Origin: Hufsiella ginkgonis
GTDB lineage: Bacteria; Bacteroidota; Bacteroidia; Sphingobacteriales; Sphingobacteriaceae
Direction: 5' to 3'
Length of the DNA: 64,000 bases
NCBI RefSeq assembly: GCF_009834915.1
Contig: NZ_WVHS01000002.1
Span: forward strand, 310,001-374,000
The position numbers were made by a program, and so were the translations under genes. Below the pieces are notes generated by a model that made no database searches, had not been told where the DNA came from, and saw only the letters and a list, made by a program, of their open reading frames with translations. Below are positions 1-64,000 of this stretch, piece by piece; positions within the stretch are counted from its first letter, which is position 1, and each line of letters opens with the position of its first letter.

Positions 1-719
1 CGATCGTTTATTTCCCTACCTGCATCTCCCGCGTGATGGGAGGCAGTTACCAGGGGAAAGAAAACCTGCCATCCGCGTTCGTACGCGTGTCCGGGAAAGC
101 GGGCGTCAACGCCATTATTCCCAAAGATGTTACGGGTACCTGCTGCGGCCAGATCTATTCGTCGAAAGGATTTTCAAAGGCACTCGAACATACGTCGAAC
201 CAAACCATCCGTAAGATATGGAAATGGACACTGGAGGGGAAACTTCCTGTGGTGACCGATATTACCTCCTGCACATTCCAGCTGCAGGGTTGCCGCCCGC
301 TCCTTACCGAAGAAAATAAGCGGCTTTTCGATCGGCTCACTATCATAGACAGCGTTGATTACGTGCTCGACCACCTCCTTCCACGCATCTCCGTTAAACG
401 AAAAAAAGACAAGGTAGTACTTCACCCCGTTTGTTCCCTGCAAAAAGCCGGGCTGGAGGGCAGGTTTGCCGCTATCGCAGCGGAACTTGCGCACGAGGTA
501 ACTATCCCTTTGCACACCGGCTGCTGCGGGATGGCCGGCGACCGCGGTTTCCTGTACCCGGAACTCACCGCTTCTGCCACTTCACGCGAAGCGGCGGAGG
601 TTAAGCAGCAGGATTTCGACGGCTATTATTCTTCGGCTAAAACCTGCGAAATGGCCCTCTCAGACGCAGTCGGAAAGAACTACGAATCGATCATCTACCT
701 GCTGGATGAGTGCAGTTAA
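1..719 (+). CDS. FAD/Fe-S D-lactate dehydrogenase-like protein, C-terminal part (5' end outside window)
   Basis: The reading frame is open from base 3 with no start codon required, so this is the 3' end of a gene beginning upstream. The visible part is the cysteine-rich (CCG) C-terminal module of large FAD-binding plus 4Fe-4S oxidoreductases of the D-lactate dehydrogenase/glycolate oxidase type. It opens with an YFPTCISR motif and carries TCCGQ and, near the end, GCCGMAGDRGF. The two CCG motifs and PVCSLQKAGL are the usual cysteine ligand pattern of LldE/GlcF-like domains. Family members oxidise a 2-hydroxyacid such as D-lactate and pass electrons on via Fe-S centres to the quinone pool. The FAD domain lies outside the window, so the substrate cannot be judged. 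Confidence 0.75.
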   Translation, partial: IVYFPTCISRVMGGSYQGKENLPSAFVRVSGKAGVNAIIPKDVTGTCCGQIYSSKGFSKALEHTSNQTIRKIWKWTLEGKLPVVTDITSCTFQLQGCRPLLTEENKRLFDRLTIIDSVDYVLDHLLPRISVKRKKDKVVLHPVCSLQKAGLEGRFAAIAAELAHEVTIPLHTGCCGMAGDRGFLYPELTASATSREAAEVKQQDFDGYYSSAKTCEMALSDAVGKNYESIIYLLDECS

Positions 720-901
720 ACCCGGTACAACGTAGGAAACTAAACCTTCGGCGTCCCCGGGTGTCCAAAATAATAGATAGCCCGATATGTATTTGTACGC
801 TTTTGCTACGATCGGAAGCCGGTTAGGGACAATTGACGAGTATAAACCTGTTTGGCATCATTATTTCATAACACGTATAGTTAACAACTAAATTGAAAAT
901 C

Positions 902-1360
902 ATGAAAAAGATCTTAATAGCAGTTGCCATGGCCTCAGTTTTTGCGGCATGTAACAACAAGGCAGAAGAGCAGCGTTTACAGGCAACCCGGGATTCCCTC
1001 AAGGCGGTACAGGCTCAAATGAGGTTAGATAGTGTAAAAAGAGAACAGGAGCTGGCGCTCCAGAAACAACAGGTGGCAGAACGTGAAGCTGTAGCGGCAC
1101 GACGCCAGGCGGCAGCCGCACGCAGCACAAGGGTGGCTGGCTATACCGAATCTGGCTACACCGCCCCGGTTGTACAGCAGAAAAAGGGTATGAGCTCCGC
1201 TGCTAAAGGCGCCCTGATCGGTGCCGGCGCCGGCGCCCTTACCGGAGTACTGGTAGATAAGAAAAATGGTCGTGGTGCGGTGATCGGCGGCGTAGTTGGT
1301 GCCGGTACCGGGTACGCGATCGGTCGTTCGAAGGATAAAAAATCCGGACGAAATCCATAA
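902..1360 (+). CDS. Glycine-zipper lipoprotein
   Basis: 152-residue predicted lipoprotein. The ATG at 902 gives a compact signal peptide (MKKILIAVAMASVFAAC) with lipobox FAAC and Cys17 as the lipidation site. An upstream TTG at 893 is in frame but less likely. Residues about 20-75 are charged and Gln/Ala/Arg-rich, probably coiled coil. Residues about 100-145 are a YMGG/glycine-zipper type segment (GALIGAGAGALTGVLV, GAVIGGVVGAGTGYAIG), a motif of membrane-associating outer-membrane lipoproteins. A strong terminator follows directly, so it is probably monocistronic. The exact role is unknown; envelope stabilisation is a family-based guess. Confidence 0.8.
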   Translation: MKKILIAVAMASVFAACNNKAEEQRLQATRDSLKAVQAQMRLDSVKREQELALQKQQVAEREAVAARRQAAAARSTRVAGYTESGYTAPVVQQKKGMSSAAKGALIGAGAGALTGVLVDKKNGRGAVIGGVVGAGTGYAIGRSKDKKSGRNP

Positions 1361-1392
1361 TATTAAAATATAGCTGCCTGTTAACGGCGGTT

Positions 1393-1434
1393 AAAGAAGG
1401 CCGTCCCGCAGCATGCAGGACGGCCTTCTTTTTT
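1393..1434 (+). terminator. Rho-independent terminator
   Basis: A 14-bp stem (AAAGAAGGCCGTCC at 1393-1406, complement from 1418) with an 11-nt loop is followed by a T run. It sits just downstream of the glycine-zipper lipoprotein gene. Confidence 0.85.
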
Positions 1435-1491
1435 ACGCCTGGTAATAATATCATTTTTATCAACAAAAAAACAGTTTCTTTGTCATTATAA

Positions 1492-1509
1492 TAAAATGAA
1501 TTCATTTTA
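1492..1509. promoter_or_regulatory. 18-bp perfect palindrome upstream of mqo
   Basis: TAAAATGAATTCATTTTA is its own reverse complement. It lies about 70 bp before the mqo start in an AT-rich stretch that also holds related ATCATTTT strings. It has no T tract after it and is not a terminator, so it could be an operator. No regulator can be assigned. Confidence 0.4.
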
Positions 1510-1577
1510 CTTATCATTTTCACCAAAAATAAGCGGATTTTTTCTCAGTTTTGCTTCACGAAACATATCATAAAGAA

Positions 1578-3107
1578 ATGACTATCAAACCGGTTAAATC
1601 GAAGAAAAGTGCAGACGTAGTACTGATAGGTGCGGGAATTATGAGCGCAACCCTGGGCATGCTTCTTAAAGAGCTGGAACCCGGGCTCACCATTGAAATC
1701 ATCGAGCGTTTAGACGTGGCAGCGGCCGAAAGCTCTGACGCCTGGAACAATGCAGGAACGGGCCACTCGGCTTTTTGTGAACTGAACTATACGCCACAGC
1801 GCGAAGATGGTTCGGTGGACGTTGCGAAAGCGGTTAAAATAGCCGAATCCTTTGAAGTTTCGAAAGAGTTTTGGGCCTTTCTGGTAGAGCAGGGACTGGT
1901 AAAAATGCCGGAGAGCTTTATCCGGCGCATCCCCCATATCAGCTTTGTCTGGGGAGAGGACAATGTAGATTATCTTAAAAAACGATATACCGAGCTTCAA
2001 AAATGCCACCTGTTCGAGGGTATGGAATATTCAGAAGACCGTGAGGCCCTCGAAGAATGGATGCCGCTGGTAATGCAGGGACGTGCAGCCGGCGAAAAGG
2101 TGGCTGGCACACGTATGGACCTCGGTACTGATGTGAACTTCGGGTCGCTTACCCGAGCCATTTTTAACCGGCTTAAGGAGATGGACGGCGTAAAATTGCA
2201 TTTCGACCAGGAAGTACGCGACCTGCAAAAACAGGATGACGGTAGCTGGAACATCAAAATAAAAAATACCCAAACAAAAAAAAGCAGGCAGACACGCGCC
2301 CGTTTCGTGTTTATCGGCGCAGGAGGAGGCGCATTGCCTATCCTGATGAAATCGGGTATCCCGGAGGCCAAAGGATTCGGTGGATTCCCGGTCAGCGGCC
2401 AATGGCTCAAATGCGTAAACCGCGATATTATCGAACAACACGATGCCAAAGTATATGGTAAGGCGTCTGTAGGCGCACCGCCCATGTCTGTTCCCCACCT
2501 GGACACGCGCATGATCAAAGGCAAAAAAGAGCTGCTCTTTGGGCCTTATGCCGGTTTCACGACAAAATTTCTCAAAAATGGTTCGTTGTTCGATCTCCCC
2601 AAGTCGATCAAGCTCAACAATATCCTGCCCATGCTGGCCGCCGGTTTAGATAACCTGCCGCTTACCAAATACCTGATCGACCAGGTACGGCAATCGCCGG
2701 AAGATCGCCTGGAGGCGCTGAAAGAGTATTTCCCGGGTGCAAAAATGGAAGACTGGGAACTGGAAGTAGCCGGCCAGCGCGTCCAGGTGATTAAGAAAGA
2801 TGACGAACATACCGGCGTGCTGGAGTTTGGTACCGAAGTGGTAAGCGCCGCCGACGGCTCGATAGCGGCATTGCTGGGCGCTTCGCCAGGCGCTTCTACC
2901 GCCGTTTCTATTATGCTCGACCTCCTCGGCCGGTGTTTCCAGAAAGAAACGGCGTCTGCGGCGTGGAAAGAAAAGCTGGAAAAAATGATCCCTTCTTACG
3001 GTCGTTCCCTCGCAAAGGATCCCGAACTATTACATGTCACCCGCGCCCGAACAACTAAAGTGCTCGAATTGGAAGAGGTTGCGCCGGTAATGGACCCGGT
3101 ATACTAA
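1578..3107 (+). CDS. mqo: Malate:quinone oxidoreductase
   Basis: 509 residues from the ATG at 1578, a typical length for Mqo. It oxidises malate to oxaloacetate with FAD and passes electrons to membrane quinone, replacing or complementing soluble malate dehydrogenase in the TCA cycle. The N-terminal FAD-binding motif VVLIGAGIMSATL is clear. Family-typical segments follow: SSDAWNNAGTGHSAFCELNYTP, the basic GKKELLFGPYAGF stretch and LLGASPGASTA near the C-terminus. A TTG at 1551 is in frame but adds nine residues not expected in the family. No signal peptide is seen; the enzyme is a peripheral inner-membrane protein. The gene stands alone, with a palindrome in its promoter region. Confidence 0.95.
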   Translation: MTIKPVKSKKSADVVLIGAGIMSATLGMLLKELEPGLTIEIIERLDVAAAESSDAWNNAGTGHSAFCELNYTPQREDGSVDVAKAVKIAESFEVSKEFWAFLVEQGLVKMPESFIRRIPHISFVWGEDNVDYLKKRYTELQKCHLFEGMEYSEDREALEEWMPLVMQGRAAGEKVAGTRMDLGTDVNFGSLTRAIFNRLKEMDGVKLHFDQEVRDLQKQDDGSWNIKIKNTQTKKSRQTRARFVFIGAGGGALPILMKSGIPEAKGFGGFPVSGQWLKCVNRDIIEQHDAKVYGKASVGAPPMSVPHLDTRMIKGKKELLFGPYAGFTTKFLKNGSLFDLPKSIKLNNILPMLAAGLDNLPLTKYLIDQVRQSPEDRLEALKEYFPGAKMEDWELEVAGQRVQVIKKDDEHTGVLEFGTEVVSAADGSIAALLGASPGASTAVSIMLDLLGRCFQKETASAAWKEKLEKMIPSYGRSLAKDPELLHVTRARTTKVLELEEVAPVMDPVY

Positions 3108-3153
3108 CCCGCGCCCGCAGAGTTATAATAAGATTACCTACTGGTTAAGCGGC

Positions 3154-3486
3154 TCACGGCTTTGGCTTTAACGTAGGATCTTGCCGCAATGGCGGATGCG
3201 GATCCACCGGGTTTGGCTGCGCATTATGCGGGTTGGGGTTATTCGGAGAGGGCGAAGTTGGTGAAGGCGGACGGAAGTCGATATCTTTCACCTTGTCACG
3301 GTCGCGGTAAACCTTAGCGGTGTCGCCTGTCATTACCACCGATTTTACCGGTTTCTTTGTCGCTTCTGGCGGCGTATGCGTGATTTTGGTTTTGGCTTTC
3401 GTCTTACTGGTCTTCGTTTGGCCATACGCGTTTCCGGCCCACATGAATGCACTTAAAACCAAGGGGATAAGCGGTAATTTTTTCAT
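3154..3486 (-). CDS. Small secreted proline-rich protein
   Basis: 110 residues from the ATG at 3486, chosen because it opens with a normal signal peptide (MKKLPLIPLVLSAFMWAGNAYGQ). The frame stays open upstream to 3555 but those residues look non-coding. The mature part begins Lys/Thr-rich (TKTSKTKAKTK) and ends in a Pro/Asn-rich low-complexity tail (SPTSPSPNNPNPHN, DPHPPLRQDPTLKPKP). No known domain is recognised. Short proline-rich exported proteins of this kind are common and unassigned in Bacteroidota. The gene is convergent with mqo and divergent from htpG. Confidence 0.55.
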   Translation of the reverse strand: MKKLPLIPLVLSAFMWAGNAYGQTKTSKTKAKTKITHTPPEATKKPVKSVVMTGDTAKVYRDRDKVKDIDFRPPSPTSPSPNNPNPHNAQPNPVDPHPPLRQDPTLKPKP

Positions 3487-3628
3487 AACAGTTTTTAGAA
3501 AATGTAAGCTAAAACCGCACCAGTTTTTGTGATCAGGCCGACAGTCTACTGTCATCCTGTCACAACCCCGGTTTTGGAACTATAATTGAGAACAGATCGC
3601 CGGTTAAAAACATAAAAGAATATTAGTT

Positions 3629-5452
3629 ATGCAGGAAAAAGGTTCAATTTCTATTCACACCGAGAATATTTTCCCGATCATCAAAAAGTTCCTCTACTCA
3701 GACCACGAGATCTTTTTGAGGGAACTGGTATCCAACGCGGTAGACGCTACTCAAAAACTAAAGCGCCTCTCCAGCCTGGGTGAATTTAATGGCGAACAGG
3801 GCGATACAAAGATCAGGGTGTCTTTTAGCGAAGCTGACGGTACGATCACAATTTCTGATCGCGGGATCGGGATGACTGCCGACGAGATCAAGAAATACAT
3901 AAACCAGATCGCTTTTTCGGGCGCTACCGAGTTCGTGGAAAAGTATAAGGACAAAGGCGACGATAAACAGATCATTGGCCATTTTGGGCTCGGATTTTAT
4001 TCAGCTTTCATGGTTTCGTCCAAAGTTGAGATCAAATCCCTGTCCTTTAAAGAAGGCAGCGAGGCCGTAAGGTGGGAATGCGACGGCAGCACCGAGTTCG
4101 AAATCACCTCCACAGAAAAAGAGGAACGCGGTTCGGAGGTGATCCTGCACATTGCCGACGACTCCAAAGAGTTTCTCGATAAAGCGCGGTTAGAAGGCAT
4201 CCTGAAAAAATATTGCCGCTTTTTGCCGGTAGAGATCGAGTTTGAAGGCGAAGTGATCAACGATCCTAACCCGATCTGGACCAAATCGCCCTCAGAATTA
4301 ACAGACGAAGACTATAAGAAGTTCTACCAGGACCTTTACCCGTTCTCTGAAGAACCGTTGTTCTGGATCCACCTCAACGTAGATTACCCGTTCAATCTCA
4401 CGGGAGTGCTGTATTTCCCTAAGCTGAAAAACGACTTTGAATTCCAGCGCAGTAAGATCCAGTTATATTCCCGCCAGGTATTTATCACCGATGAAGTGAA
4501 GGATGTGGTGCCCGAATTCCTGATGCTGCTGCATGGCGTGATCGATTCGCCGGATATTCCGTTGAACGTGTCGAGAAGCTTCCTGCAGTCGGATTCGAAC
4601 GTGAAGAAGATCAATACCCACATTACCAAGAAGGTAGCCGATAAACTGGCGGAGCTTTACAACAAGGATGAGAAGGCTTTTGAAGAAAAATGGGACGATA
4701 TCGGTTTGTTCGTGAAGTACGGAATGATCAGCAATGACAAGTTCTACGATAAAGCTAAGGACTTCTGCCTCTACAAAAACACCGATGGCGAGTACTTCAC
4801 GCTCGATAAATACAAGGAGCACATACAGGTAAACCAGCAGGATAAGAACGAAACCCTGGTGGCGCTCTACGCGAGTGATGTAAAGAAACAGGATTCATTT
4901 ATCCAGTCGGCCAAAAAGAAAGGGTACGATGTACTTGAGCTTTCACACCCGCTCGACAGTCACTTTATCCAGATGCTGGAATCGAAAGTAGAGAAGTTCA
5001 CGTTAAAACGCGTGGATTCTGACACTGCCGAAAAACTGATCGAAAAAGAGCATACGCTCGAAAGTACCCTCACCAAGGAAGAAGAAGAAGCACTAAAAGA
5101 AGTTTTCGACAAAGCCGTGAACAACAAAGACCGCAGGGTGAGCTTCGAGCCGATGCCGGCCGATGAGCTCCCGGTTACCGTTACGCTGCCCGAATTTATG
5201 CGCCGCATGAAGGACATGCAGGCACTTGGCGGTGGCGGCATGCAGTTTATGGGCAATATGCCCGAAATGCTGAATGTAGCTGTGAACGCCAACCACCCGC
5301 TGGCTAAAAAGATCCTTGCTGAAGGCGATGAATCCGTAAAGATCGATCTGGCGAAACAAGCTTATGATCTCGCCTTATTGTCGCAGGGTATGCTTACCGG
5401 AAGCGATCTGACTAACTTTATCCGCAGAAGTGTAGACATCACGGTGGGATAA
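3629..5452 (+). CDS. htpG: Molecular chaperone HtpG (Hsp90)
   Basis: 607 residues, consistent with bacterial Hsp90. This is a cytoplasmic ATP-dependent homodimeric chaperone. The GHKL ATPase N-domain shows the family motifs: LRELVSNAVDA with the catalytic Glu, DRGIGM for nucleotide binding, and GHFGLGFYSAFMV as the ATP lid. The middle domain contains LYSRQVFITDE and PLNVSRSFLQ. The C-terminal dimerisation domain ends in a short TVG rather than a eukaryotic MEEVD tail, as expected for bacteria. A terminator follows immediately, so the gene is probably a single transcription unit. Confidence 0.97.
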   Translation: MQEKGSISIHTENIFPIIKKFLYSDHEIFLRELVSNAVDATQKLKRLSSLGEFNGEQGDTKIRVSFSEADGTITISDRGIGMTADEIKKYINQIAFSGATEFVEKYKDKGDDKQIIGHFGLGFYSAFMVSSKVEIKSLSFKEGSEAVRWECDGSTEFEITSTEKEERGSEVILHIADDSKEFLDKARLEGILKKYCRFLPVEIEFEGEVINDPNPIWTKSPSELTDEDYKKFYQDLYPFSEEPLFWIHLNVDYPFNLTGVLYFPKLKNDFEFQRSKIQLYSRQVFITDEVKDVVPEFLMLLHGVIDSPDIPLNVSRSFLQSDSNVKKINTHITKKVADKLAELYNKDEKAFEEKWDDIGLFVKYGMISNDKFYDKAKDFCLYKNTDGEYFTLDKYKEHIQVNQQDKNETLVALYASDVKKQDSFIQSAKKKGYDVLELSHPLDSHFIQMLESKVEKFTLKRVDSDTAEKLIEKEHTLESTLTKEEEEALKEVFDKAVNNKDRRVSFEPMPADELPVTVTLPEFMRRMKDMQALGGGGMQFMGNMPEMLNVAVNANHPLAKKILAEGDESVKIDLAKQAYDLALLSQGMLTGSDLTNFIRRSVDITVG

Positions 5453-5470
5453 ACGGTTAATCATAACTAC

Positions 5471-5504
5471 AAAGCCGCCATCAAGCCGATGGCGGCTTTT
5501 TTTG
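5471..5504 (+). terminator. Rho-independent terminator after htpG
   Basis: A perfect 12-bp stem (AAAGCCGCCATC at 5471-5482, complement 5488-5499) with a 5-nt loop, followed by seven T. Confidence 0.9.
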
Positions 5505-5557
5505 TAAATACAGCCGTTGTTACTTTTCCCTATTTTATGCATCTTCATGGTTTAGCG

Positions 5558-8500
5558 ATGCATTATTCCAGGAAATTTTCACTGCTCTTTTTACTGATCT
5601 GCGGTTTTGTAAAGAACGCGGCAGCACTCGAAATTCTGTTCAACCGCATTTCGGTAAACGATGGGCTCTCATCCAATTTCGTAAACTGCGTATGGCAATC
5701 GAAAGATGGCTTTTTATGGGTAGGAACGGAGAATGGGCTCCAGCGTTTTGACGGGCGGAAATTCATCCAGATCTACCGTGACGACAAATACCAGTTACCT
5801 TCGCTGCCCGTAGACGAGATCACCGGGAGGAAAGACCGAAACGTACTCTGGCTGAGAATGGGACAGGTGCTTGGGCAATATGACCTGAAAACGTTTATGT
5901 TTAAGCGCGCCAATATCGCTAAACTACGCATCCCGGTTGACCGTCACCAGTTTCATTTGAAGACAGACAGCAGGGGTAATATGTATCTCATTATCGTGGG
6001 GTTCGATATCCTGGTCTACAATCCAGCCACCAACACATTCGAACATAATAAGTCAAAACTGGACATTCCGGATCACTGGATGCCTACGATCTTTGCCGAA
6101 GACCCCGCAACCGGTAACATATGGGTGGGAGGGAGACCGGGCCTCGGCCTATTCGACCGGGAAAACGGGCAGTTCTATCACGCGGGAAATAACCCGAAAC
6201 ATATCCCGGCCCTCGCCGAGAAAGCGATCGGGCCCCACCTCACCCACATGATGTTGGAGCCCGGGGGACTTCTCTGGATCATCAGCTGGCCGCCTGCCGG
6301 GCTGCAGGTCAGCTCTTATGACCTGAAAAAGCTCGTTTACCGCAAGTATGACAAAGAGCCATCGGAAGGAACCGTTTACTCTGAAGTTACTAACCTACTG
6401 TATAGCAATGGGATAACTTGGTTATATGGCGTTAGCCTGTTTAATATTCTTGAACCCGGAACGGCTAAATTTTCCCGGTTTTACGATCCTTCCAATACCA
6501 ACTTCGGTATTCGCTTTACGGCGATCAGGCAGCTTTTTGAGGATAATGACCACAATATATGGGTGGCTACCGATAATGGCTTGTATTTGACTTCGATGCT
6601 CCGGCAGGGGATCCGGCACGGCTCTATCCGCCAGTTTAAAGAAGCGAACATCACCTCTATCCGTGCCATCTCCGGGAACCGGGTGATGATCAATAGCTGG
6701 GGCCGAAGATCCGTACCGATCTTCATCGGAAAAAACCTGGTGATAAAAGAGGATACCTCGTTGATCCGGAAGATCTACCGCAGCCAGCAAGACCCTAACC
6801 CGGCATTCGGCACCATCTGGGATAGCCGTGAACATAGTGTAAACGGCGATCAGTGGTTCACCTGCCAGGAGGGTCACCTTGTTTGGTACGAGCGAAAAAA
6901 AGACAGGTCCCACTTTCTTACCCCGGCCGTGTTCGGAGGAAGCACCATACGACAGGTGGTGGAAGATCGGCAGCATTCGCTCTGGTTCGGCACGCAGTCA
7001 GGCAAGTTGTTTAAGCGCGATGCCGATGGAACCTTCAGGATAGCGCAAAACCTGGGTGCGATAGTGACACGGCTTTTTGTAGACCGGCAGGGGCGGATCT
7101 GGGTGGCTACGTCGGGCAATGGACTGTACCTGTTTGATCCGCTTACAGAAAAGATCATCAGTCGCTACGACTCGAAGGCGGGCGCCGATAAGAGCCTCAC
7201 CACATCGACCGTGAACGACATCACACAGCTCAGCGATACTACTTTCGCCGTCGCCTGCTCTGCCAACCTGGACATCCTGAATACGGCTACCCGGCGGATC
7301 AGGCAGTTTTCGACCTATAACGGGCTGCCGCAGCGTATCGTTACCTCGCTGCAGGTCGACGCCAGGGGTCAGCTTTGGATGAGCACCATCGCAGGCATCT
7401 GCAGGTACGACCCCAGAAAAGGAACATTCCGGATGTTCGACCAGCGCGACGGGCTGATTACTACGCTCAACAATGAGAACCTGCTGTCGTCCAGCACCAA
7501 ACTGGCATCGGGAGAGCTGGTATTCGCCGGCGCTAATAAGTTCATTATTTTCGACCCGGAATATGTCCGCGACCTGCAGCGGCCCAAAAACGTATCGATA
7601 ACAGACATCCTGTTATTCTCTGATCACTTGCCCGTGGATTCTATCCAGAAGGCCGGCGGATTAAGGCTCTCGCACCGCGATAACTCGCTAACCATACAGT
7701 TTGCTTCGCTCAGTTATACACAGGGCGACAAGCTGAACTATTATTACCAGTTGGAAGGAGCGGGCGATGAATGGATGCGGGCGGAAAATAACCCCAGCGC
7801 CTCCTTTGCTTCGCTGGCCCATGGCACCTATACCTTCAGGGTGAAATGCGTGAACAGTGAAGGCCTCTGGTCGCCGGGAGTGACCACGTTAAAGATCGAG
7901 ATCCGTCCCGCTTTCTGGCAAACGTGGTGGTTTGCCATCCTGATGGTACTCGGCGCCGCACTGCCGTTTTACCTGATCTACCGGCTGAAAATCAAACGTT
8001 TGAAAGAAGTGCACTCGCTGCGCGAAAAAGTGGCCCGCGACCTGCACGATGACATGGGCTCTACCTTAACCTCTATCAATATCCTGAGCGAGATGGCAGG
8101 CATGAAGCTGAACGGGCAAAATGAAACGGTTAAGACCTACCTCGGCAGGATCAGCAGCAATAGCAGCGAAATGATGGATGCGATGGACGATATCGTATGG
8201 ACCATCAAGCCTTCGAATGACACCCTCTCCAAGTTGTCGGCACGTATGCGCGAATACGCCGCCACGGTATTGGAGCCGCAGAACATTCTTTACACTTTTA
8301 CCACCAACGAAAAAAGCCACCACGTTAAACTGGATATGGATGCACGGCGGAATCTCTTCCTCATTTTTAAAGAGTCGCTGAATAATATTTCCAAATATGC
8401 AGCGGCACAAAACGTGCTCATTCACTTTAAAACCGACAAGTCGACACTCTTTTTAACGATAGAGGATGACGGAAAAGGGTTCGAAACCTCCGCAGTGCCG

Positions 8501-8617
8501 ACAGGTAACGGCCTCGCCAATATGAAAAAGCGAACGGAAATGCTCCAGGGTAAGTTTGCCATCTTTTCCGAAGCAGGAAAGGGCACCCGTATGACGATTG
8601 AAATGCCGCTAACATAA
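5558..8617 (+). CDS. Two-component sensor histidine kinase with beta-propeller sensor domain
   Basis: 1019 residues from the ATG at 5558, which gives a signal peptide (HYSRKFSLLFLLICGFV). An upstream ATG at 5537 is possible. The periplasmic region holds many two-component-propeller repeats, for example DGFLWVGTENGLQRFD and HSLWFGTQSGKLF, then a Y_Y_Y domain (about 700-780). A single membrane helix lies near residue 790-812. The cytoplasmic part is a HisKA_3 dimerisation domain with phospho-acceptor His830 (ARDLHDDMGS) and an ATPase domain with KESLNNISKYA (N box), DDGKGF and GNGLANMKKR. It lacks the fused receiver and AraC domain of one-piece hybrid systems. Its partner is the regulator at 8675. 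Known relatives sense polysaccharide fragments; the ligand here is unknown. Confidence 0.93.
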   Translation: MHYSRKFSLLFLLICGFVKNAAALEILFNRISVNDGLSSNFVNCVWQSKDGFLWVGTENGLQRFDGRKFIQIYRDDKYQLPSLPVDEITGRKDRNVLWLRMGQVLGQYDLKTFMFKRANIAKLRIPVDRHQFHLKTDSRGNMYLIIVGFDILVYNPATNTFEHNKSKLDIPDHWMPTIFAEDPATGNIWVGGRPGLGLFDRENGQFYHAGNNPKHIPALAEKAIGPHLTHMMLEPGGLLWIISWPPAGLQVSSYDLKKLVYRKYDKEPSEGTVYSEVTNLLYSNGITWLYGVSLFNILEPGTAKFSRFYDPSNTNFGIRFTAIRQLFEDNDHNIWVATDNGLYLTSMLRQGIRHGSIRQFKEANITSIRAISGNRVMINSWGRRSVPIFIGKNLVIKEDTSLIRKIYRSQQDPNPAFGTIWDSREHSVNGDQWFTCQEGHLVWYERKKDRSHFLTPAVFGGSTIRQVVEDRQHSLWFGTQSGKLFKRDADGTFRIAQNLGAIVTRLFVDRQGRIWVATSGNGLYLFDPLTEKIISRYDSKAGADKSLTTSTVNDITQLSDTTFAVACSANLDILNTATRRIRQFSTYNGLPQRIVTSLQVDARGQLWMSTIAGICRYDPRKGTFRMFDQRDGLITTLNNENLLSSSTKLASGELVFAGANKFIIFDPEYVRDLQRPKNVSITDILLFSDHLPVDSIQKAGGLRLSHRDNSLTIQFASLSYTQGDKLNYYYQLEGAGDEWMRAENNPSASFASLAHGTYTFRVKCVNSEGLWSPGVTTLKIEIRPAFWQTWWFAILMVLGAALPFYLIYRLKIKRLKEVHSLREKVARDLHDDMGSTLTSINILSEMAGMKLNGQNETVKTYLGRISSNSSEMMDAMDDIVWTIKPSNDTLSKLSARMREYAATVLEPQNILYTFTTNEKSHHVKLDMDARRNLFLIFKESLNNISKYAAAQNVLIHFKTDKSTLFLTIEDDGKGFETSAVPTGNGLANMKKRTEMLQGKFAIFSEAGKGTRMTIEMPLT

Positions 8618-8624
8618 ACATGTG

Positions 8625-8656
8625 ATTGACACCCGGTTTTGAAACCGCTACCTTGC
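8625..8656 (+). promoter_or_regulatory. Candidate Bacteroidota sigma-A promoter for the response regulator
   Basis: ATTG at 8625-8628 and TACCTTGC at 8649-8656 are separated by 20 nt, close to the TTTG-N19-21-TAnnTTTG consensus. This suggests the regulator can be transcribed apart from the kinase. Confidence 0.4.
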
Positions 8657-8674
8657 AATTCTCAAACATGCTAA

Positions 8675-9304
8675 ATGATCCGCATACTGCTGTACGAAGA
8701 TAACTCGCAACTAAGGGAGGGCCTCGCTATCCTGCTGGCCGGCACAGACGGCTTCGAACTGGTGGGCGCCTTCGGCAATTGTACGGCCGTTGCAAAACAG
8801 GTGGAAGAGCTGAACCCTGATGTGATCCTCATGGATATTAACATGCCGCAAACGGACGGCATCGAGGGATTAAAAATTATCCGCCAGTTTAACAAAGAGG
8901 TTAAGATATTGATGCTCACCGTGTTCGACGACAATCAAAGCGTATTCGAGTCGATTAAAAGCGGCGCGAACGGCTATATTTTAAAGAAAACGCCTCCGGC
9001 GAAGCTACTTGAATACATCCACGACGTGCAATCAGGAGGCGCTCCGATGACTTCCTCTATCGCCACGCAGGTGCTGAAAATGTTTAGCAGCAGCCATTCA
9101 TCTACCGACGATTTCAGCCTCTCAGACCGGGAACGAGACGTGCTTCAGTTATTGGTGAACGGGCATAGTTATAAAATGATCGCCGGAGAGCTGTTTATTT
9201 CGATCGATACGGTGCGCTCGCACATCAAAAAAGTGTACGAAAAGCTTCACGTAAACTCTAAAAGCGAAGCAGTTGCCAAAGCCTTAAAAACAAGGCTGTT
9301 CTAA
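8675..9304 (+). CDS. NarL/LuxR-type response regulator
   Basis: 209 residues. The N-terminal receiver domain has the acidic pocket (YEDN), phospho-acceptor Asp54 in ILMDINMPQTDG, the conserved Thr in MLTVFDD and Lys in ILKKTPP. The C-terminal HTH_LuxR domain (about 143-205) shows LSDRERDVLQLLVNGHSYKM and the recognition helix SIDTVRSHIKKVYEKL. The HisKA_3 kinase immediately upstream is the expected partner class for NarL-type regulators, so phosphotransfer between the two is a strong inference. Target genes are not evident. Confidence 0.94.
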   Translation: MIRILLYEDNSQLREGLAILLAGTDGFELVGAFGNCTAVAKQVEELNPDVILMDINMPQTDGIEGLKIIRQFNKEVKILMLTVFDDNQSVFESIKSGANGYILKKTPPAKLLEYIHDVQSGGAPMTSSIATQVLKMFSSSHSSTDDFSLSDRERDVLQLLVNGHSYKMIAGELFISIDTVRSHIKKVYEKLHVNSKSEAVAKALKTRLF

Positions 9305-9332
9305 GCTTACTTCCAAACCCCATATTTATGTG

Positions 9333-9364
9333 ATTGATGTGCCTTAACGGGAGATCTACTTTTG
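9333..9364 (+). promoter_or_regulatory. Bacteroidota-type promoter upstream of ECF sigma gene
   Basis: ATTG at 9333-9336 and TACTTTTG at 9357-9364 with 20-nt spacing match the -33/-7 consensus TTTG/TAnnTTTG. Transcription would begin near 9370, leaving a leader of about 37 nt. Confidence 0.55.
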
Positions 9365-9406
9365 TATTGTTTCTTAACCGAAACAAAATGAAACCGAAAA
9401 CCCGTC

Positions 9407-9967
9407 ATGTCAACTAACAAAGAGGAACAATTGCAATTACTGGTAGCCAGTTGCCGCGAGGGCGACCGGAAAGCCCAGGAAACCATTTTCAGCCTTTTTT
9501 CCAGGAAAATGTTTGCCGTATGCCTTCGTTACTGCCGGGACCACGATGAAGCGGAAGATGTGATGATCATGGGGTTCACGAAAGTTTTTACCCGGATCGA
9601 TGCCTATAAAGGTGAAGGATCATTTGAAGGGTGGATACGCCGCATCATGGTTAACTCCGCCCTGACGGAATACCGGAAAAACGCGAAACGAATGTATACC
9701 GTTGACATCGACGCGGTGCAGCCCGATACTGAAGCCGTAGCCTACCAGGACGATACCACCGAAATGAAATACCTGTTAAGCCTGATCCAGGGGTTGCCCG
9801 GGCACCTGAGGATAGCCTTTAACATGTTCGTAATAGAGGGCTACTCGCACAAAGAGATCGGCGAGATACTCGGGATTACCGAAGACCTTTCCAAGATCCA
9901 CGTTTTTAGGGCGCGAAAACAGCTTCAGCAGAAGATCAGGAACGCCGAACCTGTCTTCTGCGCTTAG
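9407..9967 (+). CDS. RNA polymerase ECF-type sigma-70 factor
   Basis: 186 residues with the two ECF domains. Region 2 covers about 20-90 (IFSLFSRKMFAVCLRYCRDHDEAEDV, GEGSFEGWIRRIMVN). Region 4 covers about 125-180 (LPGHLRIAFNMFVIEGYSHKEIGEILGI, then SKIHVFRARKQLQQ). The HTH reads YSHKEIGEILGITEDLSKIH; the usual Ser-Thr-x-Ser after the turn is altered. No anti-sigma gene is adjacent: the next gene is a PAP2 phosphatase 55 nt downstream, probably co-transcribed. Which genes it controls cannot be told from the window. Confidence 0.92.
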   Translation: MSTNKEEQLQLLVASCREGDRKAQETIFSLFSRKMFAVCLRYCRDHDEAEDVMIMGFTKVFTRIDAYKGEGSFEGWIRRIMVNSALTEYRKNAKRMYTVDIDAVQPDTEAVAYQDDTTEMKYLLSLIQGLPGHLRIAFNMFVIEGYSHKEIGEILGITEDLSKIHVFRARKQLQQKIRNAEPVFCA

Positions 9968-10021
9968 TTCTTAACAAACATATCTTTTCTCCGCACGTTA
10001 TGCTTTTCAAATACGGAAATC

Positions 10022-10831
10022 ATGAAATTGAAAAACATACTTGCACTTGTTCTTGGGCTGCAGGCCGTTACTGCCGCAGCCCAGGATACGGAGTCGCCCT
10101 ATAAAACATCTTTTAAAGCAGATGCACCCGTCACCGCCGCCGGGATCGGCCTCAGCGTATTGGGGCTAAAATTGATCCAGGACAAGGAGAGCCTTACCCT
10201 TGCAGAGCTGGCCGCACTTTCCAAAGATGATGTGAACGGGTTCGACCGCTTCAGCGCGGGAAACTATTCCAAAACTGCGGATAAGCACAGCTATTATCCT
10301 TTTTACGGCGCATTCGCCATGCCGGTGGTGATCCTGTTTAACGGCAAGATAAATAACCATACTGGCCAGGTACTGGCGTTATACGTGGAAACGATGGCCA
10401 TTACCGGCACCTTGTATACCATGGCGGCAGGTAATGTTAAACGAAACAGGCCTTATACCTACAGCACCGAAACGCCGCTTGACCAACGGACCAAGAAAGG
10501 GGCCACACGGTCCTTTTACGCCGGCCATACGGCTGCCACGGCGTCCGCCACGTTCTTTGCAGCCAAAGTATTTTCTGACTTTAACCCCGATTCGCCTGCG
10601 AAACCCTATATCTGGACCGCCGCAGCCGTGGTCCCTGCAGCCGTTGGCTATTTAAGGCTTAAAGCCGGAATGCATTTCCTGAGTGATAATCTCCTCGGTT
10701 ACGCCGTAGGAGCAGGAGTGGGGGTGCTGGTTCCGCAACTGCATAAAAAAACTTCAGCAAACTCGCTCAGCGTAGTCCCGGTGTTTACGCCCGGGTATCA
10801 AACGGTGGCCGCGACCTATACGTTCCGTTAA
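10022..10831 (+). CDS. PAP2-superfamily phosphatase, exported
   Basis: 269 residues with a signal peptide ending AAAQ near residue 21. The three phosphatase motifs of the PAP2 (type 2 phosphatidic acid phosphatase) superfamily are visible: K140RNRP, SFYAGH (Ser164-His169, the PSGH-like motif) and R212LKAGMHFLSDNLLG (His218, Asp222). Membrane-embedded relatives dephosphorylate lipid phosphates such as phosphatidate or undecaprenyl diphosphate; which lipid this one uses is unknown. Hydrophobic stretches at about 95-110, 115-137 and 195-210 support membrane association. A terminator lies 20 nt downstream. It follows the ECF sigma gene in the same direction. Confidence 0.88.
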   Translation: MKLKNILALVLGLQAVTAAAQDTESPYKTSFKADAPVTAAGIGLSVLGLKLIQDKESLTLAELAALSKDDVNGFDRFSAGNYSKTADKHSYYPFYGAFAMPVVILFNGKINNHTGQVLALYVETMAITGTLYTMAAGNVKRNRPYTYSTETPLDQRTKKGATRSFYAGHTAATASATFFAAKVFSDFNPDSPAKPYIWTAAAVVPAAVGYLRLKAGMHFLSDNLLGYAVGAGVGVLVPQLHKKTSANSLSVVPVFTPGYQTVAATYTFR

Positions 10832-10849
10832 CCACAAAATCGCTATAAA

Positions 10850-10884
10850 AAGGGCCGCTTCCCAAACAGGAAGCGGCCTTTTTT
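10850..10884. terminator. Terminator between convergent PAP2 and DUF6600 genes
   Basis: A 10-bp GC-rich stem (GGCCGCTTCC at 10853-10862, complement 10869-10878) has A-rich sequence before it and a T run after it, so it can act in both directions. Confidence 0.85.
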
Positions 10885-10907
10885 GAACTTGTTAAAATTA
10901 AAATTCA

Positions 10908-12371
10908 CTAACCCCTGGTGCGCTGCGGCCTGCTGTCGCCTCTTCCTTCACTTCTTCCCTCGCTGCGCTGAGGCTGCCGGTTTTCCTGGCGTTGTGGTTG
11001 CTGTTGCTGTACTTGCCCGCGCTGACGGTCACCCTGGGGCTGTTCGCGTGGCTGACGCTGCACCTGCTCTCTGGCCGCCTGCTGCTCGCGCTGCTGGTTC
11101 CTGAACACTTCTTCCGTTTGCCTGCGCTGACTGGTCTGCCGTTCGGCCTGGTCACGTTGCTGCTGGGCAACACGCTGTTGTTCGCGCTGCTGCGCCCAGT
11201 CGTCGCCGCGGGTCCTGGCAGGTTCGGATTGTTGTTGCTGGTTTCCATATCCGGAATTGCGGTTATCCACGTTCCTGCTTTCGGAATTACCTTTATCGGG
11301 AGTCCTGTTGTCCGCATTGCGGTTCCCCCAAACGGAGCTGTTGTCGCGGTCGGCGCGCTGCCTGTCGTTTGACGGATCGCCGGGATTGGCGCTTCTATCA
11401 GCCGCTGCCCGGTCGGGTCTTTCAGAGCGGTCCTGGTTTACGTTGCCGTAGCGGTTGCTCCTGTCCTGGTTCCCGTTGTTATCGTTACGGTCATTGGAAA
11501 CACGGTCTCCACGATCGTTGCGATCACTATTATCGTTGCGGCCATTGTCGTATCGCCCGATATTCCGGTCGTTGTTCCGTCCATAATTTCTGCCGTCGGT
11601 TACCCGCGAAGGGCCTGAAGCGACCTCGCGCCGGTCTACCGATGGACGATAAATATTTACGGCACTGCGGTCGACAGAAACCCGGCCTGGACGATCGCCA
11701 TTATTAACATTGTATACCCTCACCGGGCGGTTGGTTACCCGTTGGATATCGTCAAACCTTGGTCCGCCTGCATACCTGCGGTTACCATAATTGTAATAGT
11801 TATTAATAATGGTAGTATGCTGGTAGAAATTGCCGTATGAATTGCGCGGCGCATAATAGCGATATACGTACGGATCGCAGAAATAACGTTGGGGAACAAA
11901 GATCCAGCGGGCCAGCGGAATGTTGATGTTAATGTTCACGCTAACGCCAGGTCCCATAGGGCTCCAGCCGTAATAGCCGCCGCCCGAGCGCCAGTTCACC
12001 CAGGCTGGTCCCCATTCTTCGCCGGGGATCCAGGCCCAACCGTAATAATCGTCGTATACCCAACGGCCGTAGTGGAAAGGCGCCCATCCCCAATCGTAAT
12101 CAGAAACCCAGGTATTGCCATAGTTCGTTTGCACCCAATGTCCCCGGGTGCCATAAGGCTGAAAATCCTCTTCGGCATCGGGGATCCAGATATTCCCGTA
12201 TTCTCGGTCGTTTACCCATCGCCCGTAGGGCTCCAGGTTATCGTAAAATACCTGGAACGATACCGAAACGCCAGCCGCAGGCTTAGCAGCCTGGCTATAG
12301 TTTGGCATAGCTAAACCTGCTGCTACGAGCGTTAGCAGGCGAAAAGTCCATGTTCTCAATAAATTTTCCAT
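10908..12371 (-). CDS. DUF6600-type exported protein with long Gln/Arg/Asn-rich tail
   Basis: 487 residues with an N-terminal signal peptide (hydrophobic to about residue 29, YSQAA cleavage region). The N-terminal half is built from repeated Trp/Tyr motifs of the form YGxWxxxxxYGxxWxP (YGRWVNDREYGNIWIP, GHWVQTNYGNTWVSD, GRWVYDDYYGWAWIPGEEWG), as in DUF6600 proteins. A segment with FVPQRYFCDPYVYR and YQHTTIINNYYN follows. From about residue 235 the chain is disordered. It is first Asn/Asp/Arg-rich (RNDNNGNQDRSNR-like runs), then Gln/Arg-rich (QQREQQAAREQ), ending RTRG. The high positive charge of the tail suggests binding to acidic surfaces or nucleic acids, but this is inference. The function of the family is not known. 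Confidence 0.75.
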   Translation of the reverse strand: MENLLRTWTFRLLTLVAAGLAMPNYSQAAKPAAGVSVSFQVFYDNLEPYGRWVNDREYGNIWIPDAEEDFQPYGTRGHWVQTNYGNTWVSDYDWGWAPFHYGRWVYDDYYGWAWIPGEEWGPAWVNWRSGGGYYGWSPMGPGVSVNININIPLARWIFVPQRYFCDPYVYRYYAPRNSYGNFYQHTTIINNYYNYGNRRYAGGPRFDDIQRVTNRPVRVYNVNNGDRPGRVSVDRSAVNIYRPSVDRREVASGPSRVTDGRNYGRNNDRNIGRYDNGRNDNSDRNDRGDRVSNDRNDNNGNQDRSNRYGNVNQDRSERPDRAAADRSANPGDPSNDRQRADRDNSSVWGNRNADNRTPDKGNSESRNVDNRNSGYGNQQQQSEPARTRGDDWAQQREQQRVAQQQRDQAERQTSQRRQTEEVFRNQQREQQAAREQVQRQPREQPQGDRQRGQVQQQQPQRQENRQPQRSEGRSEGRGDSRPQRTRG

Positions 12372-12516
12372 CTCTCAATCGGTTTATGAAGTCGCCTTCG
12401 TTTTGATATTGACGACAACTGTTAACTAAACGTTTACAGCGTCGATAAATTTTATTAAGATTGTTACGAAGTCGTGACAGAACCACCCGTTTTCGCGTAC
12501 CTGTTTATATCCTCCT

Positions 12517-13791
12517 ATGTTAAATAGCAATTCCCGCCTCCGCGGCGTTATTAGCGGCTCCGTAGGTAACCTTGTAGAATGGTACGATTGGTATGCCTAC
12601 TCTTCGTTTGCGTTATACTTTGCGCCGGCCTTCTTTCCAAAAGGAAACAGTACGGTGCAATTGCTGAATACGGCCGCGATATTTGCGGTCGGTTTCCTGA
12701 TGAGACCCGTAGGCGGGTGGTTGTTTGGCCGCATCGCCGACAGGAGGGGACGAAAAACAGCCATGACCCTTTCCGTATTGCTCATGTCGTTCGGCTCATT
12801 GTTTATCGCTGTTTGCCCGTCCTATCACGCTATCGGCATTGCCGCACCGGTATTTCTATTGTTTGCCCGTTTGCTGCAGGGCCTGAGCGTGGGAGGGGAG
12901 TACGGTACGTCGGCCACCTACCTGAGCGAGATCGCGTACGAAAAACGACGGGGGTTTTATTCCAGTTTCCAGTACGTAACGCTTATCGGCGGACAATTAC
13001 TGGCACTTGGCATCCAGGTGCTGCTGCAAAAAGTGTGGCTCACGCCGGCAGAGCTGGGCGACTGGGGATGGCGTATCCCGTTTGTGATCGGCGCGCTACT
13101 GGCTTTCGCCGGACTGTACCTGCGCAGTCATATGCAGGAATCGGTTACGCTGACTAATAATTCCAACGCTTCGCGGAGGGGTTCGCTTAAGGAGCTGTTC
13201 ACGAAACATCCGCGGGCAGTGCTTACGGTGGTCGGTCTTACCCTCGGCGGTACGCTTGCATTTTATACGTACACCACTTATATGCAGAAATTCCTGGTAA
13301 ATACCGTGCATCTTACCAAAGACCGTTCCACCTTACTCACCTTTTGGCTGATGCTGATCTATGCGTCTATGCAACCGCTGTTCGGATGGCTCTCTGATAA
13401 GATCGGGCGTAAGCCGCTGCTCATTTACTTCGGCGTTGCCGGAACGATCTTCACGGTCCCGATTCTTTATACCCTGAGCCAAACTACCTCCGAAGTAACC
13501 GCGTTCCTCCTGATACTGGCCGCCCTTCTCATTGTTAGCGGTTATACTTCGGTAAACGCCATCGTGAAAGCCGAGATGTTCCCCGCAGAAGTACGCGCAT
13601 TGGGTGTAGGTTTCCCTTATGCCATTACTGTGGCTATTTTTGGCGGCACCGCCGAATATGTGGCACTTTGGTTTAAAGACGCAGGCCACGAAAGCTCCTA
13701 TTACTGGTATGTTACCGGGGCGATTTTCATCTCACTGGTCGTTTACGTGGCATCCAGGGAGACGAAGGAGAGGATAGAAACCAGAAAATAG
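12517..13791 (+). CDS. MFS permease of the metabolite:H+ symporter (MHS) family, KgtP-like
   Basis: 424 residues, about 12 membrane helices. The N-terminal VEWYDWYAYSSFALYF and the loop 2-3 motif GRIADRRGRKTAM are hallmarks of MHS-family carriers (alpha-ketoglutarate permease KgtP, ProP, ShiA). The second half has the matching GWLSDKIGRKPLL. LLQGLSVGGEYGTSATYLSE is the conserved helix 4-5 region. These carriers import dicarboxylates, shikimate, proline or betaine with protons. The closest feel is alpha-ketoglutarate permease, but the substrate is not provable from sequence. The gene is divergent from the DUF6600 gene. Confidence 0.85.
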   Translation: MLNSNSRLRGVISGSVGNLVEWYDWYAYSSFALYFAPAFFPKGNSTVQLLNTAAIFAVGFLMRPVGGWLFGRIADRRGRKTAMTLSVLLMSFGSLFIAVCPSYHAIGIAAPVFLLFARLLQGLSVGGEYGTSATYLSEIAYEKRRGFYSSFQYVTLIGGQLLALGIQVLLQKVWLTPAELGDWGWRIPFVIGALLAFAGLYLRSHMQESVTLTNNSNASRRGSLKELFTKHPRAVLTVVGLTLGGTLAFYTYTTYMQKFLVNTVHLTKDRSTLLTFWLMLIYASMQPLFGWLSDKIGRKPLLIYFGVAGTIFTVPILYTLSQTTSEVTAFLLILAALLIVSGYTSVNAIVKAEMFPAEVRALGVGFPYAITVAIFGGTAEYVALWFKDAGHESSYYWYVTGAIFISLVVYVASRETKERIETRK

Positions 13792-13817
13792 GTAAGCATC
13801 TATTCCCGGTTTCTATC
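13773..13817. terminator. Inverted repeat spanning the permease stop codon, possible terminator
   Basis: GATAGAAACC plus an AGAAAATAG arm (13773-13791) pairs with CTATT-CCC-GGTTTCTATC (13800-13817), with the TAG stop inside the left arm. The right arm is followed by TTCTGTTATC, only weakly T-rich. It lies between convergent genes. Confidence 0.4.
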
Positions 13818-13836
13818 TTCTGTTATCCGTTTCGCC

Positions 13837-14784
13837 TCAATCGTTCTTTTTTCCCCCGAACACCGAGAAGTGCACATAGCGTTTCGGGTTCGCTTTGAGG
13901 TCGATCATCAGCTTATCGAGATCTGCGGCAGAGTTGTTCAGGTTATTGTACAGCTGCTTGTCGTTAATGAGCATGCCGATGGATCCTTCGCCGCTGTTGA
14001 TCTTGTTAGCGATCGACTGGAAATCGAGGATGGCCTTATTGGCATTTTGAATCGTCTGGGTAAAGTTGGCTTTTGCCACCTCATCGGTCACCTTGTCGAT
14101 ATTATTCATGATCGATGTAAGCTTGGCATTATTGTTCTTAAAGTTGGCAGAAATCGACTCGAGATTGGCAATAATAGCCGCCACATGATCGGTTTGCGTA
14201 CCTACCAGGCCGTCAACACGCCGGGTAGTACTTTCGAGTGTTTCCAGCGTATGCGCGATGCTGGCAAAGCTGCGATTAAAATTGCGCTGAAAGTCCGGAT
14301 TTAATGCCGCATTCATCGACATTAGGATGGAGTCCATACGAGCGATCATCATCTCGGCTTTTTTCTGCACCGGCTGCACCTGTTCCATCAGGTTTTTTTG
14401 CACGTTAGCATTTAACGTATCACCGTCTGCTGCGGATTTGCCGCTGTTGCCAAGCTCGAATATGATCGCTTTGCTTCCCAGCAGGTCGGTACTTTCCAGT
14501 CTCGCAATAGTGTTCACCGGGATCTCATACTCCGGTTTGATCTTAAACTCCGCGATGATCTGTCCGTTGGGCTGCAGGCTCAGGTGCGATACGCGCCCGA
14601 TCTGGTACCCGTTCACCAGCACGGGCTTTGATACGGCAAGCCCGCCTACATCATCGTAGATCGCGTAATATTCGCGTTCGTTGGTAAAAACGTCGTTGCC
14701 CTTTAAAAAACTGTATCCAACCACAAGGATCACAATGGCAACTATGGCTAATACTCCTACTTTGGTCTCGTTCGAAATTTTCAA
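13837..14784 (-). CDS. MlaD/MCE-family protein
   Basis: 315 residues. An N-terminal membrane anchor (VGVLAIVAIVILVVGYSFL) is followed by one MCE domain (about 35-115; YAIYDDVGGLAVSKPVLVNGYQIGRV, LLGSKAIIFEL). Residues about 130-290 are a long helical region. MCE proteins carry lipids between inner and outer membrane as the periplasmic part of Mla-type ABC systems. Here no MlaE/MlaF partner is adjacent. The gene is 24 nt downstream of the amidase gene on the same strand and probably co-transcribed, which puts it in an envelope-maintenance context close to lptD. Confidence 0.88.
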   Translation of the reverse strand: MKISNETKVGVLAIVAIVILVVGYSFLKGNDVFTNEREYYAIYDDVGGLAVSKPVLVNGYQIGRVSHLSLQPNGQIIAEFKIKPEYEIPVNTIARLESTDLLGSKAIIFELGNSGKSAADGDTLNANVQKNLMEQVQPVQKKAEMMIARMDSILMSMNAALNPDFQRNFNRSFASIAHTLETLESTTRRVDGLVGTQTDHVAAIIANLESISANFKNNNAKLTSIMNNIDKVTDEVAKANFTQTIQNANKAILDFQSIANKINSGEGSIGMLINDKQLYNNLNNSAADLDKLMIDLKANPKRYVHFSVFGGKKND

Positions 14785-14808
14785 TGGTCCTGGATTTAGT
14801 ACTTGTTA

Positions 14809-15672
14809 TTATTCAGCTTCAACCTGTTTCTTATAGGCTTGAATTGCATTTAACAAACAAGTCACTATTTCGTTTTGCCCCTTCTCCGAGTTTATGTATT
14901 CTTCTTCCTCCGGGTTACTGATAAAGCCGATCTCCGTTAGCACCGAAGGCATGGCCGCGCGCTGCAGGATCAGGAGGTTCATCTCCTTTACGCCCCGGTC
15001 TATTCTCCCGGTGGCCACGTATTCCTTCTGGATCAGCGATGCGAAGCGGATGCTCTGCTCGCGGAAAGCGTTCTTCATCAGCTGGAAAATAATAAAGCTT
15101 TCGGGATCGTTCGGATCATATCCATCATAATTTTCCTTGTAATCCTTTTCCAGCAGGATGGACGCATTTTCGCGTAAAGCTACATCCTGCTCATCCAGGC
15201 GTCCAAAACCCGCCACGAACGTTTCTACCCCGCGCGTAGAAGTGCTTTGTGAGGTCACCGTTTTATAAACCGGCACGCGTTTACCTTTTTTGTTCTTTTT
15301 ATATCCTGATATTACCTGTTTGCGCACAACAGGCATCGAATTGCAGTGAATGGAGATGAACAGGTCGGCCTTTTCACCGTTGGCCAGCGCAGCGCGGGCA
15401 CGTAACTCCGGGTAAACGTCTTCGGTACGCGTGTAAAGTACGCGCACATCTTTCAGGTTTTCCTCTATGGCCTTGCCAAGCTTCAGGGCCACCTGCAGCG
15501 CTACGTCCTTCTCTTTCGAAAAAAGACCGTGCGTGATTCCGTCGCGGCCCCCATGCCCGGCATCTACTACGATCGTTTTTATCCGGTATGGCGGCTCAAC
15601 AGCCAACGACAGCAGCGGGACAAGGAAAATAAGGGCATTAAAAATCACGGCCCTGAATACGGTTGTTTTCAT
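14809..15672 (-). CDS. N-acetylmuramoyl-L-alanine amidase (Amidase_3)
   Basis: 287 residues with an N-terminal signal/anchor sequence. The zinc amidase fold is complete: VVDAGHGGRDG (His40), KEKDVALQVA (Glu ligand), LFISIHCNSMP (His ligand) and VLTEIGFISNPEEE (catalytic Glu). It cleaves the amide bond between MurNAc and the peptide stem, typically in daughter-cell separation or wall remodelling. An insertion of about 60 residues between the third and fourth motifs (KKNKKGKRVPVYK, RGVETFVAGF and following) resembles the regulatory insertion seen in AmiC-like enzymes. It is the first gene of a two-gene unit with the MCE protein and divergent from lptD. Confidence 0.93.
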   Translation of the reverse strand: MKTTVFRAVIFNALIFLVPLLSLAVEPPYRIKTIVVDAGHGGRDGITHGLFSKEKDVALQVALKLGKAIEENLKDVRVLYTRTEDVYPELRARAALANGEKADLFISIHCNSMPVVRKQVISGYKKNKKGKRVPVYKTVTSQSTSTRGVETFVAGFGRLDEQDVALRENASILLEKDYKENYDGYDPNDPESFIIFQLMKNAFREQSIRFASLIQKEYVATGRIDRGVKEMNLLILQRAAMPSVLTEIGFISNPEEEEYINSEKGQNEIVTCLLNAIQAYKKQVEAE

Positions 15673-15730
15673 TTTATCGTTGTCTGTAAGAATAAAGGGA
15701 AACCCGGGACGCGTTATACATCTTTTGTAC

Positions 15731-15760
15731 TTGCATACCCTGAAGGTTTCACTAATTTTG
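15731..15760 (+). promoter_or_regulatory. Promoter for lptD
   Basis: TTG at 15731-15733 and TAATTTTG at 15753-15760 with 19-nt spacing form a good Bacteroidota -33/-7 pair. Transcription would begin near 15767, which helps place the lptD start downstream of it. Confidence 0.55.
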
Positions 15761-15807
15761 AAGGATTTTCTAATGCTCTATTGCAAAAATACTATTCAAC
15801 GGGAAAT

Positions 15808-18450
15808 TTGAAATTTATTATACTTTTTTTTCATTCTGCCAGGGTTTTTCCTTTTCTTCTCATCCTGTTACTGTTGTCGGGAGGGAAGCTGTCTGCGCAA
15901 ACGCGGCCGTTTTTACGAAGCGGCACAGAGGCCCTCGACAAAAAAACGAACGCCGACAGCGCCAGGCTGAAGGCAAGCGCAGATTCTGTAAAGAAACTAA
16001 AAGCCGACACTGTAAAAGCACGTAACGTTTCGGGGCTCGATTCTACCGTAAATTATTCGGCGGAAGATTCCGTGATCTTCGACCACGAGCGTAAGCTGGT
16101 ATACCTTTATGGCAAAGCACGCGTATCGTACAACGACCTGGAGCTGGGCTCGGACTTTATGCTGCTCGACCAGGAGAAACACACCATTTTTGCCCGCGGA
16201 AGTATTGATCCGAAAACAAAAAAGTACCGGGGAAGACCCATCATTAAACAGGGAGCGGAGGCCCCCGCCTATACCGACTCCTTATTTTACGATTTCGAGA
16301 CCAGGCGGGCCAAACTATACCGCATCTCCACGGAGGTAGAAGGCGGGTATTTACAGGCGCAGCAATCCAAAAAGAACGAGTACGACGAAATTTCGATCAA
16401 GAACGGGAAATACAGTACCTGTAACCTGCCCGATCCGCATTTCTATATCGCCATCACCAAGGGAATTGTAACGGATAAACAGATAGTTACCGGGCCGGCG
16501 TACCTGGTGATCGAAGACGTTACGTTTCCCGCGATCATCCCGTTCGGTTTTTTTCCCAAGGTGAATAAACGGGCGTCGGGCGTATTGTTTCCCACTTTTG
16601 GGGAGGAAGCGACCCGCGGTTTCTACATGCGCGACCTTGGTTACTACATCGGTCTTACCGACTACTGGGACGCCGAGATCAGGGGAACGTTGTACAGCAA
16701 GGGATCTTATGAAGGAAGTCTCGCCGCACGTTACCGGAAAAACTATAAGTATGACGGAAACATCATGCTTAATTACGCATCCACCCGCCTGGGGGTAGAA
16801 GGCACCCCGGAATACGCCCCTAAAAAGAACTTCAGCATCCAGTGGTCGCACTCCATGCGGAACGAGGCTAACCCCGGAACTTCGTTTAGCGCTTCGGTGA
16901 ACGTGCAGTCGAGCAGCTATAACTCGGTGACGGCCGCGGGCGGCAGTTACAACATCCAGGCAATTGCCAACAATGCGCTGCGGTCAAACGTTTCTTACGC
17001 CAAACAACTGGGATCCCTGTTTAATATGACGGCTTCGCTTCAGCATTCGCAGGATATCGAAACCAAGCAGGTTCAACTAGAGCTTCCCGCAGTAACCCTC
17101 GCCATGAGTTCGTTCAACCCGTTCGACTCGAAAAACCGGACAGGCGAGCAGAAATGGTTCCAGAAAATAAATGTCGGCTACAACATGCAGGCAAAGAACT
17201 CCATTTCCGCACGCGAAGATCAGCTCTTCAAAAAAGAAGCCCTCAGCCGTTTCGTGAACGGTATGCAGCATAGTTTCAATACCGGTTTTTCGCAAAACGT
17301 TTTAAAGTACTTCCAGTTCAACATCGGCGTGCCTTACCGTGAATCATGGACCCTGCAAACGATCCGGAAAAATTACGTCGCGCAAAGCGATACGGTGCTT
17401 ATCGACACCGTGAGAGGGTTTTCCAGGGCCTACGATTACAATTTTACTACAGGGCTCTCCACGAAAGTTTACGGCCAGTTCCATTTCAAAAAGGGCAAGA
17501 TCACCGACATCAGGCATACCATGACCCCGAGCGTAAGCCTTTTCTTCCAGCCCGATTTCGGAAAGGATAAGTACGGTTTTTACCGCGATCTGCGCGACGG
17601 GCAAAACAACCTCCGGCAGCGGTATTCTATATTCGAGCAGGCGGTATTCGGCGCGCCCGGGGCCGGAAAACAGGGAAGCATCAATTTTACCCTGGATAAC
17701 ACCATCGAGGGCAAACGCCGCTCGAACAGCGACACCACCAACGCGGTCGAAAAATTCCCGATCCTCCAGGGGCTCTCCTTCAATACGAGTTACAACATGG
17801 CTGCGGACTCCTTCAGGCTGGCAAACATCGGTTTCTCCGGTCGTACTGCGCTTTTTAAACAGAAACTTGGCATCAACTTTAGCGGTACATTCGACCCCTA
17901 TGTCCTCAACGAAAGAGGTTTCCGGGTAAACGAATATGCCTTTAGGAACGGTAAGCTGGCCAGGCTGGTTTTCATGGGCTTTGGGTTCGACTACAGCTTT
18001 AACTCTGCCGCGGCAAAAAGCCGGGCCAACAATGCCAACCAGGCAAATAATGCTAACCGCAACATCTCGCCCGACCAGGCACAGCAACTTTCGCAGATCA
18101 GCACCGACCCTAACGCCTTCGTAGATTTTAACGTTCCTTGGAATATCAATTTATCTTATACATTCAACTATTCAAAGCCGGCGTTTGTATCGAACGTAAC
18201 CAATACTTTTTCCTTCTCCGGTGATTTCTCCGTCACTCCGAAATGGAAAGTGACCTATAACTCCGGCTACGATTTTTACGCTAAAAAGATCAGCATCACA
18301 CAATTCGCCATCTACCGCGATCTCCATTGCTGGGATATGGCGATCAACTGGGTACCTTTTGGCACCTACAGGAGCTACAGCATCGACCTGAAGGTGAAAG
18401 CGGCCATTCTCCAGGACCTTAAACTAAGCCGTCGCCGCCCATATTACTAA
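15808..18450 (+). CDS. lptD: LPS-assembly protein LptD (OstA-like, Bacteroidota form)
   Basis: About 880 residues from a TTG at 15808. This start gives a signal sequence (hydrophobic VFPFLLILLLLSGG, cleavage near SAQ) and lies downstream of a good promoter. A TTG at 15781 is the alternative, and no ATG is suitably placed. The N-terminal OstA/LptA-like domain (VIFDHERKLVYLYGKARVSY, LELGSDFMLLD) is followed by a long outer-membrane beta-barrel of alternating hydrophobic strands. LptD with LptE inserts lipopolysaccharide into the outer leaflet. A stretch about residues 745-765 is Asn/Ala-rich (NNANQANNANRN). cinA starts 4 nt after the stop. Confidence 0.88.
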   Translation: MKFIILFFHSARVFPFLLILLLLSGGKLSAQTRPFLRSGTEALDKKTNADSARLKASADSVKKLKADTVKARNVSGLDSTVNYSAEDSVIFDHERKLVYLYGKARVSYNDLELGSDFMLLDQEKHTIFARGSIDPKTKKYRGRPIIKQGAEAPAYTDSLFYDFETRRAKLYRISTEVEGGYLQAQQSKKNEYDEISIKNGKYSTCNLPDPHFYIAITKGIVTDKQIVTGPAYLVIEDVTFPAIIPFGFFPKVNKRASGVLFPTFGEEATRGFYMRDLGYYIGLTDYWDAEIRGTLYSKGSYEGSLAARYRKNYKYDGNIMLNYASTRLGVEGTPEYAPKKNFSIQWSHSMRNEANPGTSFSASVNVQSSSYNSVTAAGGSYNIQAIANNALRSNVSYAKQLGSLFNMTASLQHSQDIETKQVQLELPAVTLAMSSFNPFDSKNRTGEQKWFQKINVGYNMQAKNSISAREDQLFKKEALSRFVNGMQHSFNTGFSQNVLKYFQFNIGVPYRESWTLQTIRKNYVAQSDTVLIDTVRGFSRAYDYNFTTGLSTKVYGQFHFKKGKITDIRHTMTPSVSLFFQPDFGKDKYGFYRDLRDGQNNLRQRYSIFEQAVFGAPGAGKQGSINFTLDNTIEGKRRSNSDTTNAVEKFPILQGLSFNTSYNMAADSFRLANIGFSGRTALFKQKLGINFSGTFDPYVLNERGFRVNEYAFRNGKLARLVFMGFGFDYSFNSAAAKSRANNANQANNANRNISPDQAQQLSQISTDPNAFVDFNVPWNINLSYTFNYSKPAFVSNVTNTFSFSGDFSVTPKWKVTYNSGYDFYAKKISITQFAIYRDLHCWDMAINWVPFGTYRSYSIDLKVKAAILQDLKLSRRRPYY

Positions 18451-18454
18451 AACT

Positions 18455-19699
18455 ATGTTAGCTGAGATCATTACGATAGGGGATGAGATCCTCATCGGCC
18501 AGGTAGTGGATACCAATTCGGCCTGGATGGCCTCCAAACTGAACGATGCCGGTATCCGCGTTAAGCAGATCACCTCGGTTTCCGACGAGCGCACACATAT
18601 TCTCGAGGCCCTGGCCGCGGGATGTGAAAGAGCAGATGTGCTGCTGATCACCGGTGGTTTAGGCCCCACGAAAGACGACATCACCAAGAAAACACTTGCC
18701 GAATACTTTGGTGTAGGTTTTAAAAGTGATGAGGCTACGCTCGAACAGGTCAGGAAGATCTTTGCCCGTAATAACCGGCCGCTGCTGGAGGTAAATATCC
18801 GGCAAGCCGACGTACCCGAAAACTGTACTGTATTGCTGAATAAGAATGGCACCGCTCCGGGTATGTGGTTTGAATATAACGGCAAAATTATTATTTCCAT
18901 GCCGGGCGTACCTTTCGAAATGATGTACCTGGTAGAGGAAGAGGTAATTCCCAGGTTAAAGGTCCGTTTCGAATTAAGTTCGATCGTTCACCATACCATG
19001 CTTACGGCAGGAGTCGGCGAATCTTTCCTGGCAGAGGAGATCGCCGACATTGAGGATTCGCTCCCCGCACATATTAAGCTTGCCTACCTGCCAAAACTCG
19101 GGCAGGTACGTTTACGCCTCAGCGGATACGGCGAGAGCCGCGACGAACTCACCCGGGAGATCGGCGTTTTTAGCACCCGGATCAGGGAAAGAGTAGGCGA
19201 TTTCGTGGTCACTGATGAAGACAAGCCCCTCGAAAAGGCATTGCTCGACCTTATGGAATCGAAACGACTCACACTCTCGGTAGCAGAAAGCTGCACGGGC
19301 GGTTACCTGTCGCACCTGATCACACAGCATCCGGGGTGCAGCAGCGTATTCGTGGGCGGCACCGTTACGTATTCAAACCAGTTAAAGCAAAGCGTTCTCG
19401 GCGTTTTACCCGAAACACTTGCAGAAAAAGGGGCGGTAAGTCAAGAAACGGTGACTGAAATGGCAGAAGGCGCACGTAAAAATTTCGGCTCCGACTTCGC
19501 CGTGGCAATAAGCGGGGTGGCTGGCCCCGACGGCGGCACGCCCCAAAAGCCCGTGGGTACTGTTTGGGTAGCCGTGGCCGGGAAAAACGAAACGGTTACC
19601 AAACTGTTCAAGTTCGGTAACCGTCGTGCCCAAAATATCGAAAGGGCGGCGGTAAACGCCATTATACTACTCCTTGCCCGGGTTAAGGGTTTGGCCTAG
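18455..19699 (+). CDS. cinA: CinA family protein (competence/damage-inducible; nicotinamide-nucleotide amidohydrolase)
   Basis: 414 residues, the full two-domain form. The N-terminal MoCF-like domain begins AEIITIGDEILIGQVVDTNS and contains ITGGLGPTKDDITK; in CinA this domain has ADP-ribose/NMN-related pyrophosphatase activity. The C-terminal PncC domain starts about residue 255 with VAESCTGGYLSHLIT and ends with AISGVAGPDGGTPQKPVGTVW; it deamidates nicotinamide mononucleotide. The likely role is pyridine nucleotide recycling. It follows lptD with a 4-nt gap, so is probably co-transcribed, and its end overlaps the convergent M56 gene by 17 bp. Confidence 0.95.
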   Translation: MLAEIITIGDEILIGQVVDTNSAWMASKLNDAGIRVKQITSVSDERTHILEALAAGCERADVLLITGGLGPTKDDITKKTLAEYFGVGFKSDEATLEQVRKIFARNNRPLLEVNIRQADVPENCTVLLNKNGTAPGMWFEYNGKIIISMPGVPFEMMYLVEEEVIPRLKVRFELSSIVHHTMLTAGVGESFLAEEIADIEDSLPAHIKLAYLPKLGQVRLRLSGYGESRDELTREIGVFSTRIRERVGDFVVTDEDKPLEKALLDLMESKRLTLSVAESCTGGYLSHLITQHPGCSSVFVGGTVTYSNQLKQSVLGVLPETLAEKGAVSQETVTEMAEGARKNFGSDFAVAISGVAGPDGGTPQKPVGTVWVAVAGKNETVTKLFKFGNRRAQNIERAAVNAIILLLARVKGLA

Positions 19700-21104
19700 C
19701 GTCAGCGCTCGGGACAATAAGGTCTTCTATTTTTGCGTCCCGTACACGGCCCTGATTTCGCCTAACCACCGGTTCGGACTCCTTTTTACCCTTACTTGCG
19801 TTATCGCTCCCTGCCGGCTTTTCTTTTACGGGCGGCTTCGGCTCAGGTGGCGGGAACCGTACCTGGTCTACCTTTGGCGGGCTCTTTTTCGATTTCAATT
19901 TCGGGGCAGGGAACCGTACCTGTTCTACCTTTGGCGAGGTTTTTAACTTTGACTTCGCTTTTGGCGGCGGAAACCGCACCTGGTTTACTTTTGGAGGAGG
20001 GATTTCCGTAACCTCTTCTACCTCAGGTTTTTGCACCGGCGGGGTAGGTGGAGGGGGAGGAGGGACATCCTTACCACCTTTGGCTTTAAACCGTGCTTCA
20101 TTCCTCGCTTTGGCTTCCGGTGTCCCTGCGGGCGGGGAAGGCGAAACCTTCGTGGCGTTACCCGCAGATTTAGTAAGCTTTGGCGGAGCAGGCGGCGGAG
20201 GCGGAGGCACGATCTTTTGCCTGGATTTGTTTTTAATGGTGTCTGCGGGCATCAGGTCTATCATGCCATAATCCTTCGTAAACGCCGTTGCGGTAACGCA
20301 AAGCATGGAAGGTAGCAAAACCAGCACCGGCAGGTATTTTAACCTGGCCCAGCTCGACGATCTTTTTTGATTTAATTTCATGATTCTTTTCTTTAATAGT
20401 GAATGACTAAACATGGTGCTGCCAGGATGCCTCGGAACCGCTCCATAAGAATTATGGATCAGGAACAGGGCATAATCGCCGGCGTTGTTCTCAATGTTAG
20501 CAACCACTTCATCTGCAATAAACTCGTGCTGCGCTTTTATCTCCTGCTGGATCAGCACCGTCAGCGGGTTGATCCAGTTAACCATCCTGACTAACTCAAA
20601 AAAAAGGATATCAAGCGAATGCCGCTGCCTGATATGCACCAGCTCGTGCCTGATGATCGTCTCAGCTTTTTCTGCCCCGGGATGAATGAACAAATAGTTC
20701 AAAAATGAGAACGATAAATTCGGTTCGCTGATGGGTACGGTCTTGATCCCATCGGCATCGGCGGTTGATGCACCGGCAACCATCCTGCTGATCCGGTAAA
20801 TCCGCAGGACAAACCGGGCCATAAAGAATAATACGACTACCAGGTATATACCACAGCCAAGGGTGAGTAACGGAACTCCGGGCGCCTTTTCGGCAGCAAC
20901 AGCGTACTCAATGGGCAATTCCGCAACCGCCGGCCGCAGCCCGCTAAGGCTGATAGAAGGCATTACGAACGCGAGGAGCGTAGTGCCTAACAGATAAAAC
21001 CGGTTAAGCGTATAAAAGGTCTCCCGCTGCAGGGCCAGCCGGTAAAAGAACCAGGACACCAGCAAGTAGGTGTTGGCTTCCAGCATGTAATAGATGAGGT
21101 TCAT
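19683..21104 (-). CDS. M56-family (BlaR1-like) membrane metallopeptidase with Pro/Lys-rich tail
   Basis: 473 residues. There are four predicted N-terminal membrane helices, the zinc motif H153ELVH in ETIIRHELVHIRQRHSLD, and HEFIADE as the likely third-ligand region. This is the M56 protease domain of BlaR1/MecR1. No penicillin-binding sensor domain is present. From about residue 290 the protein is instead a low-complexity Pro/Lys/Val segment with three copies of KVxQVRFPxPxxK. The start codon overlaps the end of the BlaI-type repressor gene (ATGA), a classic translationally coupled repressor/protease pair. By analogy it would cleave or inactivate the repressor when its signal arrives; the signal is unknown. 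Confidence 0.88.
   Translation of the reverse strand: MNLIYYMLEANTYLLVSWFFYRLALQRETFYTLNRFYLLGTTLLAFVMPSISLSGLRPAVAELPIEYAVAAEKAPGVPLLTLGCGIYLVVVLFFMARFVLRIYRISRMVAGASTADADGIKTVPISEPNLSFSFLNYLFIHPGAEKAETIIRHELVHIRQRHSLDILFFELVRMVNWINPLTVLIQQEIKAQHEFIADEVVANIENNAGDYALFLIHNSYGAVPRHPGSTMFSHSLLKKRIMKLNQKRSSSWARLKYLPVLVLLPSMLCVTATAFTKDYGMIDLMPADTIKNKSRQKIVPPPPPPAPPKLTKSAGNATKVSPSPPAGTPEAKARNEARFKAKGGKDVPPPPPPTPPVQKPEVEEVTEIPPPKVNQVRFPPPKAKSKLKTSPKVEQVRFPAPKLKSKKSPPKVDQVRFPPPEPKPPVKEKPAGSDNASKGKKESEPVVRRNQGRVRDAKIEDLIVPSADARPNP
19852..20000 (-). repeat. Three in-frame 19-20 codon repeats in the M56 tail
   Basis: On the plus strand GGGAACCGTACCTG-like blocks start at about 19852, 19909 and 19969, spaced 57 and 60 bp. 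Each encodes KV(D/E/N)QVRFP(P/A)P followed by a Lys/Pro/Ser spacer. Confidence 0.75.
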
Positions 21105-21472
21105 AACTTTTTGTTTTTGAGCTGTTCTGCTAACCGGGTGAGTTCTTCGAGTTCGTTTATATCAAGCTTCTTCTCATTTACCAGGAACGACACCAGGTGC
21201 TCGTACGAGTTATCAAAATAGGTGGTCATCACTTTGTCGAAGGCAAAATGCTTGTAATCCTTTTCCGCTATCAACGGGAAGTAAACATGTGAGTTCCCGT
21301 ACGCTTTGTGGTCTACAAAGCCTTTGGTTTCCAGCACCCGTATTACCGTCGAAACCGTATTATAAGCCGGTTTTGGATCGGGGAGCTGTTCAAGAATATC
21401 TTTTACAATTCCTTCTTTCAGGTCCCACAGGATACGCATGATCTGCTCTTCAGCTTTTGTGAGTTCTTTCAT
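21101..21472 (-). CDS. BlaI/MecI/CopY-family transcriptional repressor
   Basis: 123 residues, the normal length. The winged helix covers about residues 5-72 (LTKAEEQIMRILWDLKEG, YNTVSTVIRVLETKGFVDHK); the C-terminal helices about 85-120 are for dimerisation. It is translationally coupled to the M56 peptidase gene. Three ACTA-N6-TAGT dyads lie 108-180 bp upstream, in the divergent region shared with dprA, and are the obvious binding sites. It is therefore likely autoregulated, with proteolytic release by the M56 partner. Confidence 0.92.
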   Translation of the reverse strand: MKELTKAEEQIMRILWDLKEGIVKDILEQLPDPKPAYNTVSTVIRVLETKGFVDHKAYGNSHVYFPLIAEKDYKHFAFDKVMTTYFDNSYEHLVSFLVNEKKLDINELEELTRLAEQLKNKKL

Positions 21473-21580
21473 TGAGTTGCATTTTTAAGTTTCGTGTGAA
21501 TATCTTAAGCCGCGGCTGCCAGGTATCAGCCGGAACACATAGCTGGCGGGAGCGATAATACCTGTTACCTCATCCTCCAA

Positions 21581-21648
21581 ACTACTTTTATAGTTCACAA
21601 AAATGAAGGTATTAACTATTTTTATAGTTTGCAAACTATTTATATAGT
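21581..21648. promoter_or_regulatory. Triple BlaI-type operator
   Basis: Three 14-bp dyads of form ACTA-N6-TAGT lie at 21581-21594 (ACTACTTTTATAGT), 21615-21628 (ACTATTTTTATAGT) and 21635-21648 (ACTATTTATATAGT). Known BlaI/MecI operators are TACTACA-like dyads with the same ACTA/TAGT half-sites. Centre spacings are 34 and 20 bp. Confidence 0.65.
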
Positions 21649-21702
21649 TTATTTAAATTCATAATGATAATCAGCCAATTAAAATTATACTAGAATAATT
21701 AT

Positions 21703-21733
21703 TGTTTTAAAGTTAATTTATTTTCTATATTTG
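21703..21733 (+). promoter_or_regulatory. Promoter directly abutting the dprA start
   Basis: TTG at 21703-21705 and TATATTTG at 21726-21733 with 20-nt spacing match the Bacteroidota consensus. Only 4 nt separate the -7 box from the GTG start, so the mRNA would have almost no leader. Confidence 0.6.
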
Positions 21734-21737
21734 CCTG

Positions 21738-22829
21738 GTGGCTGTATTGGAGCAAATAGCATTAAACTTTATTCCCGGAATAGGATGCGTTACCGCCCGT
21801 GCGCTCATTGAAGGTTTTGGCACAGCGGAAGAAGTGTTTGCGGCGAAGAAGTCGAAATTATTAACGATACAGGGAGTAGGAGAACGGACAGCGGGCTTGA
21901 TCGCCAGGAAGCAATGTTTTGCGCGGGCGGAGAAGGAGGTGGAATTCATTGACCGGCATATGATCACGCCCCTGTTCTTTACGGAAGACAGGTTTCCGGC
22001 GAGGTTGCGGAATTGCTATGATGCACCGGCCATGTTATACTACAAAGGCCCGGCAGCACTGAACGCCAAAAAGGTCGTAAGTATTGTAGGCACCCGCAAT
22101 GCAACGCCCTATGGCAGGGAGCTGGTGAAGCACCTGGTTGCCGACCTGCATGAAAAAGGCATACTGGTTGTAAGCGGTCTCGCCCATGGCGTCGACGGGT
22201 TGGCCCACCGGGCCTGTGTTAAAAACGGGGTGAGCACCATCGGGGTACTGGGACATGGTCTGGACCGCGTATACCCGCTGCAGCATCGCGACCTTGCAGA
22301 ACGAATGCTGGAGAACGGCGGGTTGCTTACCGAATTTCCCTCGGGTACCAAGCCCGACCGGGAGAACTTTCCCAAACGTAACCGAATCATCGCCGGCATG
22401 GCCGATGCCACCATCGTGGTGGAAGCCGGCGTAAAAGGCGGTGCATTGATCACCGCTGATCTCGCCAATTCTTATAACCGGGATGTTTTTGCTTTCCCCG
22501 GCGACGTCTTCAGCGAATACTCCGCGGGCTGTAATTTCCTCATTAAAACAAATCGCGCCCACCTTGTATCACGTTTCAGGGATATCGAATATCTCCTGGG
22601 CTGGACTGATCACTCACCGGCAAAACCGAAACAAACTGCCCTGTTATTAAATTTCACCGAAGAAGAACGGCTTGTAACCGATATCCTGCAAGCGGATGGC
22701 GCCACTTCCATAGACGATCTTTGTTTCAAAGCGCAAACACCTCAGAGCAAAATGGTAGTTGTCTTACTGGGCCTCGAAATGCAGGGTATTGTAGTAAGTA
22801 TGCCCGGTAAATTATTCCGGATGGCTTAG
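21738..22829 (+). CDS. dprA: DNA-processing protein DprA
   Basis: 363 residues from GTG at 21738; TTG at 21747 is the alternative, and no ATG fits. The N-terminal helix-hairpin-helix region contains FIPGIGCVTARALIEGFG. The Rossmann-like DprA core follows (VSIVGTRNATPYG, VVSGLAHGVDGLAHRACV, PKRNRIIAGMADATIVVEAG, GGALITADLA, FAFPGDVFSEYSAGCNFLI). A C-terminal winged-helix-like domain (DILQADGATSIDDL) completes it. DprA loads RecA on incoming single-stranded DNA in transformation. It is divergent from the BlaI-type repressor gene, whose operators lie about 90-155 bp upstream. Confidence 0.95.
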   Translation: MAVLEQIALNFIPGIGCVTARALIEGFGTAEEVFAAKKSKLLTIQGVGERTAGLIARKQCFARAEKEVEFIDRHMITPLFFTEDRFPARLRNCYDAPAMLYYKGPAALNAKKVVSIVGTRNATPYGRELVKHLVADLHEKGILVVSGLAHGVDGLAHRACVKNGVSTIGVLGHGLDRVYPLQHRDLAERMLENGGLLTEFPSGTKPDRENFPKRNRIIAGMADATIVVEAGVKGGALITADLANSYNRDVFAFPGDVFSEYSAGCNFLIKTNRAHLVSRFRDIEYLLGWTDHSPAKPKQTALLLNFTEEERLVTDILQADGATSIDDLCFKAQTPQSKMVVVLLGLEMQGIVVSMPGKLFRMA

Positions 22830-22842
22830 CGGCCCCCGTATC

Positions 22843-23412
22843 CTAAAATAAGGTAAGCGCTTCCGGTTCCTGTTTTAACCGGTATTCTTTAAAAATCTGC
22901 CATTTCTTACCGTCATGTTTTAACAGCGTAAAACCGTCAGCCGTAAATTTCCGCTGAAACTTACGGTCCTTGTATTCTTCCCACATCAAAGGAAACGTCT
23001 CTGCGGGAATATCACGATAGGCAATGGTAATGTGGGGGGTAAATGTAGTATTCCCATTTTTAGTCTCCCTGGGAGCGAACTTGTGTTGGTTCATAATGCG
23101 GGCGATACCGCGTTGAAGCGACGACAGCCCGGGGTTTTTAACAACCCGGATGTAGAGGGTATGTACATTAAAAGAGTCGAAATTTTCCAGGATGATCTCG
23201 ATATCCGGATGTACGGCCGCAGGCGAAAGTTGTCGTAAGAGATGTTTCTCGAGCACGGGGCCCAGCTTAAAAGGTCTGAACAGGGTAATATGCACTGGCG
23301 GCTTAAGCGCAGCCTTTACATTGAACCGGTGGGCGCATTCCTCCCTGATCTCGTGGATCTGCCCGCCGAGTTGTGCCGGGGGCAGGATAGCCAGGAGGTA
23401 TAAATTTTCCAT
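22843..23412 (-). CDS. 2'-5' RNA ligase (2H phosphoesterase) family protein
   Basis: 189 residues from the ATG at 23412. The two HxTx motifs that define the 2H phosphoesterase fold are present: VHITLF near residue 40 and HITIAY near residue 128. Members act on 2'-5' or cyclic phosphodiester bonds in RNA; a substrate cannot be assigned. A TAATTTTG box ends 3 nt before the ATG, with TTTTG 18 nt further upstream. The gene converges on dprA and is divergent from gmhB. Confidence 0.85.
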   Translation of the reverse strand: MENLYLLAILPPAQLGGQIHEIREECAHRFNVKAALKPPVHITLFRPFKLGPVLEKHLLRQLSPAAVHPDIEIILENFDSFNVHTLYIRVVKNPGLSSLQRGIARIMNQHKFAPRETKNGNTTFTPHITIAYRDIPAETFPLMWEEYKDRKFQRKFTADGFTLLKHDGKKWQIFKEYRLKQEPEALTLF

Positions 23413-23415
23413 AAT

Positions 23416-23446
23416 CAAAATTACTAATTATTTTAGTAAAACAAAA
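23416..23446 (-). promoter_or_regulatory. Promoter abutting the 2'-5' RNA ligase-family start
   Basis: On the minus strand, TTTTG (23446-23442) and TAATTTTG (23423-23416) are 18 nt apart, slightly short of the usual 19-21. The -7 box is 3 nt from the ATG. Confidence 0.45.
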
Positions 23447-23471
23447 CCAGATCATACCCCGGTACATTTCT

Positions 23472-23479
23472 TATTTTTG
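23472..23479 (+). promoter_or_regulatory. -7 promoter box abutting the gmhB start
   Basis: TATTTTTG matches TAnnTTTG and is followed by CCCG and then the ATG at 23484. A clear -33 TTG at the expected distance was not found. Confidence 0.4.
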
Positions 23480-23483
23480 CCCG

Positions 23484-23975
23484 ATGAGACCTAACAAAGC
23501 AGTATTCCTCGACCGGGACGGTGTGTTAAATAAAGAGCTTGGCGATTACGTTTGTTCGGCAGGAGATTTCGAGGTACTGGAGCATAATTTCGCGCCATTA
23601 AAACAGCTGCAGGACAGGGGATACCTGCTTATCGTGATCACTAACCAGGGCGGCATCGCCAAAGGCTGGTATTCTGAAAAAGACCTTAGCGAAATGCACG
23701 ATAAACTTCGGGCCGTTTACTCGGCCAACGGCATCACATTAACGGAAATATATTATTGCCGTCATCACCCGCAATATAACGGTAACTGTCTATGCCGTAA
23801 GCCTGGTTCGATCATGCTGGAAAAGGCCGCCGCAAGGTTCGGAGCCGAACCTTCCCGGTCTTATTTTATCGGCGACCGCGAACGCGATGTGCTTGCCGGA
23901 GAAGCAGCAGGCATGACAGGCATATTGATCGACTCGGATCAGCCGATCGGTGAAGTGCTCCACCTGATCGCGTGA
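23484..23975 (+). CDS. gmhB: HAD phosphatase, D-glycero-manno-heptose 1,7-bisphosphate 7-phosphatase type
   Basis: 163 residues, close to GmhB. HAD motif I is FLDRDGVLN (Asp10 nucleophile, Asp12), motif II ITNQGGIAKG, motif III the Lys in CLCRKPGS, and motif IV FIGDRERDV. The zinc loop of the GmhB/HisB-N branch is present as CRHHPQYNGNCLCRKP. GmhB removes the 7-phosphate in ADP-heptose synthesis for LPS core. No other heptose genes are nearby, and HisB-like histidinol-phosphate phosphatase activity is an alternative. The gene is probably monocistronic. Confidence 0.82.
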   Translation: MRPNKAVFLDRDGVLNKELGDYVCSAGDFEVLEHNFAPLKQLQDRGYLLIVITNQGGIAKGWYSEKDLSEMHDKLRAVYSANGITLTEIYYCRHHPQYNGNCLCRKPGSIMLEKAAARFGAEPSRSYFIGDRERDVLAGEAAGMTGILIDSDQPIGEVLHLIA

Positions 23976-23995
23976 GGCTGTGGCTTACTTTAGTC

Positions 23996-24601
23996 TTATA
24001 CTTCCTCTACCTCGAATTGTTTCTTCAGCCGCTCCAGGTTTCCGATCATCTCGTTTAACCGGGCTTCTTCCTTACGAATGTACATCCGCATAAATACATA
24101 GTAACACACAAAGAACCAGGCAACGGTAAATGCGACGGCGATGAGCGTTTGCACCATCGAAACGAAGAAGAACACTTCGATAAAGTAAAGCGCAAAACCA
24201 ATCCCCATAAACAACATGTAGATGCGGTAAATGCGGGTATTAAGTATGTACCTCGCTTGTTTGTAGGATTTGAGATAAGAAATATACTCCTCCGGCATTT
24301 CGAGTAAGGTTTCACTGCGACTGATCTTCCGGTAATCCCTCACCTGTACATACAGGTAAAACAAACAGCATAAGATAAAAATAACGATGGCCAGGTAGGA
24401 AGTATCCAGCCTGAAATCGACCTTAAACAGGATAAGCACCATCAATGCAATGGCAAGCGAAAGGCTGACGACCTGTAGCAGCAACTTATTGGAAAACACC
24501 AGGCGTGTTTTCTTTACCTTGCTTAACACCTCCTCGTAACTGACCCGCGGAAGCTCGGCCTGACCGTGCCATATATTCTTCAACTCCTCAAAATCTTTCA
24601 T
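23996..24601 (-). CDS. Four-helix membrane protein paired with ECF sigma factor
   Basis: 201 residues. The short N-terminal cytoplasmic segment (MKDFEELKNIWHGQ) resembles the start of several Bacteroidota membrane proteins found beside sigma factors. Helices lie near 40-60, 67-87, 124-145 and 150-172, and the C-terminus is a charged coiled coil (RKEEARLNEMIGNLERLKKQ). No enzymatic motif is seen. It overlaps the upstream sigma factor gene by 14 bp, so the two are translationally coupled. By position it is a candidate anti-sigma factor or membrane sensor, but it lacks the zinc-finger (ZAS) motif of classic anti-sigma factors. Confidence 0.7.
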   Translation of the reverse strand: MKDFEELKNIWHGQAELPRVSYEEVLSKVKKTRLVFSNKLLLQVVSLSLAIALMVLILFKVDFRLDTSYLAIVIFILCCLFYLYVQVRDYRKISRSETLLEMPEEYISYLKSYKQARYILNTRIYRIYMLFMGIGFALYFIEVFFFVSMVQTLIAVAFTVAWFFVCYYVFMRMYIRKEEARLNEMIGNLERLKKQFEVEEV

Positions 24602-25085
24602 AACGGTTATATATTTCGGTCAGTTTTTGTTTAATACGGTGGATTTTTACCCGAAGGTTTCCTTCGGAAATACCCGACACCTCGGCGATCTCCGGGTAGG
24701 GCACCTCATCAAGCACCAGGGTAATAATGATCCTTTCGTTCTCTTCCAGTTTTGATATGCACTTATATAACAACGCCACCTGTTCGTTTTTTTCCGAAAG
24801 CTCTTCGCCCCGGGTTTCAATAATATTGTCTGTCAGCTCATCCTTTGGCTGCCTTTTCTCCACCCGCAGGTATGACAGACAGGTATTTACGGCGATCCGG
24901 TAGATCCAGGTAGAGATCATGGCCTGGTTGCGGAACTTGTCGAGGTTCTGCCATACCTTCATGAACGTTTCCTGCATCAGGTCATTCGCAGAATCACTAT
25001 CGCCGGTATATCCATAACATAAATGATATATCTTCCTCGAATTGGCCTGGAAAATTACTTTGAAACGCTGTTCTTTGGTGTCCAT
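24588..25085 (-). CDS. RNA polymerase ECF-type sigma factor
   Basis: 165 residues. Region 2 covers about 10-75 (IYHLCYGYTGDSDSANDLMQETFMKVW, STWIYRIAVNTCLSYLR). Region 4 covers about 105-160 (KLEENERIIITLVLDEVPYPEIAEVSGISEGNLRVKIHRIKQKL), a normal HTH. It is the first gene of a two-gene unit with the overlapping membrane protein gene. It differs clearly from the ECF factor at 9407 and probably belongs to a separate signalling path. Confidence 0.93.
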   Translation of the reverse strand: MDTKEQRFKVIFQANSRKIYHLCYGYTGDSDSANDLMQETFMKVWQNLDKFRNQAMISTWIYRIAVNTCLSYLRVEKRQPKDELTDNIIETRGEELSEKNEQVALLYKCISKLEENERIIITLVLDEVPYPEIAEVSGISEGNLRVKIHRIKQKLTEIYNRYERF

Positions 25086-25126
25086 TCGGATCGTATACGG
25101 GTTTAGATCGCTTAGGTGGCGTTTTG

Positions 25127-25672
25127 TTACATCTTTACATCCTTGCGGCTAAAACCCTTTAACCTTTCATCGGCCAGGCCGGCCAGGAATTCGATATCCT
25201 GCCGAAGATCATGCTGGAGGTCTTCGTGAAGAGAAGCAGCCAGCGCAACCACCTTTTGAAGCTGCCTGATAAACAGCGTGCGGAGCGGTTTATAAGAACT
25301 GCCCAGGTTAACGTGCGCCAGGAAATTGCGACAAAACCATACCAGCAGGTCGGCCTCCTGTTCTTTCGAAGCCATGTACCGCGCATGCCTGGCGATGATC
25401 CTTAATATCTTACGAAGCGATTTGGCGCATTGATAATTTTACCGGTTCAGGTGCGTAAATTCTTCTGCGAGGCTTTCTTTCACTATCGTGGTATAAGCCG
25501 GCAGGTCATCCGCGTTAAACAACAGGAAACTGAGCAACTCCTTGTTGTCTTTTTTATACCGGGCCAGCCTCAGACACAGCGTTGCCAGCTCCTCGCGACC
25601 CAGGTGAACGAGTTCCTTTTTAATTTCCCTGAGGGCAGGCTGCATCGGCGATAAAGTAGTATTTTGCGGCAA
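25127..25672 (-). pseudogene. Small hypothetical protein interrupted by one in-frame TAA
   Basis: Two short open frames, 25672-25439 (77 residues) and 25438-25127, lie in the same frame and are separated only by a TAA at 25441-25439. Read through, they give one protein of about 181 residues. The first part (IKKELVHLGREELATLCLRLARYKKDNKELLSFLLFNADD) and the part after the stop (CAKSLRKILRIIARHARYMASKEQ, LHEDLQHDLRQDIEFL) together look like one helical Bacteroidota protein of unknown function. My recollection is that intact relatives continue straight across this point. The second part has an ATG at 25375, so two separate polypeptides are possible. Point mutation, sequencing error or readthrough all fit. 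Confidence 0.65.
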
Positions 25673-25711
25673 AATAGTAAATTGTCGAAGTTTTAAAGAT
25701 CAAGCAAATTT

Positions 25712-27085
25712 ATGACCAAAAACAAGCTCACGCTTTTCATTTTTATCGCGCTCGTGGCCGGTATCGCGGTAGGGTATTTATACAACATCCGCAGCATTAA
25801 TCCCTATAACGAAAAGATCCTGAAAGCCGAGGCGCTGATAAAAAATGCAGAAACCGTGATGGTCAACAGCAAGGATACACTTTCTTCGGCGTACCAGGAG
25901 CAAAAGGCGGTTAAAAAGGCCCAGATCGCCGTGCGCAAAGAGGCTACCGCTACGCGGGAAGGCAAACTTGAATACTTTGCCCTGTTAAGTGACATTTTCC
26001 TGAGATTGATCAAAATGATCGTGGCTCCGCTGGTGTTTACCACGCTGGTAGTAGGCGTGGCCAAGGTAGGCGACGTAAAAGCGGTGGGCAGGATCGGCGG
26101 CAAAACTATGATCTGGTTCCTTTCAGCCACCCTGGTTTCGCTGATGCTCGGCATGATCCTCGTAAACCTGTTCGAGCCCGGGAAAACCATGCACCTGGCG
26201 CTGCCCGATACCCATCTCGGTACGGATATCCAGAAATCGGCCCTCTCGCTAAAAGATTTTATCGCACACGTTTTCCCGAAAAGCTTCGTGGAGGCGATGG
26301 CGAACAACGAAATCCTGCAGATCGTTGTATTTTCGCTTTTCTTCGGCATTGCCACTGCAGCCATAGGCGAGAAAGGAGCCATCGTGATAAAAGCCATGGA
26401 CGCCATAGCGCACGTGATCCTGAAGATAACGGGCTATGTAATGAACTTCGCGCCGCTGGCCGTATTCGGAGCCATGACGGTGATCGTAGCGAAGCAGGGG
26501 CTCAGTATTTTGTCGACCTACGCGATCTTTATCGGCGAGTTTTACTCCGGGCTTTTCATTTTATGGATCCTGCTGGCACTTGTAGGTCTCGCCATACTTG
26601 GCAAACGGGTGTTTAACCTCATAAACGGCTTGAAAGACGCCATGCTCCTGGCATTCAGTACCGCCAGCAGCGAAGCGGCTTACCCGCGCACCATGCTCGA
26701 ACTGGAACGGTTCGGATGTAAGGATAAGATCGTAAGCTTTGTGCTTCCGCTGGGCTATTCCTTTAACCTCGACGGCTCCATGATGTACATGACATTTGCA
26801 TCGCTGTTTATCGCCCAGGCTTATAATATCCACTTATCGTTCGACCAGCAGTTGTCCATGCTGCTCATCCTCATGCTCACCAGCAAGGGAATTGCCGGGG
26901 TGCCGCGCGCTTCGCTGGTGGTTATTGCGGGCACCATCGCTTCCTTTAACATCCCCGAAGCCGGGCTGGCGCTGATCATCGGGATAGATCCTTTACTGGA
27001 TATGGGCCGCTCGGCTACCAACGTGGTGGGTAACGCCATGGCGACAGCCGTAGTGAGCAAATGGGAAGGGGAGCTTAAAAGTTAA
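25712..27085 (+). CDS. Dicarboxylate/amino acid:cation symporter (SDF family)
   Basis: 457 residues with the sodium:dicarboxylate symporter fold of DctA/GltP. Hairpin and substrate-site motifs are AFSTASSEAAYPRTM (the serine-rich HP1 region), GYSFNLDGSMMYMTFASLF (the NMDGT-like helix 7), and SKGIAGVPRASLVVIAGT (HP2). Uptake of glutamate, aspartate or C4-dicarboxylates with Na+ or H+ is expected. An unusual feature is a hydrophilic insertion of about 60 residues between helices 1 and 2 (residues about 30-88, Ala/Lys/Glu-rich, probably coiled coil). A small membrane-anchored protein gene follows after 2 nt. Confidence 0.92.
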   Translation: MTKNKLTLFIFIALVAGIAVGYLYNIRSINPYNEKILKAEALIKNAETVMVNSKDTLSSAYQEQKAVKKAQIAVRKEATATREGKLEYFALLSDIFLRLIKMIVAPLVFTTLVVGVAKVGDVKAVGRIGGKTMIWFLSATLVSLMLGMILVNLFEPGKTMHLALPDTHLGTDIQKSALSLKDFIAHVFPKSFVEAMANNEILQIVVFSLFFGIATAAIGEKGAIVIKAMDAIAHVILKITGYVMNFAPLAVFGAMTVIVAKQGLSILSTYAIFIGEFYSGLFILWILLALVGLAILGKRVFNLINGLKDAMLLAFSTASSEAAYPRTMLELERFGCKDKIVSFVLPLGYSFNLDGSMMYMTFASLFIAQAYNIHLSFDQQLSMLLILMLTSKGIAGVPRASLVVIAGTIASFNIPEAGLALIIGIDPLLDMGRSATNVVGNAMATAVVSKWEGELKS

Positions 27086-27087
27086 AC

Positions 27088-27603
27088 ATGAACAGTACGA
27101 GTAAAAAGATATTCCTGGGATTAACCATAGTGGTACCCTTCTTAATTTATTGCGTATATTACTACGGGATGATGATCAAAAATGCGCCTTACCAGTATTC
27201 GGAGCTGGAATCGATCACCCTTAAATACGGGGCCGGTACCGGCCTGGTAAATCAATACGACTCGAAAACGGGCGCCTACCAATACCTTGACGACAAGGAT
27301 TCGCTGATTAAAACCACCCTCAGGCTCCGCGAAAAAGACCTTAAGTACCTGCATACCAAGGCAAGGAAGGTCGGGTTCTGGAATTTTCCCGAGGTATTGG
27401 AAAGCAATGATTCGGTCGGCGCGAAAAACGACCTGCATTACTACCTCGAATTTAAATATGCAAGGAAATCCAAGCGGCTGCTGTTTAGTACAGGATTCAA
27501 CCGCGACCAGCAACTGGCGGATGCCGCGAAATCATTGGTCGACGAGGTGGAGAAAAGCATTAACGATGCGGAAGACCGCGTAAGAAGAGCGAAAACCAAC
27601 TAA
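27088..27603 (+). CDS. Membrane-anchored hypothetical protein
   Basis: 171 residues. One N-terminal helix (IFLGLTIVVPFLIYCVYYYG) anchors a soluble domain of about 140 residues. The domain contains ESITLKYGAGTG, LRLREKDLKYLHTKARKVGFWNFPEVL and LHYYLEFKYARKSKRLLFSTGFN, a pattern seen in small exported Bacteroidota proteins of unknown function. It starts 2 nt after the symporter stop, so the pair is almost certainly one operon. Function not recognised. Confidence 0.65.
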   Translation: MNSTSKKIFLGLTIVVPFLIYCVYYYGMMIKNAPYQYSELESITLKYGAGTGLVNQYDSKTGAYQYLDDKDSLIKTTLRLREKDLKYLHTKARKVGFWNFPEVLESNDSVGAKNDLHYYLEFKYARKSKRLLFSTGFNRDQQLADAAKSLVDEVEKSINDAEDRVRRAKTN

Positions 27604-27661
27604 CTAACTTCATGAGGCAAGGCCCTTTACCCGAGCTTCAATACAACAAAACTAAACTGAA

Positions 27662-28426
27662 ATGAAAAAAGCGCTTTTTATTATCTTTTTCTGCTGCGTG
27701 CAATTGGTAAACAGCTCCGCCAAAGCTGCAGACGCGTATTACTATCAGCTAAAAGTTTACCACCTGAAAACTACCCGGCAGGCGACAAGGCTCGACGCCT
27801 TTTTAAAAGATGCTTACCTGCCGGCGCTTCACCGCGCAGGCGTTAAAATGGCCGGCGTTTTTAAACCGGTGGTAAAAGACACCACGGATCAGCTGGTATA
27901 CGTATTCATTCCGTTCAAAAAATTCGACCAGTTCCTGGCGCTTAGCGGCCGGCTCGAAAAAGATACCCGGTACCTGGCCGACGGCAAAGATTACCTTGAG
28001 GCGATTAACACCGACCCCGTTTACACACGCATGGAGTCGATCCTGCTGCGTGCCTTCTCGGGAATGCCCGAGCCTATGGCGCCAAAATTAACTTCTCCTA
28101 AAAGTGAACGGGTTTACGAGTTGCGCAGTTACGAGAGTGCCACAGAGGCCATTACCGCCAACAAGATCGGGATGTTTAACCAGGATGAGATCACCATCTT
28201 TACCAACCTCAATTTTAACGCGGTATTTTATGGGCAGGTGGTATCCGGACCGCGCATGCCTAACCTGATGTACCTCACCACGTTTAACAACAAGGCCGAT
28301 CGCGACAAGCATTGGGCAGATTTTGGCCCCGAGTACAAAAAGATCAGTGGCCTGCCAAAATACAGCAATACCGCAACGAAAAACACGATCATCTTTTTAA
28401 CCCCGACAGACTATTCCGATATCTGA
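27662..28426 (+). CDS. NIPSNAP-family exported protein
   Basis: 254 residues with a signal peptide ending near SAKAAD. Two alpha/beta-barrel-like NIPSNAP repeats follow: YYYQLKVYHLKTTRQATRLDAFLKDAYLPALHRAG and, in the second half, RVYELRSYESATEAITANKIGMFN, with NLMYLTTFNNKADRDKHWADF as the closing motif. NIPSNAP proteins share the dimeric ferredoxin-like fold; bacterial members have no firmly established activity. It precedes the YfcC transporter by 30 nt and is probably in one unit with it and the M20 peptidase. Confidence 0.85.
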   Translation: MKKALFIIFFCCVQLVNSSAKAADAYYYQLKVYHLKTTRQATRLDAFLKDAYLPALHRAGVKMAGVFKPVVKDTTDQLVYVFIPFKKFDQFLALSGRLEKDTRYLADGKDYLEAINTDPVYTRMESILLRAFSGMPEPMAPKLTSPKSERVYELRSYESATEAITANKIGMFNQDEITIFTNLNFNAVFYGQVVSGPRMPNLMYLTTFNNKADRDKHWADFGPEYKKISGLPKYSNTATKNTIIFLTPTDYSDI

Positions 28427-28456
28427 TTCCCGCTTTTCGCCCTGATCCTATTCGCG

Positions 28457-29947
28457 ATGTTCAAGAAGATCCCGCAACCGCTTACCATCCTGGTGCTCAT
28501 CATCGTGGTCGCCGCGGCATTAACCTGGATACTTCCGGCAGGCAGGTACAGCACGTTAACATACCGGGATAAATCGTTTACGGTGACCTCCCCATCGGGA
28601 GAAAAGGCGCTTCCGTTTACGCAGCAAACGCTCGACAGCCTGCACATCCTGGTGAAATTGACGAGTTTCGGGAACGGGGATATCAGGAAGCCGGTATCGA
28701 TACCGGGAACTTATCAAAAACTGCCGGGTAACCGGCAAGGCATCGTCAATATCGTGGAGGCGCCGCTAAAAGGAATTTATGACACGATAGACATCATCCT
28801 GTTCGTACTGGTGATCGGCGGATTTATCGGGGTGTTCTATTCTTCTGGTGCCATGGAAAAAGGGCTCGCTTATCTCTCCTACAAAATGGCTGGCAGGGAG
28901 GGATGGCTTATCATTATACTTACCTTCCTGTTTTCGTTTGGCGGTACATCATATGGCATGGCCGAAGAGGGGATCGCTTTTTACCCCATACTCGTACCGC
29001 TTTTCCTGGCAGCGGGCTATGACCTGATCGTACCGGTTGCCGTGATCTTTGGCGGTACGCAACTGGGTACATTAAGCTCGTTTTCGAACCCGTTTTCTAC
29101 CATCACCGCCTCAAATGCCGCCGGGATCAATTGGGCAGACGGCATTTATGGCCGCTTATTATTATTTGTCGTGAGCACGGGGATCTTTACCGGTTACGTG
29201 TTAAAGTATGCCGGTAAGGTAAAGAAAGATCCCACCGCCTCTTTTGTATACCGGTTTGATGGAGTGGTTAAGCCCCATTTTCCCGCATATATAAGCGGGA
29301 CCGCTGTACCGAAACCCGATGGCCGCACCAACCTGCTGCTAGCGCTGTTCCTGGTCACGTTCCTGGTGATGATCGGGGGCGTGGTGTTCCTGGACTGGTG
29401 GCTTCTCGAAATGTCGGCCGTATTTGTGATATCCGCCATTATCGTGGCCATGATCACGCGGTTATCCGAAAAACAATTCCTCGAGAAATTTATCAAAGGA
29501 GCGCAGGAACTGCTGGGTGTTGTTTTCATTATCGGCGTGGCGCGCGGTATAACCATCATCCTGAATGAAGGCACCATCAGCGACAGCATCATTTACGGTT
29601 CGGTTCAATTGGTTGATTCGATGCCGTCGTCGCTGTTCATCATCATGCTGCTGGTATTGTTTATGGTGTTTACCCTGTTTATTTCCAGCTCTTCCGGCAT
29701 GGCCGTGGTAACGATGCCGATCATCGGTTCGCTGGCCATCATGATCGGGGTTCCCGGGAGGGAGATCGTGAACAGCTACCTTTATGGGATGGGGATTATG
29801 GGATTGATCACGCCCGCGGGATTGATCCTGCCGTCGTTGGCCCTTGCGAACGTTAACCTAAAGGCGTGGCTGCGTTTTATCTGGCCGTTTATGGTGATCA
29901 TTTTCCTGGTATGCGTGGTGTTCCTGCTGGTGGGAATCAGGCTGTAA
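28457..29947 (+). CDS. YfcC-family membrane transporter
   Basis: 496 residues, about 12 hydrophobic segments. It begins KIPQPLTILVLIIVVAAALTWILPAGRY, the typical opening of the YfcC (C4-dicarboxylate anaerobic carrier/arginine-ornithine antiporter-like) family. Conserved stretches include GTSYGMAEEGIAFYPILVPL, GTQLGTLSSFSNPFSTITAS and SSSSGMAVVTMPIIGSLA. A hydrophilic loop (about 35-90) follows the first helix, as is usual. Family substrates are poorly defined: amino acids, peptides or dicarboxylates. The adjacent M20 exopeptidase 10 nt downstream suggests import or export of amino acids or small peptides (inference). Confidence 0.85.
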   Translation: MFKKIPQPLTILVLIIVVAAALTWILPAGRYSTLTYRDKSFTVTSPSGEKALPFTQQTLDSLHILVKLTSFGNGDIRKPVSIPGTYQKLPGNRQGIVNIVEAPLKGIYDTIDIILFVLVIGGFIGVFYSSGAMEKGLAYLSYKMAGREGWLIIILTFLFSFGGTSYGMAEEGIAFYPILVPLFLAAGYDLIVPVAVIFGGTQLGTLSSFSNPFSTITASNAAGINWADGIYGRLLLFVVSTGIFTGYVLKYAGKVKKDPTASFVYRFDGVVKPHFPAYISGTAVPKPDGRTNLLLALFLVTFLVMIGGVVFLDWWLLEMSAVFVISAIIVAMITRLSEKQFLEKFIKGAQELLGVVFIIGVARGITIILNEGTISDSIIYGSVQLVDSMPSSLFIIMLLVLFMVFTLFISSSSGMAVVTMPIIGSLAIMIGVPGREIVNSYLYGMGIMGLITPAGLILPSLALANVNLKAWLRFIWPFMVIIFLVCVVFLLVGIRL

Positions 29948-29957
29948 TATATTAAAT

Positions 29958-31253
29958 ATGAGATATCAAACCCGGTGCTTTATGGCGCCTGTTATTTTGG
30001 CGCTTGCTTTACAGACCAGTAAGGCACAAACATCGCCCGAAAGCAGCAAGTACGAGTCGGAAATGGCGAAACTGGCTGCGCAACCCGTCATCAAAAAAGC
30101 GCTCCGGGTAATCCTCGAACTGGAACCCGCTACCTTGAAAGACCATATCCTGCTCACCGAAATTCCCGCTCCTCCTTTTAAGGAAAAACAGCGCGGCGAG
30201 AAATTCTACCAGTTGCTCAAAGCGATCGGCTTCGATTCTGTATGGACCGACCGCACAGGAAATGTGCTGGCTCTCAGGAAGGGGAAAAACGGCAAAAGGA
30301 CCGTTGTGCTCGAAGGCCATCTAGACACCGTCTTCCCGGAAGGGACCGATGTAACGGTAAAACATGCGGGCGATACCCTTAAAGCTCCCGGTATAGGTGA
30401 CGACACCCGCGGCCTTGCCGTTGTACTTGCTATCGCGAAAGCCATGCGTGAGGCAAACATTAAGACCGAAGCAAACCTCCTGTTTATCGGGTCAGTTGGC
30501 GAAGAAGGTCTCGGCGACCTTAGGGGAGTAAAAGGCCTGTTTGGCGATGGCGCCCCTAAGATCGACTCGTATATTGCCATAGACGGCGGAGGGATCGGAG
30601 GCATCGTATACGGCGGTGTTGGTTCCATGCGCTACCGGGTAACGATCAAGGGACCAGGCGGTCATTCTTATGGCGCGTTCGGTCTTGCCAACCCGCACCA
30701 TGCACTGGCGCGTGCCATCGGTAACTTTATCCGTGAGGCAGATCCATACACACGCACCGGCACTAAAACCACTTACAACGTAGGCGTCATCGGCGGAGGA
30801 ACGTCGGTAAACGCCATTCCCTACGAATCGTGGATGGAAGTGGATATGCGTTCCGAGAGCCCGGAAAAACTGGCGGGGATCGGCGAACTATTTAAAGAGG
30901 CCATCCAGAAGGGCCTCGATGAGGAAAATTCCCTGCTCCGCTCCGGTCCTAAACTAACGGCCGACATCAGGTTGGTAGGGGAGCGCCCTGTTGCCGTGCA
31001 GGAACAAAACATCCCGCTGGTGCGGCGCGCTATGGCATCCGCCGGATTCCTGGGCGCCAGGCCGGTACTTTCTTTTAGTTCCACGAATGCCAACATCCCG
31101 ATTTCAAAAAAGGTACCGGCTGTAACGATCGGCAAAGGTGGCGTTGGCGGCAACACGCATTCGCTGGACGAGTGGTGGATTAACGAGAAGGGATACCTGG
31201 GAATTCAAAACGCATTGCTGATCCTGGTAGCCGAAGCGGGGCTGGCGAAGTAA
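29958..31253 (+). CDS. Exported M20-family zinc peptidase
   Basis: 431 residues with a cleavable signal (ILALALQTSKAQ). The M20 di-zinc centre is complete: EGHLDTV, GIGDDTRG, GEEGLGD with the catalytic Glu, the Asp of AIDGGGIG, and NTHSLDEWW near the C-terminus. The lid/dimerisation domain carries GPGGHSYGAFG. M20 enzymes in this clade are dipeptidases or aminoacylases; here the location is periplasmic. It follows the YfcC transporter by 10 nt and is likely a functional partner in peptide or amino-acid salvage. Confidence 0.92.
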   Translation: MRYQTRCFMAPVILALALQTSKAQTSPESSKYESEMAKLAAQPVIKKALRVILELEPATLKDHILLTEIPAPPFKEKQRGEKFYQLLKAIGFDSVWTDRTGNVLALRKGKNGKRTVVLEGHLDTVFPEGTDVTVKHAGDTLKAPGIGDDTRGLAVVLAIAKAMREANIKTEANLLFIGSVGEEGLGDLRGVKGLFGDGAPKIDSYIAIDGGGIGGIVYGGVGSMRYRVTIKGPGGHSYGAFGLANPHHALARAIGNFIREADPYTRTGTKTTYNVGVIGGGTSVNAIPYESWMEVDMRSESPEKLAGIGELFKEAIQKGLDEENSLLRSGPKLTADIRLVGERPVAVQEQNIPLVRRAMASAGFLGARPVLSFSSTNANIPISKKVPAVTIGKGGVGGNTHSLDEWWINEKGYLGIQNALLILVAEAGLAK

Positions 31254-31255
31254 AG

Positions 31256-31459
31256 TCAGGCAGTAAGCTCGTTTTTATACGCTTGTTGTAACTCAAGCAA
31301 GCAGTGGGCACACAAACATCCGTCAAATCTTTCGCTGATAAATTGCGTTTCGTTAAGGCTTAAGCGAACGGTGCTGCACTGGCATTTGGTAAAGGAGTTG
31401 GCTTTACATTCAATGCGTGTGCGGCACCGTTCGCAGGATATGATCTCGTGCTTGGTCAT
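31256..31459 (-). CDS. Cysteine-rich CWC-family small protein
   Basis: 67 residues from the ATG at 31459. Eight cysteines are arranged C9xxC12, C18, C26xC28 and C48xC50xxC53 (SCERCRTRIEC, FTKCQCSTV, GCLCAHC), the layout of cysteine-rich CWC proteins, which probably bind a metal. No function is established for the family. The start lies 8 nt after the nrdA stop, so it is very likely transcribed as the third gene of nrdB-nrdA-CWC. The upstream part of the same frame overlaps nrdA and is not coding. Confidence 0.8.
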   Translation of the reverse strand: MTKHEIISCERCRTRIECKANSFTKCQCSTVRLSLNETQFISERFDGCLCAHCLLELQQAYKNELTA

Positions 31460-31466
31460 CTGCCCG

Positions 31467-33857
31467 TTAACCGCTGCACGAGATGCAGCCATCTTCCATG
31501 CTGCAGGTGGGACCGGCAATTATATCCGGTTCGATATCTGCGACGTCGCTCTTCGCCGCGTCGATCTGCGGAACCACGGGGTCCATGTTCTTCCCGCCTT
31601 GTTTCTCCACGGTAAATTGCACCGCACGGGTAGCTGCCTGTGTACGCAAGTAGTACATCCCAGTTTTAAGACCTTTTTTCCATGCGTAGAAGTGCATCGA
31701 TGTCAGCTTCGCGGCGGTCGGGCTATCTACAAACAGGTTTAGCGACTGCGACTGGCAGATAAACGCACCGCGATCTGCCGCCATATCGATCAGGTTACGC
31801 TGCTTAATTTCCCATACCGTTTTGTAGATCTCTTTAATGTTGGCAGGTATCTCATCAATCGCCTGTACCGAACCATTGGCAGCGATGATCTTATTTTTCA
31901 TCGTGTTGTTCCACAGGCCCAACTGGATCAGGTCTTTAAGCAAGTGCTTATTTACGATGATAAACTCGCCGCTGAGGACCCTTCTCGAATAGATATTAGA
32001 AGTATACGGCTCAAAGCACTCGTTATTTCCGAGTATTTGAGAGGTGGAGGCGGTTGGCATTGGCGCCACCAGCAGCGAGTTACGTACGCCATGCCCGATC
32101 ACTTCTTTCCGCAGCGACTCCCAATCGTGCCTGCCGGAAGGCTGCACATTCCAGAGGTCAAACTGGAACTGGCCTTTCGAGAGGGGGGATCCCTCAAACG
32201 TTTCGTAGTGGCCCTGTTCTACGGCCAGGTCCTTGCTGGCGGTCATAGCCGCGAAATAGATCGTTTCAAAAATATTCCTGTTAAGGATCCTCGCCAATTC
32301 GCTTTCAAAAGGAAGTCGCAGCAGGATAAATGCGTCGGCCAGGCCCTGCACGCCTAAACCAACCGGGCGATGGCGCATATTAGAACGGCGTGCTTCTTCT
32401 ACCGGGTAGTAGTTATTATCTATGATCCGGTTCAGGTTTTTGGTAGCCTGGTATGTAACCTCGTAAAGTTTTTCGAAATCAAAATTACCGTTGATCACAA
32501 ACCTTGGGAGTGCAATAGAGGCCAGGTTACAAACCGCCACTTCATCTGCACTCGTAAACTCCATGATCTCGGTACAAAGGTTACTGCTCTTAATGGTACC
32601 GAGGTTCTGCTGGTTGCTTTTACTGTTGGCTGCGTCCTTGTACAGCAGGTAAGGAGTACCTGTTTCTATCTGCGCGTCCAAAATGGCAAACCATAGGTCC
32701 TGCGCTTTCACAGTTTTACGTGCGCGGCCTTCGCGCTCATAGCGGGCATACAGCGCTTCGAATTCCGCACCAAAACATTCGTGCAGACCTGGCGCTTCAT
32801 GCGGGCAGAACAAGCTCCAATCGCCATCGCTTTCTACGCGCTGCATAAACAGGTCGGGTATCCACAGGGCGTAAAAAAGGTCCCGCGCGCGCATCTCTTC
32901 CTTGCCATGGTTCTTACGCAGATCGAGGAACTCGAAAACATCGGCGTGCCAGGGTTCCAGGTAGATCGCAAACGCACCTTTTCTTTTGCCGCCCCCCTGG
33001 TCTACGTACCGCGCCGTGTCGTTAAACACCTTCAGCATCGGGATAATGCCGTTGCTGGTGCCATTGGTACCGCCGATATAGCTGCCGGTAGCCCGCACAT
33101 TGTGAATGGAAAGACCAATGCCACCCGCGCTTTGCGAAATGCGGGCGGTTTGTTTCAGGGTATCGTAAATACCGTCAATGCTGTCATCTTTCATGGTCAG
33201 CAAAAAGCACGAAGACATCTGCGGTTTTGGCGTCCCTGCGTTAAAAAGTGTCGGCGTAGCGTGGGTAAACCAGCGCTCGCTCATCAGGTGATAGGTTTCA
33301 ATTACGCTCGTGATATCTTCCTTATGGATCCCGAGCGCCACCCGCATGTACATATGCTGGGGGCGCTCCACGATCTTCCCGTCAACTTTCAGCAGGTACG
33401 ATTTTTCCAGGGTTTTAAACCCGAAATAGTCGAACCCGAAATCGCGGTCGTAAATGATCGAGCTGTCGAGCAGTTCCGCATGCTCCTCTACCACCTGGAG
33501 TACGTCTTCCGCAATCAGCGGCATTTTGCGGCCGGTTGCCGCATCGGTATAATGGTATAGCTTACGGACCGTGTCCGAAAATGATTTCGCGGTATTTTTA
33601 TGAAGGTTGCTCACCGCGATGCGACTGGCCAACAGCGCATAATCGGGATGTTTGGTAGTTAACGACGCAGCCATTTCCGCCGCCAGGTTGTCCAGCTCCG
33701 TGGTGCTTACGCCGTCATAAATGCCTTCTATCACTTTTTTCGCCACGTCGATCACATCCACCAGGGGACTTAGTCCATACGATAATTTCTGGATCCTTGC
33801 GGTGATCTTGTCAAATTTGACGCTCTCTTTTCTGCCGTTTCTCTTGATTACGAACAT
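31467..33857 (-). CDS. nrdA: Ribonucleoside-diphosphate reductase subunit alpha (class Ia)
   Basis: 796 residues. An N-terminal ATP-cone ([23 protein letters not shown], about 1-90) serves allosteric activity control. Catalytic residues are visible: the thiyl-radical Cys428 in [11 protein letters not shown] with flanking Asn and Glu, redox cysteines in MSSCFLL and [14 protein letters not shown], and the finger-loop region [21 protein letters not shown]. The C-terminal swinging arm ends [12 protein letters not shown], with three cysteines able to relay electrons from thioredoxin. The enzyme reduces NDPs to dNDPs. It is preceded by nrdB (45 nt) and followed by the CWC gene. Confidence 0.97.
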
Positions 33858-33902
33858 GCTATATCTTGTTTAGTAGTGTAGTATTATGTGGAAAGCAGTG
33901 AA

Positions 33903-34871
33903 TTAAAAATCCTCTTCCAGCGAAAAAGTCTGTGCGTTCTTATCCGTAGAAAGCACGCCTGATTTCTGGTAGTCGCCCACCCGTTTTTCGAAGAAATTGG
34001 TCTTACCCTGCAGGGAGATCATCTCCATAAAATCGAACGGGTTGGTGGCGTTAAACAGCGCAGGGTGGCCCAGCTCCATGATCCAGCGATCGGCTACGAA
34101 CTCGATGTATTGTTTCATCAGCCGTGCGTTCATGCCGATCAGGTCCACGGGCAACGCCTCTGTGATGAATTCTTTTTCGATCTCCACGGCATCACCGATC
34201 ACCCGGTAGATCTGCTCGCGCGAAAGCTTATTCTCCAGCATACCGTATAACAGGCAGGCAAACTCGCAATGCAAGCCTTCGTCGCGGCTGATCAGCTCGT
34301 TACTAAAGGTTAGCCCCGGCATTAAACCGCGCTTTTTCAACCAGAAGATCGAGCAGAAGCTGCCCGAAAAAAATATCCCTTCTACAGCGGCGAAAGCCAC
34401 AAGCCGCTCCGCGAAGCTGCCTTTCTCGATCCACCGCAATGCCCATTCCGCTTTCTTTTTCACTGCCGGCACGGTGTCCACGGCGTGGAACAACCGGTCT
34501 TTTTCCTTCGGGTCACGGATGTAGGCATCGATCAGCAGTGCATAAGTCTCGGAATGGATATTTTCCATCATGATCTGGAACCCATAAAAACAACGCGCTT
34601 CGGGCACCTGTACTTCGCTCATAAAGTTTACGGCCAGGTTCTCGTTCACAATGCCATCGCTTGCCGCGAAGAAGGCCAGGATATGCGAAATAAAGTGCTG
34701 TTCCCCGGAGTTGAGATTCTCCCAATCCTTCATGTCGCCGGAAAGATCGATCTCTTCAGCCGTCCAGAAACTGGCCTCATGTTTTTTGTACATCTCCCAG
34801 ATTTTGGGATAATTGATGGGAAGGATCACAAATCGATCCTTGTTTTCTTTAAGCAGCGGTTCTTCGTACAT
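33903..34871 (-). CDS. nrdB: Ribonucleoside-diphosphate reductase subunit beta (class Ia, eukaryote-like R2)
   Basis: 322 residues. The di-iron site and radical tyrosine align with mouse R2: Asp72 ([10 protein letters not shown]), Glu103/His106 (MENIHSETY), Tyr110 as the radical site, Glu164 (AVEGIFF), and Glu198/His201 (RDEGLHCEF). The motif [10 protein letters not shown] is shared with eukaryotic R2. It makes and stores the tyrosyl radical that starts catalysis in NrdA. It is the first gene of the nrdB-nrdA-CWC unit. Its upstream region is a long repeat-bearing intergenic stretch in which no riboswitch or NrdR-box pair was recognised. Confidence 0.97.
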
Positions 34872-35065
34872 AGTTTTAGATAGTGGCTGATGTATTCAGC
34901 GATTGGCCGCTTCCGGCGATAGAAATGCTATCAGCCGACAGCTATCAGCCAATAGCTATAATTAAAGCGATTCTACAAAAGACACTGAACCCGTGGTAGC
35001 CGGGAAAAGGCTTTTGCCAAACCTTATTCGTGAAAGTTGGCAATACTATCTTGGCAGGTATCTGG

Positions 35066-35148
35066 CTATCAGTTGTCAGTGATCAGTTGCCAGTTGCAGT
35101 TCTCCAGGCGCTTACCCGGAACCGGTCACTGATAGCTGACAACTGATT
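35066..35148. repeat. Imperfect inverted repeat, CAGTTGTCAG type
   Basis: The left arm ATCAGTTGTCAGTGATCAG and the right arm CTGATAGCTGACAACTGAT (reverse complement ATCAGTTGTCAGCTATCAG) are about 35-50 nt apart. It is related in sequence to the repeat at 42178. Confidence 0.6.
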
Positions 35149-35337
35149 ACTCATACAGTTGCACGTCAGCCCGTGATTCTCACACGGTTCCCTTTTAATC
35201 ATCACCCGCCGGGGCGATGCACCAGGATAGTTTGGCAAAGAACGAGCTGTAAAAGTAGGGAGAAATGCGGGTGGCCGAAGAAAGTAGTTTTAAACATCGT
35301 GTGGATTATCCACATATCCCGGCCTGGGAATTTAAGA

Positions 35338-35373
35338 CGTGGTTGTCGCGGCCGGGCGGTCGCGACAACCACG
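35338..35373. other. Perfect 13-bp hairpin downstream of M1 peptidase gene
   Basis: CGTGGTTGTCGCG (35338-35350) pairs with CGCGACAACCACG (35361-35373) around a 10-nt GC-rich loop. On the minus strand it lies just after the M1 peptidase stop but has no T tract, so a classic terminator is not certain. Confidence 0.6.
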
Positions 35374-35376
35374 AAT

Positions 35377-37713
35377 TCATTGATTTCCGCGTGTCTGCTG
35401 CATGGGGTTCAGACCCGGCGCACTGCCTCTTGGTAATACCTGCTGCTTAAAGATCTCGAAACGTGACGGCACGTATTCACGCGGCCAGCTATTATTTATT
35501 TCATCGATGTCTGCGGTTTCGCGGTACGGATCGAGCTTGATAGACTTTACCTCTTTCGTTTTTGCAAATACTTTGGAGATATGCCGCTCATCTTTCCGCC
35601 AGATATAGGCGGAGATCTTTTCCACCTCGCGGGAACCGTCGGCATACGTCCACTCGATAATCAGCGGCATGGCCAACCCGCCGCGATTGGAAAAGCTTAC
35701 TTCGTAAAAATAATTCTTAGCGTCATACAACGCTTTCTCTTCCGCACTTAAACCGGCATAAAGTTTCTGGTAGGCTTGTGTAGCCGACGGCGTGGTGGCG
35801 AACTTATCATACTTGCCGTAAAAATCCAGCAAAGCCGTATCTGTATTCACGGCAAAGTCGACGCCCGATTCACGGTTTCGCTTTGCACTGATGCTTTCCA
35901 GTGCGCGGTCGGCAACAGCACGGTCGTACGCATTTTCCAAGTTCGGGTTCCTGGTATCCATGCGGTAGTACTTTACGCTGTCAACCGAAATATCAACGGG
36001 GTCGGTGCCATAAAACCACCCGCGCCAGAACCAGTCGAGGTCAACTGCCGAGGCATCCTCCATCGTGCGGAACAGGTCTGCCGGCGTAGGATGTTTAAAA
36101 GCCCAGCGCCCGGCATATGTTTTAAAGGCGTAATCGAACAGCTCTCGTCCCATAATCGTTTCGCGGAGAATGTTAAGACCGGTTGCGGGCTTAGCGTACT
36201 GGCTCGGGCCAAAACGGACGATGTTCTCAGAATTAGTCATGATCGGCTCCAGTTCATCCTTGGGCAGCTTCATATAATCCACGATCTTATGCGCGGGCCC
36301 GCGGTTCGAGGGGAAGCGGTTGTCCCATTCCTGCTCCGCCAGGAACTGGCAAAAGGTGTTCAGGCCTTCATCCATCCAGGTCCACTGGCGTTCATCGGAA
36401 TTTACGATCATCGGGAAGAAATTATGCCCTACCTCGTGGATGATCACGCCGGTCATGCCGTTTTTTGTGGCCTCGGTATATGTGCCGTCTTTTTCGGCCC
36501 TGCCATAATTGAAGCAGATCATCGGGTACTCCATCCCGTTATTAGCCTCCACCGAAATAGCCGAGGGGTAAGGATAGGTGATGGTATGCTTCGAGTATAC
36601 TTTTAATGTATGCGCCACCAGTTTCGTCGAATAGCGGCGGTACAATGGATATGCTTCCGGGCCGTAAAGCGATTGCGCCATTACTTTCTTACCGCCGTCT
36701 ACGACGGTTGCCATGGCATCCCACACCAACCGGCGGGAAGACACCCAGGCAAAATCGCGCACGTTTTCGGCATGAAAGTTCCATGTTTTACGGGTTTTTA
36801 CGTTTCCCTTCATGGCCTGCCTTGCTTCGGCGAGCGTAACGATCTCTACCGGTTCTTTGGCAGTCTGCGCCTGGCTCCAGCGCGTTAATTGCTGCGAAGT
36901 AAGTACCTGCGCATAGTTCGAGCATAGCCCGGTCCCGTTTACCACGTGATCTGCAGGTACGTTAATGCTCACTTTGTAGTCGCCAAACGTTAATGCAAAC
37001 TCCCCGCGACCGGTAAACTGCTTGTTCTGCCAACCCTGGAAATCGCTGTAAACCGCCATCCTTGGAAACCACTGCGCCATGGTATACAGGTAGTTGCCGT
37101 CCTCGGGGAAAAGCTCATAGCCACCGCGGCCGCCGATCGTGTTCCTGTCGGAAATATTGTACCACCAAACGATCTTGAACACGAATTTCTGGTTGGGAAG
37201 CAGCACTTTAGGCAGTTCGATCCGCATCATGGTCTGGTTGATGGTATATTTAAGGGAATTGCCTGCCGCGTCTTTTACACTCTCGATGTGATTCCCCAGG
37301 TCGAGGTTATGTCCTATGATGGTCTGCAGATCCCTGGTGCTCATTTTAGGCTGGATCTTGCTGGTCTCGAACGCAGCGCTTTCCGCATCCTTTTTATGCT
37401 CATTCTCATCCAGCTGCAGCCATAGGTAGGTGAGGGCGTCGGGCGAGTTATTGGTATAGGTAATGGTTTCCGAACCGTCGAGACGCTGCTTTTCATCATT
37501 CAGCGTGGCGCTGATCTCGTAATCGGCTTTTTGCTGCCAGTATTTTGGCCCCGGAGCGCCCGAAGCGGAACGGTAAACATTCGCGTCAGGCAGGATCGTT
37601 CCCAGCTGTTCGAACTTATTGCCATGGTTGGAACCCGGGTTACCAATGTTCTGCGCCATGGAAATACCCGGCAAAAGAAATAAAGAAGCAATAAAACAGG
37701 ATCGTTTGTTCAT
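35377..37713 (-). CDS. M1-family metallopeptidase, exported
   Basis: 778 residues with a signal peptide (SCFIASLFLLPGISMAQ). The gluzincin centre is complete: NNGMEYPMICF as the exopeptidase GxMEN-like motif, IIHEVGHNFFP as HExxH, and WMDEGLNTF with the second-zinc Glu 18 residues on. The N-terminal beta domain is typical of Bacteroidota M1 aminopeptidases, and the C-terminal region has no protein-binding repeats. Its start codon overlaps the stop of the HupE gene by one base, implying co-translation. It probably trims peptides in the periplasm. Confidence 0.94.
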   Translation of the reverse strand: MNKRSCFIASLFLLPGISMAQNIGNPGSNHGNKFEQLGTILPDANVYRSASGAPGPKYWQQKADYEISATLNDEKQRLDGSETITYTNNSPDALTYLWLQLDENEHKKDAESAAFETSKIQPKMSTRDLQTIIGHNLDLGNHIESVKDAAGNSLKYTINQTMMRIELPKVLLPNQKFVFKIVWWYNISDRNTIGGRGGYELFPEDGNYLYTMAQWFPRMAVYSDFQGWQNKQFTGRGEFALTFGDYKVSINVPADHVVNGTGLCSNYAQVLTSQQLTRWSQAQTAKEPVEIVTLAEARQAMKGNVKTRKTWNFHAENVRDFAWVSSRRLVWDAMATVVDGGKKVMAQSLYGPEAYPLYRRYSTKLVAHTLKVYSKHTITYPYPSAISVEANNGMEYPMICFNYGRAEKDGTYTEATKNGMTGVIIHEVGHNFFPMIVNSDERQWTWMDEGLNTFCQFLAEQEWDNRFPSNRGPAHKIVDYMKLPKDELEPIMTNSENIVRFGPSQYAKPATGLNILRETIMGRELFDYAFKTYAGRWAFKHPTPADLFRTMEDASAVDLDWFWRGWFYGTDPVDISVDSVKYYRMDTRNPNLENAYDRAVADRALESISAKRNRESGVDFAVNTDTALLDFYGKYDKFATTPSATQAYQKLYAGLSAEEKALYDAKNYFYEVSFSNRGGLAMPLIIEWTYADGSREVEKISAYIWRKDERHISKVFAKTKEVKSIKLDPYRETADIDEINNSWPREYVPSRFEIFKQQVLPRGSAPGLNPMQQTRGNQ

Positions 37714-38321
37714 CAGAATTTAATTAACGAAATGCGTTCGGCGGCCATCACCGCGGCCAGCCCAAATATAGCAGATGACAGGAATAATATCCAGTCGCGC
37801 ACCGGCGTTTTAAATATCCTCACAAAAAACCACGATACCAGTAACGTAACCGTTACGATACAAAGCTGCCCGGCCTCCAGTCCCACGTTAAAAGCCAGTA
37901 ACCGGGGAATGACGTTATAGTCGCTCCCAAGCAGGCTTTTCAGGTAGGTAGAGAAACCGAGACCGTGAATAAGCCCGAAAAACAAGGCCAGCAGGTAAGC
38001 GATCCCAGATTCTGTTGTTGTGGAAAACGGCTTTTTAATGGTGTTCTTTCGCCATAAAATGTTGAAAAGACTGGTAAAAACGATGGTTAACGGGATCAGG
38101 AACTCGATGAGGCTGGTATTTACATGGATCACGCTCAGCGTACTTAAAGCCAGCGTAATAGAATGTCCCACCGTAAAAGCGGTTACCAGCACCAGCACTT
38201 TTTTCCATTGCGAAAGTGCGTATGGCACACATAAAACCATCACAAAAAGGATGTGATCGAACCCTTTCCAATCGCAGATATGCTGCCAGCCGAGGGTGAA
38301 GTACAAATTAAAATCAGCCAT
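37713..38321 (-). CDS. HupE/UreJ-family membrane protein
   Basis: 202 residues, about six or seven membrane helices with conserved His/Asp residues in the first part (LGWQHICDWKGFDHILFVM), FTVGHSITLALS, and FGLIHGLGFST. These are the signature His motifs of the HupE/UreJ group, whose better-known members move nickel or cobalt; other members have unproven cargo. It is the first gene of a two-gene unit with the M1 peptidase and divergent from the DUF6702 gene. The neighbourhood points to metal handling (inference). Confidence 0.85.
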   Translation of the reverse strand: MADFNLYFTLGWQHICDWKGFDHILFVMVLCVPYALSQWKKVLVLVTAFTVGHSITLALSTLSVIHVNTSLIEFLIPLTIVFTSLFNILWRKNTIKKPFSTTTESGIAYLLALFFGLIHGLGFSTYLKSLLGSDYNVIPRLLAFNVGLEAGQLCIVTVTLLVSWFFVRIFKTPVRDWILFLSSAIFGLAAVMAAERISLIKF

Positions 38322-38378
38322 TTACTCAATTTCCGGTTAATTATAGCTTTTTTTGTCGTCAGTTTAACCATTGAGCTC

Positions 38379-38855
38379 ATGTTTCAGACCCTGCTGTTTT
38401 CGTGCCTGCTTGCTTTCCACCCTTTTTATGTGAGTGTTACCGAGATAAGCTATAACAGCCGGGCAAAAACGATGGAGGTCAGCTGCAAGATGTTTTATGA
38501 CGATCTCGAGAAGGTGCTCGAGAAACAGAGCCGCCAGCCGCTAGACATCCTCAAGCCGAAAGACAAGCGGCAAATGGACCAGCTTATCGGCGATTATGTT
38601 CGCAAACACCTCGAAATCACCGTCGACGGTAAGAAGGCAGAGCTTACGTATCTTGGCTACGAGATCCAGGAAGACGGCGCCTGGAGTTATTTCGAGGCGA
38701 AACAGGTGAACACCGCCAAAAAGATCACGGTGATGGACAACCTGCTGTTTGAACAGCATCCCGAACAGATCAACATGATGCATGTTACGGTGAGCGGCCT
38801 GCGCAAAAGCACGAAACTGGACAATCCGGAGGCTATAGCCAACTTTTCTTTTTAA
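38379..38855 (+). CDS. DUF6702-family protein
   Basis: 158 residues from the ATG at 38379; the frame is open further upstream, but that part overlaps the divergent HupE gene and is not family-like. The N-terminal hydrophobic stretch LLFSCLLAFHPFYVSVTEISYN includes the HPFYVS segment typical of DUF6702. The rest is a beta-rich soluble domain (MEVSCKMFYDDLEKVLEKQ, ELTYLGYEIQEDGAWSYFEA). Function is unknown. Divergent pairing with HupE, and a faint likeness to the N-terminal periplasmic part of some HupE/UreJ fusions, suggest it works with that transporter (inference). Confidence 0.8.
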   Translation: MFQTLLFSCLLAFHPFYVSVTEISYNSRAKTMEVSCKMFYDDLEKVLEKQSRQPLDILKPKDKRQMDQLIGDYVRKHLEITVDGKKAELTYLGYEIQEDGAWSYFEAKQVNTAKKITVMDNLLFEQHPEQINMMHVTVSGLRKSTKLDNPEAIANFSF

Positions 38856-38864
38856 GTTTGTGCC

Positions 38865-39236
38865 ATGGTCCGGCGGTTACTAGCTTCTTTCCTGGTTCTG
38901 GCAATGTTGCTCTCCAACTTCACCGTGGCCATCGTTTACACGGAATTTAAGCTGAACGAAACGTATATCGCCAAAGTGCTCTGTATCAATAAAGAAAAAC
39001 CGCAGCTGCATTGTAACGGTAAATGCTATCTCGCCAAAAAATTAAAGCAAGCCGAAGAGAAGGATAAGAACGAAGAAAGGAACGGGCAAAAGTTCAGGTT
39101 CCAGGAAGCGTTCTTAACTGCAAGCGATAAATTATCCGTTCCTTTCTATTTCGTGTCGGTAACTGTCTCACAGCCCGCTTCATGTTGTCCGAGAGAACAC
39201 CGGGACGCCATTTTCCATCCGCCGCAGGCCTCCTGA
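38865..39236 (+). CDS. Small exported cysteine protein
   Basis: 123 residues. An N-terminal signal/anchor (LLASFLVLAMLLSNFTVAIVY) is followed by a conserved-looking core, LNETYIAKVLC40INKEKPQLHC50NGKC54YLAKKLKQAEEK, and a Cys pair at 107/108 before a His-bearing end (REHRDAIFH). The C-x9-C-x3-C pattern is what one would expect of a metal or disulfide site. I have the impression this core recurs in Bacteroidota beside copper-related genes, but it is unnamed. It starts 9 nt after the DUF6702 gene and precedes the MbnP/MbnH genes. Confidence 0.65.
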   Translation: MVRRLLASFLVLAMLLSNFTVAIVYTEFKLNETYIAKVLCINKEKPQLHCNGKCYLAKKLKQAEEKDKNEERNGQKFRFQEAFLTASDKLSVPFYFVSVTVSQPASCCPREHRDAIFHPPQAS

Positions 39237-39390
39237 TCCTGTATATGCGTATTTCTTAACTAAAATCATTCACGGAAAGCATTCTGCAACCTGGCTGTGC
39301 CATCAGTCCGCGGGTTTATGCCGGCTACAGGCAACCTGCTGATCGATACCACTCGTATTTGCGGTAACTGTTATTCCATAAATAACCATT

Positions 39391-40158
39391 ATGAAGACCT
39401 TCATTTTCAGGGCTGCCTTTGGGGTGAGTCTTGCCTGCATACTTTTTTCCTGTAAAAAAACAGGTACGACACCCGTGATCACCGGAACCGGGAAAGTCAA
39501 CTTAGAATTTCAACACGTTGTAGGCAGCCAGGCGCTGCAGTTGAATACACAAACCTATACCAATGCCAACGGCGACGATTATAAGGTGACCACCTTTAAA
39601 TACTACGTCAGCAATTTCAGCTTCCTGAAAGCCGACGGATCAAAAGTATCTATCCCCGAAAGTTACCTGCTGGTAAATGCCGCAGATAACGCAAGCGCCC
39701 TGCAAACCATCGAAAATATTCCGGCAGGCGATTATACCGGTGTGGAACTAACGCTCGGTGTCGATGAAGCCCGTAACTTTGCGGGCGCTCAAACCGGGTC
39801 GCTCGATCCGGCAAAAGGGATGTTCTGGAGCTGGAATACCGGCTATATTTTCCTGATGTTCGAAGGAACTTCCTCCAAATCAAGCCAAAGTGCTAACCAG
39901 TTGTTCTTCCACGTTGGTGGTGCTAAGGATCCTGCCAATGCCGTACGGAGAACCGTGCTCACCTTTCCAACGGTACTTCGTATACGATCGAACAGCGACC
40001 CCGACGTCCATATCTATACCGATGTATCGGCGCTGTTTAAGGGCAAAACGACGATCTCTTTCGCGGCTGTCAGCGGGTTCCATGGCGGCGCGAACGGCCT
40101 GCTGGTGGCCGATAATTATGTGAACGGTCTCCTCCGGGTTGATCACATCCATAATTAG
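39391..40158 (+). CDS. MbnP-family copper-associated lipoprotein
   Basis: 255 residues. The lipobox ILFSC gives lipidated Cys21. The MbnP domain is recognisable from VNLEFQHVVGSQALQLN, KVTTFKYYVSNFSFLKADGS, YLLVNAADNAS and GMFWSWNTGYIFLMFEG (Trp146 and Trp148). In the studied methanotroph system MbnP binds copper after the partner diheme enzyme MbnH converts a tryptophan to kynurenine; one of these Trp residues is the natural candidate (inference). The gene is 2 nt upstream of the MbnH-like gene, the expected partner order. Confidence 0.88.
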   Translation: MKTFIFRAAFGVSLACILFSCKKTGTTPVITGTGKVNLEFQHVVGSQALQLNTQTYTNANGDDYKVTTFKYYVSNFSFLKADGSKVSIPESYLLVNAADNASALQTIENIPAGDYTGVELTLGVDEARNFAGAQTGSLDPAKGMFWSWNTGYIFLMFEGTSSKSSQSANQLFFHVGGAKDPANAVRRTVLTFPTVLRIRSNSDPDVHIYTDVSALFKGKTTISFAAVSGFHGGANGLLVADNYVNGLLRVDHIHN

Positions 40159-40160
40159 CC

Positions 40161-41204
40161 ATGAAACGCCTTGTAATTATATTTTCCGCTCTCGCGGGAT
40201 GGCTTGTCGCAGGCCAATCTTGCACAAAAAACGACCAGGCAACGCCCGGGGCGGCAATCAGCTTCAGGAGACCTGCCAATTTCCCGGTTGCTGCATACAA
40301 TTTCGAAGAAAACACGCTGACCAAAGCCGGCTTTGAGCTGGGGCATAAATTATTTTATGAAGATGCGCTGTCGGCAGATAACAGCGTAAACTGTGGGACC
40401 TGCCATCAGCCTTTTGCTGCTTTTGCTAACCTCGATCATTCGGTAAGCCATGGGATCAACAATTGCTTCGGTACCCGCAATGCCCCGCCCTTGTTTAACC
40501 TCGCCTGGCAGAAGGACTTCATGTGGGATGGCGGTGTCGGCCACATCGAGCTATCGCCGCTCAACGCGCTTACCAACCCCTGCGAAATGGGCAATACGCT
40601 CGACAGGATCACCGCCACGCTCAGCCAAACAGCGCCCTACCCGGAGCTATTTCGCGAAGCTTTCGGCTCACCCGTGATCAATTCGCAGCGTTTGTTTAAA
40701 GCGCTCACCCAGTTCATGGGCATGATGGTTTCTGCTTCATCGAAATACGATAAAGTGATGCGAAAGGAAAATGGCGCTTCCTTTTCCCCGGATGAGCAGG
40801 AAGGGTACCGGCTATTCCAGCAAAAATGCGCGGTTTGCCACCAGGAACCGTTGTTTACCGACGGCTCTTTTCGTTCAAACGGGCTCGACGGTTATTCGAA
40901 AGACCCCGGCCGCGATACCATTACGGCCACGGGCGCAGATCGGGGGAAGTTTCGCGTGCCATCCCTCCGCAACATCGAACTTACCCGTCCGTATATGCAC
41001 GACGGCCGTTTTCTCACTTTGGAAGCCGTGCTGGAACATTATCATGCAGGTGTTAAGCAAAGCCCCGCACTGGATCCCGGCCTAAAAAAGAATCCGACGC
41101 CCGGGATCCCGCTTACCCCTAAAGAACAGTCACAAATTATCAGCTTTTTAAAAACCCTTACAGACAATGAGTTTATTCACGATCACCGTTTCGCCGAGTT
41201 ATAA
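40161..41204 (+). CDS. MbnH-like diheme cytochrome c peroxidase family lipoprotein
   Basis: 347 residues with a probable lipobox (VAGQSC, Cys21). Two c-type haem sites are present: C78GTCH and C223AVCH. Family segments are FYEDALSADNSVNCGTCH, RNAPPLFNLAW, SPLNALTNPCEMG, FRVPSLRNIELTRPYMHDGRF and LEAVLEHYHAGV. The family covers bacterial cytochrome c peroxidases, MauG and MbnH. Position directly after an MbnP gene makes MbnH the best call, with the job of oxidising a Trp of MbnP. Periplasmic side, membrane-tethered. Confidence 0.9.
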   Translation: MKRLVIIFSALAGWLVAGQSCTKNDQATPGAAISFRRPANFPVAAYNFEENTLTKAGFELGHKLFYEDALSADNSVNCGTCHQPFAAFANLDHSVSHGINNCFGTRNAPPLFNLAWQKDFMWDGGVGHIELSPLNALTNPCEMGNTLDRITATLSQTAPYPELFREAFGSPVINSQRLFKALTQFMGMMVSASSKYDKVMRKENGASFSPDEQEGYRLFQQKCAVCHQEPLFTDGSFRSNGLDGYSKDPGRDTITATGADRGKFRVPSLRNIELTRPYMHDGRFLTLEAVLEHYHAGVKQSPALDPGLKKNPTPGIPLTPKEQSQIISFLKTLTDNEFIHDHRFAEL

Positions 41205-42177
41205 ACAAGTGGCCGCGCTGCTTCTAATCCTGCTTGGCCCGGTCCTCACCTCCGAAGCCTGCGAGATCTGCGGCTGTTTTATGGGCATCACACCCTATGA
41301 CAACCAGAGCAGCTTCGCCATGCTATACCGTTTCCGCACCTTTAGCGGGTACGACGGTCAGGCGCATCCCATTTTCCCGGAAGGGGCAAAGTTCTTCCCG
41401 GCAGGAAAAGATACCGGCTCACCCGTTACGGATCACAATGGCGACCCTTCCGATTTCGAGGCGTACCGCACATTAGAGCTTCGTGGCCGTTACTTCATCC
41501 ATCAGCGGCTGGAGCTGAACGCTATCCTGCCTTATATATCCAACTCCGAACGGTACAACGGTAACCTCAATACGCTTGCCGGCGCTGGCGATATCAATTT
41601 ATTTGCCGGCTATCACCTTCTTCGTAAGCTCGGAGAACGGGTGAACCAGCGGCTTATCGCCGGCGCGGGCGTCAAACTGCCTACGGGGAAAAACGATGCC
41701 GAAAACGCGGAAGGGATCCGTTTTAATGCGTTAACACAAACCGGTACGGGCAGCACCGATGGTTTTGTATACCTGAACTACCTGGCCAGCGTCAAAAAAC
41801 TGGGGCTTAATCTCAATACCACTTACAAAGTAAACGGTCGCAACAAGGAACAGGAGAGCATCGCAAACAGCACCACTGCTAACCTGAATGTATTTTATTC
41901 TGCAGGCATCAGCCAGCGGGTTAAATTAATCCCCTCGGCACAGCTTGCCTACGAATATTCCGCCGGAGAAAAATACCAGGGAATAAAAACCGGCGAGCAT
42001 GTAATGAACAACCTCCTTGCCGGCGCGGGCCTGGACCTGTTTGTAAACAACCTCACGTTTAACCTCGCCCTGCAATCACGTGTATGGTCAGCTAAAGACG
42101 ATCACCCGCAACCCGCAGGAAGAGTGGTATTGGGTATTACATATAGTTTTAAACAGTTATATTATGCGTTAAAGTGA
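41167..42177 (+). CDS. Outer-membrane beta-barrel protein with CxxCGC start, copper-module associated
   Basis: Up to 336 residues. ATG at 41167 overlaps the MbnH gene by 38 bp; a GTG at 41209 would remove the overlap and still leave a signal peptide (AALLLILLGPVLTSEA). The mature protein begins CEICGCFMGITPYDNQSSF. The rest is a beta-barrel of the transporter/porin-like type with alternating strands (ELRGRYFIHQRLELNAILPYIS, LIAGAGVKLPTGKND, NLNVFYSAGISQRVKLIPSAQLAYEYSAG). The N-terminal Cys triad could bind metal at the periplasmic mouth. It is probably the outer-membrane partner of the MbnP/MbnH pair, perhaps for copper import (inference). Confidence 0.75.
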   Translation: MSLFTITVSPSYKQVAALLLILLGPVLTSEACEICGCFMGITPYDNQSSFAMLYRFRTFSGYDGQAHPIFPEGAKFFPAGKDTGSPVTDHNGDPSDFEAYRTLELRGRYFIHQRLELNAILPYISNSERYNGNLNTLAGAGDINLFAGYHLLRKLGERVNQRLIAGAGVKLPTGKNDAENAEGIRFNALTQTGTGSTDGFVYLNYLASVKKLGLNLNTTYKVNGRNKEQESIANSTTANLNVFYSAGISQRVKLIPSAQLAYEYSAGEKYQGIKTGEHVMNNLLAGAGLDLFVNNLTFNLALQSRVWSAKDDHPQPAGRVVLGITYSFKQLYYALK

Positions 42178-42250
42178 CCAGTTTCCAATGATCGGTTTTG
42201 CCCGCAGTACGAAAATAACAGGGAACTGAAAACCGATCACTGGAAACTGG
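42178..42250. repeat. Long inverted repeat between outer-membrane gene and cutC
   Basis: CCAGTTTCCAATGATCGGTTTT (42178-42199) is matched by AAAACCGATCACTGGAAACTGG (42229-42250), 21 of 22 positions, with a 29-nt loop. It is followed by ACTCCTTTTTATC, so it may end the upstream transcript. It resembles the repeat at 35066. Confidence 0.75.
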
Positions 42251-42272
42251 AAACTCCTTTTTATCTTGCCCC

Positions 42273-42980
42273 ATGCTAACCCTTGAGATCTGCGCCAATT
42301 CCATCACTTCCGCCATTGCGGCTGAAGAGGGACGTGCGTCGCGGATCGAACTTTGCGATAACCTGGGAGAAGGCGGTACGACACCCTCTTACGGTACCAT
42401 CAGTTACTGCAAACAAGCGCTTAGTATCCCGGTGATGGTATTGATCAGGCCAAGAGGCGGGGACTTCGTATATACCGACCACGAGTTCGAAGTGATGAAG
42501 CGGGATGTGATCCATTGCCGGGAAGCTGGCTGTGAAGGGATCGTCACCGGCATTTTACTGGCCGATGGCACCGTAGACAAGGCCAGAACGGCCGCATTGA
42601 TCTCGTTGGCAAGGCCGATGCAGGTCACCTTCCACCGCGCATTCGACCAGGCCGATGACCTTCTTTCCGCACTTAACGACATTATTTCCCTCGGCTGTGA
42701 TCGTGTGCTCACCTCCGGCGGCCAGTTATCTGCTTTATCAGGGATCAGCATGATCCGGAAACTGGTAGCTGCCGCCGGTAATCGCATCAGTATCATGCCG
42801 GGCGCAGGTGTCAACGAAACAACCATCGCAGACGTGGCGCGCCTGAGCGGCGCCTCAGAGTTTCATGGCTCGGCAAAGATAGCTGTCGGCGCTCCTGTAT
42901 CAGGCGGCAATGCCGTTATTACCCGCACGAGTGCCGCAAAGGTAAATGCCATGCGTTTACAACTGGATTCACTCGCCTGA
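42273..42980 (+). CDS. cutC: Copper homeostasis protein CutC
   Basis: 235 residues, a TIM-barrel of the CutC family. Typical segments are LEICANSITSAIAAEEGRASRIELCDNLGEGGTTPSYG, PVMVLIRPRGGDFVYTDHEFEVM, VTFHRAFDQADD, DRVLTSGGQ and IMPGAGVNETTIAD. CutC was named from copper-sensitive mutants and binds Cu(I) in some species, though its biochemical role is still debated. Its place right after the MbnP/MbnH/outer-membrane genes supports a copper link. A TATCTTG box ends 4 nt before the ATG. Confidence 0.95.
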   Translation: MLTLEICANSITSAIAAEEGRASRIELCDNLGEGGTTPSYGTISYCKQALSIPVMVLIRPRGGDFVYTDHEFEVMKRDVIHCREAGCEGIVTGILLADGTVDKARTAALISLARPMQVTFHRAFDQADDLLSALNDIISLGCDRVLTSGGQLSALSGISMIRKLVAAAGNRISIMPGAGVNETTIADVARLSGASEFHGSAKIAVGAPVSGGNAVITRTSAAKVNAMRLQLDSLA

Positions 42981-43014
42981 CGCAACTTTCCCGGTAGTTT
43001 GGTGTTGTATCGCC

Positions 43015-44100
43015 ATGCAGTCACCCTCGTTAACCAAGCCGGTTCATTTGCTCCTGTTCCTTGTCCTGCTCTTTACCGGGCTGTATTTCGCCAAAACGGT
43101 ACTGGTGCCGGTGGCTATTGCCGGTGTTCTGGCTATGCTGCTCACTCCGCTTGCCGACTTTCTCCAACGGAAAAAATGTAGGAAAGCGGTTGCCGCATTG
43201 CTCTGCGTGCTCACGCTGCTGGGTTTCCTTGCCGTGATCATCGGGCTCCTCAAGTGGCAGCTAAGCGATCTTTCGACCGATCTCGATAAAATAGGAGATC
43301 GCCTCTCCGACATCTCCCGCGAAATAAAACGATATATTAACCAGAACCTGGGCGTAAGCTATAAAAAACAGGAAGAGATCATCGATGGCCAGTCGGCTAT
43401 GGCAGGCGCGGGCGGCAGCCAGGTGGGCACCATCGCTGCTTTCCTGTTCGACGCCACCGTTAACTTCGTGCTCGTGGTCGTATACTTATTCCTGTTCTTG
43501 TTATCGAGGGATCACCTTGAAGGTTTTGTACTCCGCGTTGTGGCCGGAGAGGACAAAAAAGAGGCCACCGCTATCATTAGCGGCGCCGTAAAAATGACCC
43601 AGCAATACCTCACCGGGCTGGCGGTTATGATCGTGATGCTTTGGGTGCTGTATGGGATCGGGTTTAGTATCGTAGGGGTGAAAAATGCCTTGTTTTTTGC
43701 AGTGCTGTGCGGGTTACTGGAAATCATTCCCTTCGCGGGAAACCTGGCCGGGACCATGCTCACCGTAATGATGGTGATGATCCAGGGCGGCGATATCGTA
43801 ATGATCTTCTCGGTACTGGCCGTATACGCCGTAGTTCAGTTTGCACAAACGTATATCATCGAGCCGCTGGTAGTGGGGTCGGAAGTGAACCTCAACCCCC
43901 TGTTCACCATCCTCTCCATCGTGATCTGGGAAGCGGTGTGGGGCATCGCAGGCATGTTCCTGGCCATCCCCATGATGGGCGTCCTTAAGATCGTTTGCGA
44001 TCATGTAACCCCTTTAAAACCCTATGGCTATCTTATCGGCAATGGCGACAAAAAAGGAGGGAAGCTGGCAGAGCGGATCAAGAGCCTGTTCGGACGATGA
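43015..44100 (+). CDS. AI-2E family transporter
   Basis: 361 residues from the ATG at 43015; the longer frame to 42946 overlaps cutC and is not expected. There are seven or eight membrane helices, with the family pattern of a long hydrophilic region between helices 3 and 4 (KWQLSDLSTDLDKIGDRLSDISREIKRY) and a conserved C-terminal block (VGSEVNLNPLFTILSIVIWEAVWGIAGMFLAIPMMGVLKIV). The family includes TqsA (autoinducer-2 export) and Na+/H+ antiporter-like members; the substrate here is open. It starts 35 nt after cutC. Confidence 0.88.
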   Translation: MQSPSLTKPVHLLLFLVLLFTGLYFAKTVLVPVAIAGVLAMLLTPLADFLQRKKCRKAVAALLCVLTLLGFLAVIIGLLKWQLSDLSTDLDKIGDRLSDISREIKRYINQNLGVSYKKQEEIIDGQSAMAGAGGSQVGTIAAFLFDATVNFVLVVVYLFLFLLSRDHLEGFVLRVVAGEDKKEATAIISGAVKMTQQYLTGLAVMIVMLWVLYGIGFSIVGVKNALFFAVLCGLLEIIPFAGNLAGTMLTVMMVMIQGGDIVMIFSVLAVYAVVQFAQTYIIEPLVVGSEVNLNPLFTILSIVIWEAVWGIAGMFLAIPMMGVLKIVCDHVTPLKPYGYLIGNGDKKGGKLAERIKSLFGR

Positions 44101-44415
44101 TCCTTTTATTACATTAGCCGGGTGTAACGACTTTTAGCCATTTCCCGGCAGCAAACAAAAGATCGCACGTCCCGCAAGCTTCAGCCTGTCTGACGGGTTA
44201 TGCGCCGGTTTGTTTTTGCCGCTCCCGAAAGCTCAACAGGATAGATCAGCCTAAAAAAGGCAGGCAAGACCGCCGGCAAGATAAAGTGTGTTCCTGTAAA
44301 TTATGTTGCAGGTAACCGGCCCGCCTCATCGGGTAAATAAACACGAAAACGTGTCTTCTTTCCACTTATTTGACAGCATACGATACCAATACCGTTAGTA
44401 TGATATCTTTGCCCG
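44101..44415. other. 315-bp intergenic region
   Basis: No gene seen. A short hairpin ACACGAAAACGTGT followed by a pyrimidine-rich stretch lies near 44340-44360, and an alkA promoter box near the end. The rest shows no recognisable RNA or repeat. Confidence 0.5.
44404..44411 (+). promoter_or_regulatory. -7 promoter box abutting the alkA start
   Basis: TATCTTTG matches TAnnTTTG and is followed by CCCG and the ATG at 44416, the same TTTGCCCGATG string seen at gmhB. Confidence 0.5.
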
Positions 44416-45339
44416 ATGTGCGCCAAAATCCTGCTTCCCGTTCCCCTGAACTTTAGCTTCGCCGAATGCCTCTGGTACCTGGACCGGAATTACGACGACT
44501 GCCTTCACCACATCCATGACAACCAGCTTACCAAACTGCTTGACCTGGCCGGTACGCCTGTGCTCCTTCAATTATCGGGAACTAAGCATGCGCTCGAAGT
44601 AAAGCTGCCCACCGGAAACGACCACCTGCTTCCGGATGCGGCCCGTTACGTGCGCGATTGGCTAGACATCGACCGGGACATCGAACCGTTTTACCAGTTG
44701 CTCTCGCAAGACGCGCAATTTGCTTTTATGGCACATGATTTCAACGGGCTCCGTCTCATTGGTATTCCCGACCTGTTCGAAGCCCTGTGCTGGTGCGTCA
44801 TCGGCCAGCAGATCAACCTTACGTTTGCCTACACGCTCAAACGGCGTCTTGTGGAGAAGTTCGGGAGTTCCGTGCTCTTTGAAAGCAGAACCTGCTACGC
44901 ATTTCCCACTCCCGGACAATTACAGCATGCCTCCCATGATCAGCTTCGCGCGATGCAATTCTCCGGCCGCAAAGCGGAATATATCCTGCACCTGGCGTCA
45001 CTGTTCTCCTACGGTGAAATAAACAAAGCCATGCTAGAGGAAATTTCGCCGGAAGAAGCATTCAGCAAATTGATTTCTATCCGTGGCATAGGAGCATGGA
45101 CGGCGCACTATACGCTCATGAAATGCCTCCGCAATGCCACCAATATCCCCTATGGCGATGCAGGCCTAAACAAAGCGCTTCACCTGCTTAAAAATACCTC
45201 CCGGAAACCAACCAATAAAGAAATTGACGCTGTTTTTGAACATTACCAGGGATGGCAATCATACCTGGTGATCTACTTGTGGAGAAGCCTGGCGCAAGAG
45301 GCTGGACGTTCGACGCTCCAAAAAAATCGGCTTGAATAA
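44416..45339 (+). CDS. alkA: DNA-3-methyladenine glycosylase II (AlkA-type)
   Basis: 307 residues. The N-terminal AlkA-like domain (about 1-110) is followed by a HhH-GPD glycosylase domain. Helix-hairpin-helix LISIRGIGAWTAHYTLMKCL and the catalytic Asp248 in IPYGDAGLNKAL are clear, and LCWCVIGQQINLTFAYTLKRRL is the usual first core helix. It removes alkylated purines from DNA. No Ada domain is fused. It probably has its own promoter immediately before the start codon. Confidence 0.92.
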   Translation: MCAKILLPVPLNFSFAECLWYLDRNYDDCLHHIHDNQLTKLLDLAGTPVLLQLSGTKHALEVKLPTGNDHLLPDAARYVRDWLDIDRDIEPFYQLLSQDAQFAFMAHDFNGLRLIGIPDLFEALCWCVIGQQINLTFAYTLKRRLVEKFGSSVLFESRTCYAFPTPGQLQHASHDQLRAMQFSGRKAEYILHLASLFSYGEINKAMLEEISPEEAFSKLISIRGIGAWTAHYTLMKCLRNATNIPYGDAGLNKALHLLKNTSRKPTNKEIDAVFEHYQGWQSYLVIYLWRSLAQEAGRSTLQKNRLE

Positions 45340-45491
45340 CCACCACACAAGTTATACTACATTCGACTGATTTACAATACGATACATCTTAGTGTACGCG
45401 GTACAATTACCTGGTTGCCGGTCATTTTTTCTTTGCGAATCCCGATTTACCGGGATACTTTTACACCCAACTAACCAATTATAAACGTGAT

Positions 45492-47117
45492 ATGAGACAA
45501 ATCACTACCGACAGGGCTATGCCCGATCTTACCTATTTGGGAATCTCTCCCGCACAAAAAATCCATTACCAGCTATCACCTTCCGGGTTAATTTCCCATA
45601 GCCTGGCCAGGGGAGAAGGGGTGCTTTCCGGCAACCAGGTGCTTGTGGTCGACACCGGCGAATTTCGTGGCAGGTCGCCCAAAGACCGCTACATCGTCGC
45701 CGACCTTATCACCGAAAAAAATGTATGGTGGGGAGATATAAACATCCCTTTCAGTCCCGAAAACTTTTACGGCTTGTACAACAAAATGATCGATTATCTT
45801 TCTGAAAAAGATATCTACCTGCGCGACGTCAGCGCATGTGCAGATCCACGTCACCGTCTCTCGCTCCGCGTGATCACCGAGCACGCTTTCCAGAACTTAT
45901 TTGTGTACAATATGTTCATCGCGCCCGAAGATGAACCGCGCTGGCAACCCGAGTGGACCATTATCAGCGCACCGGGATTTCGGGCGACTGCAGAAACGGA
46001 TGGCACACGTCAGCATAATTTTACGGTCATCAATTTCACGCGACGCGTGGTCCTGATCGGCGGATCGGCCTATACCGGGGAGATTAAAAAGGCGGTGTTT
46101 TCCGTACTCAATTTCATCCTGCCGAAATATAAACAGGTGCTGCCGATGCATTGCGCCGCCAACCGCGGCAGAGATGGCGATACCGCGATTTTCTTCGGTC
46201 TCTCGGGAACAGGAAAAACTACGCTATCAGCAGACCCGTACCGCGACCTGATCGGCGACGACGAACATGGCTGGACAGACGACTCGATCTTTAATTTTGA
46301 AGGCGGTTGCTACGCCAAAACCGTCGGGTTAACCGAAGAGCGGGAACCGCTCATTTTCCAGGCAATCTACGGCTCGGCCCTGCTGGAAAATACCGTTTTC
46401 AAGCAGGGGACCCTTAAGGTAGACTTTCACGACATTTCCAAAACAGAGAACACCCGCGTATCGTACCCGCTCGATCACGTTACGCATGCCGTGATCCCGT
46501 CTGTAGGCAACGCACCGGCAAATATCTTTTTCTTAACCGCGGATGCATTTGGCGTACTGCCGCCTGTGTCTAAACTCGACCACGCACAGGCGATGTTCTA
46601 CTTCCTGTCAGGATACACTGCCAAGGTAGCCGGTACCGAACATGGCATACAGGAGCCGCAAGCTACTTTTTCTGCCTGTTTCGGCAAGGCTTTCCTGCCC
46701 TTGCACCCGGTGCTCTATGCCAACCTGCTTGGAAAAAAACTTCGCATGGCGGACGTCAATATCTGGCTTATCAATACCGGCTGGATAGGCGGTGCCTATG
46801 GAACCGGTAAAAGGATCCCGTTAACATATACCCGGACCATCATCCGGTCGATCTTAAGCGGGCAGTTAAACAACGCGGGCTATACCCGGCATGCAGGCTT
46901 CGGTTTGATGATGCCAGATCATTGTCCCGGTGTACCCGGTGATATCTTACACCCGGCGGCCACCTGGCATAGCATAGACGATTACACCCAGGCTGCCAAC
47001 CGCCTGGCCGCAATGTTTAACGAAAACTTTAAGATGTTTGCCAACCTGGTAGACGAAAGCACGTTAGCCGCCGCCCCCAAAACCGCGAAATATAACCGCG
47101 AATTGCTGAGAACGTAA
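45492..47117 (+). CDS. pckA: Phosphoenolpyruvate carboxykinase (ATP)
   Basis: 541 residues, as usual. The kinase-1a P-loop FGLSGTGKTTLSADP and kinase-2 IGDDEHGWTDDSIFNFEGGCYAK are exact, and substrate/metal-site segments GEFRGRSPKDRYIV and YPLDHVTHAVIPS are present. It converts oxaloacetate to PEP with ATP in gluconeogenesis, and fits with the Mqo enzyme earlier in the window that supplies oxaloacetate. It is a single gene; a bidirectional terminator lies between it and the convergent porin gene. Confidence 0.97.
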   Translation: MRQITTDRAMPDLTYLGISPAQKIHYQLSPSGLISHSLARGEGVLSGNQVLVVDTGEFRGRSPKDRYIVADLITEKNVWWGDINIPFSPENFYGLYNKMIDYLSEKDIYLRDVSACADPRHRLSLRVITEHAFQNLFVYNMFIAPEDEPRWQPEWTIISAPGFRATAETDGTRQHNFTVINFTRRVVLIGGSAYTGEIKKAVFSVLNFILPKYKQVLPMHCAANRGRDGDTAIFFGLSGTGKTTLSADPYRDLIGDDEHGWTDDSIFNFEGGCYAKTVGLTEEREPLIFQAIYGSALLENTVFKQGTLKVDFHDISKTENTRVSYPLDHVTHAVIPSVGNAPANIFFLTADAFGVLPPVSKLDHAQAMFYFLSGYTAKVAGTEHGIQEPQATFSACFGKAFLPLHPVLYANLLGKKLRMADVNIWLINTGWIGGAYGTGKRIPLTYTRTIIRSILSGQLNNAGYTRHAGFGLMMPDHCPGVPGDILHPAATWHSIDDYTQAANRLAAMFNENFKMFANLVDESTLAAAPKTAKYNRELLRT

Positions 47118-47164
47118 TACTAACCCCGGTGTGCCGCAGCTACAATCTCACGACAGCACAGGTA

Positions 47165-47207
47165 AAATTAAAGGCCAGGAGCATTCTGTATGCCCGGCCT
47201 TTAATTT
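47165..47207. terminator. Bidirectional terminator between pckA and the OmpP1 gene
   Basis: AAATTAAAGGCC-type arm (47165-47176) pairs with GGCCTTTAATTT (47196-47207), 12 bp with a 19-nt loop. A/T runs at the outer ends suit termination in both directions. Confidence 0.7.
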
Positions 47208-47235
47208 ACAAACGGATCTGCAATAGGGTGCCGCC

Positions 47236-48756
47236 TTATTTAAACCGGATCCCAAAGGTTACATAAAAATTATTTCTCTTTTCTTCAATATCGGCCGCTT
47301 CGCCGGGGCCGGTCTGGTTATAGTACGACAGGTCTTGAGAGATCACATAAGGTCGTGTGTTGTACCTGGTGGTCGAGTTGGCGTAGGTGAAGTCAGCATA
47401 GAAGTTATTCTTGCGGTAACCGATACCTGCAGAAATGATTTCCGAAGAATAGTCAGCCTCTTTGTACGGGTTGCCCGCGGTATTATAACCCGCCCTGAGC
47501 ATCGTTAGTGAACTGATCTTCAATTCGCCACCGACCCGGAAATTAGTCGCAGGCTGAAAAGCATTTTTGATGTCCTTATTCATGAACGTGGTAGTCGGCC
47601 TGTCATCAGAAGAAAAATGGATACTTGAATAGTCGACATACTCCGCATCACCGGTGATCAGGCCTGTGCCGCCAACCACTACCGAGATCCCGCCGCTTAC
47701 TTTATAAGGCGAACGAAAGCTATAGCTCGAAGGGTAATCGGCATCATTATACGTATAGGGTGCATACGCCGAACCGGTAGCCGGCGTGTACCGCGTTTCA
47801 ATCCCTTCGGCGTAATCATCATCCACCGTATACCAGGTAGGGGATACAAAATTCAAACCCAGTCTCACCGCAGGGCTGGCGCGGTAAATAAGTCCGAGCT
47901 TGGCATTTATTCCCGAGCCATCGGTCACCTGGCTCGAGTGATAGTCCAGCCGGTAACCGGCACCTATCAGCTGGGCAGGCTGGGTAGCATAAGGGGCGGT
48001 TTTACCGCTCTCGGTAAACTCTTTATCGGCCGTAAAATTGATCGAAGTAAGCGAAATGCTCCCGCCAATATATAACTGGTTGCTGTAATTGGCGCCTACG
48101 GCAAGATTTAGTTCAGATTGCCCCCCGGTATAAAAAGAAGAGCTCAGTTGCGAGTTAGGAGTGTTGGTTGTGGCAAAAAAACCGTTGCTGTAATCGATCA
48201 GGAAACTATCATAGGCCATACCTTCAAGACTTTCGTCGGCCAATGCAGAAGGACCCGAATACCCGGCTGCGCTCCCCGCGATGAAATCAGCAAAGGTGCT
48301 CCGGGTATTGGTGCCGCCATACCTGTTATCGAGGTTAAAGTTATTGGTGCGGTTATAGCCGATACCGAAATTAAGGCCAAGCCAGCCCCGGGTAAGATCG
48401 CTTCCGCGCGGCCGCGGAATAGCCAGGTGAAACACCGCGCCAGCCTGGTTAAAGCCGAGCTTTTCTTTTTGAGCAGAGGTAGAGGTAGCCAGGTAGGTGG
48501 AGTTAGCTGTTACGCTGCTAAAATCCGTGGTTAAGCTAAGATCGTTCCGGGTAAACATGCCCAGGCCAGCCGGGTTCCCAGATAAAGAGCTGAGGTCTCC
48601 GCCTAGTGCAGTTTGTGCGCTACCCATCGCCCTGAAACGTGCTGTTACGCCCTGCTGCGTTTGTGAGAACCGTAAAAGATCAGATGTATACTGGGCAAAA
48701 GCATTTCCAAGAGGCAATACCATTCCAGTTAGAAGCAATATGTTCTTCAATTTCAT
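47236..48756 (-). CDS. OmpP1/FadL-family outer-membrane transporter
   Basis: 506 residues with a signal peptide ending NAFAQ. The plug/N-terminal region shows ARFRAMGSAQTALGGDLSSLSGNPAGLGMF, where the NPAGL motif is the FadL/TodX hallmark. The remainder is a 14-strand-type beta-barrel with aromatic girdle residues and a C-terminal Phe-x-Lys end (FYVTFGIRFK). Relatives take up long-chain fatty acids or hydrophobic compounds by lateral diffusion. The gene precedes no obvious metabolic partner. The Tyr/Gly-rich lipoprotein gene lies 32 bp upstream on the same strand, so they may be co-transcribed. Confidence 0.88.
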   Translation of the reverse strand: MKLKNILLLTGMVLPLGNAFAQYTSDLLRFSQTQQGVTARFRAMGSAQTALGGDLSSLSGNPAGLGMFTRNDLSLTTDFSSVTANSTYLATSTSAQKEKLGFNQAGAVFHLAIPRPRGSDLTRGWLGLNFGIGYNRTNNFNLDNRYGGTNTRSTFADFIAGSAAGYSGPSALADESLEGMAYDSFLIDYSNGFFATTNTPNSQLSSSFYTGGQSELNLAVGANYSNQLYIGGSISLTSINFTADKEFTESGKTAPYATQPAQLIGAGYRLDYHSSQVTDGSGINAKLGLIYRASPAVRLGLNFVSPTWYTVDDDYAEGIETRYTPATGSAYAPYTYNDADYPSSYSFRSPYKVSGGISVVVGGTGLITGDAEYVDYSSIHFSSDDRPTTTFMNKDIKNAFQPATNFRVGGELKISSLTMLRAGYNTAGNPYKEADYSSEIISAGIGYRKNNFYADFTYANSTTRYNTRPYVISQDLSYYNQTGPGEAADIEEKRNNFYVTFGIRFK

Positions 48757-48788
48757 AAATAAGCTGTTAAATAAATGCTCCGTACGAA

Positions 48789-49721
48789 TTACCTGCCGCC
48801 TCTTGTCGGTCTTCCGGAAGAAGATGGTGACGATGAAGGAGAAGACGAAGGTGATGATGACGGTGAAGAAGAAGGTGTGTACGAGGGCTGCGTTCTTTCA
48901 GGCCTGCTGGATACCGGATCCGGCTGACGCTGTGGCTGGTCCTGCGTACGTGTACTTTCTGTTCTCACCGGCCTCGATGAAGGCTGTGATGTTGATGGCT
49001 GAGAGGTGATCCTGTCGCCGGCGCCGCCATTAGCCGGTGTTGCACCGGTACGTGCCGGGCGGCTGTTGCTTGGCGGATTATTGGTGATAGGAGTGGAGTA
49101 ACCGTTTCCGCGTCCTGCAATTGCATCACGGTTAGGCCGGGTGCGGTTATAGTTGTAGCCGTTATTGTTGTTATAAATGGTGCCCGGGCTATAGAAGCCG
49201 CCGCCATATGCATACCCTGGAAAGTAAGAGTAGTAGGAATTCGATCCCCAGTAGCTCCCGCCATAATAGTACGGATTGTAGAAGAATCCCGAATATCCTG
49301 AGTAGCCATAAGGGTTATAACCGAAACGGGAACCCAGGCCGAAATACAACGATAAGCCTGATCCGTACATCGTGTTATATCCGTAGGTGTTATACGGAGA
49401 ATACGGGTATGCATAAAAGCTGTCATAATATCCGCGGTAAGCAGATCCGTAACGGAAACGGTTGATACGGCTGGCGTAGCTGCCATCATAATAACCCTCG
49501 TAATACGCATCTTCGGCATTGCCGCTCAACTGGGTAGCCGGGTTACCACTATTTGCAGGTTCGCTTTTATCCGCGCGTACAGGCTCCTCCTTAGCTACCG
49601 CCGCGGTATAGTATACGTCATCATCTTGCGATGATTGGTGGGCTAATTTATTAGAGGTGGAGCACGATCCAGCCAGCATGACTATAGCTGCAAGTGCGGG
49701 AATTAATAGATTCTTTTTCAT
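48789..49721 (-). CDS. Tyr/Gly-rich lipoprotein with SSSP repeat tail
   Basis: 310 residues. The signal has lipobox MLAGSC (Cys20). Residues about 70-195 are extremely Tyr/Gly/Ser/Asn-rich (GYYDGSYASRINRF, YNPYGYSGYSGFFYNPYYYGG), and about 195-280 Arg/Pro/Ser/Gln-rich. The end is five tandem SSSP units then GRPTRGGR. No enzymatic motif is present. Surface or outer-membrane structural proteins of gliding or biofilm-forming Bacteroidota often have such composition, but the function is not recognised. It is divergent from proS. Confidence 0.7.
   Translation of the reverse strand: MKKNLLIPALAAIVMLAGSCSTSNKLAHQSSQDDDVYYTAAVAKEEPVRADKSEPANSGNPATQLSGNAEDAYYEGYYDGSYASRINRFRYGSAYRGYYDSFYAYPYSPYNTYGYNTMYGSGLSLYFGLGSRFGYNPYGYSGYSGFFYNPYYYGGSYWGSNSYYSYFPGYAYGGGFYSPGTIYNNNNGYNYNRTRPNRDAIAGRGNGYSTPITNNPPSNSRPARTGATPANGGAGDRITSQPSTSQPSSRPVRTESTRTQDQPQRQPDPVSSRPERTQPSYTPSSSPSSSPSSSPSSSPSSSGRPTRGGR
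48817..48876 (-). repeat. Five 12-bp tandem repeats coding SSSP
   Basis: On the plus strand five units of form GAnGAnGAnGGn run from 48817 to 48876. Third positions differ between units, so the array is not freshly duplicated. Confidence 0.8.
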
Positions 49722-49814
49722 GGCCGTAATAGTTTAATCAGATCTTATATAGCAGACGGTTAGCGGTTATAAATGGTTGCACCCGGATTTTATAAAATAC
49801 ATCAGGTAGTTTTA

Positions 49815-49822
49815 TAACTTTG
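49815..49822 (+). promoter_or_regulatory. Candidate -7 box for proS
   Basis: TAACTTTG matches TAnnTTTG, 55 nt before the start. The -33 region (GATTTTAT) is a poor match. Confidence 0.3.
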
Positions 49823-49877
49823 TCCGCAGGTTAATATCTATAAGTAAAAGTACAAATTTCATTCCACAAATCATATT

Positions 49878-51350
49878 ATGAGTAAGGGCTTAACAAGCAA
49901 AAACGACGATTATTCGCAATGGTACAACGAACTTGTTACTAAGGCTGACCTGGCCGAACATTCCGCGGTGCGGGGTTGTATGGTCATTAAGCCCTACGGC
50001 TATTCCATTTGGGAGAAAATGCAGGCCGCTTTAGATAAAATGTTCAAAGACACCGGTCACAGTAACGCTTATTTCCCGCTCTTCATACCAAAGTCATTTT
50101 TCTCAAAAGAGGCTTCGCACGTTGAAGGGTTTGCGACCGAATGTGCCGTTGTGACACATTACCGGCTTAAGAACGATGGTAAAGGTAATATTATTGTGGA
50201 CGAAGATGCAAAATTAGAAGAAGAATTAATTGTACGCCCAACCTCGGAGACCATTATCTGGAATACTTACAAGGGGTGGATCCAGTCATACCGCGATCTG
50301 CCCATCCTCGTAAACCAGTGGGCCAACGTAGTACGCTGGGAAATGCGTACGCGGCTATTTCTCCGTACCGCCGAATTCCTCTGGCAGGAAGGCCACACAG
50401 CCCACGCTACGCGGGAAGAAGCCGTAGAAGAAGCAGAACGCATGCTTGAAGTGTATGCAGACTTCGCGGAGAACTTCATGGCGATGCCGGTGGTACGCGG
50501 CGTTAAAACCCCTAACGAACGCTTTGCCGGCGCCATCGAAACCTATTGTATCGAGGCACTGATGCAGGATGGCAAGGCGCTCCAGGCAGGCACCTCCCAT
50601 TTCCTCGGCCAGAACTTCGCAAAGGCGTTCGACGTGAAGTTCACCAGCAAAGAAGGTAAGCTAGACCACGTATGGGCAACCTCATGGGGCGTTTCTACGC
50701 GGCTGATCGGTGCGCTGATCATGGCGCATTCCGACGATTCGGGCCTGGTGCTCCCGCCTAAACTGTCGCCTATCCAGGTGGTCATTGTGCCTATTTACCG
50801 CAACGACGAAGAAAAAGCAAAGATCAGTGAAGCGGCGAACGCACTCTCGGCCAGCCTCAGGGCACGTAACATCTCCGTTAAATACGACGATCGGGATACC
50901 CAGCGGCCAGGATTCAAATTCGCGGAGTACGAGCTGAAAGGGATCCCGGTACGTGTGGCCATTGGCGGACGCGACCTGGAAAACGGAACCGCCGAGATCG
51001 CACGCCGTGATACCCGCGAAAAACAAACCGTCAGCCGCGAAAACCTCGATCTGTACATCAGCGACCTGCTCGACGAAATCCAGCAGGCTATTTACAACAA
51101 GGCACTGGCATTCCGGACCGAAAATACCCGCGAGGCCGATTCTTACGAGGAATTTAAACGCCTTCTCGATGAACAACCAGGCTTCGTTTCTGCCCATTGG
51201 GACGGCACCGGCGAAACCGAAAAGAAGATCAAGGAAGAAACCAAGGCCACCATCCGCTGCATCCCGCTCAACAACAGGCAGGAGGAAGGAACCTGTATCC
51301 TGACCGGGAATCCATCAAAACAACGGGTATTGTTTGCAAGAGCCTATTGA
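49878..51350 (+). CDS. proS: Prolyl-tRNA synthetase (archaeal/eukaryotic-type)
   Basis: 490 residues, the short form without the bacterial editing insertion. Class II motifs are [18 protein letters not shown] (motif 1 region), [32 protein letters not shown] (motif 2), and [27 protein letters not shown] (motif 3). The anticodon-binding domain follows ([15 protein letters not shown]), then the C-terminal zinc-binding-like domain. It charges tRNA-Pro. This ProS type is usual in Bacteroidota. Confidence 0.97.
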
Positions 51351-51418
51351 TGTTGCACGTTTAACGCTGTACGTGATACATATCAACCAGGTTAAACGTC
51401 TCACATAAACCATCTGCT

Positions 51419-52324
51419 ATGAAATACAACAAGCTCGGCCGTTCCGATCTGCACGTAAGTGCTGTTTCTTTCGGCGCCATGTCGCTCGAACGGCACCAGG
51501 ATGATAACGACAGGCTGATCAGTAAAGCGATCGATTCGGGCATTAATTTCTTCGACACAGCCGATATTTATGAGCATGGTGACAATGAACGCCGCCTGGG
51601 CAAAGTACTGAAAGGGAAACGCCATAAAGTGGTGCTGGCAACCAAGGCCGGTAACCAGTGGAAACCCGATGGAAGCGGCCTGGACTGGAATCCAACGAAG
51701 GAACATATCCTGGCAGCGGCCGATGAAAGCCTCAAACGCCTGCAAACCGACTATATCGACCTCTTCCAGTTACACGGCGGCACCATCGAAGACCCGATTG
51801 ATGAAACCGTCGAAGCTTTCGAACTATTGCAGCAGCAGGGAAAGATCCGTTATTACGGGATCTCGTCTATCCGGCCCAACGTGATCCGTGAATACGCAAA
51901 CAGGTCGGCCATTTCCAGCGTAATGATGCAATACAGCCTGCTCGACCGCCGGCCCGAGGAAACGTGCCTCGACCTGCTGGCAGACAGATCTATCGGGGTA
52001 CTCGCAAGGGGCGCCTTGGCGCAAGGCCTGTTAGCCGGTAAACCCGCAAAACCGGTTTTAGGGCATTCGGAAAAAGAAGTCAAACGCATTACCGGCGCGG
52101 TAAAGGAACTTACTGCCGGGATGGACGAGGGCATAGGACCCGCCCAGGTGGCGCTTCTCTTTGTACTCCGCCATCCGGCGATAGCCAGCGTGGTTGCCGG
52201 GATACGCACCAACGGCCAGCTCGACGAACTACTAAGCATTAACCAGGTACGTTCACTTACCGATGACGAGTACCATTTTCTCGCAGACGAAGCCAGCCTG
52301 CTTACCTATGAGCAACACCGATAG
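51419..52324 (+). CDS. Aldo/keto reductase
   Basis: 301 residues, TIM-barrel AKR fold. NADPH-dependent oxidoreductase motifs are visible: FFDTADIYEHGDNERRLGKVLKG (Asp and catalytic Tyr), VLATKAG (Lys), YIDLFQLHGG (His), and IRYYGISSI. The C-terminal part has GVLARGALAQGLLAGK. The substrate is not predictable from sequence. It is followed by the MutS-like gene with a 17-bp overlap, so the two are probably translated from one mRNA. Confidence 0.92.
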   Translation: MKYNKLGRSDLHVSAVSFGAMSLERHQDDNDRLISKAIDSGINFFDTADIYEHGDNERRLGKVLKGKRHKVVLATKAGNQWKPDGSGLDWNPTKEHILAAADESLKRLQTDYIDLFQLHGGTIEDPIDETVEAFELLQQQGKIRYYGISSIRPNVIREYANRSAISSVMMQYSLLDRRPEETCLDLLADRSIGVLARGALAQGLLAGKPAKPVLGHSEKEVKRITGAVKELTAGMDEGIGPAQVALLFVLRHPAIASVVAGIRTNGQLDELLSINQVRSLTDDEYHFLADEASLLTYEQHR

Positions 52325-54125
52325 CATCCCCGATTACCAGCAATTTATAAACGAGTCCACCAGCAGGATCAGTCATTTCGAACGTCTCATCAACCGGTAC
52401 TCGCTGGCCCGGCTCGCTGCTGTGCTGCTCTGCGGTCCCCTGGTTTACTACACGGTTAAATACGAGATGGTGATCCTGACCGAGCTTTCCATCCTGCTAA
52501 TGATGCTGGTGTTTACGCTGCTGGTAAAAAAACAATCCGGCTACACCCGCGAAAAAGAATTCTATATCGCATTACAGCAGGTTAGTCAGAACGAGCTTAC
52601 CATCATGGCCGGCGGCAAAACGATCTATCCGCAGGGCGAAGAATGGCAGGACGACAAACACCCTTATACCTCCGACCTGGATATTTATGGCACGAAGTCG
52701 CTGTTTGCGCTCGTAAACCGATGTGCGACGCTCCCGGGCAACCGTTTACTGGCCTCGTGGCTTTCCGCACCGGCGGAAGTGGGCGAAATTGAAAAACGAC
52801 AGGAATTTATCCGTGAGCTGACCGCCTTGCCGCGCTGGAAGCTGAACCTGCAGGCGCAGTTATTGTTCGCTGCGGAAAGTAAAGCGGACGTACCGGCGCA
52901 GCTGATGCAGTACCTCTCTCAGTCGGCTGCGGTGCGAAGCGGTTTCCTGAGAACGTATATCCGCCGGGTGCCGTGGGTCATTGCCACATTGCTTGCCGGC
53001 AGCTTCTTTTCTGCTTACCTGCTGGTCCCGGTCCTGTTGCTGATCGGTATTAATGCCTGCCTGGTGCTGGCAAACCAGCTGATGATCAACAAAGCGCAGC
53101 GAATGACGCAAAAAGCAGGCGATGCGCTTTATCATTATTCAGGGGCATTCAAGATGATCGAGCGTAAAGCCTGGTCATCAGAAATGGGAAAAGCGCTTGC
53201 CCTTGCGGCCGACACCAAAAGCGAGGTCAGTCTTTCCCTCAGGGTAAAAAAGCTTTCCCGGTTGCTGAACTACCTCGAAACAGGGGGAATGTCGCTGGTA
53301 GGGCCGGTGCTCAACCTGGTGTCGGCCTGGAACCTCCGGCAGTACCTGGCCATCGAAGACTGGAAGCAGGAGAATAATCCGTACCTCGAAAGTGCATTCG
53401 TTACCCTTGCCACCTTTGAAGCAATACTGAGCCTCGTAAGCCTTCGTACCAACTACCCGCAATGGTGCTTCCCAACGGTGTACGATCACGCAGACTACAC
53501 CCTGGAAATTAAAGATGCCGGGCATCCGCTCATTCCTTCCGCCGTACGGGTTACCAATGATTTTACACTCACGGAAACGCGGAAGATCGACATCATCACC
53601 GGCTCGAACATGGCCGGAAAAAGCACTTTTCTCCGCACACTTGGCATAAATGGAGTTCTGGCCTTTTGCGGAGCCCCGGTATGCGCCTCGTACATGCAGA
53701 TTACGCCCGTACAGCTGTTTACCTACATGCGTATTAAAGATTCGCTGAATGAAAGCACCTCTACCTTTAAAGCAGAGCTTGACCGGCTGCAGCTGCTGCT
53801 TACCACGCTCGCACAAGGCACCAGGGTTTATTTTCTCGTCGACGAAATGCTCAGGGGCACCAATTCTGCAGACAAGTATTTAGGATCGCGGGCCATTATC
53901 GAGCAGCTCATCCGGCAGCAGGCCGTGGGCATTGTGGCCACCCACGATCTTCAGATCGCCCAACTGGAGAAAGCTTATCCCGGTTACATCCGTAATTTCT
54001 ATTTCGATATACGGGTTGAACACGGCGAAATGCTCTTCGACTATAAGATCAAGAACGGCGAATGCAAAACATTTAACGCCTCGCTGCTGCTTAAACAGCT
54101 TGGCATTGAGGTAGAAAACACTTGA
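52308..54125 (+). CDS. Membrane-anchored MutS-like ATPase
   Basis: 605 residues from the ATG at 52308; the longer frame to 52263 is unlikely. An N-terminal pair of membrane helices (LARLAAVLLCGPLVYYTV, VILTELSILLMMLVFTLLV) and a second pair mid-protein (WVIATLLAGSFFSAYLLVPVLLLIGINACLVLA) surround the MutS core (lever) domain, which starts SLFALVNRCATLPGNRLLASWL. The C-terminal ABC ATPase has Walker A GSNMAGKSTFLRT, Walker B YFLVDEMLRGTNSADK and the switch THDL. Mismatch-binding domain I and connector II are absent. So this is a MutS paralogue of unknown role, not the repair MutS. Confidence 0.85.
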   Translation: MSNTDSIPDYQQFINESTSRISHFERLINRYSLARLAAVLLCGPLVYYTVKYEMVILTELSILLMMLVFTLLVKKQSGYTREKEFYIALQQVSQNELTIMAGGKTIYPQGEEWQDDKHPYTSDLDIYGTKSLFALVNRCATLPGNRLLASWLSAPAEVGEIEKRQEFIRELTALPRWKLNLQAQLLFAAESKADVPAQLMQYLSQSAAVRSGFLRTYIRRVPWVIATLLAGSFFSAYLLVPVLLLIGINACLVLANQLMINKAQRMTQKAGDALYHYSGAFKMIERKAWSSEMGKALALAADTKSEVSLSLRVKKLSRLLNYLETGGMSLVGPVLNLVSAWNLRQYLAIEDWKQENNPYLESAFVTLATFEAILSLVSLRTNYPQWCFPTVYDHADYTLEIKDAGHPLIPSAVRVTNDFTLTETRKIDIITGSNMAGKSTFLRTLGINGVLAFCGAPVCASYMQITPVQLFTYMRIKDSLNESTSTFKAELDRLQLLLTTLAQGTRVYFLVDEMLRGTNSADKYLGSRAIIEQLIRQQAVGIVATHDLQIAQLEKAYPGYIRNFYFDIRVEHGEMLFDYKIKNGECKTFNASLLLKQLGIEVENT

Positions 54126-54152
54126 TGGTGACGGCAGAATCCGTTAACTTTC

Positions 54153-54629
54153 ATGAAAAATGCGATGAGCAACCCTCTTAAAACCATTCTATACGCGGGC
54201 CTGGCGGCCGGCACCCTCGACATTACCGCAGCGGTGCTCAACTTTATGCGGGCGACCGGCAAAAGCCCCGTTATGGTGCTTCAATATATAGCCAGCGCCG
54301 TGTTCGGTAAAACGGCTTACGGGGATAACAACCTCTGGATCTGGGGGCTGGTTTTTCATTACGTGGTCGCCTTCGGTTTTACTATCCTGTTTTATGTGGC
54401 TTACCAAAAGATCCGCGTATTCGGCAGTTACCCGGTGATCTCCGGTCTTCTTTACGGGGTGTTCGTGTGGATCGCCATGAACCTCGCCGTAGTTCCCATG
54501 ACGCTCATCGGGAAATTTCCTGCAGACCCGGTTTCGGCCCTCATCAACCTGGTTATCCTTATGCTGATGATAGGGCTGCCTATCTCCCTGATCGTGAACA
54601 GGATGTCGGTTACGCAGCATAGGGAATAG
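54153..54629 (+). CDS. Four-helix membrane protein of unknown function
   Basis: 158 residues. Hydrophobic segments lie at about 8-28, 62-82, 90-115 and 128-148, with conserved-looking [38 protein letters not shown] and [20 protein letters not shown] recognise the type as a widespread small Bacteroidota/Proteobacteria membrane family without a known role. It starts 27 nt after the MutS-like gene on the same strand. Confidence 0.65.
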
Positions 54630-54664
54630 CCGCGGCACGTTTAGCATTCTATTCTCTTCTCCCA

Positions 54665-54696
54665 ATTGTATTTTTAAATAAAGTTTCCTATCTTTG
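54665..54696 (+). promoter_or_regulatory. Promoter for rplU-rpmA
   Basis: ATTG (54665-54668) and TATCTTTG (54689-54696) with 20-nt spacing are an excellent match to the Bacteroidota consensus. The leader would be about 36 nt. Confidence 0.7.
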
Positions 54697-54736
54697 CGCT
54701 TCAATTAAAAAAACAGTTAACAAAAATTTATTAACA

Positions 54737-55048
54737 ATGTACGCAATAGTAAATATAGCCGGACAGCAATTCAAAGTTGCAAAAGACCAGCACCTCTTTG
54801 TGCACCGTTTACAGGGAGATGAGGGCGCTAGTATTGAATTTGACAATGTGTTGTTAGCAGAAGATGGTGGAAAGTTCAAAGTAGGTGCGGAAGCATTGAA
54901 AGGCGCTACGGTTTCAGCTAAGATCGTGTCTCATTTAAAAGGTGATAAAGTGATCGTTTTCAAGAAAAAACGCAGAAAAGGTTACAAAAAGAAAAATGGT
55001 CACCGCCAGCAGTTCACCAAGATCGAAATTACTGGTATCTCTCTCTAA
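54737..55048 (+). CDS. rplU: 50S ribosomal protein L21
   Basis: 103 residues. It opens [18 protein letters not shown] and closes with [21 protein letters not shown], the standard L21 pattern; it binds 23S rRNA in the large subunit. It is the first gene of the rplU-rpmA operon, driven by a clear promoter. Confidence 0.98.
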
Positions 55049-55095
55049 TTCATTAAGGTTAACACCGGGTTTTATACCCTAAAACATAAAGAAAC

Positions 55096-55563
55096 ATGGC
55101 ACATAAAAAAGGTGCGGGTAGTTCTAGGAACGGTCGCGAGTCGCACAGCAAGCGTTTAGGTATCAAAATTTATGGCGGACAAGAGGCAATTGCCGGTAAC
55201 ATCATCGTTCGTCAGCGCGGAACTAAACACCACCCGGATAAAAACGTAGGCATGGGTAAAGATCATACCCTGTTTGCATTGATAGACGGAACCGTTTTTT
55301 TCCGTAAAAAAGCGGATGACAAATCATACGTATCGGTACTTCCTGCAGAAAAAGCTGCTGTTGAGGCGCCTGTAAAGGCTGCCCCGGTTACCGCCGCTGA
55401 ACCACAGCAGGTCGGGGTTGAACAACCAGCTGCTAAAAAAGCACCAAAAAAAGAAGCTGCTCCTGAAGCCGCGGTTGCCGAAGAAGCACCTGCCGCCGAA
55501 GTTGAAGCCGCACCTGCTACCACCGAACTGGTAGCTGACGACGAAGCACCGGTTGCTGAATAA
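55096..55563 (+). CDS. rpmA: 50S ribosomal protein L27 with long acidic/Ala-rich tail
   Basis: 155 residues, against about 85 normally. Residues 1-85 are a normal L27 ([51 protein letters not shown]), whose N-terminus reaches toward the peptidyl transferase centre. Residues about 86-155 are an extension of Ala, Pro, Glu, Val and Lys ([33 protein letters not shown]), first mixed in charge then acidic. The frame is continuous and is followed by a proper terminator, so the tail is real coding sequence here. No N-terminal cleavage sequence is present. Confidence 0.95.
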
Positions 55564-55580
55564 GCATACCTGACGGCATA

Positions 55581-55619
55581 AAAAGCCCTGGTCGGTTTAC
55601 CTGATCAGGGCTTTTTTTA
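55581..55619 (+). terminator. Terminator after rpmA
   Basis: AAAAGCCCTGGTC (55581-55593) pairs with GATCAGGGCTTTT with one G-T pair, followed by a T run. Confidence 0.85.
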
Positions 55620-55698
55620 TGGAACATATTCCTGTCATCCTGGTCTGCCGAAGGAGAACGGGCTAACGCCAGCGCTAACATGCAGTGCTCCGGCAACC

Positions 55699-56535
55699 TC
55701 ACGCCATAAACGACACCATCCCCGCTGCCACTTCTCCCAATTCCCGGTTTCCTTTAATGATGACCTGGTCACCTGCGTCCGCGGGACGGAGGCTTTTGGA
55801 GAACAGCTTCCACGCAAGATCCGGACCGATGATCACTTCAGTTACGAAGGCCCTGGAGCTGCCGCTATAAGCATACCATTTTTCGCCGTCGTACACGATG
55901 GGCCATGTGCTTTCTGCATCGCCGGTAACGGTGACGGCCACGATCGTTCCCTTTTTTGCCTTCACATCCCGGAAGGTATAGGGCAGCGCATACATACACA
56001 CCTGGATAAATGGCCTTAAATACATCGGCGCCATCAGCGCAGGCCTGTTCACGGCCTCCCGGATCTGTTGCTGGTGAAGCCATTTTTCGGTATACTCCCG
56101 GGCAATATGCATCCAGTTAAGGCTCTCGCTTTCGCCGGCCCAGGCAACGGGAAACACAGCCTTTTCCATTGGATCGAGCGATGCGTAATACTCACAGTAC
56201 GCTTTCCCGGTAAGCTCGTGCAGCAGTATGAGCACCTGCGGACTTACCCTTTTCATAGCCTTCACCCAATCGGCATTCAACCCGTTTAGAAAATCAACCA
56301 GGTCCTGGTAAGAAGAAACGGAGCTGCTCTCGCCCTGGTACCCGTCCCGCAGCATCGAAAGTACGCGGATATTGCCGTCGAGCAAATGCGCCGCCGCATC
56401 CTTTACTTTCCAGTGTTTTGCCACCGTTTGCGCCCGCCACTCTTCCGGTGAAAGCGACTTCAGGAGATCGATAAGCAAGTCGTCCAGCAACGGGAGCAAC
56501 CCGGTTAAGCTGATAGAGGTTACGTGGTAATGCAT
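55699..56535 (-). CDS. DinB/maleylpyruvate isomerase-like (mycothiol-type) fold protein
   Basis: 278 residues. The N-terminal four-helix bundle contains WKVKDAAAHLLDGNIRVLSMLRDG and WMHIAREYTEKWLHQQQIREAV, whose His residues match the metal-binding pattern of the DinB/MDMPI N-terminal superfamily. The C-terminal part (about 190-275) is an alpha/beta domain with GDAESTWPIVYDGEKWYAYSG and ADAGDQVIIKGNRELGEVA, like the sterol-carrier-type second domain of such proteins. Members are thiol-dependent isomerases or S-transferases; the substrate is unknown. It is a single gene. Confidence 0.7.
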   Translation of the reverse strand: MHYHVTSISLTGLLPLLDDLLIDLLKSLSPEEWRAQTVAKHWKVKDAAAHLLDGNIRVLSMLRDGYQGESSSVSSYQDLVDFLNGLNADWVKAMKRVSPQVLILLHELTGKAYCEYYASLDPMEKAVFPVAWAGESESLNWMHIAREYTEKWLHQQQIREAVNRPALMAPMYLRPFIQVCMYALPYTFRDVKAKKGTIVAVTVTGDAESTWPIVYDGEKWYAYSGSSRAFVTEVIIGPDLAWKLFSKSLRPADAGDQVIIKGNRELGEVAAGMVSFMA

Positions 56536-56685
56536 CTGCTAAAATAGCCGATAGCGCCCGATCATTCAACAGTAAAGCACAAAAAGTGACGCACGGATCG
56601 GTCAAAGACTTTACATTATCTTAACCTCTGAATAGTAATTTAGCCTGCTGTGTGATAAGCTAAAGTCAGATCGGAGCGTAGTAAT

Positions 56686-56949
56686 ATGTCAAAAATAGTG
56701 TCGGCAGGCATAGGGTGGTTGGGGGTAGTGTCATGCACCCTGGCGTACCTACTGTTAAGCATGAAGGTCATTCAGGCAGAGTCCCGGGTGTTCCAGTCCC
56801 TCAACATCGTCGGGGGGTTTTGCCTGGCATTTACCGCGTTCGATACCCACGATCTTCCGAACGTAACCGCAAACTTGTTCTGGATGTTTATCGGCATCTA
56901 CGCGCTGGGCAGGCAGCTACGAACCCGCAACCGCGCCGGCAACAGTTAG
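56686..56949 (+). CDS. CBU_0592-like small membrane protein
   Basis: 87 residues, three helices: VSAGIGWLGVVSCTLAYLLLS, VFQSLNIVGGFCLAFTAFD and VTANLFWMFIGIYALG. The pattern GWLG...AYLLLS, Q.LNIVGG and D.P...AN..W matches the CBU_0592-like family of small membrane proteins with no known role. It converges on the TetR gene, overlapping its 3' end by 33 bp. Confidence 0.75.
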   Translation: MSKIVSAGIGWLGVVSCTLAYLLLSMKVIQAESRVFQSLNIVGGFCLAFTAFDTHDLPNVTANLFWMFIGIYALGRQLRTRNRAGNS

Positions 56950-57543
56950 TTGCGGTATGGCGAGCGCTTCATAGGCTTTTTGCTTGTAGTAACTAAGCCT
57001 TTCCGCATAAGCCGCTTTATCACTTTCCAGCGACAGGTAGAAGTAGGCGCCGTCCACCAACACGAAAATAAGATCGGCGGTGGTCTGCGGATCCTTAACC
57101 GACGTAAGCGCTTTGGCGTTGCATTGCTCGATGATCGCCGCCAACCCCTGGCGAAGCGAGTCGAGTATCATCTTATACTTTACCTTGATCTTATGCTCGC
57201 GAAAGATCAGCGCATAGAACGTGTAAAACAGCCCGTCGTCGAACAACAGGTTCCACTTCTTGGAAAATAACATCTCGATGGTGTTCTGCAAATTCCTCAG
57301 CGTTGCCTGGTCCTGGTGTTTGATGGTGTAGATCAGCAGGTATCGTTCAAGAATGTGGTCGATCAGCGCATAAGTGAGATCTTCTTTGGTTTCAAAGTAG
57401 TGGATGATCAGGCTGGGGTTAACCTCCATCACCTTCGCAATCTTGGCGATGGAGGTATTCTCATATCCTTCCTTTTTGGCGACCCGGTAAAATACGTCGA
57501 TGATCTCTTGTTGTCTCGTCTCTTTAAGACTTTTTCGCCCCAT
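56917..57543 (-). CDS. TetR/AcrR-family transcriptional regulator
   Basis: 208 residues from the ATG at 57543; the frame continues to 57570 but MGRKSLKETRQQEII is the family-like start. The N-terminal HTH is VAKKEGYENTSIAKIAKVMEVNPSLIIHYFETKEDLTYAL. The C-terminal ligand/dimer domain is not recognisable by substrate. It is divergent from the SusC operon, with an 18-bp near-palindrome between them, so it probably represses both itself and the Sus genes until a ligand binds. Confidence 0.92.
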   Translation of the reverse strand: MGRKSLKETRQQEIIDVFYRVAKKEGYENTSIAKIAKVMEVNPSLIIHYFETKEDLTYALIDHILERYLLIYTIKHQDQATLRNLQNTIEMLFSKKWNLLFDDGLFYTFYALIFREHKIKVKYKMILDSLRQGLAAIIEQCNAKALTSVKDPQTTADLIFVLVDGAYFYLSLESDKAAYAERLSYYKQKAYEALAIPQLTVAGAVAGS

Positions 57544-57611
57544 TATGTACTGATTTTTTGGAGGATGCAATCTAAATAAAAGTATTCCTTCCGGCCAAAT
57601 TTAAATAATAA

Positions 57612-57629
57612 ATTGACTGTACGTTCAAT
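57612..57629. promoter_or_regulatory. TetR-type operator
   Basis: ATTGACTGTACGTTCAAT reads as ATTGA-n2-GTAC-n2-TCAAT, symmetrical except for the two spacer positions. It lies 69 bp from the TetR start and 100 bp before the SusC start, which is where a shared operator would be expected. Confidence 0.65.
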
Positions 57630-57728
57630 TAATATATTAATCAGTCCTTAACCTCGCCTTAATATGGCAAGGGGAACTTCGCTGTGTTAAAAAGCCTGTC
57701 TTTATCTAAACTAATAACTACGGATCAA

Positions 57729-60700
57729 ATGAAAACAAAGCTACTTTATGCTTTCCTGCTTCTATTTACCTCAGCAAGCAGTTTTGCGCAGGGCATCGCC
57801 GTAAAAGGTGTTGTCACGGATGCAAAGACCCGGGAAACCCTTCCCGGCGTAAACATTATGGTAAAGGGAACGAGCGTGCACATCGCGACCAACAGCGACG
57901 GCGTTTATACCCTGAACGATCTTAAACCGGATGCAATACTGGTTTTTACCTACGTAGGGTACAAACAGGAGGAAGTGGCCTGGGGCGGAAAACGGGAACT
58001 CGACGTAGCGCTGTCTGCCGACTATGCCAACCTTGGTGAAGTGGTGGTCATCGGTTTCGGTACCAAGAAAAAGATCAACGTTGCAGGTGCGGTAGACCAG
58101 ATCTCGGGGAAACAGCTCGAATCCCGGCCTGTTACCAACGCGCTGCAAGGTTTGCAGGGGATTAGCCCGGGCCTGAACATCACTTACCCGGGAGGATCTC
58201 CCGGTACGGTGCCAAACATTAACATCAGGGGGTATACCTCTATTAACGGCGGTTCCCCTTTGATCGTAATCGACGGCATCCCGGCAACCAGCAACGACGA
58301 CCTGCTGAGGTTAACGCCGGCAGATATCACTTCGTTTACCGTACTGCGCGATGCGGCATCGGCTGCTATCTATGGCGCCAGGGCGGCATTTGGCGTGATC
58401 CTGGTAACCACTAAACAGGGTGTGGCCGGGCACAACGAGATCAAATATAATACGTTCGCTTCCTGGTCGAGGCCGACTATATTGCCCAAACCGGTTACGG
58501 ATCCTTACATCTTTTCGAGGGTTTTGGAGACGTCGACCGATAATACACCCTGGGATTACGTGAATTATTCTGATGAGTATTATCGCTGGGCGAAAGAGCG
58601 GTCGGAAAACCCGTCTATTGCCGACACCCGGCTCAACCCCGCCGACCCGACGAAATGGTCATATATGGGTAGTAACGATTGGTATGGATATTTCTTTAAC
58701 GATGCGAGTTTATCTAAAAACCATACGCTGAGCCTGTCCGGCGGCGCCGCCGTGAACGGCAAGCCGTTGACTTATTACTTATCGGCTGATTACACCAGAG
58801 AGAACGGTCTGAACAAGCTGACAGCCGACTACTGGGACCGTTTCGGAGGCAGGTCCAAAGTAGGCTTTTCGCCGCTTACATGGTTGAAAGTAGATAACAA
58901 CCTGAATATCTACCAAACCAAGCGCGCACTTCCGAATTCGAGCATCACCGATTTGTACTACCTGATGCCAACTGACGTGGCAAGAAATCCCGACGGTACC
59001 TGGGCCAACACGGCTGCGGGTAAGCTTGCGGCTAAACTGGTCGACGGGGGCAACAGCAACCAGGATATGTTCGGTTTCCAGAATATTACCGGCGCTACCG
59101 CAATGTTCCTGAACGGCGATCTCCAGGTGAACGGCGACGCCTCTTTTAAGCGCGAATTGTGGAAAACACATGCCGATGCCAGGAAATATAAAATAGGCTA
59201 CGGACCGAACGATATCCGCGAAGAAGGCGGAACAGGATCAGTAAGAGAGGCGAACAGTTACTTATATAACAACGCGTTCAACTTGTATGCTACCTATAAG
59301 AAAACCATTGGTGATCATTTTATGAGCGCCATGGCCGGTTTTAACAGCGAAGACTACAACTACTCCACGGTAACTGCTTCTAAAGATGTACTTATCTCCT
59401 CGTCCCTGCCGTACCTGTCGCTTACCAGCGGTACCGCTACGGCAAGCGCGGGCTATTCGGCCTATGCCACCAACAGCGTATTTTCGAGGTTGAACTACAC
59501 GTTTAAGGACCGCTATATCCTGGAAGCTACCGGCAGGTATGACGGATCGTCGCGTTTCCCGGTCGAAAGACGCTGGGGCTTTTTCCCATCAGCTTCAGTT
59601 GCCTGGGTAGCAAGCGCCGAGAAATTCTTCGAACCGCTGTCGGCCGCGGTAACGACCTTTAAACTGCGTGCTTCTTATGGTGATCTTGGTAACCAGAACG
59701 TAGGCGATTTCGGGTATATCCAATCGCTGTCAACGGGTACTTCCGGTTACCTGATCGGCGGCGCCGGACAAAACCAGGTCATTACCGGCGCGCCGGGGCT
59801 CAGCGTCGACCCGCAAACGTATACCTGGGAACGCGTTTCAACCCTGAACATGGGTACCGACATCAGCTTCCTGAACGATAAATTATCCGCCACGTTCGAT
59901 TATTACATCCGCGATACCAAAGGCATGCTAACTGCCGGACAGGAATTACCGGGCGTGCTGGGTACTGGCGTGCCGCGGCAGAACGTAGCAGATCTGCGCA
60001 CCAAAGGATGGGAGTTGTCTGTTTCCTACCGCGATAAATTCAAACTGGGGTCAAAAGCTTTCGGCTTCGAAGCCAAGGTTTTCCTGGCCGACTCAAAAGC
60101 AAAGATCACCAAATTTAAAAACGACCAGAACCTGTTTTCCAGCTATCGCATAGGACAAACGCTTGGCGAGATCTGGGGACTGGAAAACGACGGCATGTTC
60201 CGCAGCAAAGAGGAAATTGCCGCGCTGAACGAATCTGCCGTGATCCCCTGGGGAGCGCTGTCGATCGTAGAAGGCTGGCCGAAATACAGGGACCTCGACG
60301 GGAATAAAAAGATCGAGCGCGGCCTGAGCTCCAATGACCCTAAAGATTTGAAAATCATCGGTAATAGTTCTGATCGCTACAGCATCGGCACCAACCTGAA
60401 CATGGATTATGCCGGTATCGATCTTTCCGTGTTCCTGCAGGGAGTATTGAAAAGAGATTTTTACCCGCACCACTACCTGTTCTGGGGGCCTTACCAGCAA
60501 CCTTATGCGAACGTTTATCCCTGGAACCTTGATTTTTACCGCGGTGCGGACGAATCTGCGGCACAACGCGCTAAACATTCTGCCTCTTATATCGCTGCCG
60601 GACTCGCCGATGCGAACAAAAACTCCGCCTACCCGGTACTGCAATCCTGGCTGGCAGATGCCAACTACGGAACCGGGCTGGATATTCCGCAAAGCCAGTA

Positions 60701-60938
60701 CCTGCTAAATGGCGCTTACCTGAGGATTAAGAACGTGGCTTTAGGCTACACATTCCCGGCCAGGTGGACAAAAAAGGCGGGCATCGCCCGTTTACGTGTG
60801 TTCGCTACCGGCGAGAACTTATACGAGTTTTCTTCCATTAAAAAATACATCGACCCGGAAGCGGTTAACCAGGGGCCAAGCGCATGGGCCTATCCGTTCC
60901 AGCGCAGGTATGCTTTTGGCGTAAACCTTGGATTTTAA
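57729..60938 (+). CDS. SusC/RagA-family TonB-linked outer-membrane protein
   Basis: 1069 residues from the ATG at 57729, which opens a clean signal peptide (MKTKLLYAFLLLFTSASSFAQ). A carboxypeptidase-D regulatory-like domain (VKGVVTDAKTRETLPGVNIMV) and a TonB-dependent plug (NINIRGYTSINGGSPLIVIDGIPA, LRDAASAAIYGARAAFGVILV) precede a beta-barrel that ends RRYAFGVNLGF. The length, about 1070, is typical for SusC. It imports a bulky nutrient through the outer membrane with TonB energy, with SusD as the lid. The following phosphoesterase genes suggest the nutrient carries phosphate ester groups (inference). Confidence 0.96.
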   Translation: MKTKLLYAFLLLFTSASSFAQGIAVKGVVTDAKTRETLPGVNIMVKGTSVHIATNSDGVYTLNDLKPDAILVFTYVGYKQEEVAWGGKRELDVALSADYANLGEVVVIGFGTKKKINVAGAVDQISGKQLESRPVTNALQGLQGISPGLNITYPGGSPGTVPNINIRGYTSINGGSPLIVIDGIPATSNDDLLRLTPADITSFTVLRDAASAAIYGARAAFGVILVTTKQGVAGHNEIKYNTFASWSRPTILPKPVTDPYIFSRVLETSTDNTPWDYVNYSDEYYRWAKERSENPSIADTRLNPADPTKWSYMGSNDWYGYFFNDASLSKNHTLSLSGGAAVNGKPLTYYLSADYTRENGLNKLTADYWDRFGGRSKVGFSPLTWLKVDNNLNIYQTKRALPNSSITDLYYLMPTDVARNPDGTWANTAAGKLAAKLVDGGNSNQDMFGFQNITGATAMFLNGDLQVNGDASFKRELWKTHADARKYKIGYGPNDIREEGGTGSVREANSYLYNNAFNLYATYKKTIGDHFMSAMAGFNSEDYNYSTVTASKDVLISSSLPYLSLTSGTATASAGYSAYATNSVFSRLNYTFKDRYILEATGRYDGSSRFPVERRWGFFPSASVAWVASAEKFFEPLSAAVTTFKLRASYGDLGNQNVGDFGYIQSLSTGTSGYLIGGAGQNQVITGAPGLSVDPQTYTWERVSTLNMGTDISFLNDKLSATFDYYIRDTKGMLTAGQELPGVLGTGVPRQNVADLRTKGWELSVSYRDKFKLGSKAFGFEAKVFLADSKAKITKFKNDQNLFSSYRIGQTLGEIWGLENDGMFRSKEEIAALNESAVIPWGALSIVEGWPKYRDLDGNKKIERGLSSNDPKDLKIIGNSSDRYSIGTNLNMDYAGIDLSVFLQGVLKRDFYPHHYLFWGPYQQPYANVYPWNLDFYRGADESAAQRAKHSASYIAAGLADANKNSAYPVLQSWLADANYGTGLDIPQSQYLLNGAYLRIKNVALGYTFPARWTKKAGIARLRVFATGENLYEFSSIKKYIDPEAVNQGPSAWAYPFQRRYAFGVNLGF

Positions 60939-60970
60939 CTCATTAACAGATAAGCGTTTAAATTACTCTA

Positions 60971-61057
60971 ATGAAACCATACTACGCCGATACCATACAA
61001 ACGTCGCTGAAGGACCTGCCGGCACATGATAGTTTCACCACCAAAAAAAACAGTTAA
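60971..61057 (+). CDS. Possible 28-codon small open frame between susC and susD genes
   Basis: ATG at 60971 opens a 28-codon frame (MKPYYADTIQTSLKDLPAHD, then SFTTKKNS) ending 6 nt before the SusD start. It has no family resemblance that I know. It may be a chance frame or a translational coupling leader. Confidence 0.2.
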   Translation: MKPYYADTIQTSLKDLPAHDSFTTKKNS

Positions 61058-61062
61058 TTCTG

Positions 61063-62850
61063 ATGAAAAAGTATATCGTATTATTTATCACGGCGGTGAG
61101 CATGCTTGCTGCCTGTAAAAAGGGGGAGCTTGACCGTTTTCCTCAAACCTCTACTTCGCCGAACCTGTTTTTCAACACCGAAGAAGACCTGTCGCTGTAC
61201 GTAAACGGTTTATTGTCGCAGCCAGATCGCGGCACTTACCTCAACGATCAGAGCACCGATAACGTGACCACCACCGCGGCAGTCGAGGTAAAAAATATCA
61301 TGGTTGGGACCGCCAACGCCCAGAACATCACTACCGGGTGGAGCTGGACCAGGTTGCGTAACATCAACTACTTCCTCGAGAACTATCCCAAAGCGCAGGT
61401 AACCGCTGCCGTAAAGAACCATTATGCGGGCTTGGCCAGGTACTACCGGGCGGAGTTTTACCTCGACAAAGTGAAGCGTTTCTCTGATGTGCCCTGGTAT
61501 TCGACCACGCTCGATCCTACCGACGAGGAACTGTTTAAAGCACGCGACCCGCGCACCCTTATCACCGACAGCATTATGGCCGACCTTGATTTTGCGTACA
61601 GGAACGTAAGAGAGAGCGTACCCTCAGGAACACCCGGTAAGTGGGCAGTGGCGACGCTATACGCCCGCGCCGCCTTGTATGAAGGTACTTATCGTAAATA
61701 CCACGACGAGCTCAACCTAAAAAGTACGGCCAATACCTTCCTCGAAACCGCCGCAAGGATTTCCGGTGAAATGATCGCCGCTAAAAAGTACAGCATCTAT
61801 AATACCGGCCGGCCGGAGCAGGATTACGGAACGCTGTTCTCGAGCCAGGACCTGACAGGTAATAATGAAGTGATCCTGGTCAATATTTTCGATCTCAGCA
61901 AAGGAAAAAGCCAAAACGTAAACTCGACCGTATTCGGCGATTATGAGCAGGCTCCCGCGAAAGACCTGGTGCAAACCTACCTGATGAGAAACGGAAGCCG
62001 CTTTACCGATGTCGCGAATTATATACAACTCGGTTTCGTAGACGAATTTAAAAACCGTGATCCGCGCATGTCGCAAACCATGGTATACCCGGGATGGGTG
62101 AGAGTGCCTGACGCGACACCATACATTCAGCGGTTAAATAAAAACTTCACCGGCTATCACCAGTTGAAAGGCTATGTGAACAGTACCGATAATGCCATCT
62201 TAAACGGTGTGGATTTCCCGGTTTACCGCTACGCGGAAGTGCTTCTTACTTATGCGGAAGCATTGGCTGAACTGGGTACGTTAACACAAACTCAATTAGA
62301 CCAATCGCTGAACCTGTTGCGGAAAAGAGCGGGCTTGCCCGACCTGAACCTGGCAGCCGCCAACGCCGGCCCCGACCCGGTTTTGCAACTGCAATACCCG
62401 GGCGTGGCTGCCAATACAGGTGTGATCCTGGAGATCCGTCGCGAACGCAGGGTTGAATTCGCCTTTGAAAACATGCGCTTCGACGACCTGATGCGCTGGA
62501 AAGCAGGTAAATTGCTCACCAAAAGCCCCGAGGGTATGTACTTTAAAGGATTAGGAAAATATGACATGACCGGCGATGGGGTAGATGATATTATCCTGAT
62601 CGACCGCACCGTGACCATCCCTGCAGAAGATCAGAAGGAGAAAAACTCCCTGGGTGTGAAGCTGGTATATTACCGCGCAGGCGTAATCGGTTCTGACGCC
62701 ACCGTTTACCTGAAAAATGGAAACAACGGGGGCGTCATCATTACCGAAAATGTTGTGCGGAACTTCGAGGAGCCGAAACATTATTATCGCCCCATCCCAC
62801 AACAGCAAGTAACGTTAAATCCTAAATTAAAACAGATCTTCGGCTGGTAA
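61063..62850 (+). CDS. RagB/SusD-family nutrient-binding outer-membrane lipoprotein
   Basis: 595 residues with lipobox MLAAC (Cys18). The SusD N-terminal TPR-like region contains FFNTEEDLSLYVNGLLS, WSWTRLRNINYFLENYPKA, HYAGLARYYRAEFYLDKVKRFSDVPWY, and the C-terminal part FPVYRYAEVLLTYAEALAELG and EIRRERRVEFAFENMRFDDLMRWK, all family hallmarks. It forms the surface lid of the SusC transporter and binds the ligand. It sits directly after susC and 5 nt before the metallophosphoesterase. Confidence 0.97.
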   Translation: MKKYIVLFITAVSMLAACKKGELDRFPQTSTSPNLFFNTEEDLSLYVNGLLSQPDRGTYLNDQSTDNVTTTAAVEVKNIMVGTANAQNITTGWSWTRLRNINYFLENYPKAQVTAAVKNHYAGLARYYRAEFYLDKVKRFSDVPWYSTTLDPTDEELFKARDPRTLITDSIMADLDFAYRNVRESVPSGTPGKWAVATLYARAALYEGTYRKYHDELNLKSTANTFLETAARISGEMIAAKKYSIYNTGRPEQDYGTLFSSQDLTGNNEVILVNIFDLSKGKSQNVNSTVFGDYEQAPAKDLVQTYLMRNGSRFTDVANYIQLGFVDEFKNRDPRMSQTMVYPGWVRVPDATPYIQRLNKNFTGYHQLKGYVNSTDNAILNGVDFPVYRYAEVLLTYAEALAELGTLTQTQLDQSLNLLRKRAGLPDLNLAAANAGPDPVLQLQYPGVAANTGVILEIRRERRVEFAFENMRFDDLMRWKAGKLLTKSPEGMYFKGLGKYDMTGDGVDDIILIDRTVTIPAEDQKEKNSLGVKLVYYRAGVIGSDATVYLKNGNNGGVIITENVVRNFEEPKHYYRPIPQQQVTLNPKLKQIFGW

Positions 62851-62855
62851 TACCC

Positions 62856-63773
62856 ATGGAAATAAGCAGGAGAACCTTATTGAAAGCGGCCGCAATGGCT
62901 GCAGGCACGGCTGCTGCAGGCGGCCTGCCTGCTTTTGCATCGCCGCCAGCCGAACGTGAGAGGGGCAAAGGTCCCGTGCTCACCATAGCGCACATCACAG
63001 ACGTGCACATCCACGCAGGAGAAAACGCCCCCGCGCGATTCAAAAACGCCTTAAAGCAGGTCATCTATAAGCACAAACCTGATTTCTTTTTAAATGGCGG
63101 CGACTCTATCCACGATGCCTCGTATGACAATGTGGTGCGTGAACAGGTGACAGAACAATGGGCCATCTGGGACGATTGCCTGAAACTATTGAGCGAATAC
63201 GAGATCTACAGCTGCATTGGCAACCACGACCCATGGTGGAAGGCACCGGCCAAAACCGACGAAATGTACGGGAAGGATTACGTGGTGAAGCGGCTGAAAA
63301 TCCCGGCCCGCTATTACAGTTTCTCTAAAAAGAACTGGCACTTTATTATCCTCGACGGAAACAACGAAAAGATCTCCCTGGACGCCGAACAATACACCTG
63401 GCTTGAACGGGAACTGGAAAAGATACCCGCATCAATCCCGACGCTGCTGATGTCGCATTATCCCATCCTGGGTACCACGCAGGTGCTGGTAGGCGGCGGG
63501 CATTCGGACTGCAAGAAGCTAAAGGACTTGTTTTACAAGCACCGGGATAAAGTGAAGGTTTGCCTGAGCGGGCACAATCATTTATCAGATCGCACCAGCT
63601 ATAATAATGTACTTTATTGCTGTAATGGTGCCATGAGCGGTTACTGGTGGGGGAAAGGCGATGCAGAATCGGCAGGACAAGGGTACTACCTGGAAACGCC
63701 GCCTGGATATGCTATATTGAAGCTCTACGCCGACGGGACCGTAGAAAACGACTATTTTTCGCATTCATTTTAA
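62856..63773 (+). CDS. Exported calcineurin-type metallophosphoesterase
   Basis: 305 residues. The N-terminus has a twin-arginine signal (SRRTLLKAAAMAAGTAAAGG), so it is probably exported folded through Tat. The di-metal phosphoesterase motifs are all present: ITDVHIH, GGDSIHD, IGNHDPW, MSHYP and SGHNHLSD. It starts 5 nt after susD, so is certainly in the Sus operon. It should hydrolyse a phosphomono- or diester derived from the imported or surface-bound substrate. Which ester is not known. Confidence 0.9.
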   Translation: MEISRRTLLKAAAMAAGTAAAGGLPAFASPPAERERGKGPVLTIAHITDVHIHAGENAPARFKNALKQVIYKHKPDFFLNGGDSIHDASYDNVVREQVTEQWAIWDDCLKLLSEYEIYSCIGNHDPWWKAPAKTDEMYGKDYVVKRLKIPARYYSFSKKNWHFIILDGNNEKISLDAEQYTWLERELEKIPASIPTLLMSHYPILGTTQVLVGGGHSDCKKLKDLFYKHRDKVKVCLSGHNHLSDRTSYNNVLYCCNGAMSGYWWGKGDAESAGQGYYLETPPGYAILKLYADGTVENDYFSHSF

Positions 63774-63797
63774 CACATTACAAACATATCAAAGACG

Positions 63798-64000
63798 ATG
63801 TTAAAGATCATCCTCCCCATAGTATGCCTTTCTTTGTCGGCATCCGCGTATGCCCAGCAGCGCCAAAAGAAGGCGATTTATATTATTGCCGACGGCATTC
63901 CCGCGGACGTGATGGAACGGTCGCCCATGCCTAATTTTAAAAAGATCATTGCCGCCGGATCGTACTCGCGCATACACGTAGGTGGCGATAAGGGAACCTA
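63798..64000 (+). CDS. Alkaline phosphatase/phosphodiesterase-superfamily protein, N-terminal part (runs off window)
   Basis: 67 codons are visible from the ATG at 63798. A signal peptide (MLKIILPIVCLSLSASAYAQ) is followed by KKAIYIIADGIPADVMERSP, MPNFKKIIAAGSYSRIHVGG, the opening of type I phosphodiesterase/nucleotide pyrophosphatase and related alkaline phosphatase-superfamily enzymes. The catalytic Asp is at IADG. It is the fourth gene of the Sus operon, strengthening the phosphoester theme. The rest, including the nucleophile region, lies beyond the window. Confidence 0.7.
   Translation, partial: MLKIILPIVCLSLSASAYAQQRQKKAIYIIADGIPADVMERSPMPNFKKIIAAGSYSRIHVGGDKGT

Follow-up and report, generated by a model that had tools for sequence, protein, structure and literature searches.

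A conserved smallCys–MbnP–MbnH–barrel gene set in Bacteroidota with a candidate copper-sensing leader

Which genes of this Bacteroidota locus belong together, and are they controlled by, or do they include, the small cysteine-containing protein encoded among them? Copper acquisition in Bacteroidota has been little described, and the preliminary description of this DNA had read its genes, from HupE, M1 and DUF6702 through CutC, as a single copper-acquisition module. The window, a stretch of 64,000 nucleotides, comes from the 5.2 Mb genome of Hufsiella ginkgonis. Its genes were called with a simple ORF caller, and the open reading frames, spacings and motifs noted before, including Trp146 and Trp148 of MbnP, are all present as placed. 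The features are as follows.

35377–37713, − strand: M1; reading frame open, Pfam match
37713–38321, − strand: HupE; reading frame open, Pfam HupE_UreJ_2
38253 (listed start) to 38855, + strand: DUF6702; reading frame open, Pfam match
38865–39236, + strand: small Cys protein (smallCys), candidate CruR/CutF-like copper-sensing translation-arrest leader
39210–39236, + strand: 3′ end of smallCys, codons I-F-H-P-P-Q-A-S-stop, candidate ribosome-arrest site
39237–39390, + strand: leader–mbnP intergenic region, 154 nt, long for an operon
39391–40158, + strand: MbnP-like putative copper-binding lipoprotein (Cys21); PF20243, E 2.8e-57
40161–41204, + strand: MbnH-like di-heme enzyme of the MauG/bacterial peroxidase family; CCP_MauG, E 5e-47
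41167–42177, + strand: outer-membrane beta-barrel (~12 strands, CEICGC near the N-terminus), candidate copper channel
42273–42980, + strand: CutC; reading frame open, Pfam match

Pfam searches confirmed M1, HupE_UreJ_2, DUF6702, MbnP, CCP_MauG and CutC, and matched no family for either smallCys or the window's barrel. The listed start of DUF6702 overlaps HupE, so that translation probably begins at an ATG near 38379 instead. MbnP and MbnH are separated by 2 nt, and the barrel gene overlaps that of MbnH by 38 nt.

Analysis of gene neighbourhoods showed that the conserved unit consists of the four genes smallCys–MbnP–MbnH–barrel (38865–42177, + strand) and is not a larger module. Around relatives of the barrel, these four genes are contiguous and on one strand in Daejeonella and Pedobacter, which hold the closest named relatives of the window's barrel, and in other genera; the contiguous set is found in many Bacteroidota families. 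When the barrel, smallCys and MbnP were each searched across one set of 148 Bacteroidota genomes, matches were found in 43, 56 and 39 genomes, respectively. In the co-occurrence test, which took barrel matches of at least 40 bits (29 genomes), Fisher p was 5e-9 for barrel and MbnP, 7e-7 for smallCys and MbnP and 6e-7 for barrel and smallCys, values that overstate independence because the genomes are related and the counts are not independent. In 24 MbnP clusters, smallCys or the barrel lies no more than 8 kb from MbnP, for which the chance expectation is well under 1% given one copy per ~4 Mb genome. A further 100 regions were retrieved and mapped for gene neighbourhoods. MbnH is within three genes of MbnP in 51 of 52 MbnP copies; on the same strand and within four genes of the same 52 copies are smallCys (18), the barrel (16) or both (14), leaving 34 MbnP–MbnH pairs without a nearby smallCys and 36 without a barrel. 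The preliminary description had made its proposal depend on linkage of both the barrel and smallCys to MbnP/MbnH, and this linkage is present across Bacteroidota well beyond chance.

The adjoining genes behave differently. That everything from HupE/M1/DUF6702 through CutC forms one large module, as the title of the preliminary description had it, agrees with the adjacency of these genes in the window, where DUF6702 ends only 9 nt before the start of smallCys (whose transcript, for this reason, may begin with another gene). In other genomes, however, DUF6702 and HupE are divergent neighbours with M1 beyond HupE (loci L130–L133), or DUF6702 is followed by M1 (L135–L139 and L141), in both arrangements away from MbnP. 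M1–HupE/DUF6702 is thus a separate conserved cluster, located elsewhere in other genomes, and the other 100 loci contain no homologue of HupE, M1, DUF6702 or CutC. With the former cluster independent and CutC unlinked, the single six-family module was rejected, and we consider it very unlikely that these flanking genes belong to the unit. Genes of another kind do accompany it: in Pedobacter relatives the four-gene set is followed by SCO1 and cytochrome c (Pfam assignments on one relative's copies), which points to supply of a copper oxidase, and SCO1, PCuAC, YHS, PepSY_TM and YtkA genes are found near smallCys loci.

The identities of MbnP and MbnH hold. MbnP scores 194 bits against PF20243 (cut-off 27) and 58.5 bits against the equivalog TIGR04052, below its cut-off of 140, while MbnH scores 198 bits against TIGR04039, below its cut-off of 363; with such sub-cut-off equivalog scores the two are best described as MbnP-like and MbnH-like members of wider families. 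A phmmer search left MbnP without a PDB relative, but a fold search with its AF2 model (pLDDT 73) found, as the only PDB entries at E ≤ 0.001, the chains of M. trichosporium MbnP (7l6g). In the 7l6g study, the Cu(I) site is reportedly formed by His, Met and a kynurenine made from the first Trp of the WxW motif. The site residues are kept in most of 59 sequences: Met144 in 52, Trp146 in 56, Trp148 in 51 and His174 in 57. MbnH matches M. trichosporium MbnH (PDB 6e1c) at E 5e-33, has two CxxCH motifs in 57/57 sequences and carries a MauG-type Tyr294, aligned with the Tyr of 6e1c, in 54/57. Both proteins are of the MbnP/MbnH kind, as the preliminary description had read them. That MbnP–MbnH pairs occur widely in organisms other than methanobactin producers has been reported before (PMC3621798). 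The earlier remark that no methanobactin genes were in view can be extended to the whole genome, where no MbnB passes the cut-off (best match 59 bits, cut-off 325), and the presence of methanobactin in this genome was rejected.

The smallCys protein of the window has 123 aa, with an N-terminal hydrophobic export signal, the motif C40-x9-C50-x3-C54, a variable spacer and the terminal sequence IFHPPQAS followed by the stop codon. Its CC pair (near residues 108–109) is real and is not conserved in relatives. Over 41 diverse members no residue is invariant except the Cys triad, the CxG glycine and the Pro-Pro pair, and the mean frequency of the top residue is 0.52 in the Cys region, 0.47 at the end and 0.22 in the spacer. 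Pro-Pro followed by two to seven residues ends 65 of the 66 homologues (by two to four residues in 63 of these 65), against a background of ~4% (16 of 393 small ORFs). The C-terminal end is mostly I-F-H-P-P and generally [IV]-F-[HR]-P-P, and its IFHPP codons vary synonymously among close relatives. The homologues have the Cys triad 63–73 residues ahead of Pro-Pro and a median gap of 123 nt to the next gene. On the same strand, that next gene (n = 66) is a TonB receptor in 27 cases (34 if one intervening gene is allowed), MbnP in 16 and the barrel in six. No relative of smallCys was found among solved structures. Membership in DUF2946 (PF11162) was rejected, as none of the 41 members matched it at E ≤ 10; DUF6769 gave weak matches to two members and was found in 0 of the 61 genomes searched. 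A cutF-like RNA stem-loop in the 154-nt gap was likewise rejected: the gap has no unusual RNA fold (z −0.44, no better than shuffles) and is little conserved among relatives.

Two kinds of copper-responsive leader have a comparable layout. CruR has a Cys motif, RAPP three residues from its end, a spacing of 45 residues between them and a 162-bp gap, and stands first in copper operons that include a TonB transporter, SCO, PCuAC and MbnPH (PMC9426467); its arrest at RAPP has been demonstrated in vitro (PMC12992588). CutF has CxxxC and a Pro-rich end and boosts production of a copper-detoxifying oxidase (PMC9973294). CutF-like proteins have been delimited (Ozturk 2023) by a length of <150 aa, Pro-Pro in the last 15 residues, an N-terminal signal and a same-strand gene ≤1000 nt downstream, and smallCys falls within these limits with its 123 aa, Pro-Pro three residues from the end, a gap of 154 nt and a signal judged by its hydrophobic start. 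The Pro-Pro end, the Cys–Pro-Pro spacing, the long gap and the downstream genes suggest that smallCys is probably the operon's copper sensor, acting as an arrest leader, and not a carrier; the preliminary description had placed it among the components of the pathway, and its anatomy makes a regulator the likelier role. Were it instead a copper chaperone or relay, stably anchored in the inner membrane and passing copper on through the Cys triad, with a structural C-terminal Pro-Pro, this would fit the invariance of the triad (SCO, too, has CxxxC as its copper motif), the N-terminal hydrophobic segment and the linkage to SCO and PCuAC. A structural role poorly explains, however, why Pro-Pro should keep a set distance to the stop codon, why the spacer should be near-constant in length yet variable in sequence, and why operons that are tightly packed elsewhere should have a long gap ahead of the gene that follows, so that we regard such a chaperone as improbable.

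The arrest leader can be placed more broadly. The class as such is already known, since a 2023 survey, which has 29 clusters of CutF-like proteins, included members from Bacteroidota (PMC9973294), and smallCys is possibly among those clusters. In a 2025 survey restricted to RAPP/RGPP ends, copper-type leaders were missing in Bacteroidota, an absence that is expected if the leaders of this phylum end in FHPP. We see about an even chance that the smallCys family constitutes a copper-sensing arrest leader found throughout Bacteroidota, its sequence independent of DUF2946, with an F-[HR]-P-P arrest end and in control of interchangeable envelope copper importers, either a TonB receptor or MbnP–MbnH–barrel.

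The fourth gene encodes an outer-membrane barrel whose CEICGC (residues 32–37) lies behind a signal peptide. Its AF2 model, derived from ten sequences and of modest confidence (pLDDT 62), has ~12 strands and in Foldseek matches FapF and the COG4313 channel 4rl8. The N-terminal CxxC is found in 16/16 MbnP-linked barrels (CDxCG or CDFCN type); barrels that adjoin DUF3179 have other Cys patterns, and those linked to SCO/PCuAC carry GRPDGHAP in place of CxxC. The N-terminus of the barrel would be a copper-handling one. The window's barrel does not match PF13557 (Phenol_MetA_deg), which is matched by 3/13 of its relatives (best E 2.5e-7). The operon might still be copper-related with the barrel serving as a general channel or as a scaffold for MbnP: the closest folds, FapF and the COG4313 channel, are not known for copper, and barrel relatives that lack CxxC adjoin DUF3179 genes. 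Given the presence of CxxC in every MbnP-linked barrel and the co-occurrence of barrel and MbnP across genomes, we find this a possible but less likely role than that of a copper channel.

Gene linkage, conserved residues, folds and leader architecture together lead us to favour, with some confidence, a model in which 38865–42177 is a copper-acquisition operon under a nascent-chain copper sensor, with a MbnH–MbnP–barrel pathway. The product of the first gene would be this sensor. By the time the ribosome reaches the C-terminal F-H-P-P, C-x9-C-x3-C, ~65 residues earlier, would have emerged from it and crossed the inner membrane; as ~30 residues are held in the ribosome tunnel and ~17 span the membrane (PMC9973294), a spacer of 65 residues should leave the Cys site periplasmic at the stall. 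Copper at this site would alter the stall at Pro-Pro and hence expression of the genes past the 154-nt gap, which, by analogy with CruR, may be turned on when copper is scarce. MbnH is predicted to convert Trp146 in MbnP into kynurenine by oxidation; judging from its M. trichosporium counterpart, MbnP would bind Cu(I) at a site that includes Met144 and His174. The barrel would move copper across the outer membrane, its periplasmic CxxCGC receiving the metal. Another metal could be involved, or copper could be detoxified instead of acquired, and the case of CutF, which raises a copper-detoxifying oxidase, illustrates that leaders of this type can head defence genes. In methanotrophs, however, such kynurenine-site proteins are copper-repressed and tied to copper supply, and at other loci the place of MbnP behind smallCys is taken by TonB receptors, which are importers; a non-copper or detoxifying role therefore appears quite unlikely.

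The occurrence of this leader on MbnP–MbnH–barrel operons, its ending in FHPP and its partnership with a CxxC barrel appear to be undescribed in the literature consulted. If the acquisition model is true, one small gene marks copper-uptake operons throughout the phylum, and the TonB receptors and barrels of these operons become predictable as copper importers. Metal-sensing arrest peptides would then extend beyond RAPP/RGPP ends, and the kynurenine–copper system of methanotrophs would be found in common bacteria, under regulation and without methanobactin.

Compared with MbnP and MbnH of Methylosinus trichosporium OB3b (7l6g and 6e1c; TIGR04052 and TIGR04039), the proteins described here share the gene pair, the fold, WxW, the Met, the His and a Tyr-bearing di-heme MauG-like partner, but are divergent in sequence, score below the equivalog cut-offs, occur without methanobactin genes and have leader and barrel partners. 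CorA/CorB and MopE of gammaproteobacterial methanotrophs are similar in their kynurenine-assisted copper binding, di-heme partner and repression by copper (PMC3912023), and differ in belonging to another sequence family and in having two His ligands; the account consulted describes no barrel or leader for them. The barrel shares the 12-strand channel fold of FapF and the COG4313/Phenol_MetA_deg channels, from which its N-terminal CxxCGC and copper gene context set it apart. CutF and CutF-like proteins (Rhodobacter capsulatus) resemble smallCys in CxxxC, the Pro-rich C-terminal end, the Sec signal and the control of downstream genes (established for CutF and only proposed here), whereas the stem-loop over the ribosome site of CutF has no counterpart in the 154-nt gap. 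CruR (DUF2946) of Bordetella pertussis, from the cruR–crtA–PepSY operon, is likewise a small exported leader with a Cys motif, a C-terminal Pro-Pro near the stop codon, conserved spacing and a long gap, and the operons it heads, with a TonB transporter, SCO, PCuAC, MbnPH and PepSY, are alike in context. The smallCys proteins differ from it in the absence of DUF2946, in C-x9-C-x3-C instead of CXXC, in F-H-P-P instead of R-A-P-P (and thus from the tested RAPP/RGPP arrest motifs), in a spacer of 63–73 residues that is longer than that of CruR and CutF (45), and in their occurrence in Bacteroidota.

The M1 peptidase and HupE genes, together with a divergent DUF6702 gene, form a conserved cluster of their own in Bacteroidota (loci L130-L133), and the order of these genes is rearranged in L134, L135-L139 and L141. 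The same genome carries two more HupE_UreJ_2 genes, which are mutually divergent (G000:C12:935721-937014). The features of this part of the window are:

35377-38855, M1 peptidase-HupE, divergent from DUF6702
35036-35241, minus strand, Cobalamin riboswitch (60 bits)
33903-34871 and 31467-33857, minus strand, class I ribonucleotide reductase pair

The reductase pair lies directly downstream of the riboswitch on the minus strand, an arrangement which suggests that the reductase is under B12 control.

Relatives of the predicted outer-membrane barrel that start with CCSAG or CSCAG adjoin DUF3179 genes (L057, L060, L070, L076 and L086) and constitute with them a separate conserved pair. Leader-barrel-SCO-PCuAC operons without MbnP are found in L056, L058 and L085, where the barrel variant starts with GRPDGHAPI, which replaces the CxxC.

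In six loci (L097, L101, L111, L116, L042 and L072), the gene between the leader, a candidate copper-sensing translation-arrest element, and a TonB receptor encodes a lipoprotein that has a YtkA-like domain as well as segments rich in Met and His; this lipoprotein is possibly a copper-binding partner. The gene order leader-TonB receptor-PepSY_TM, seen in L098, L108 and L115, is identical to that of cruR-crtA-PepSY in Bordetella.
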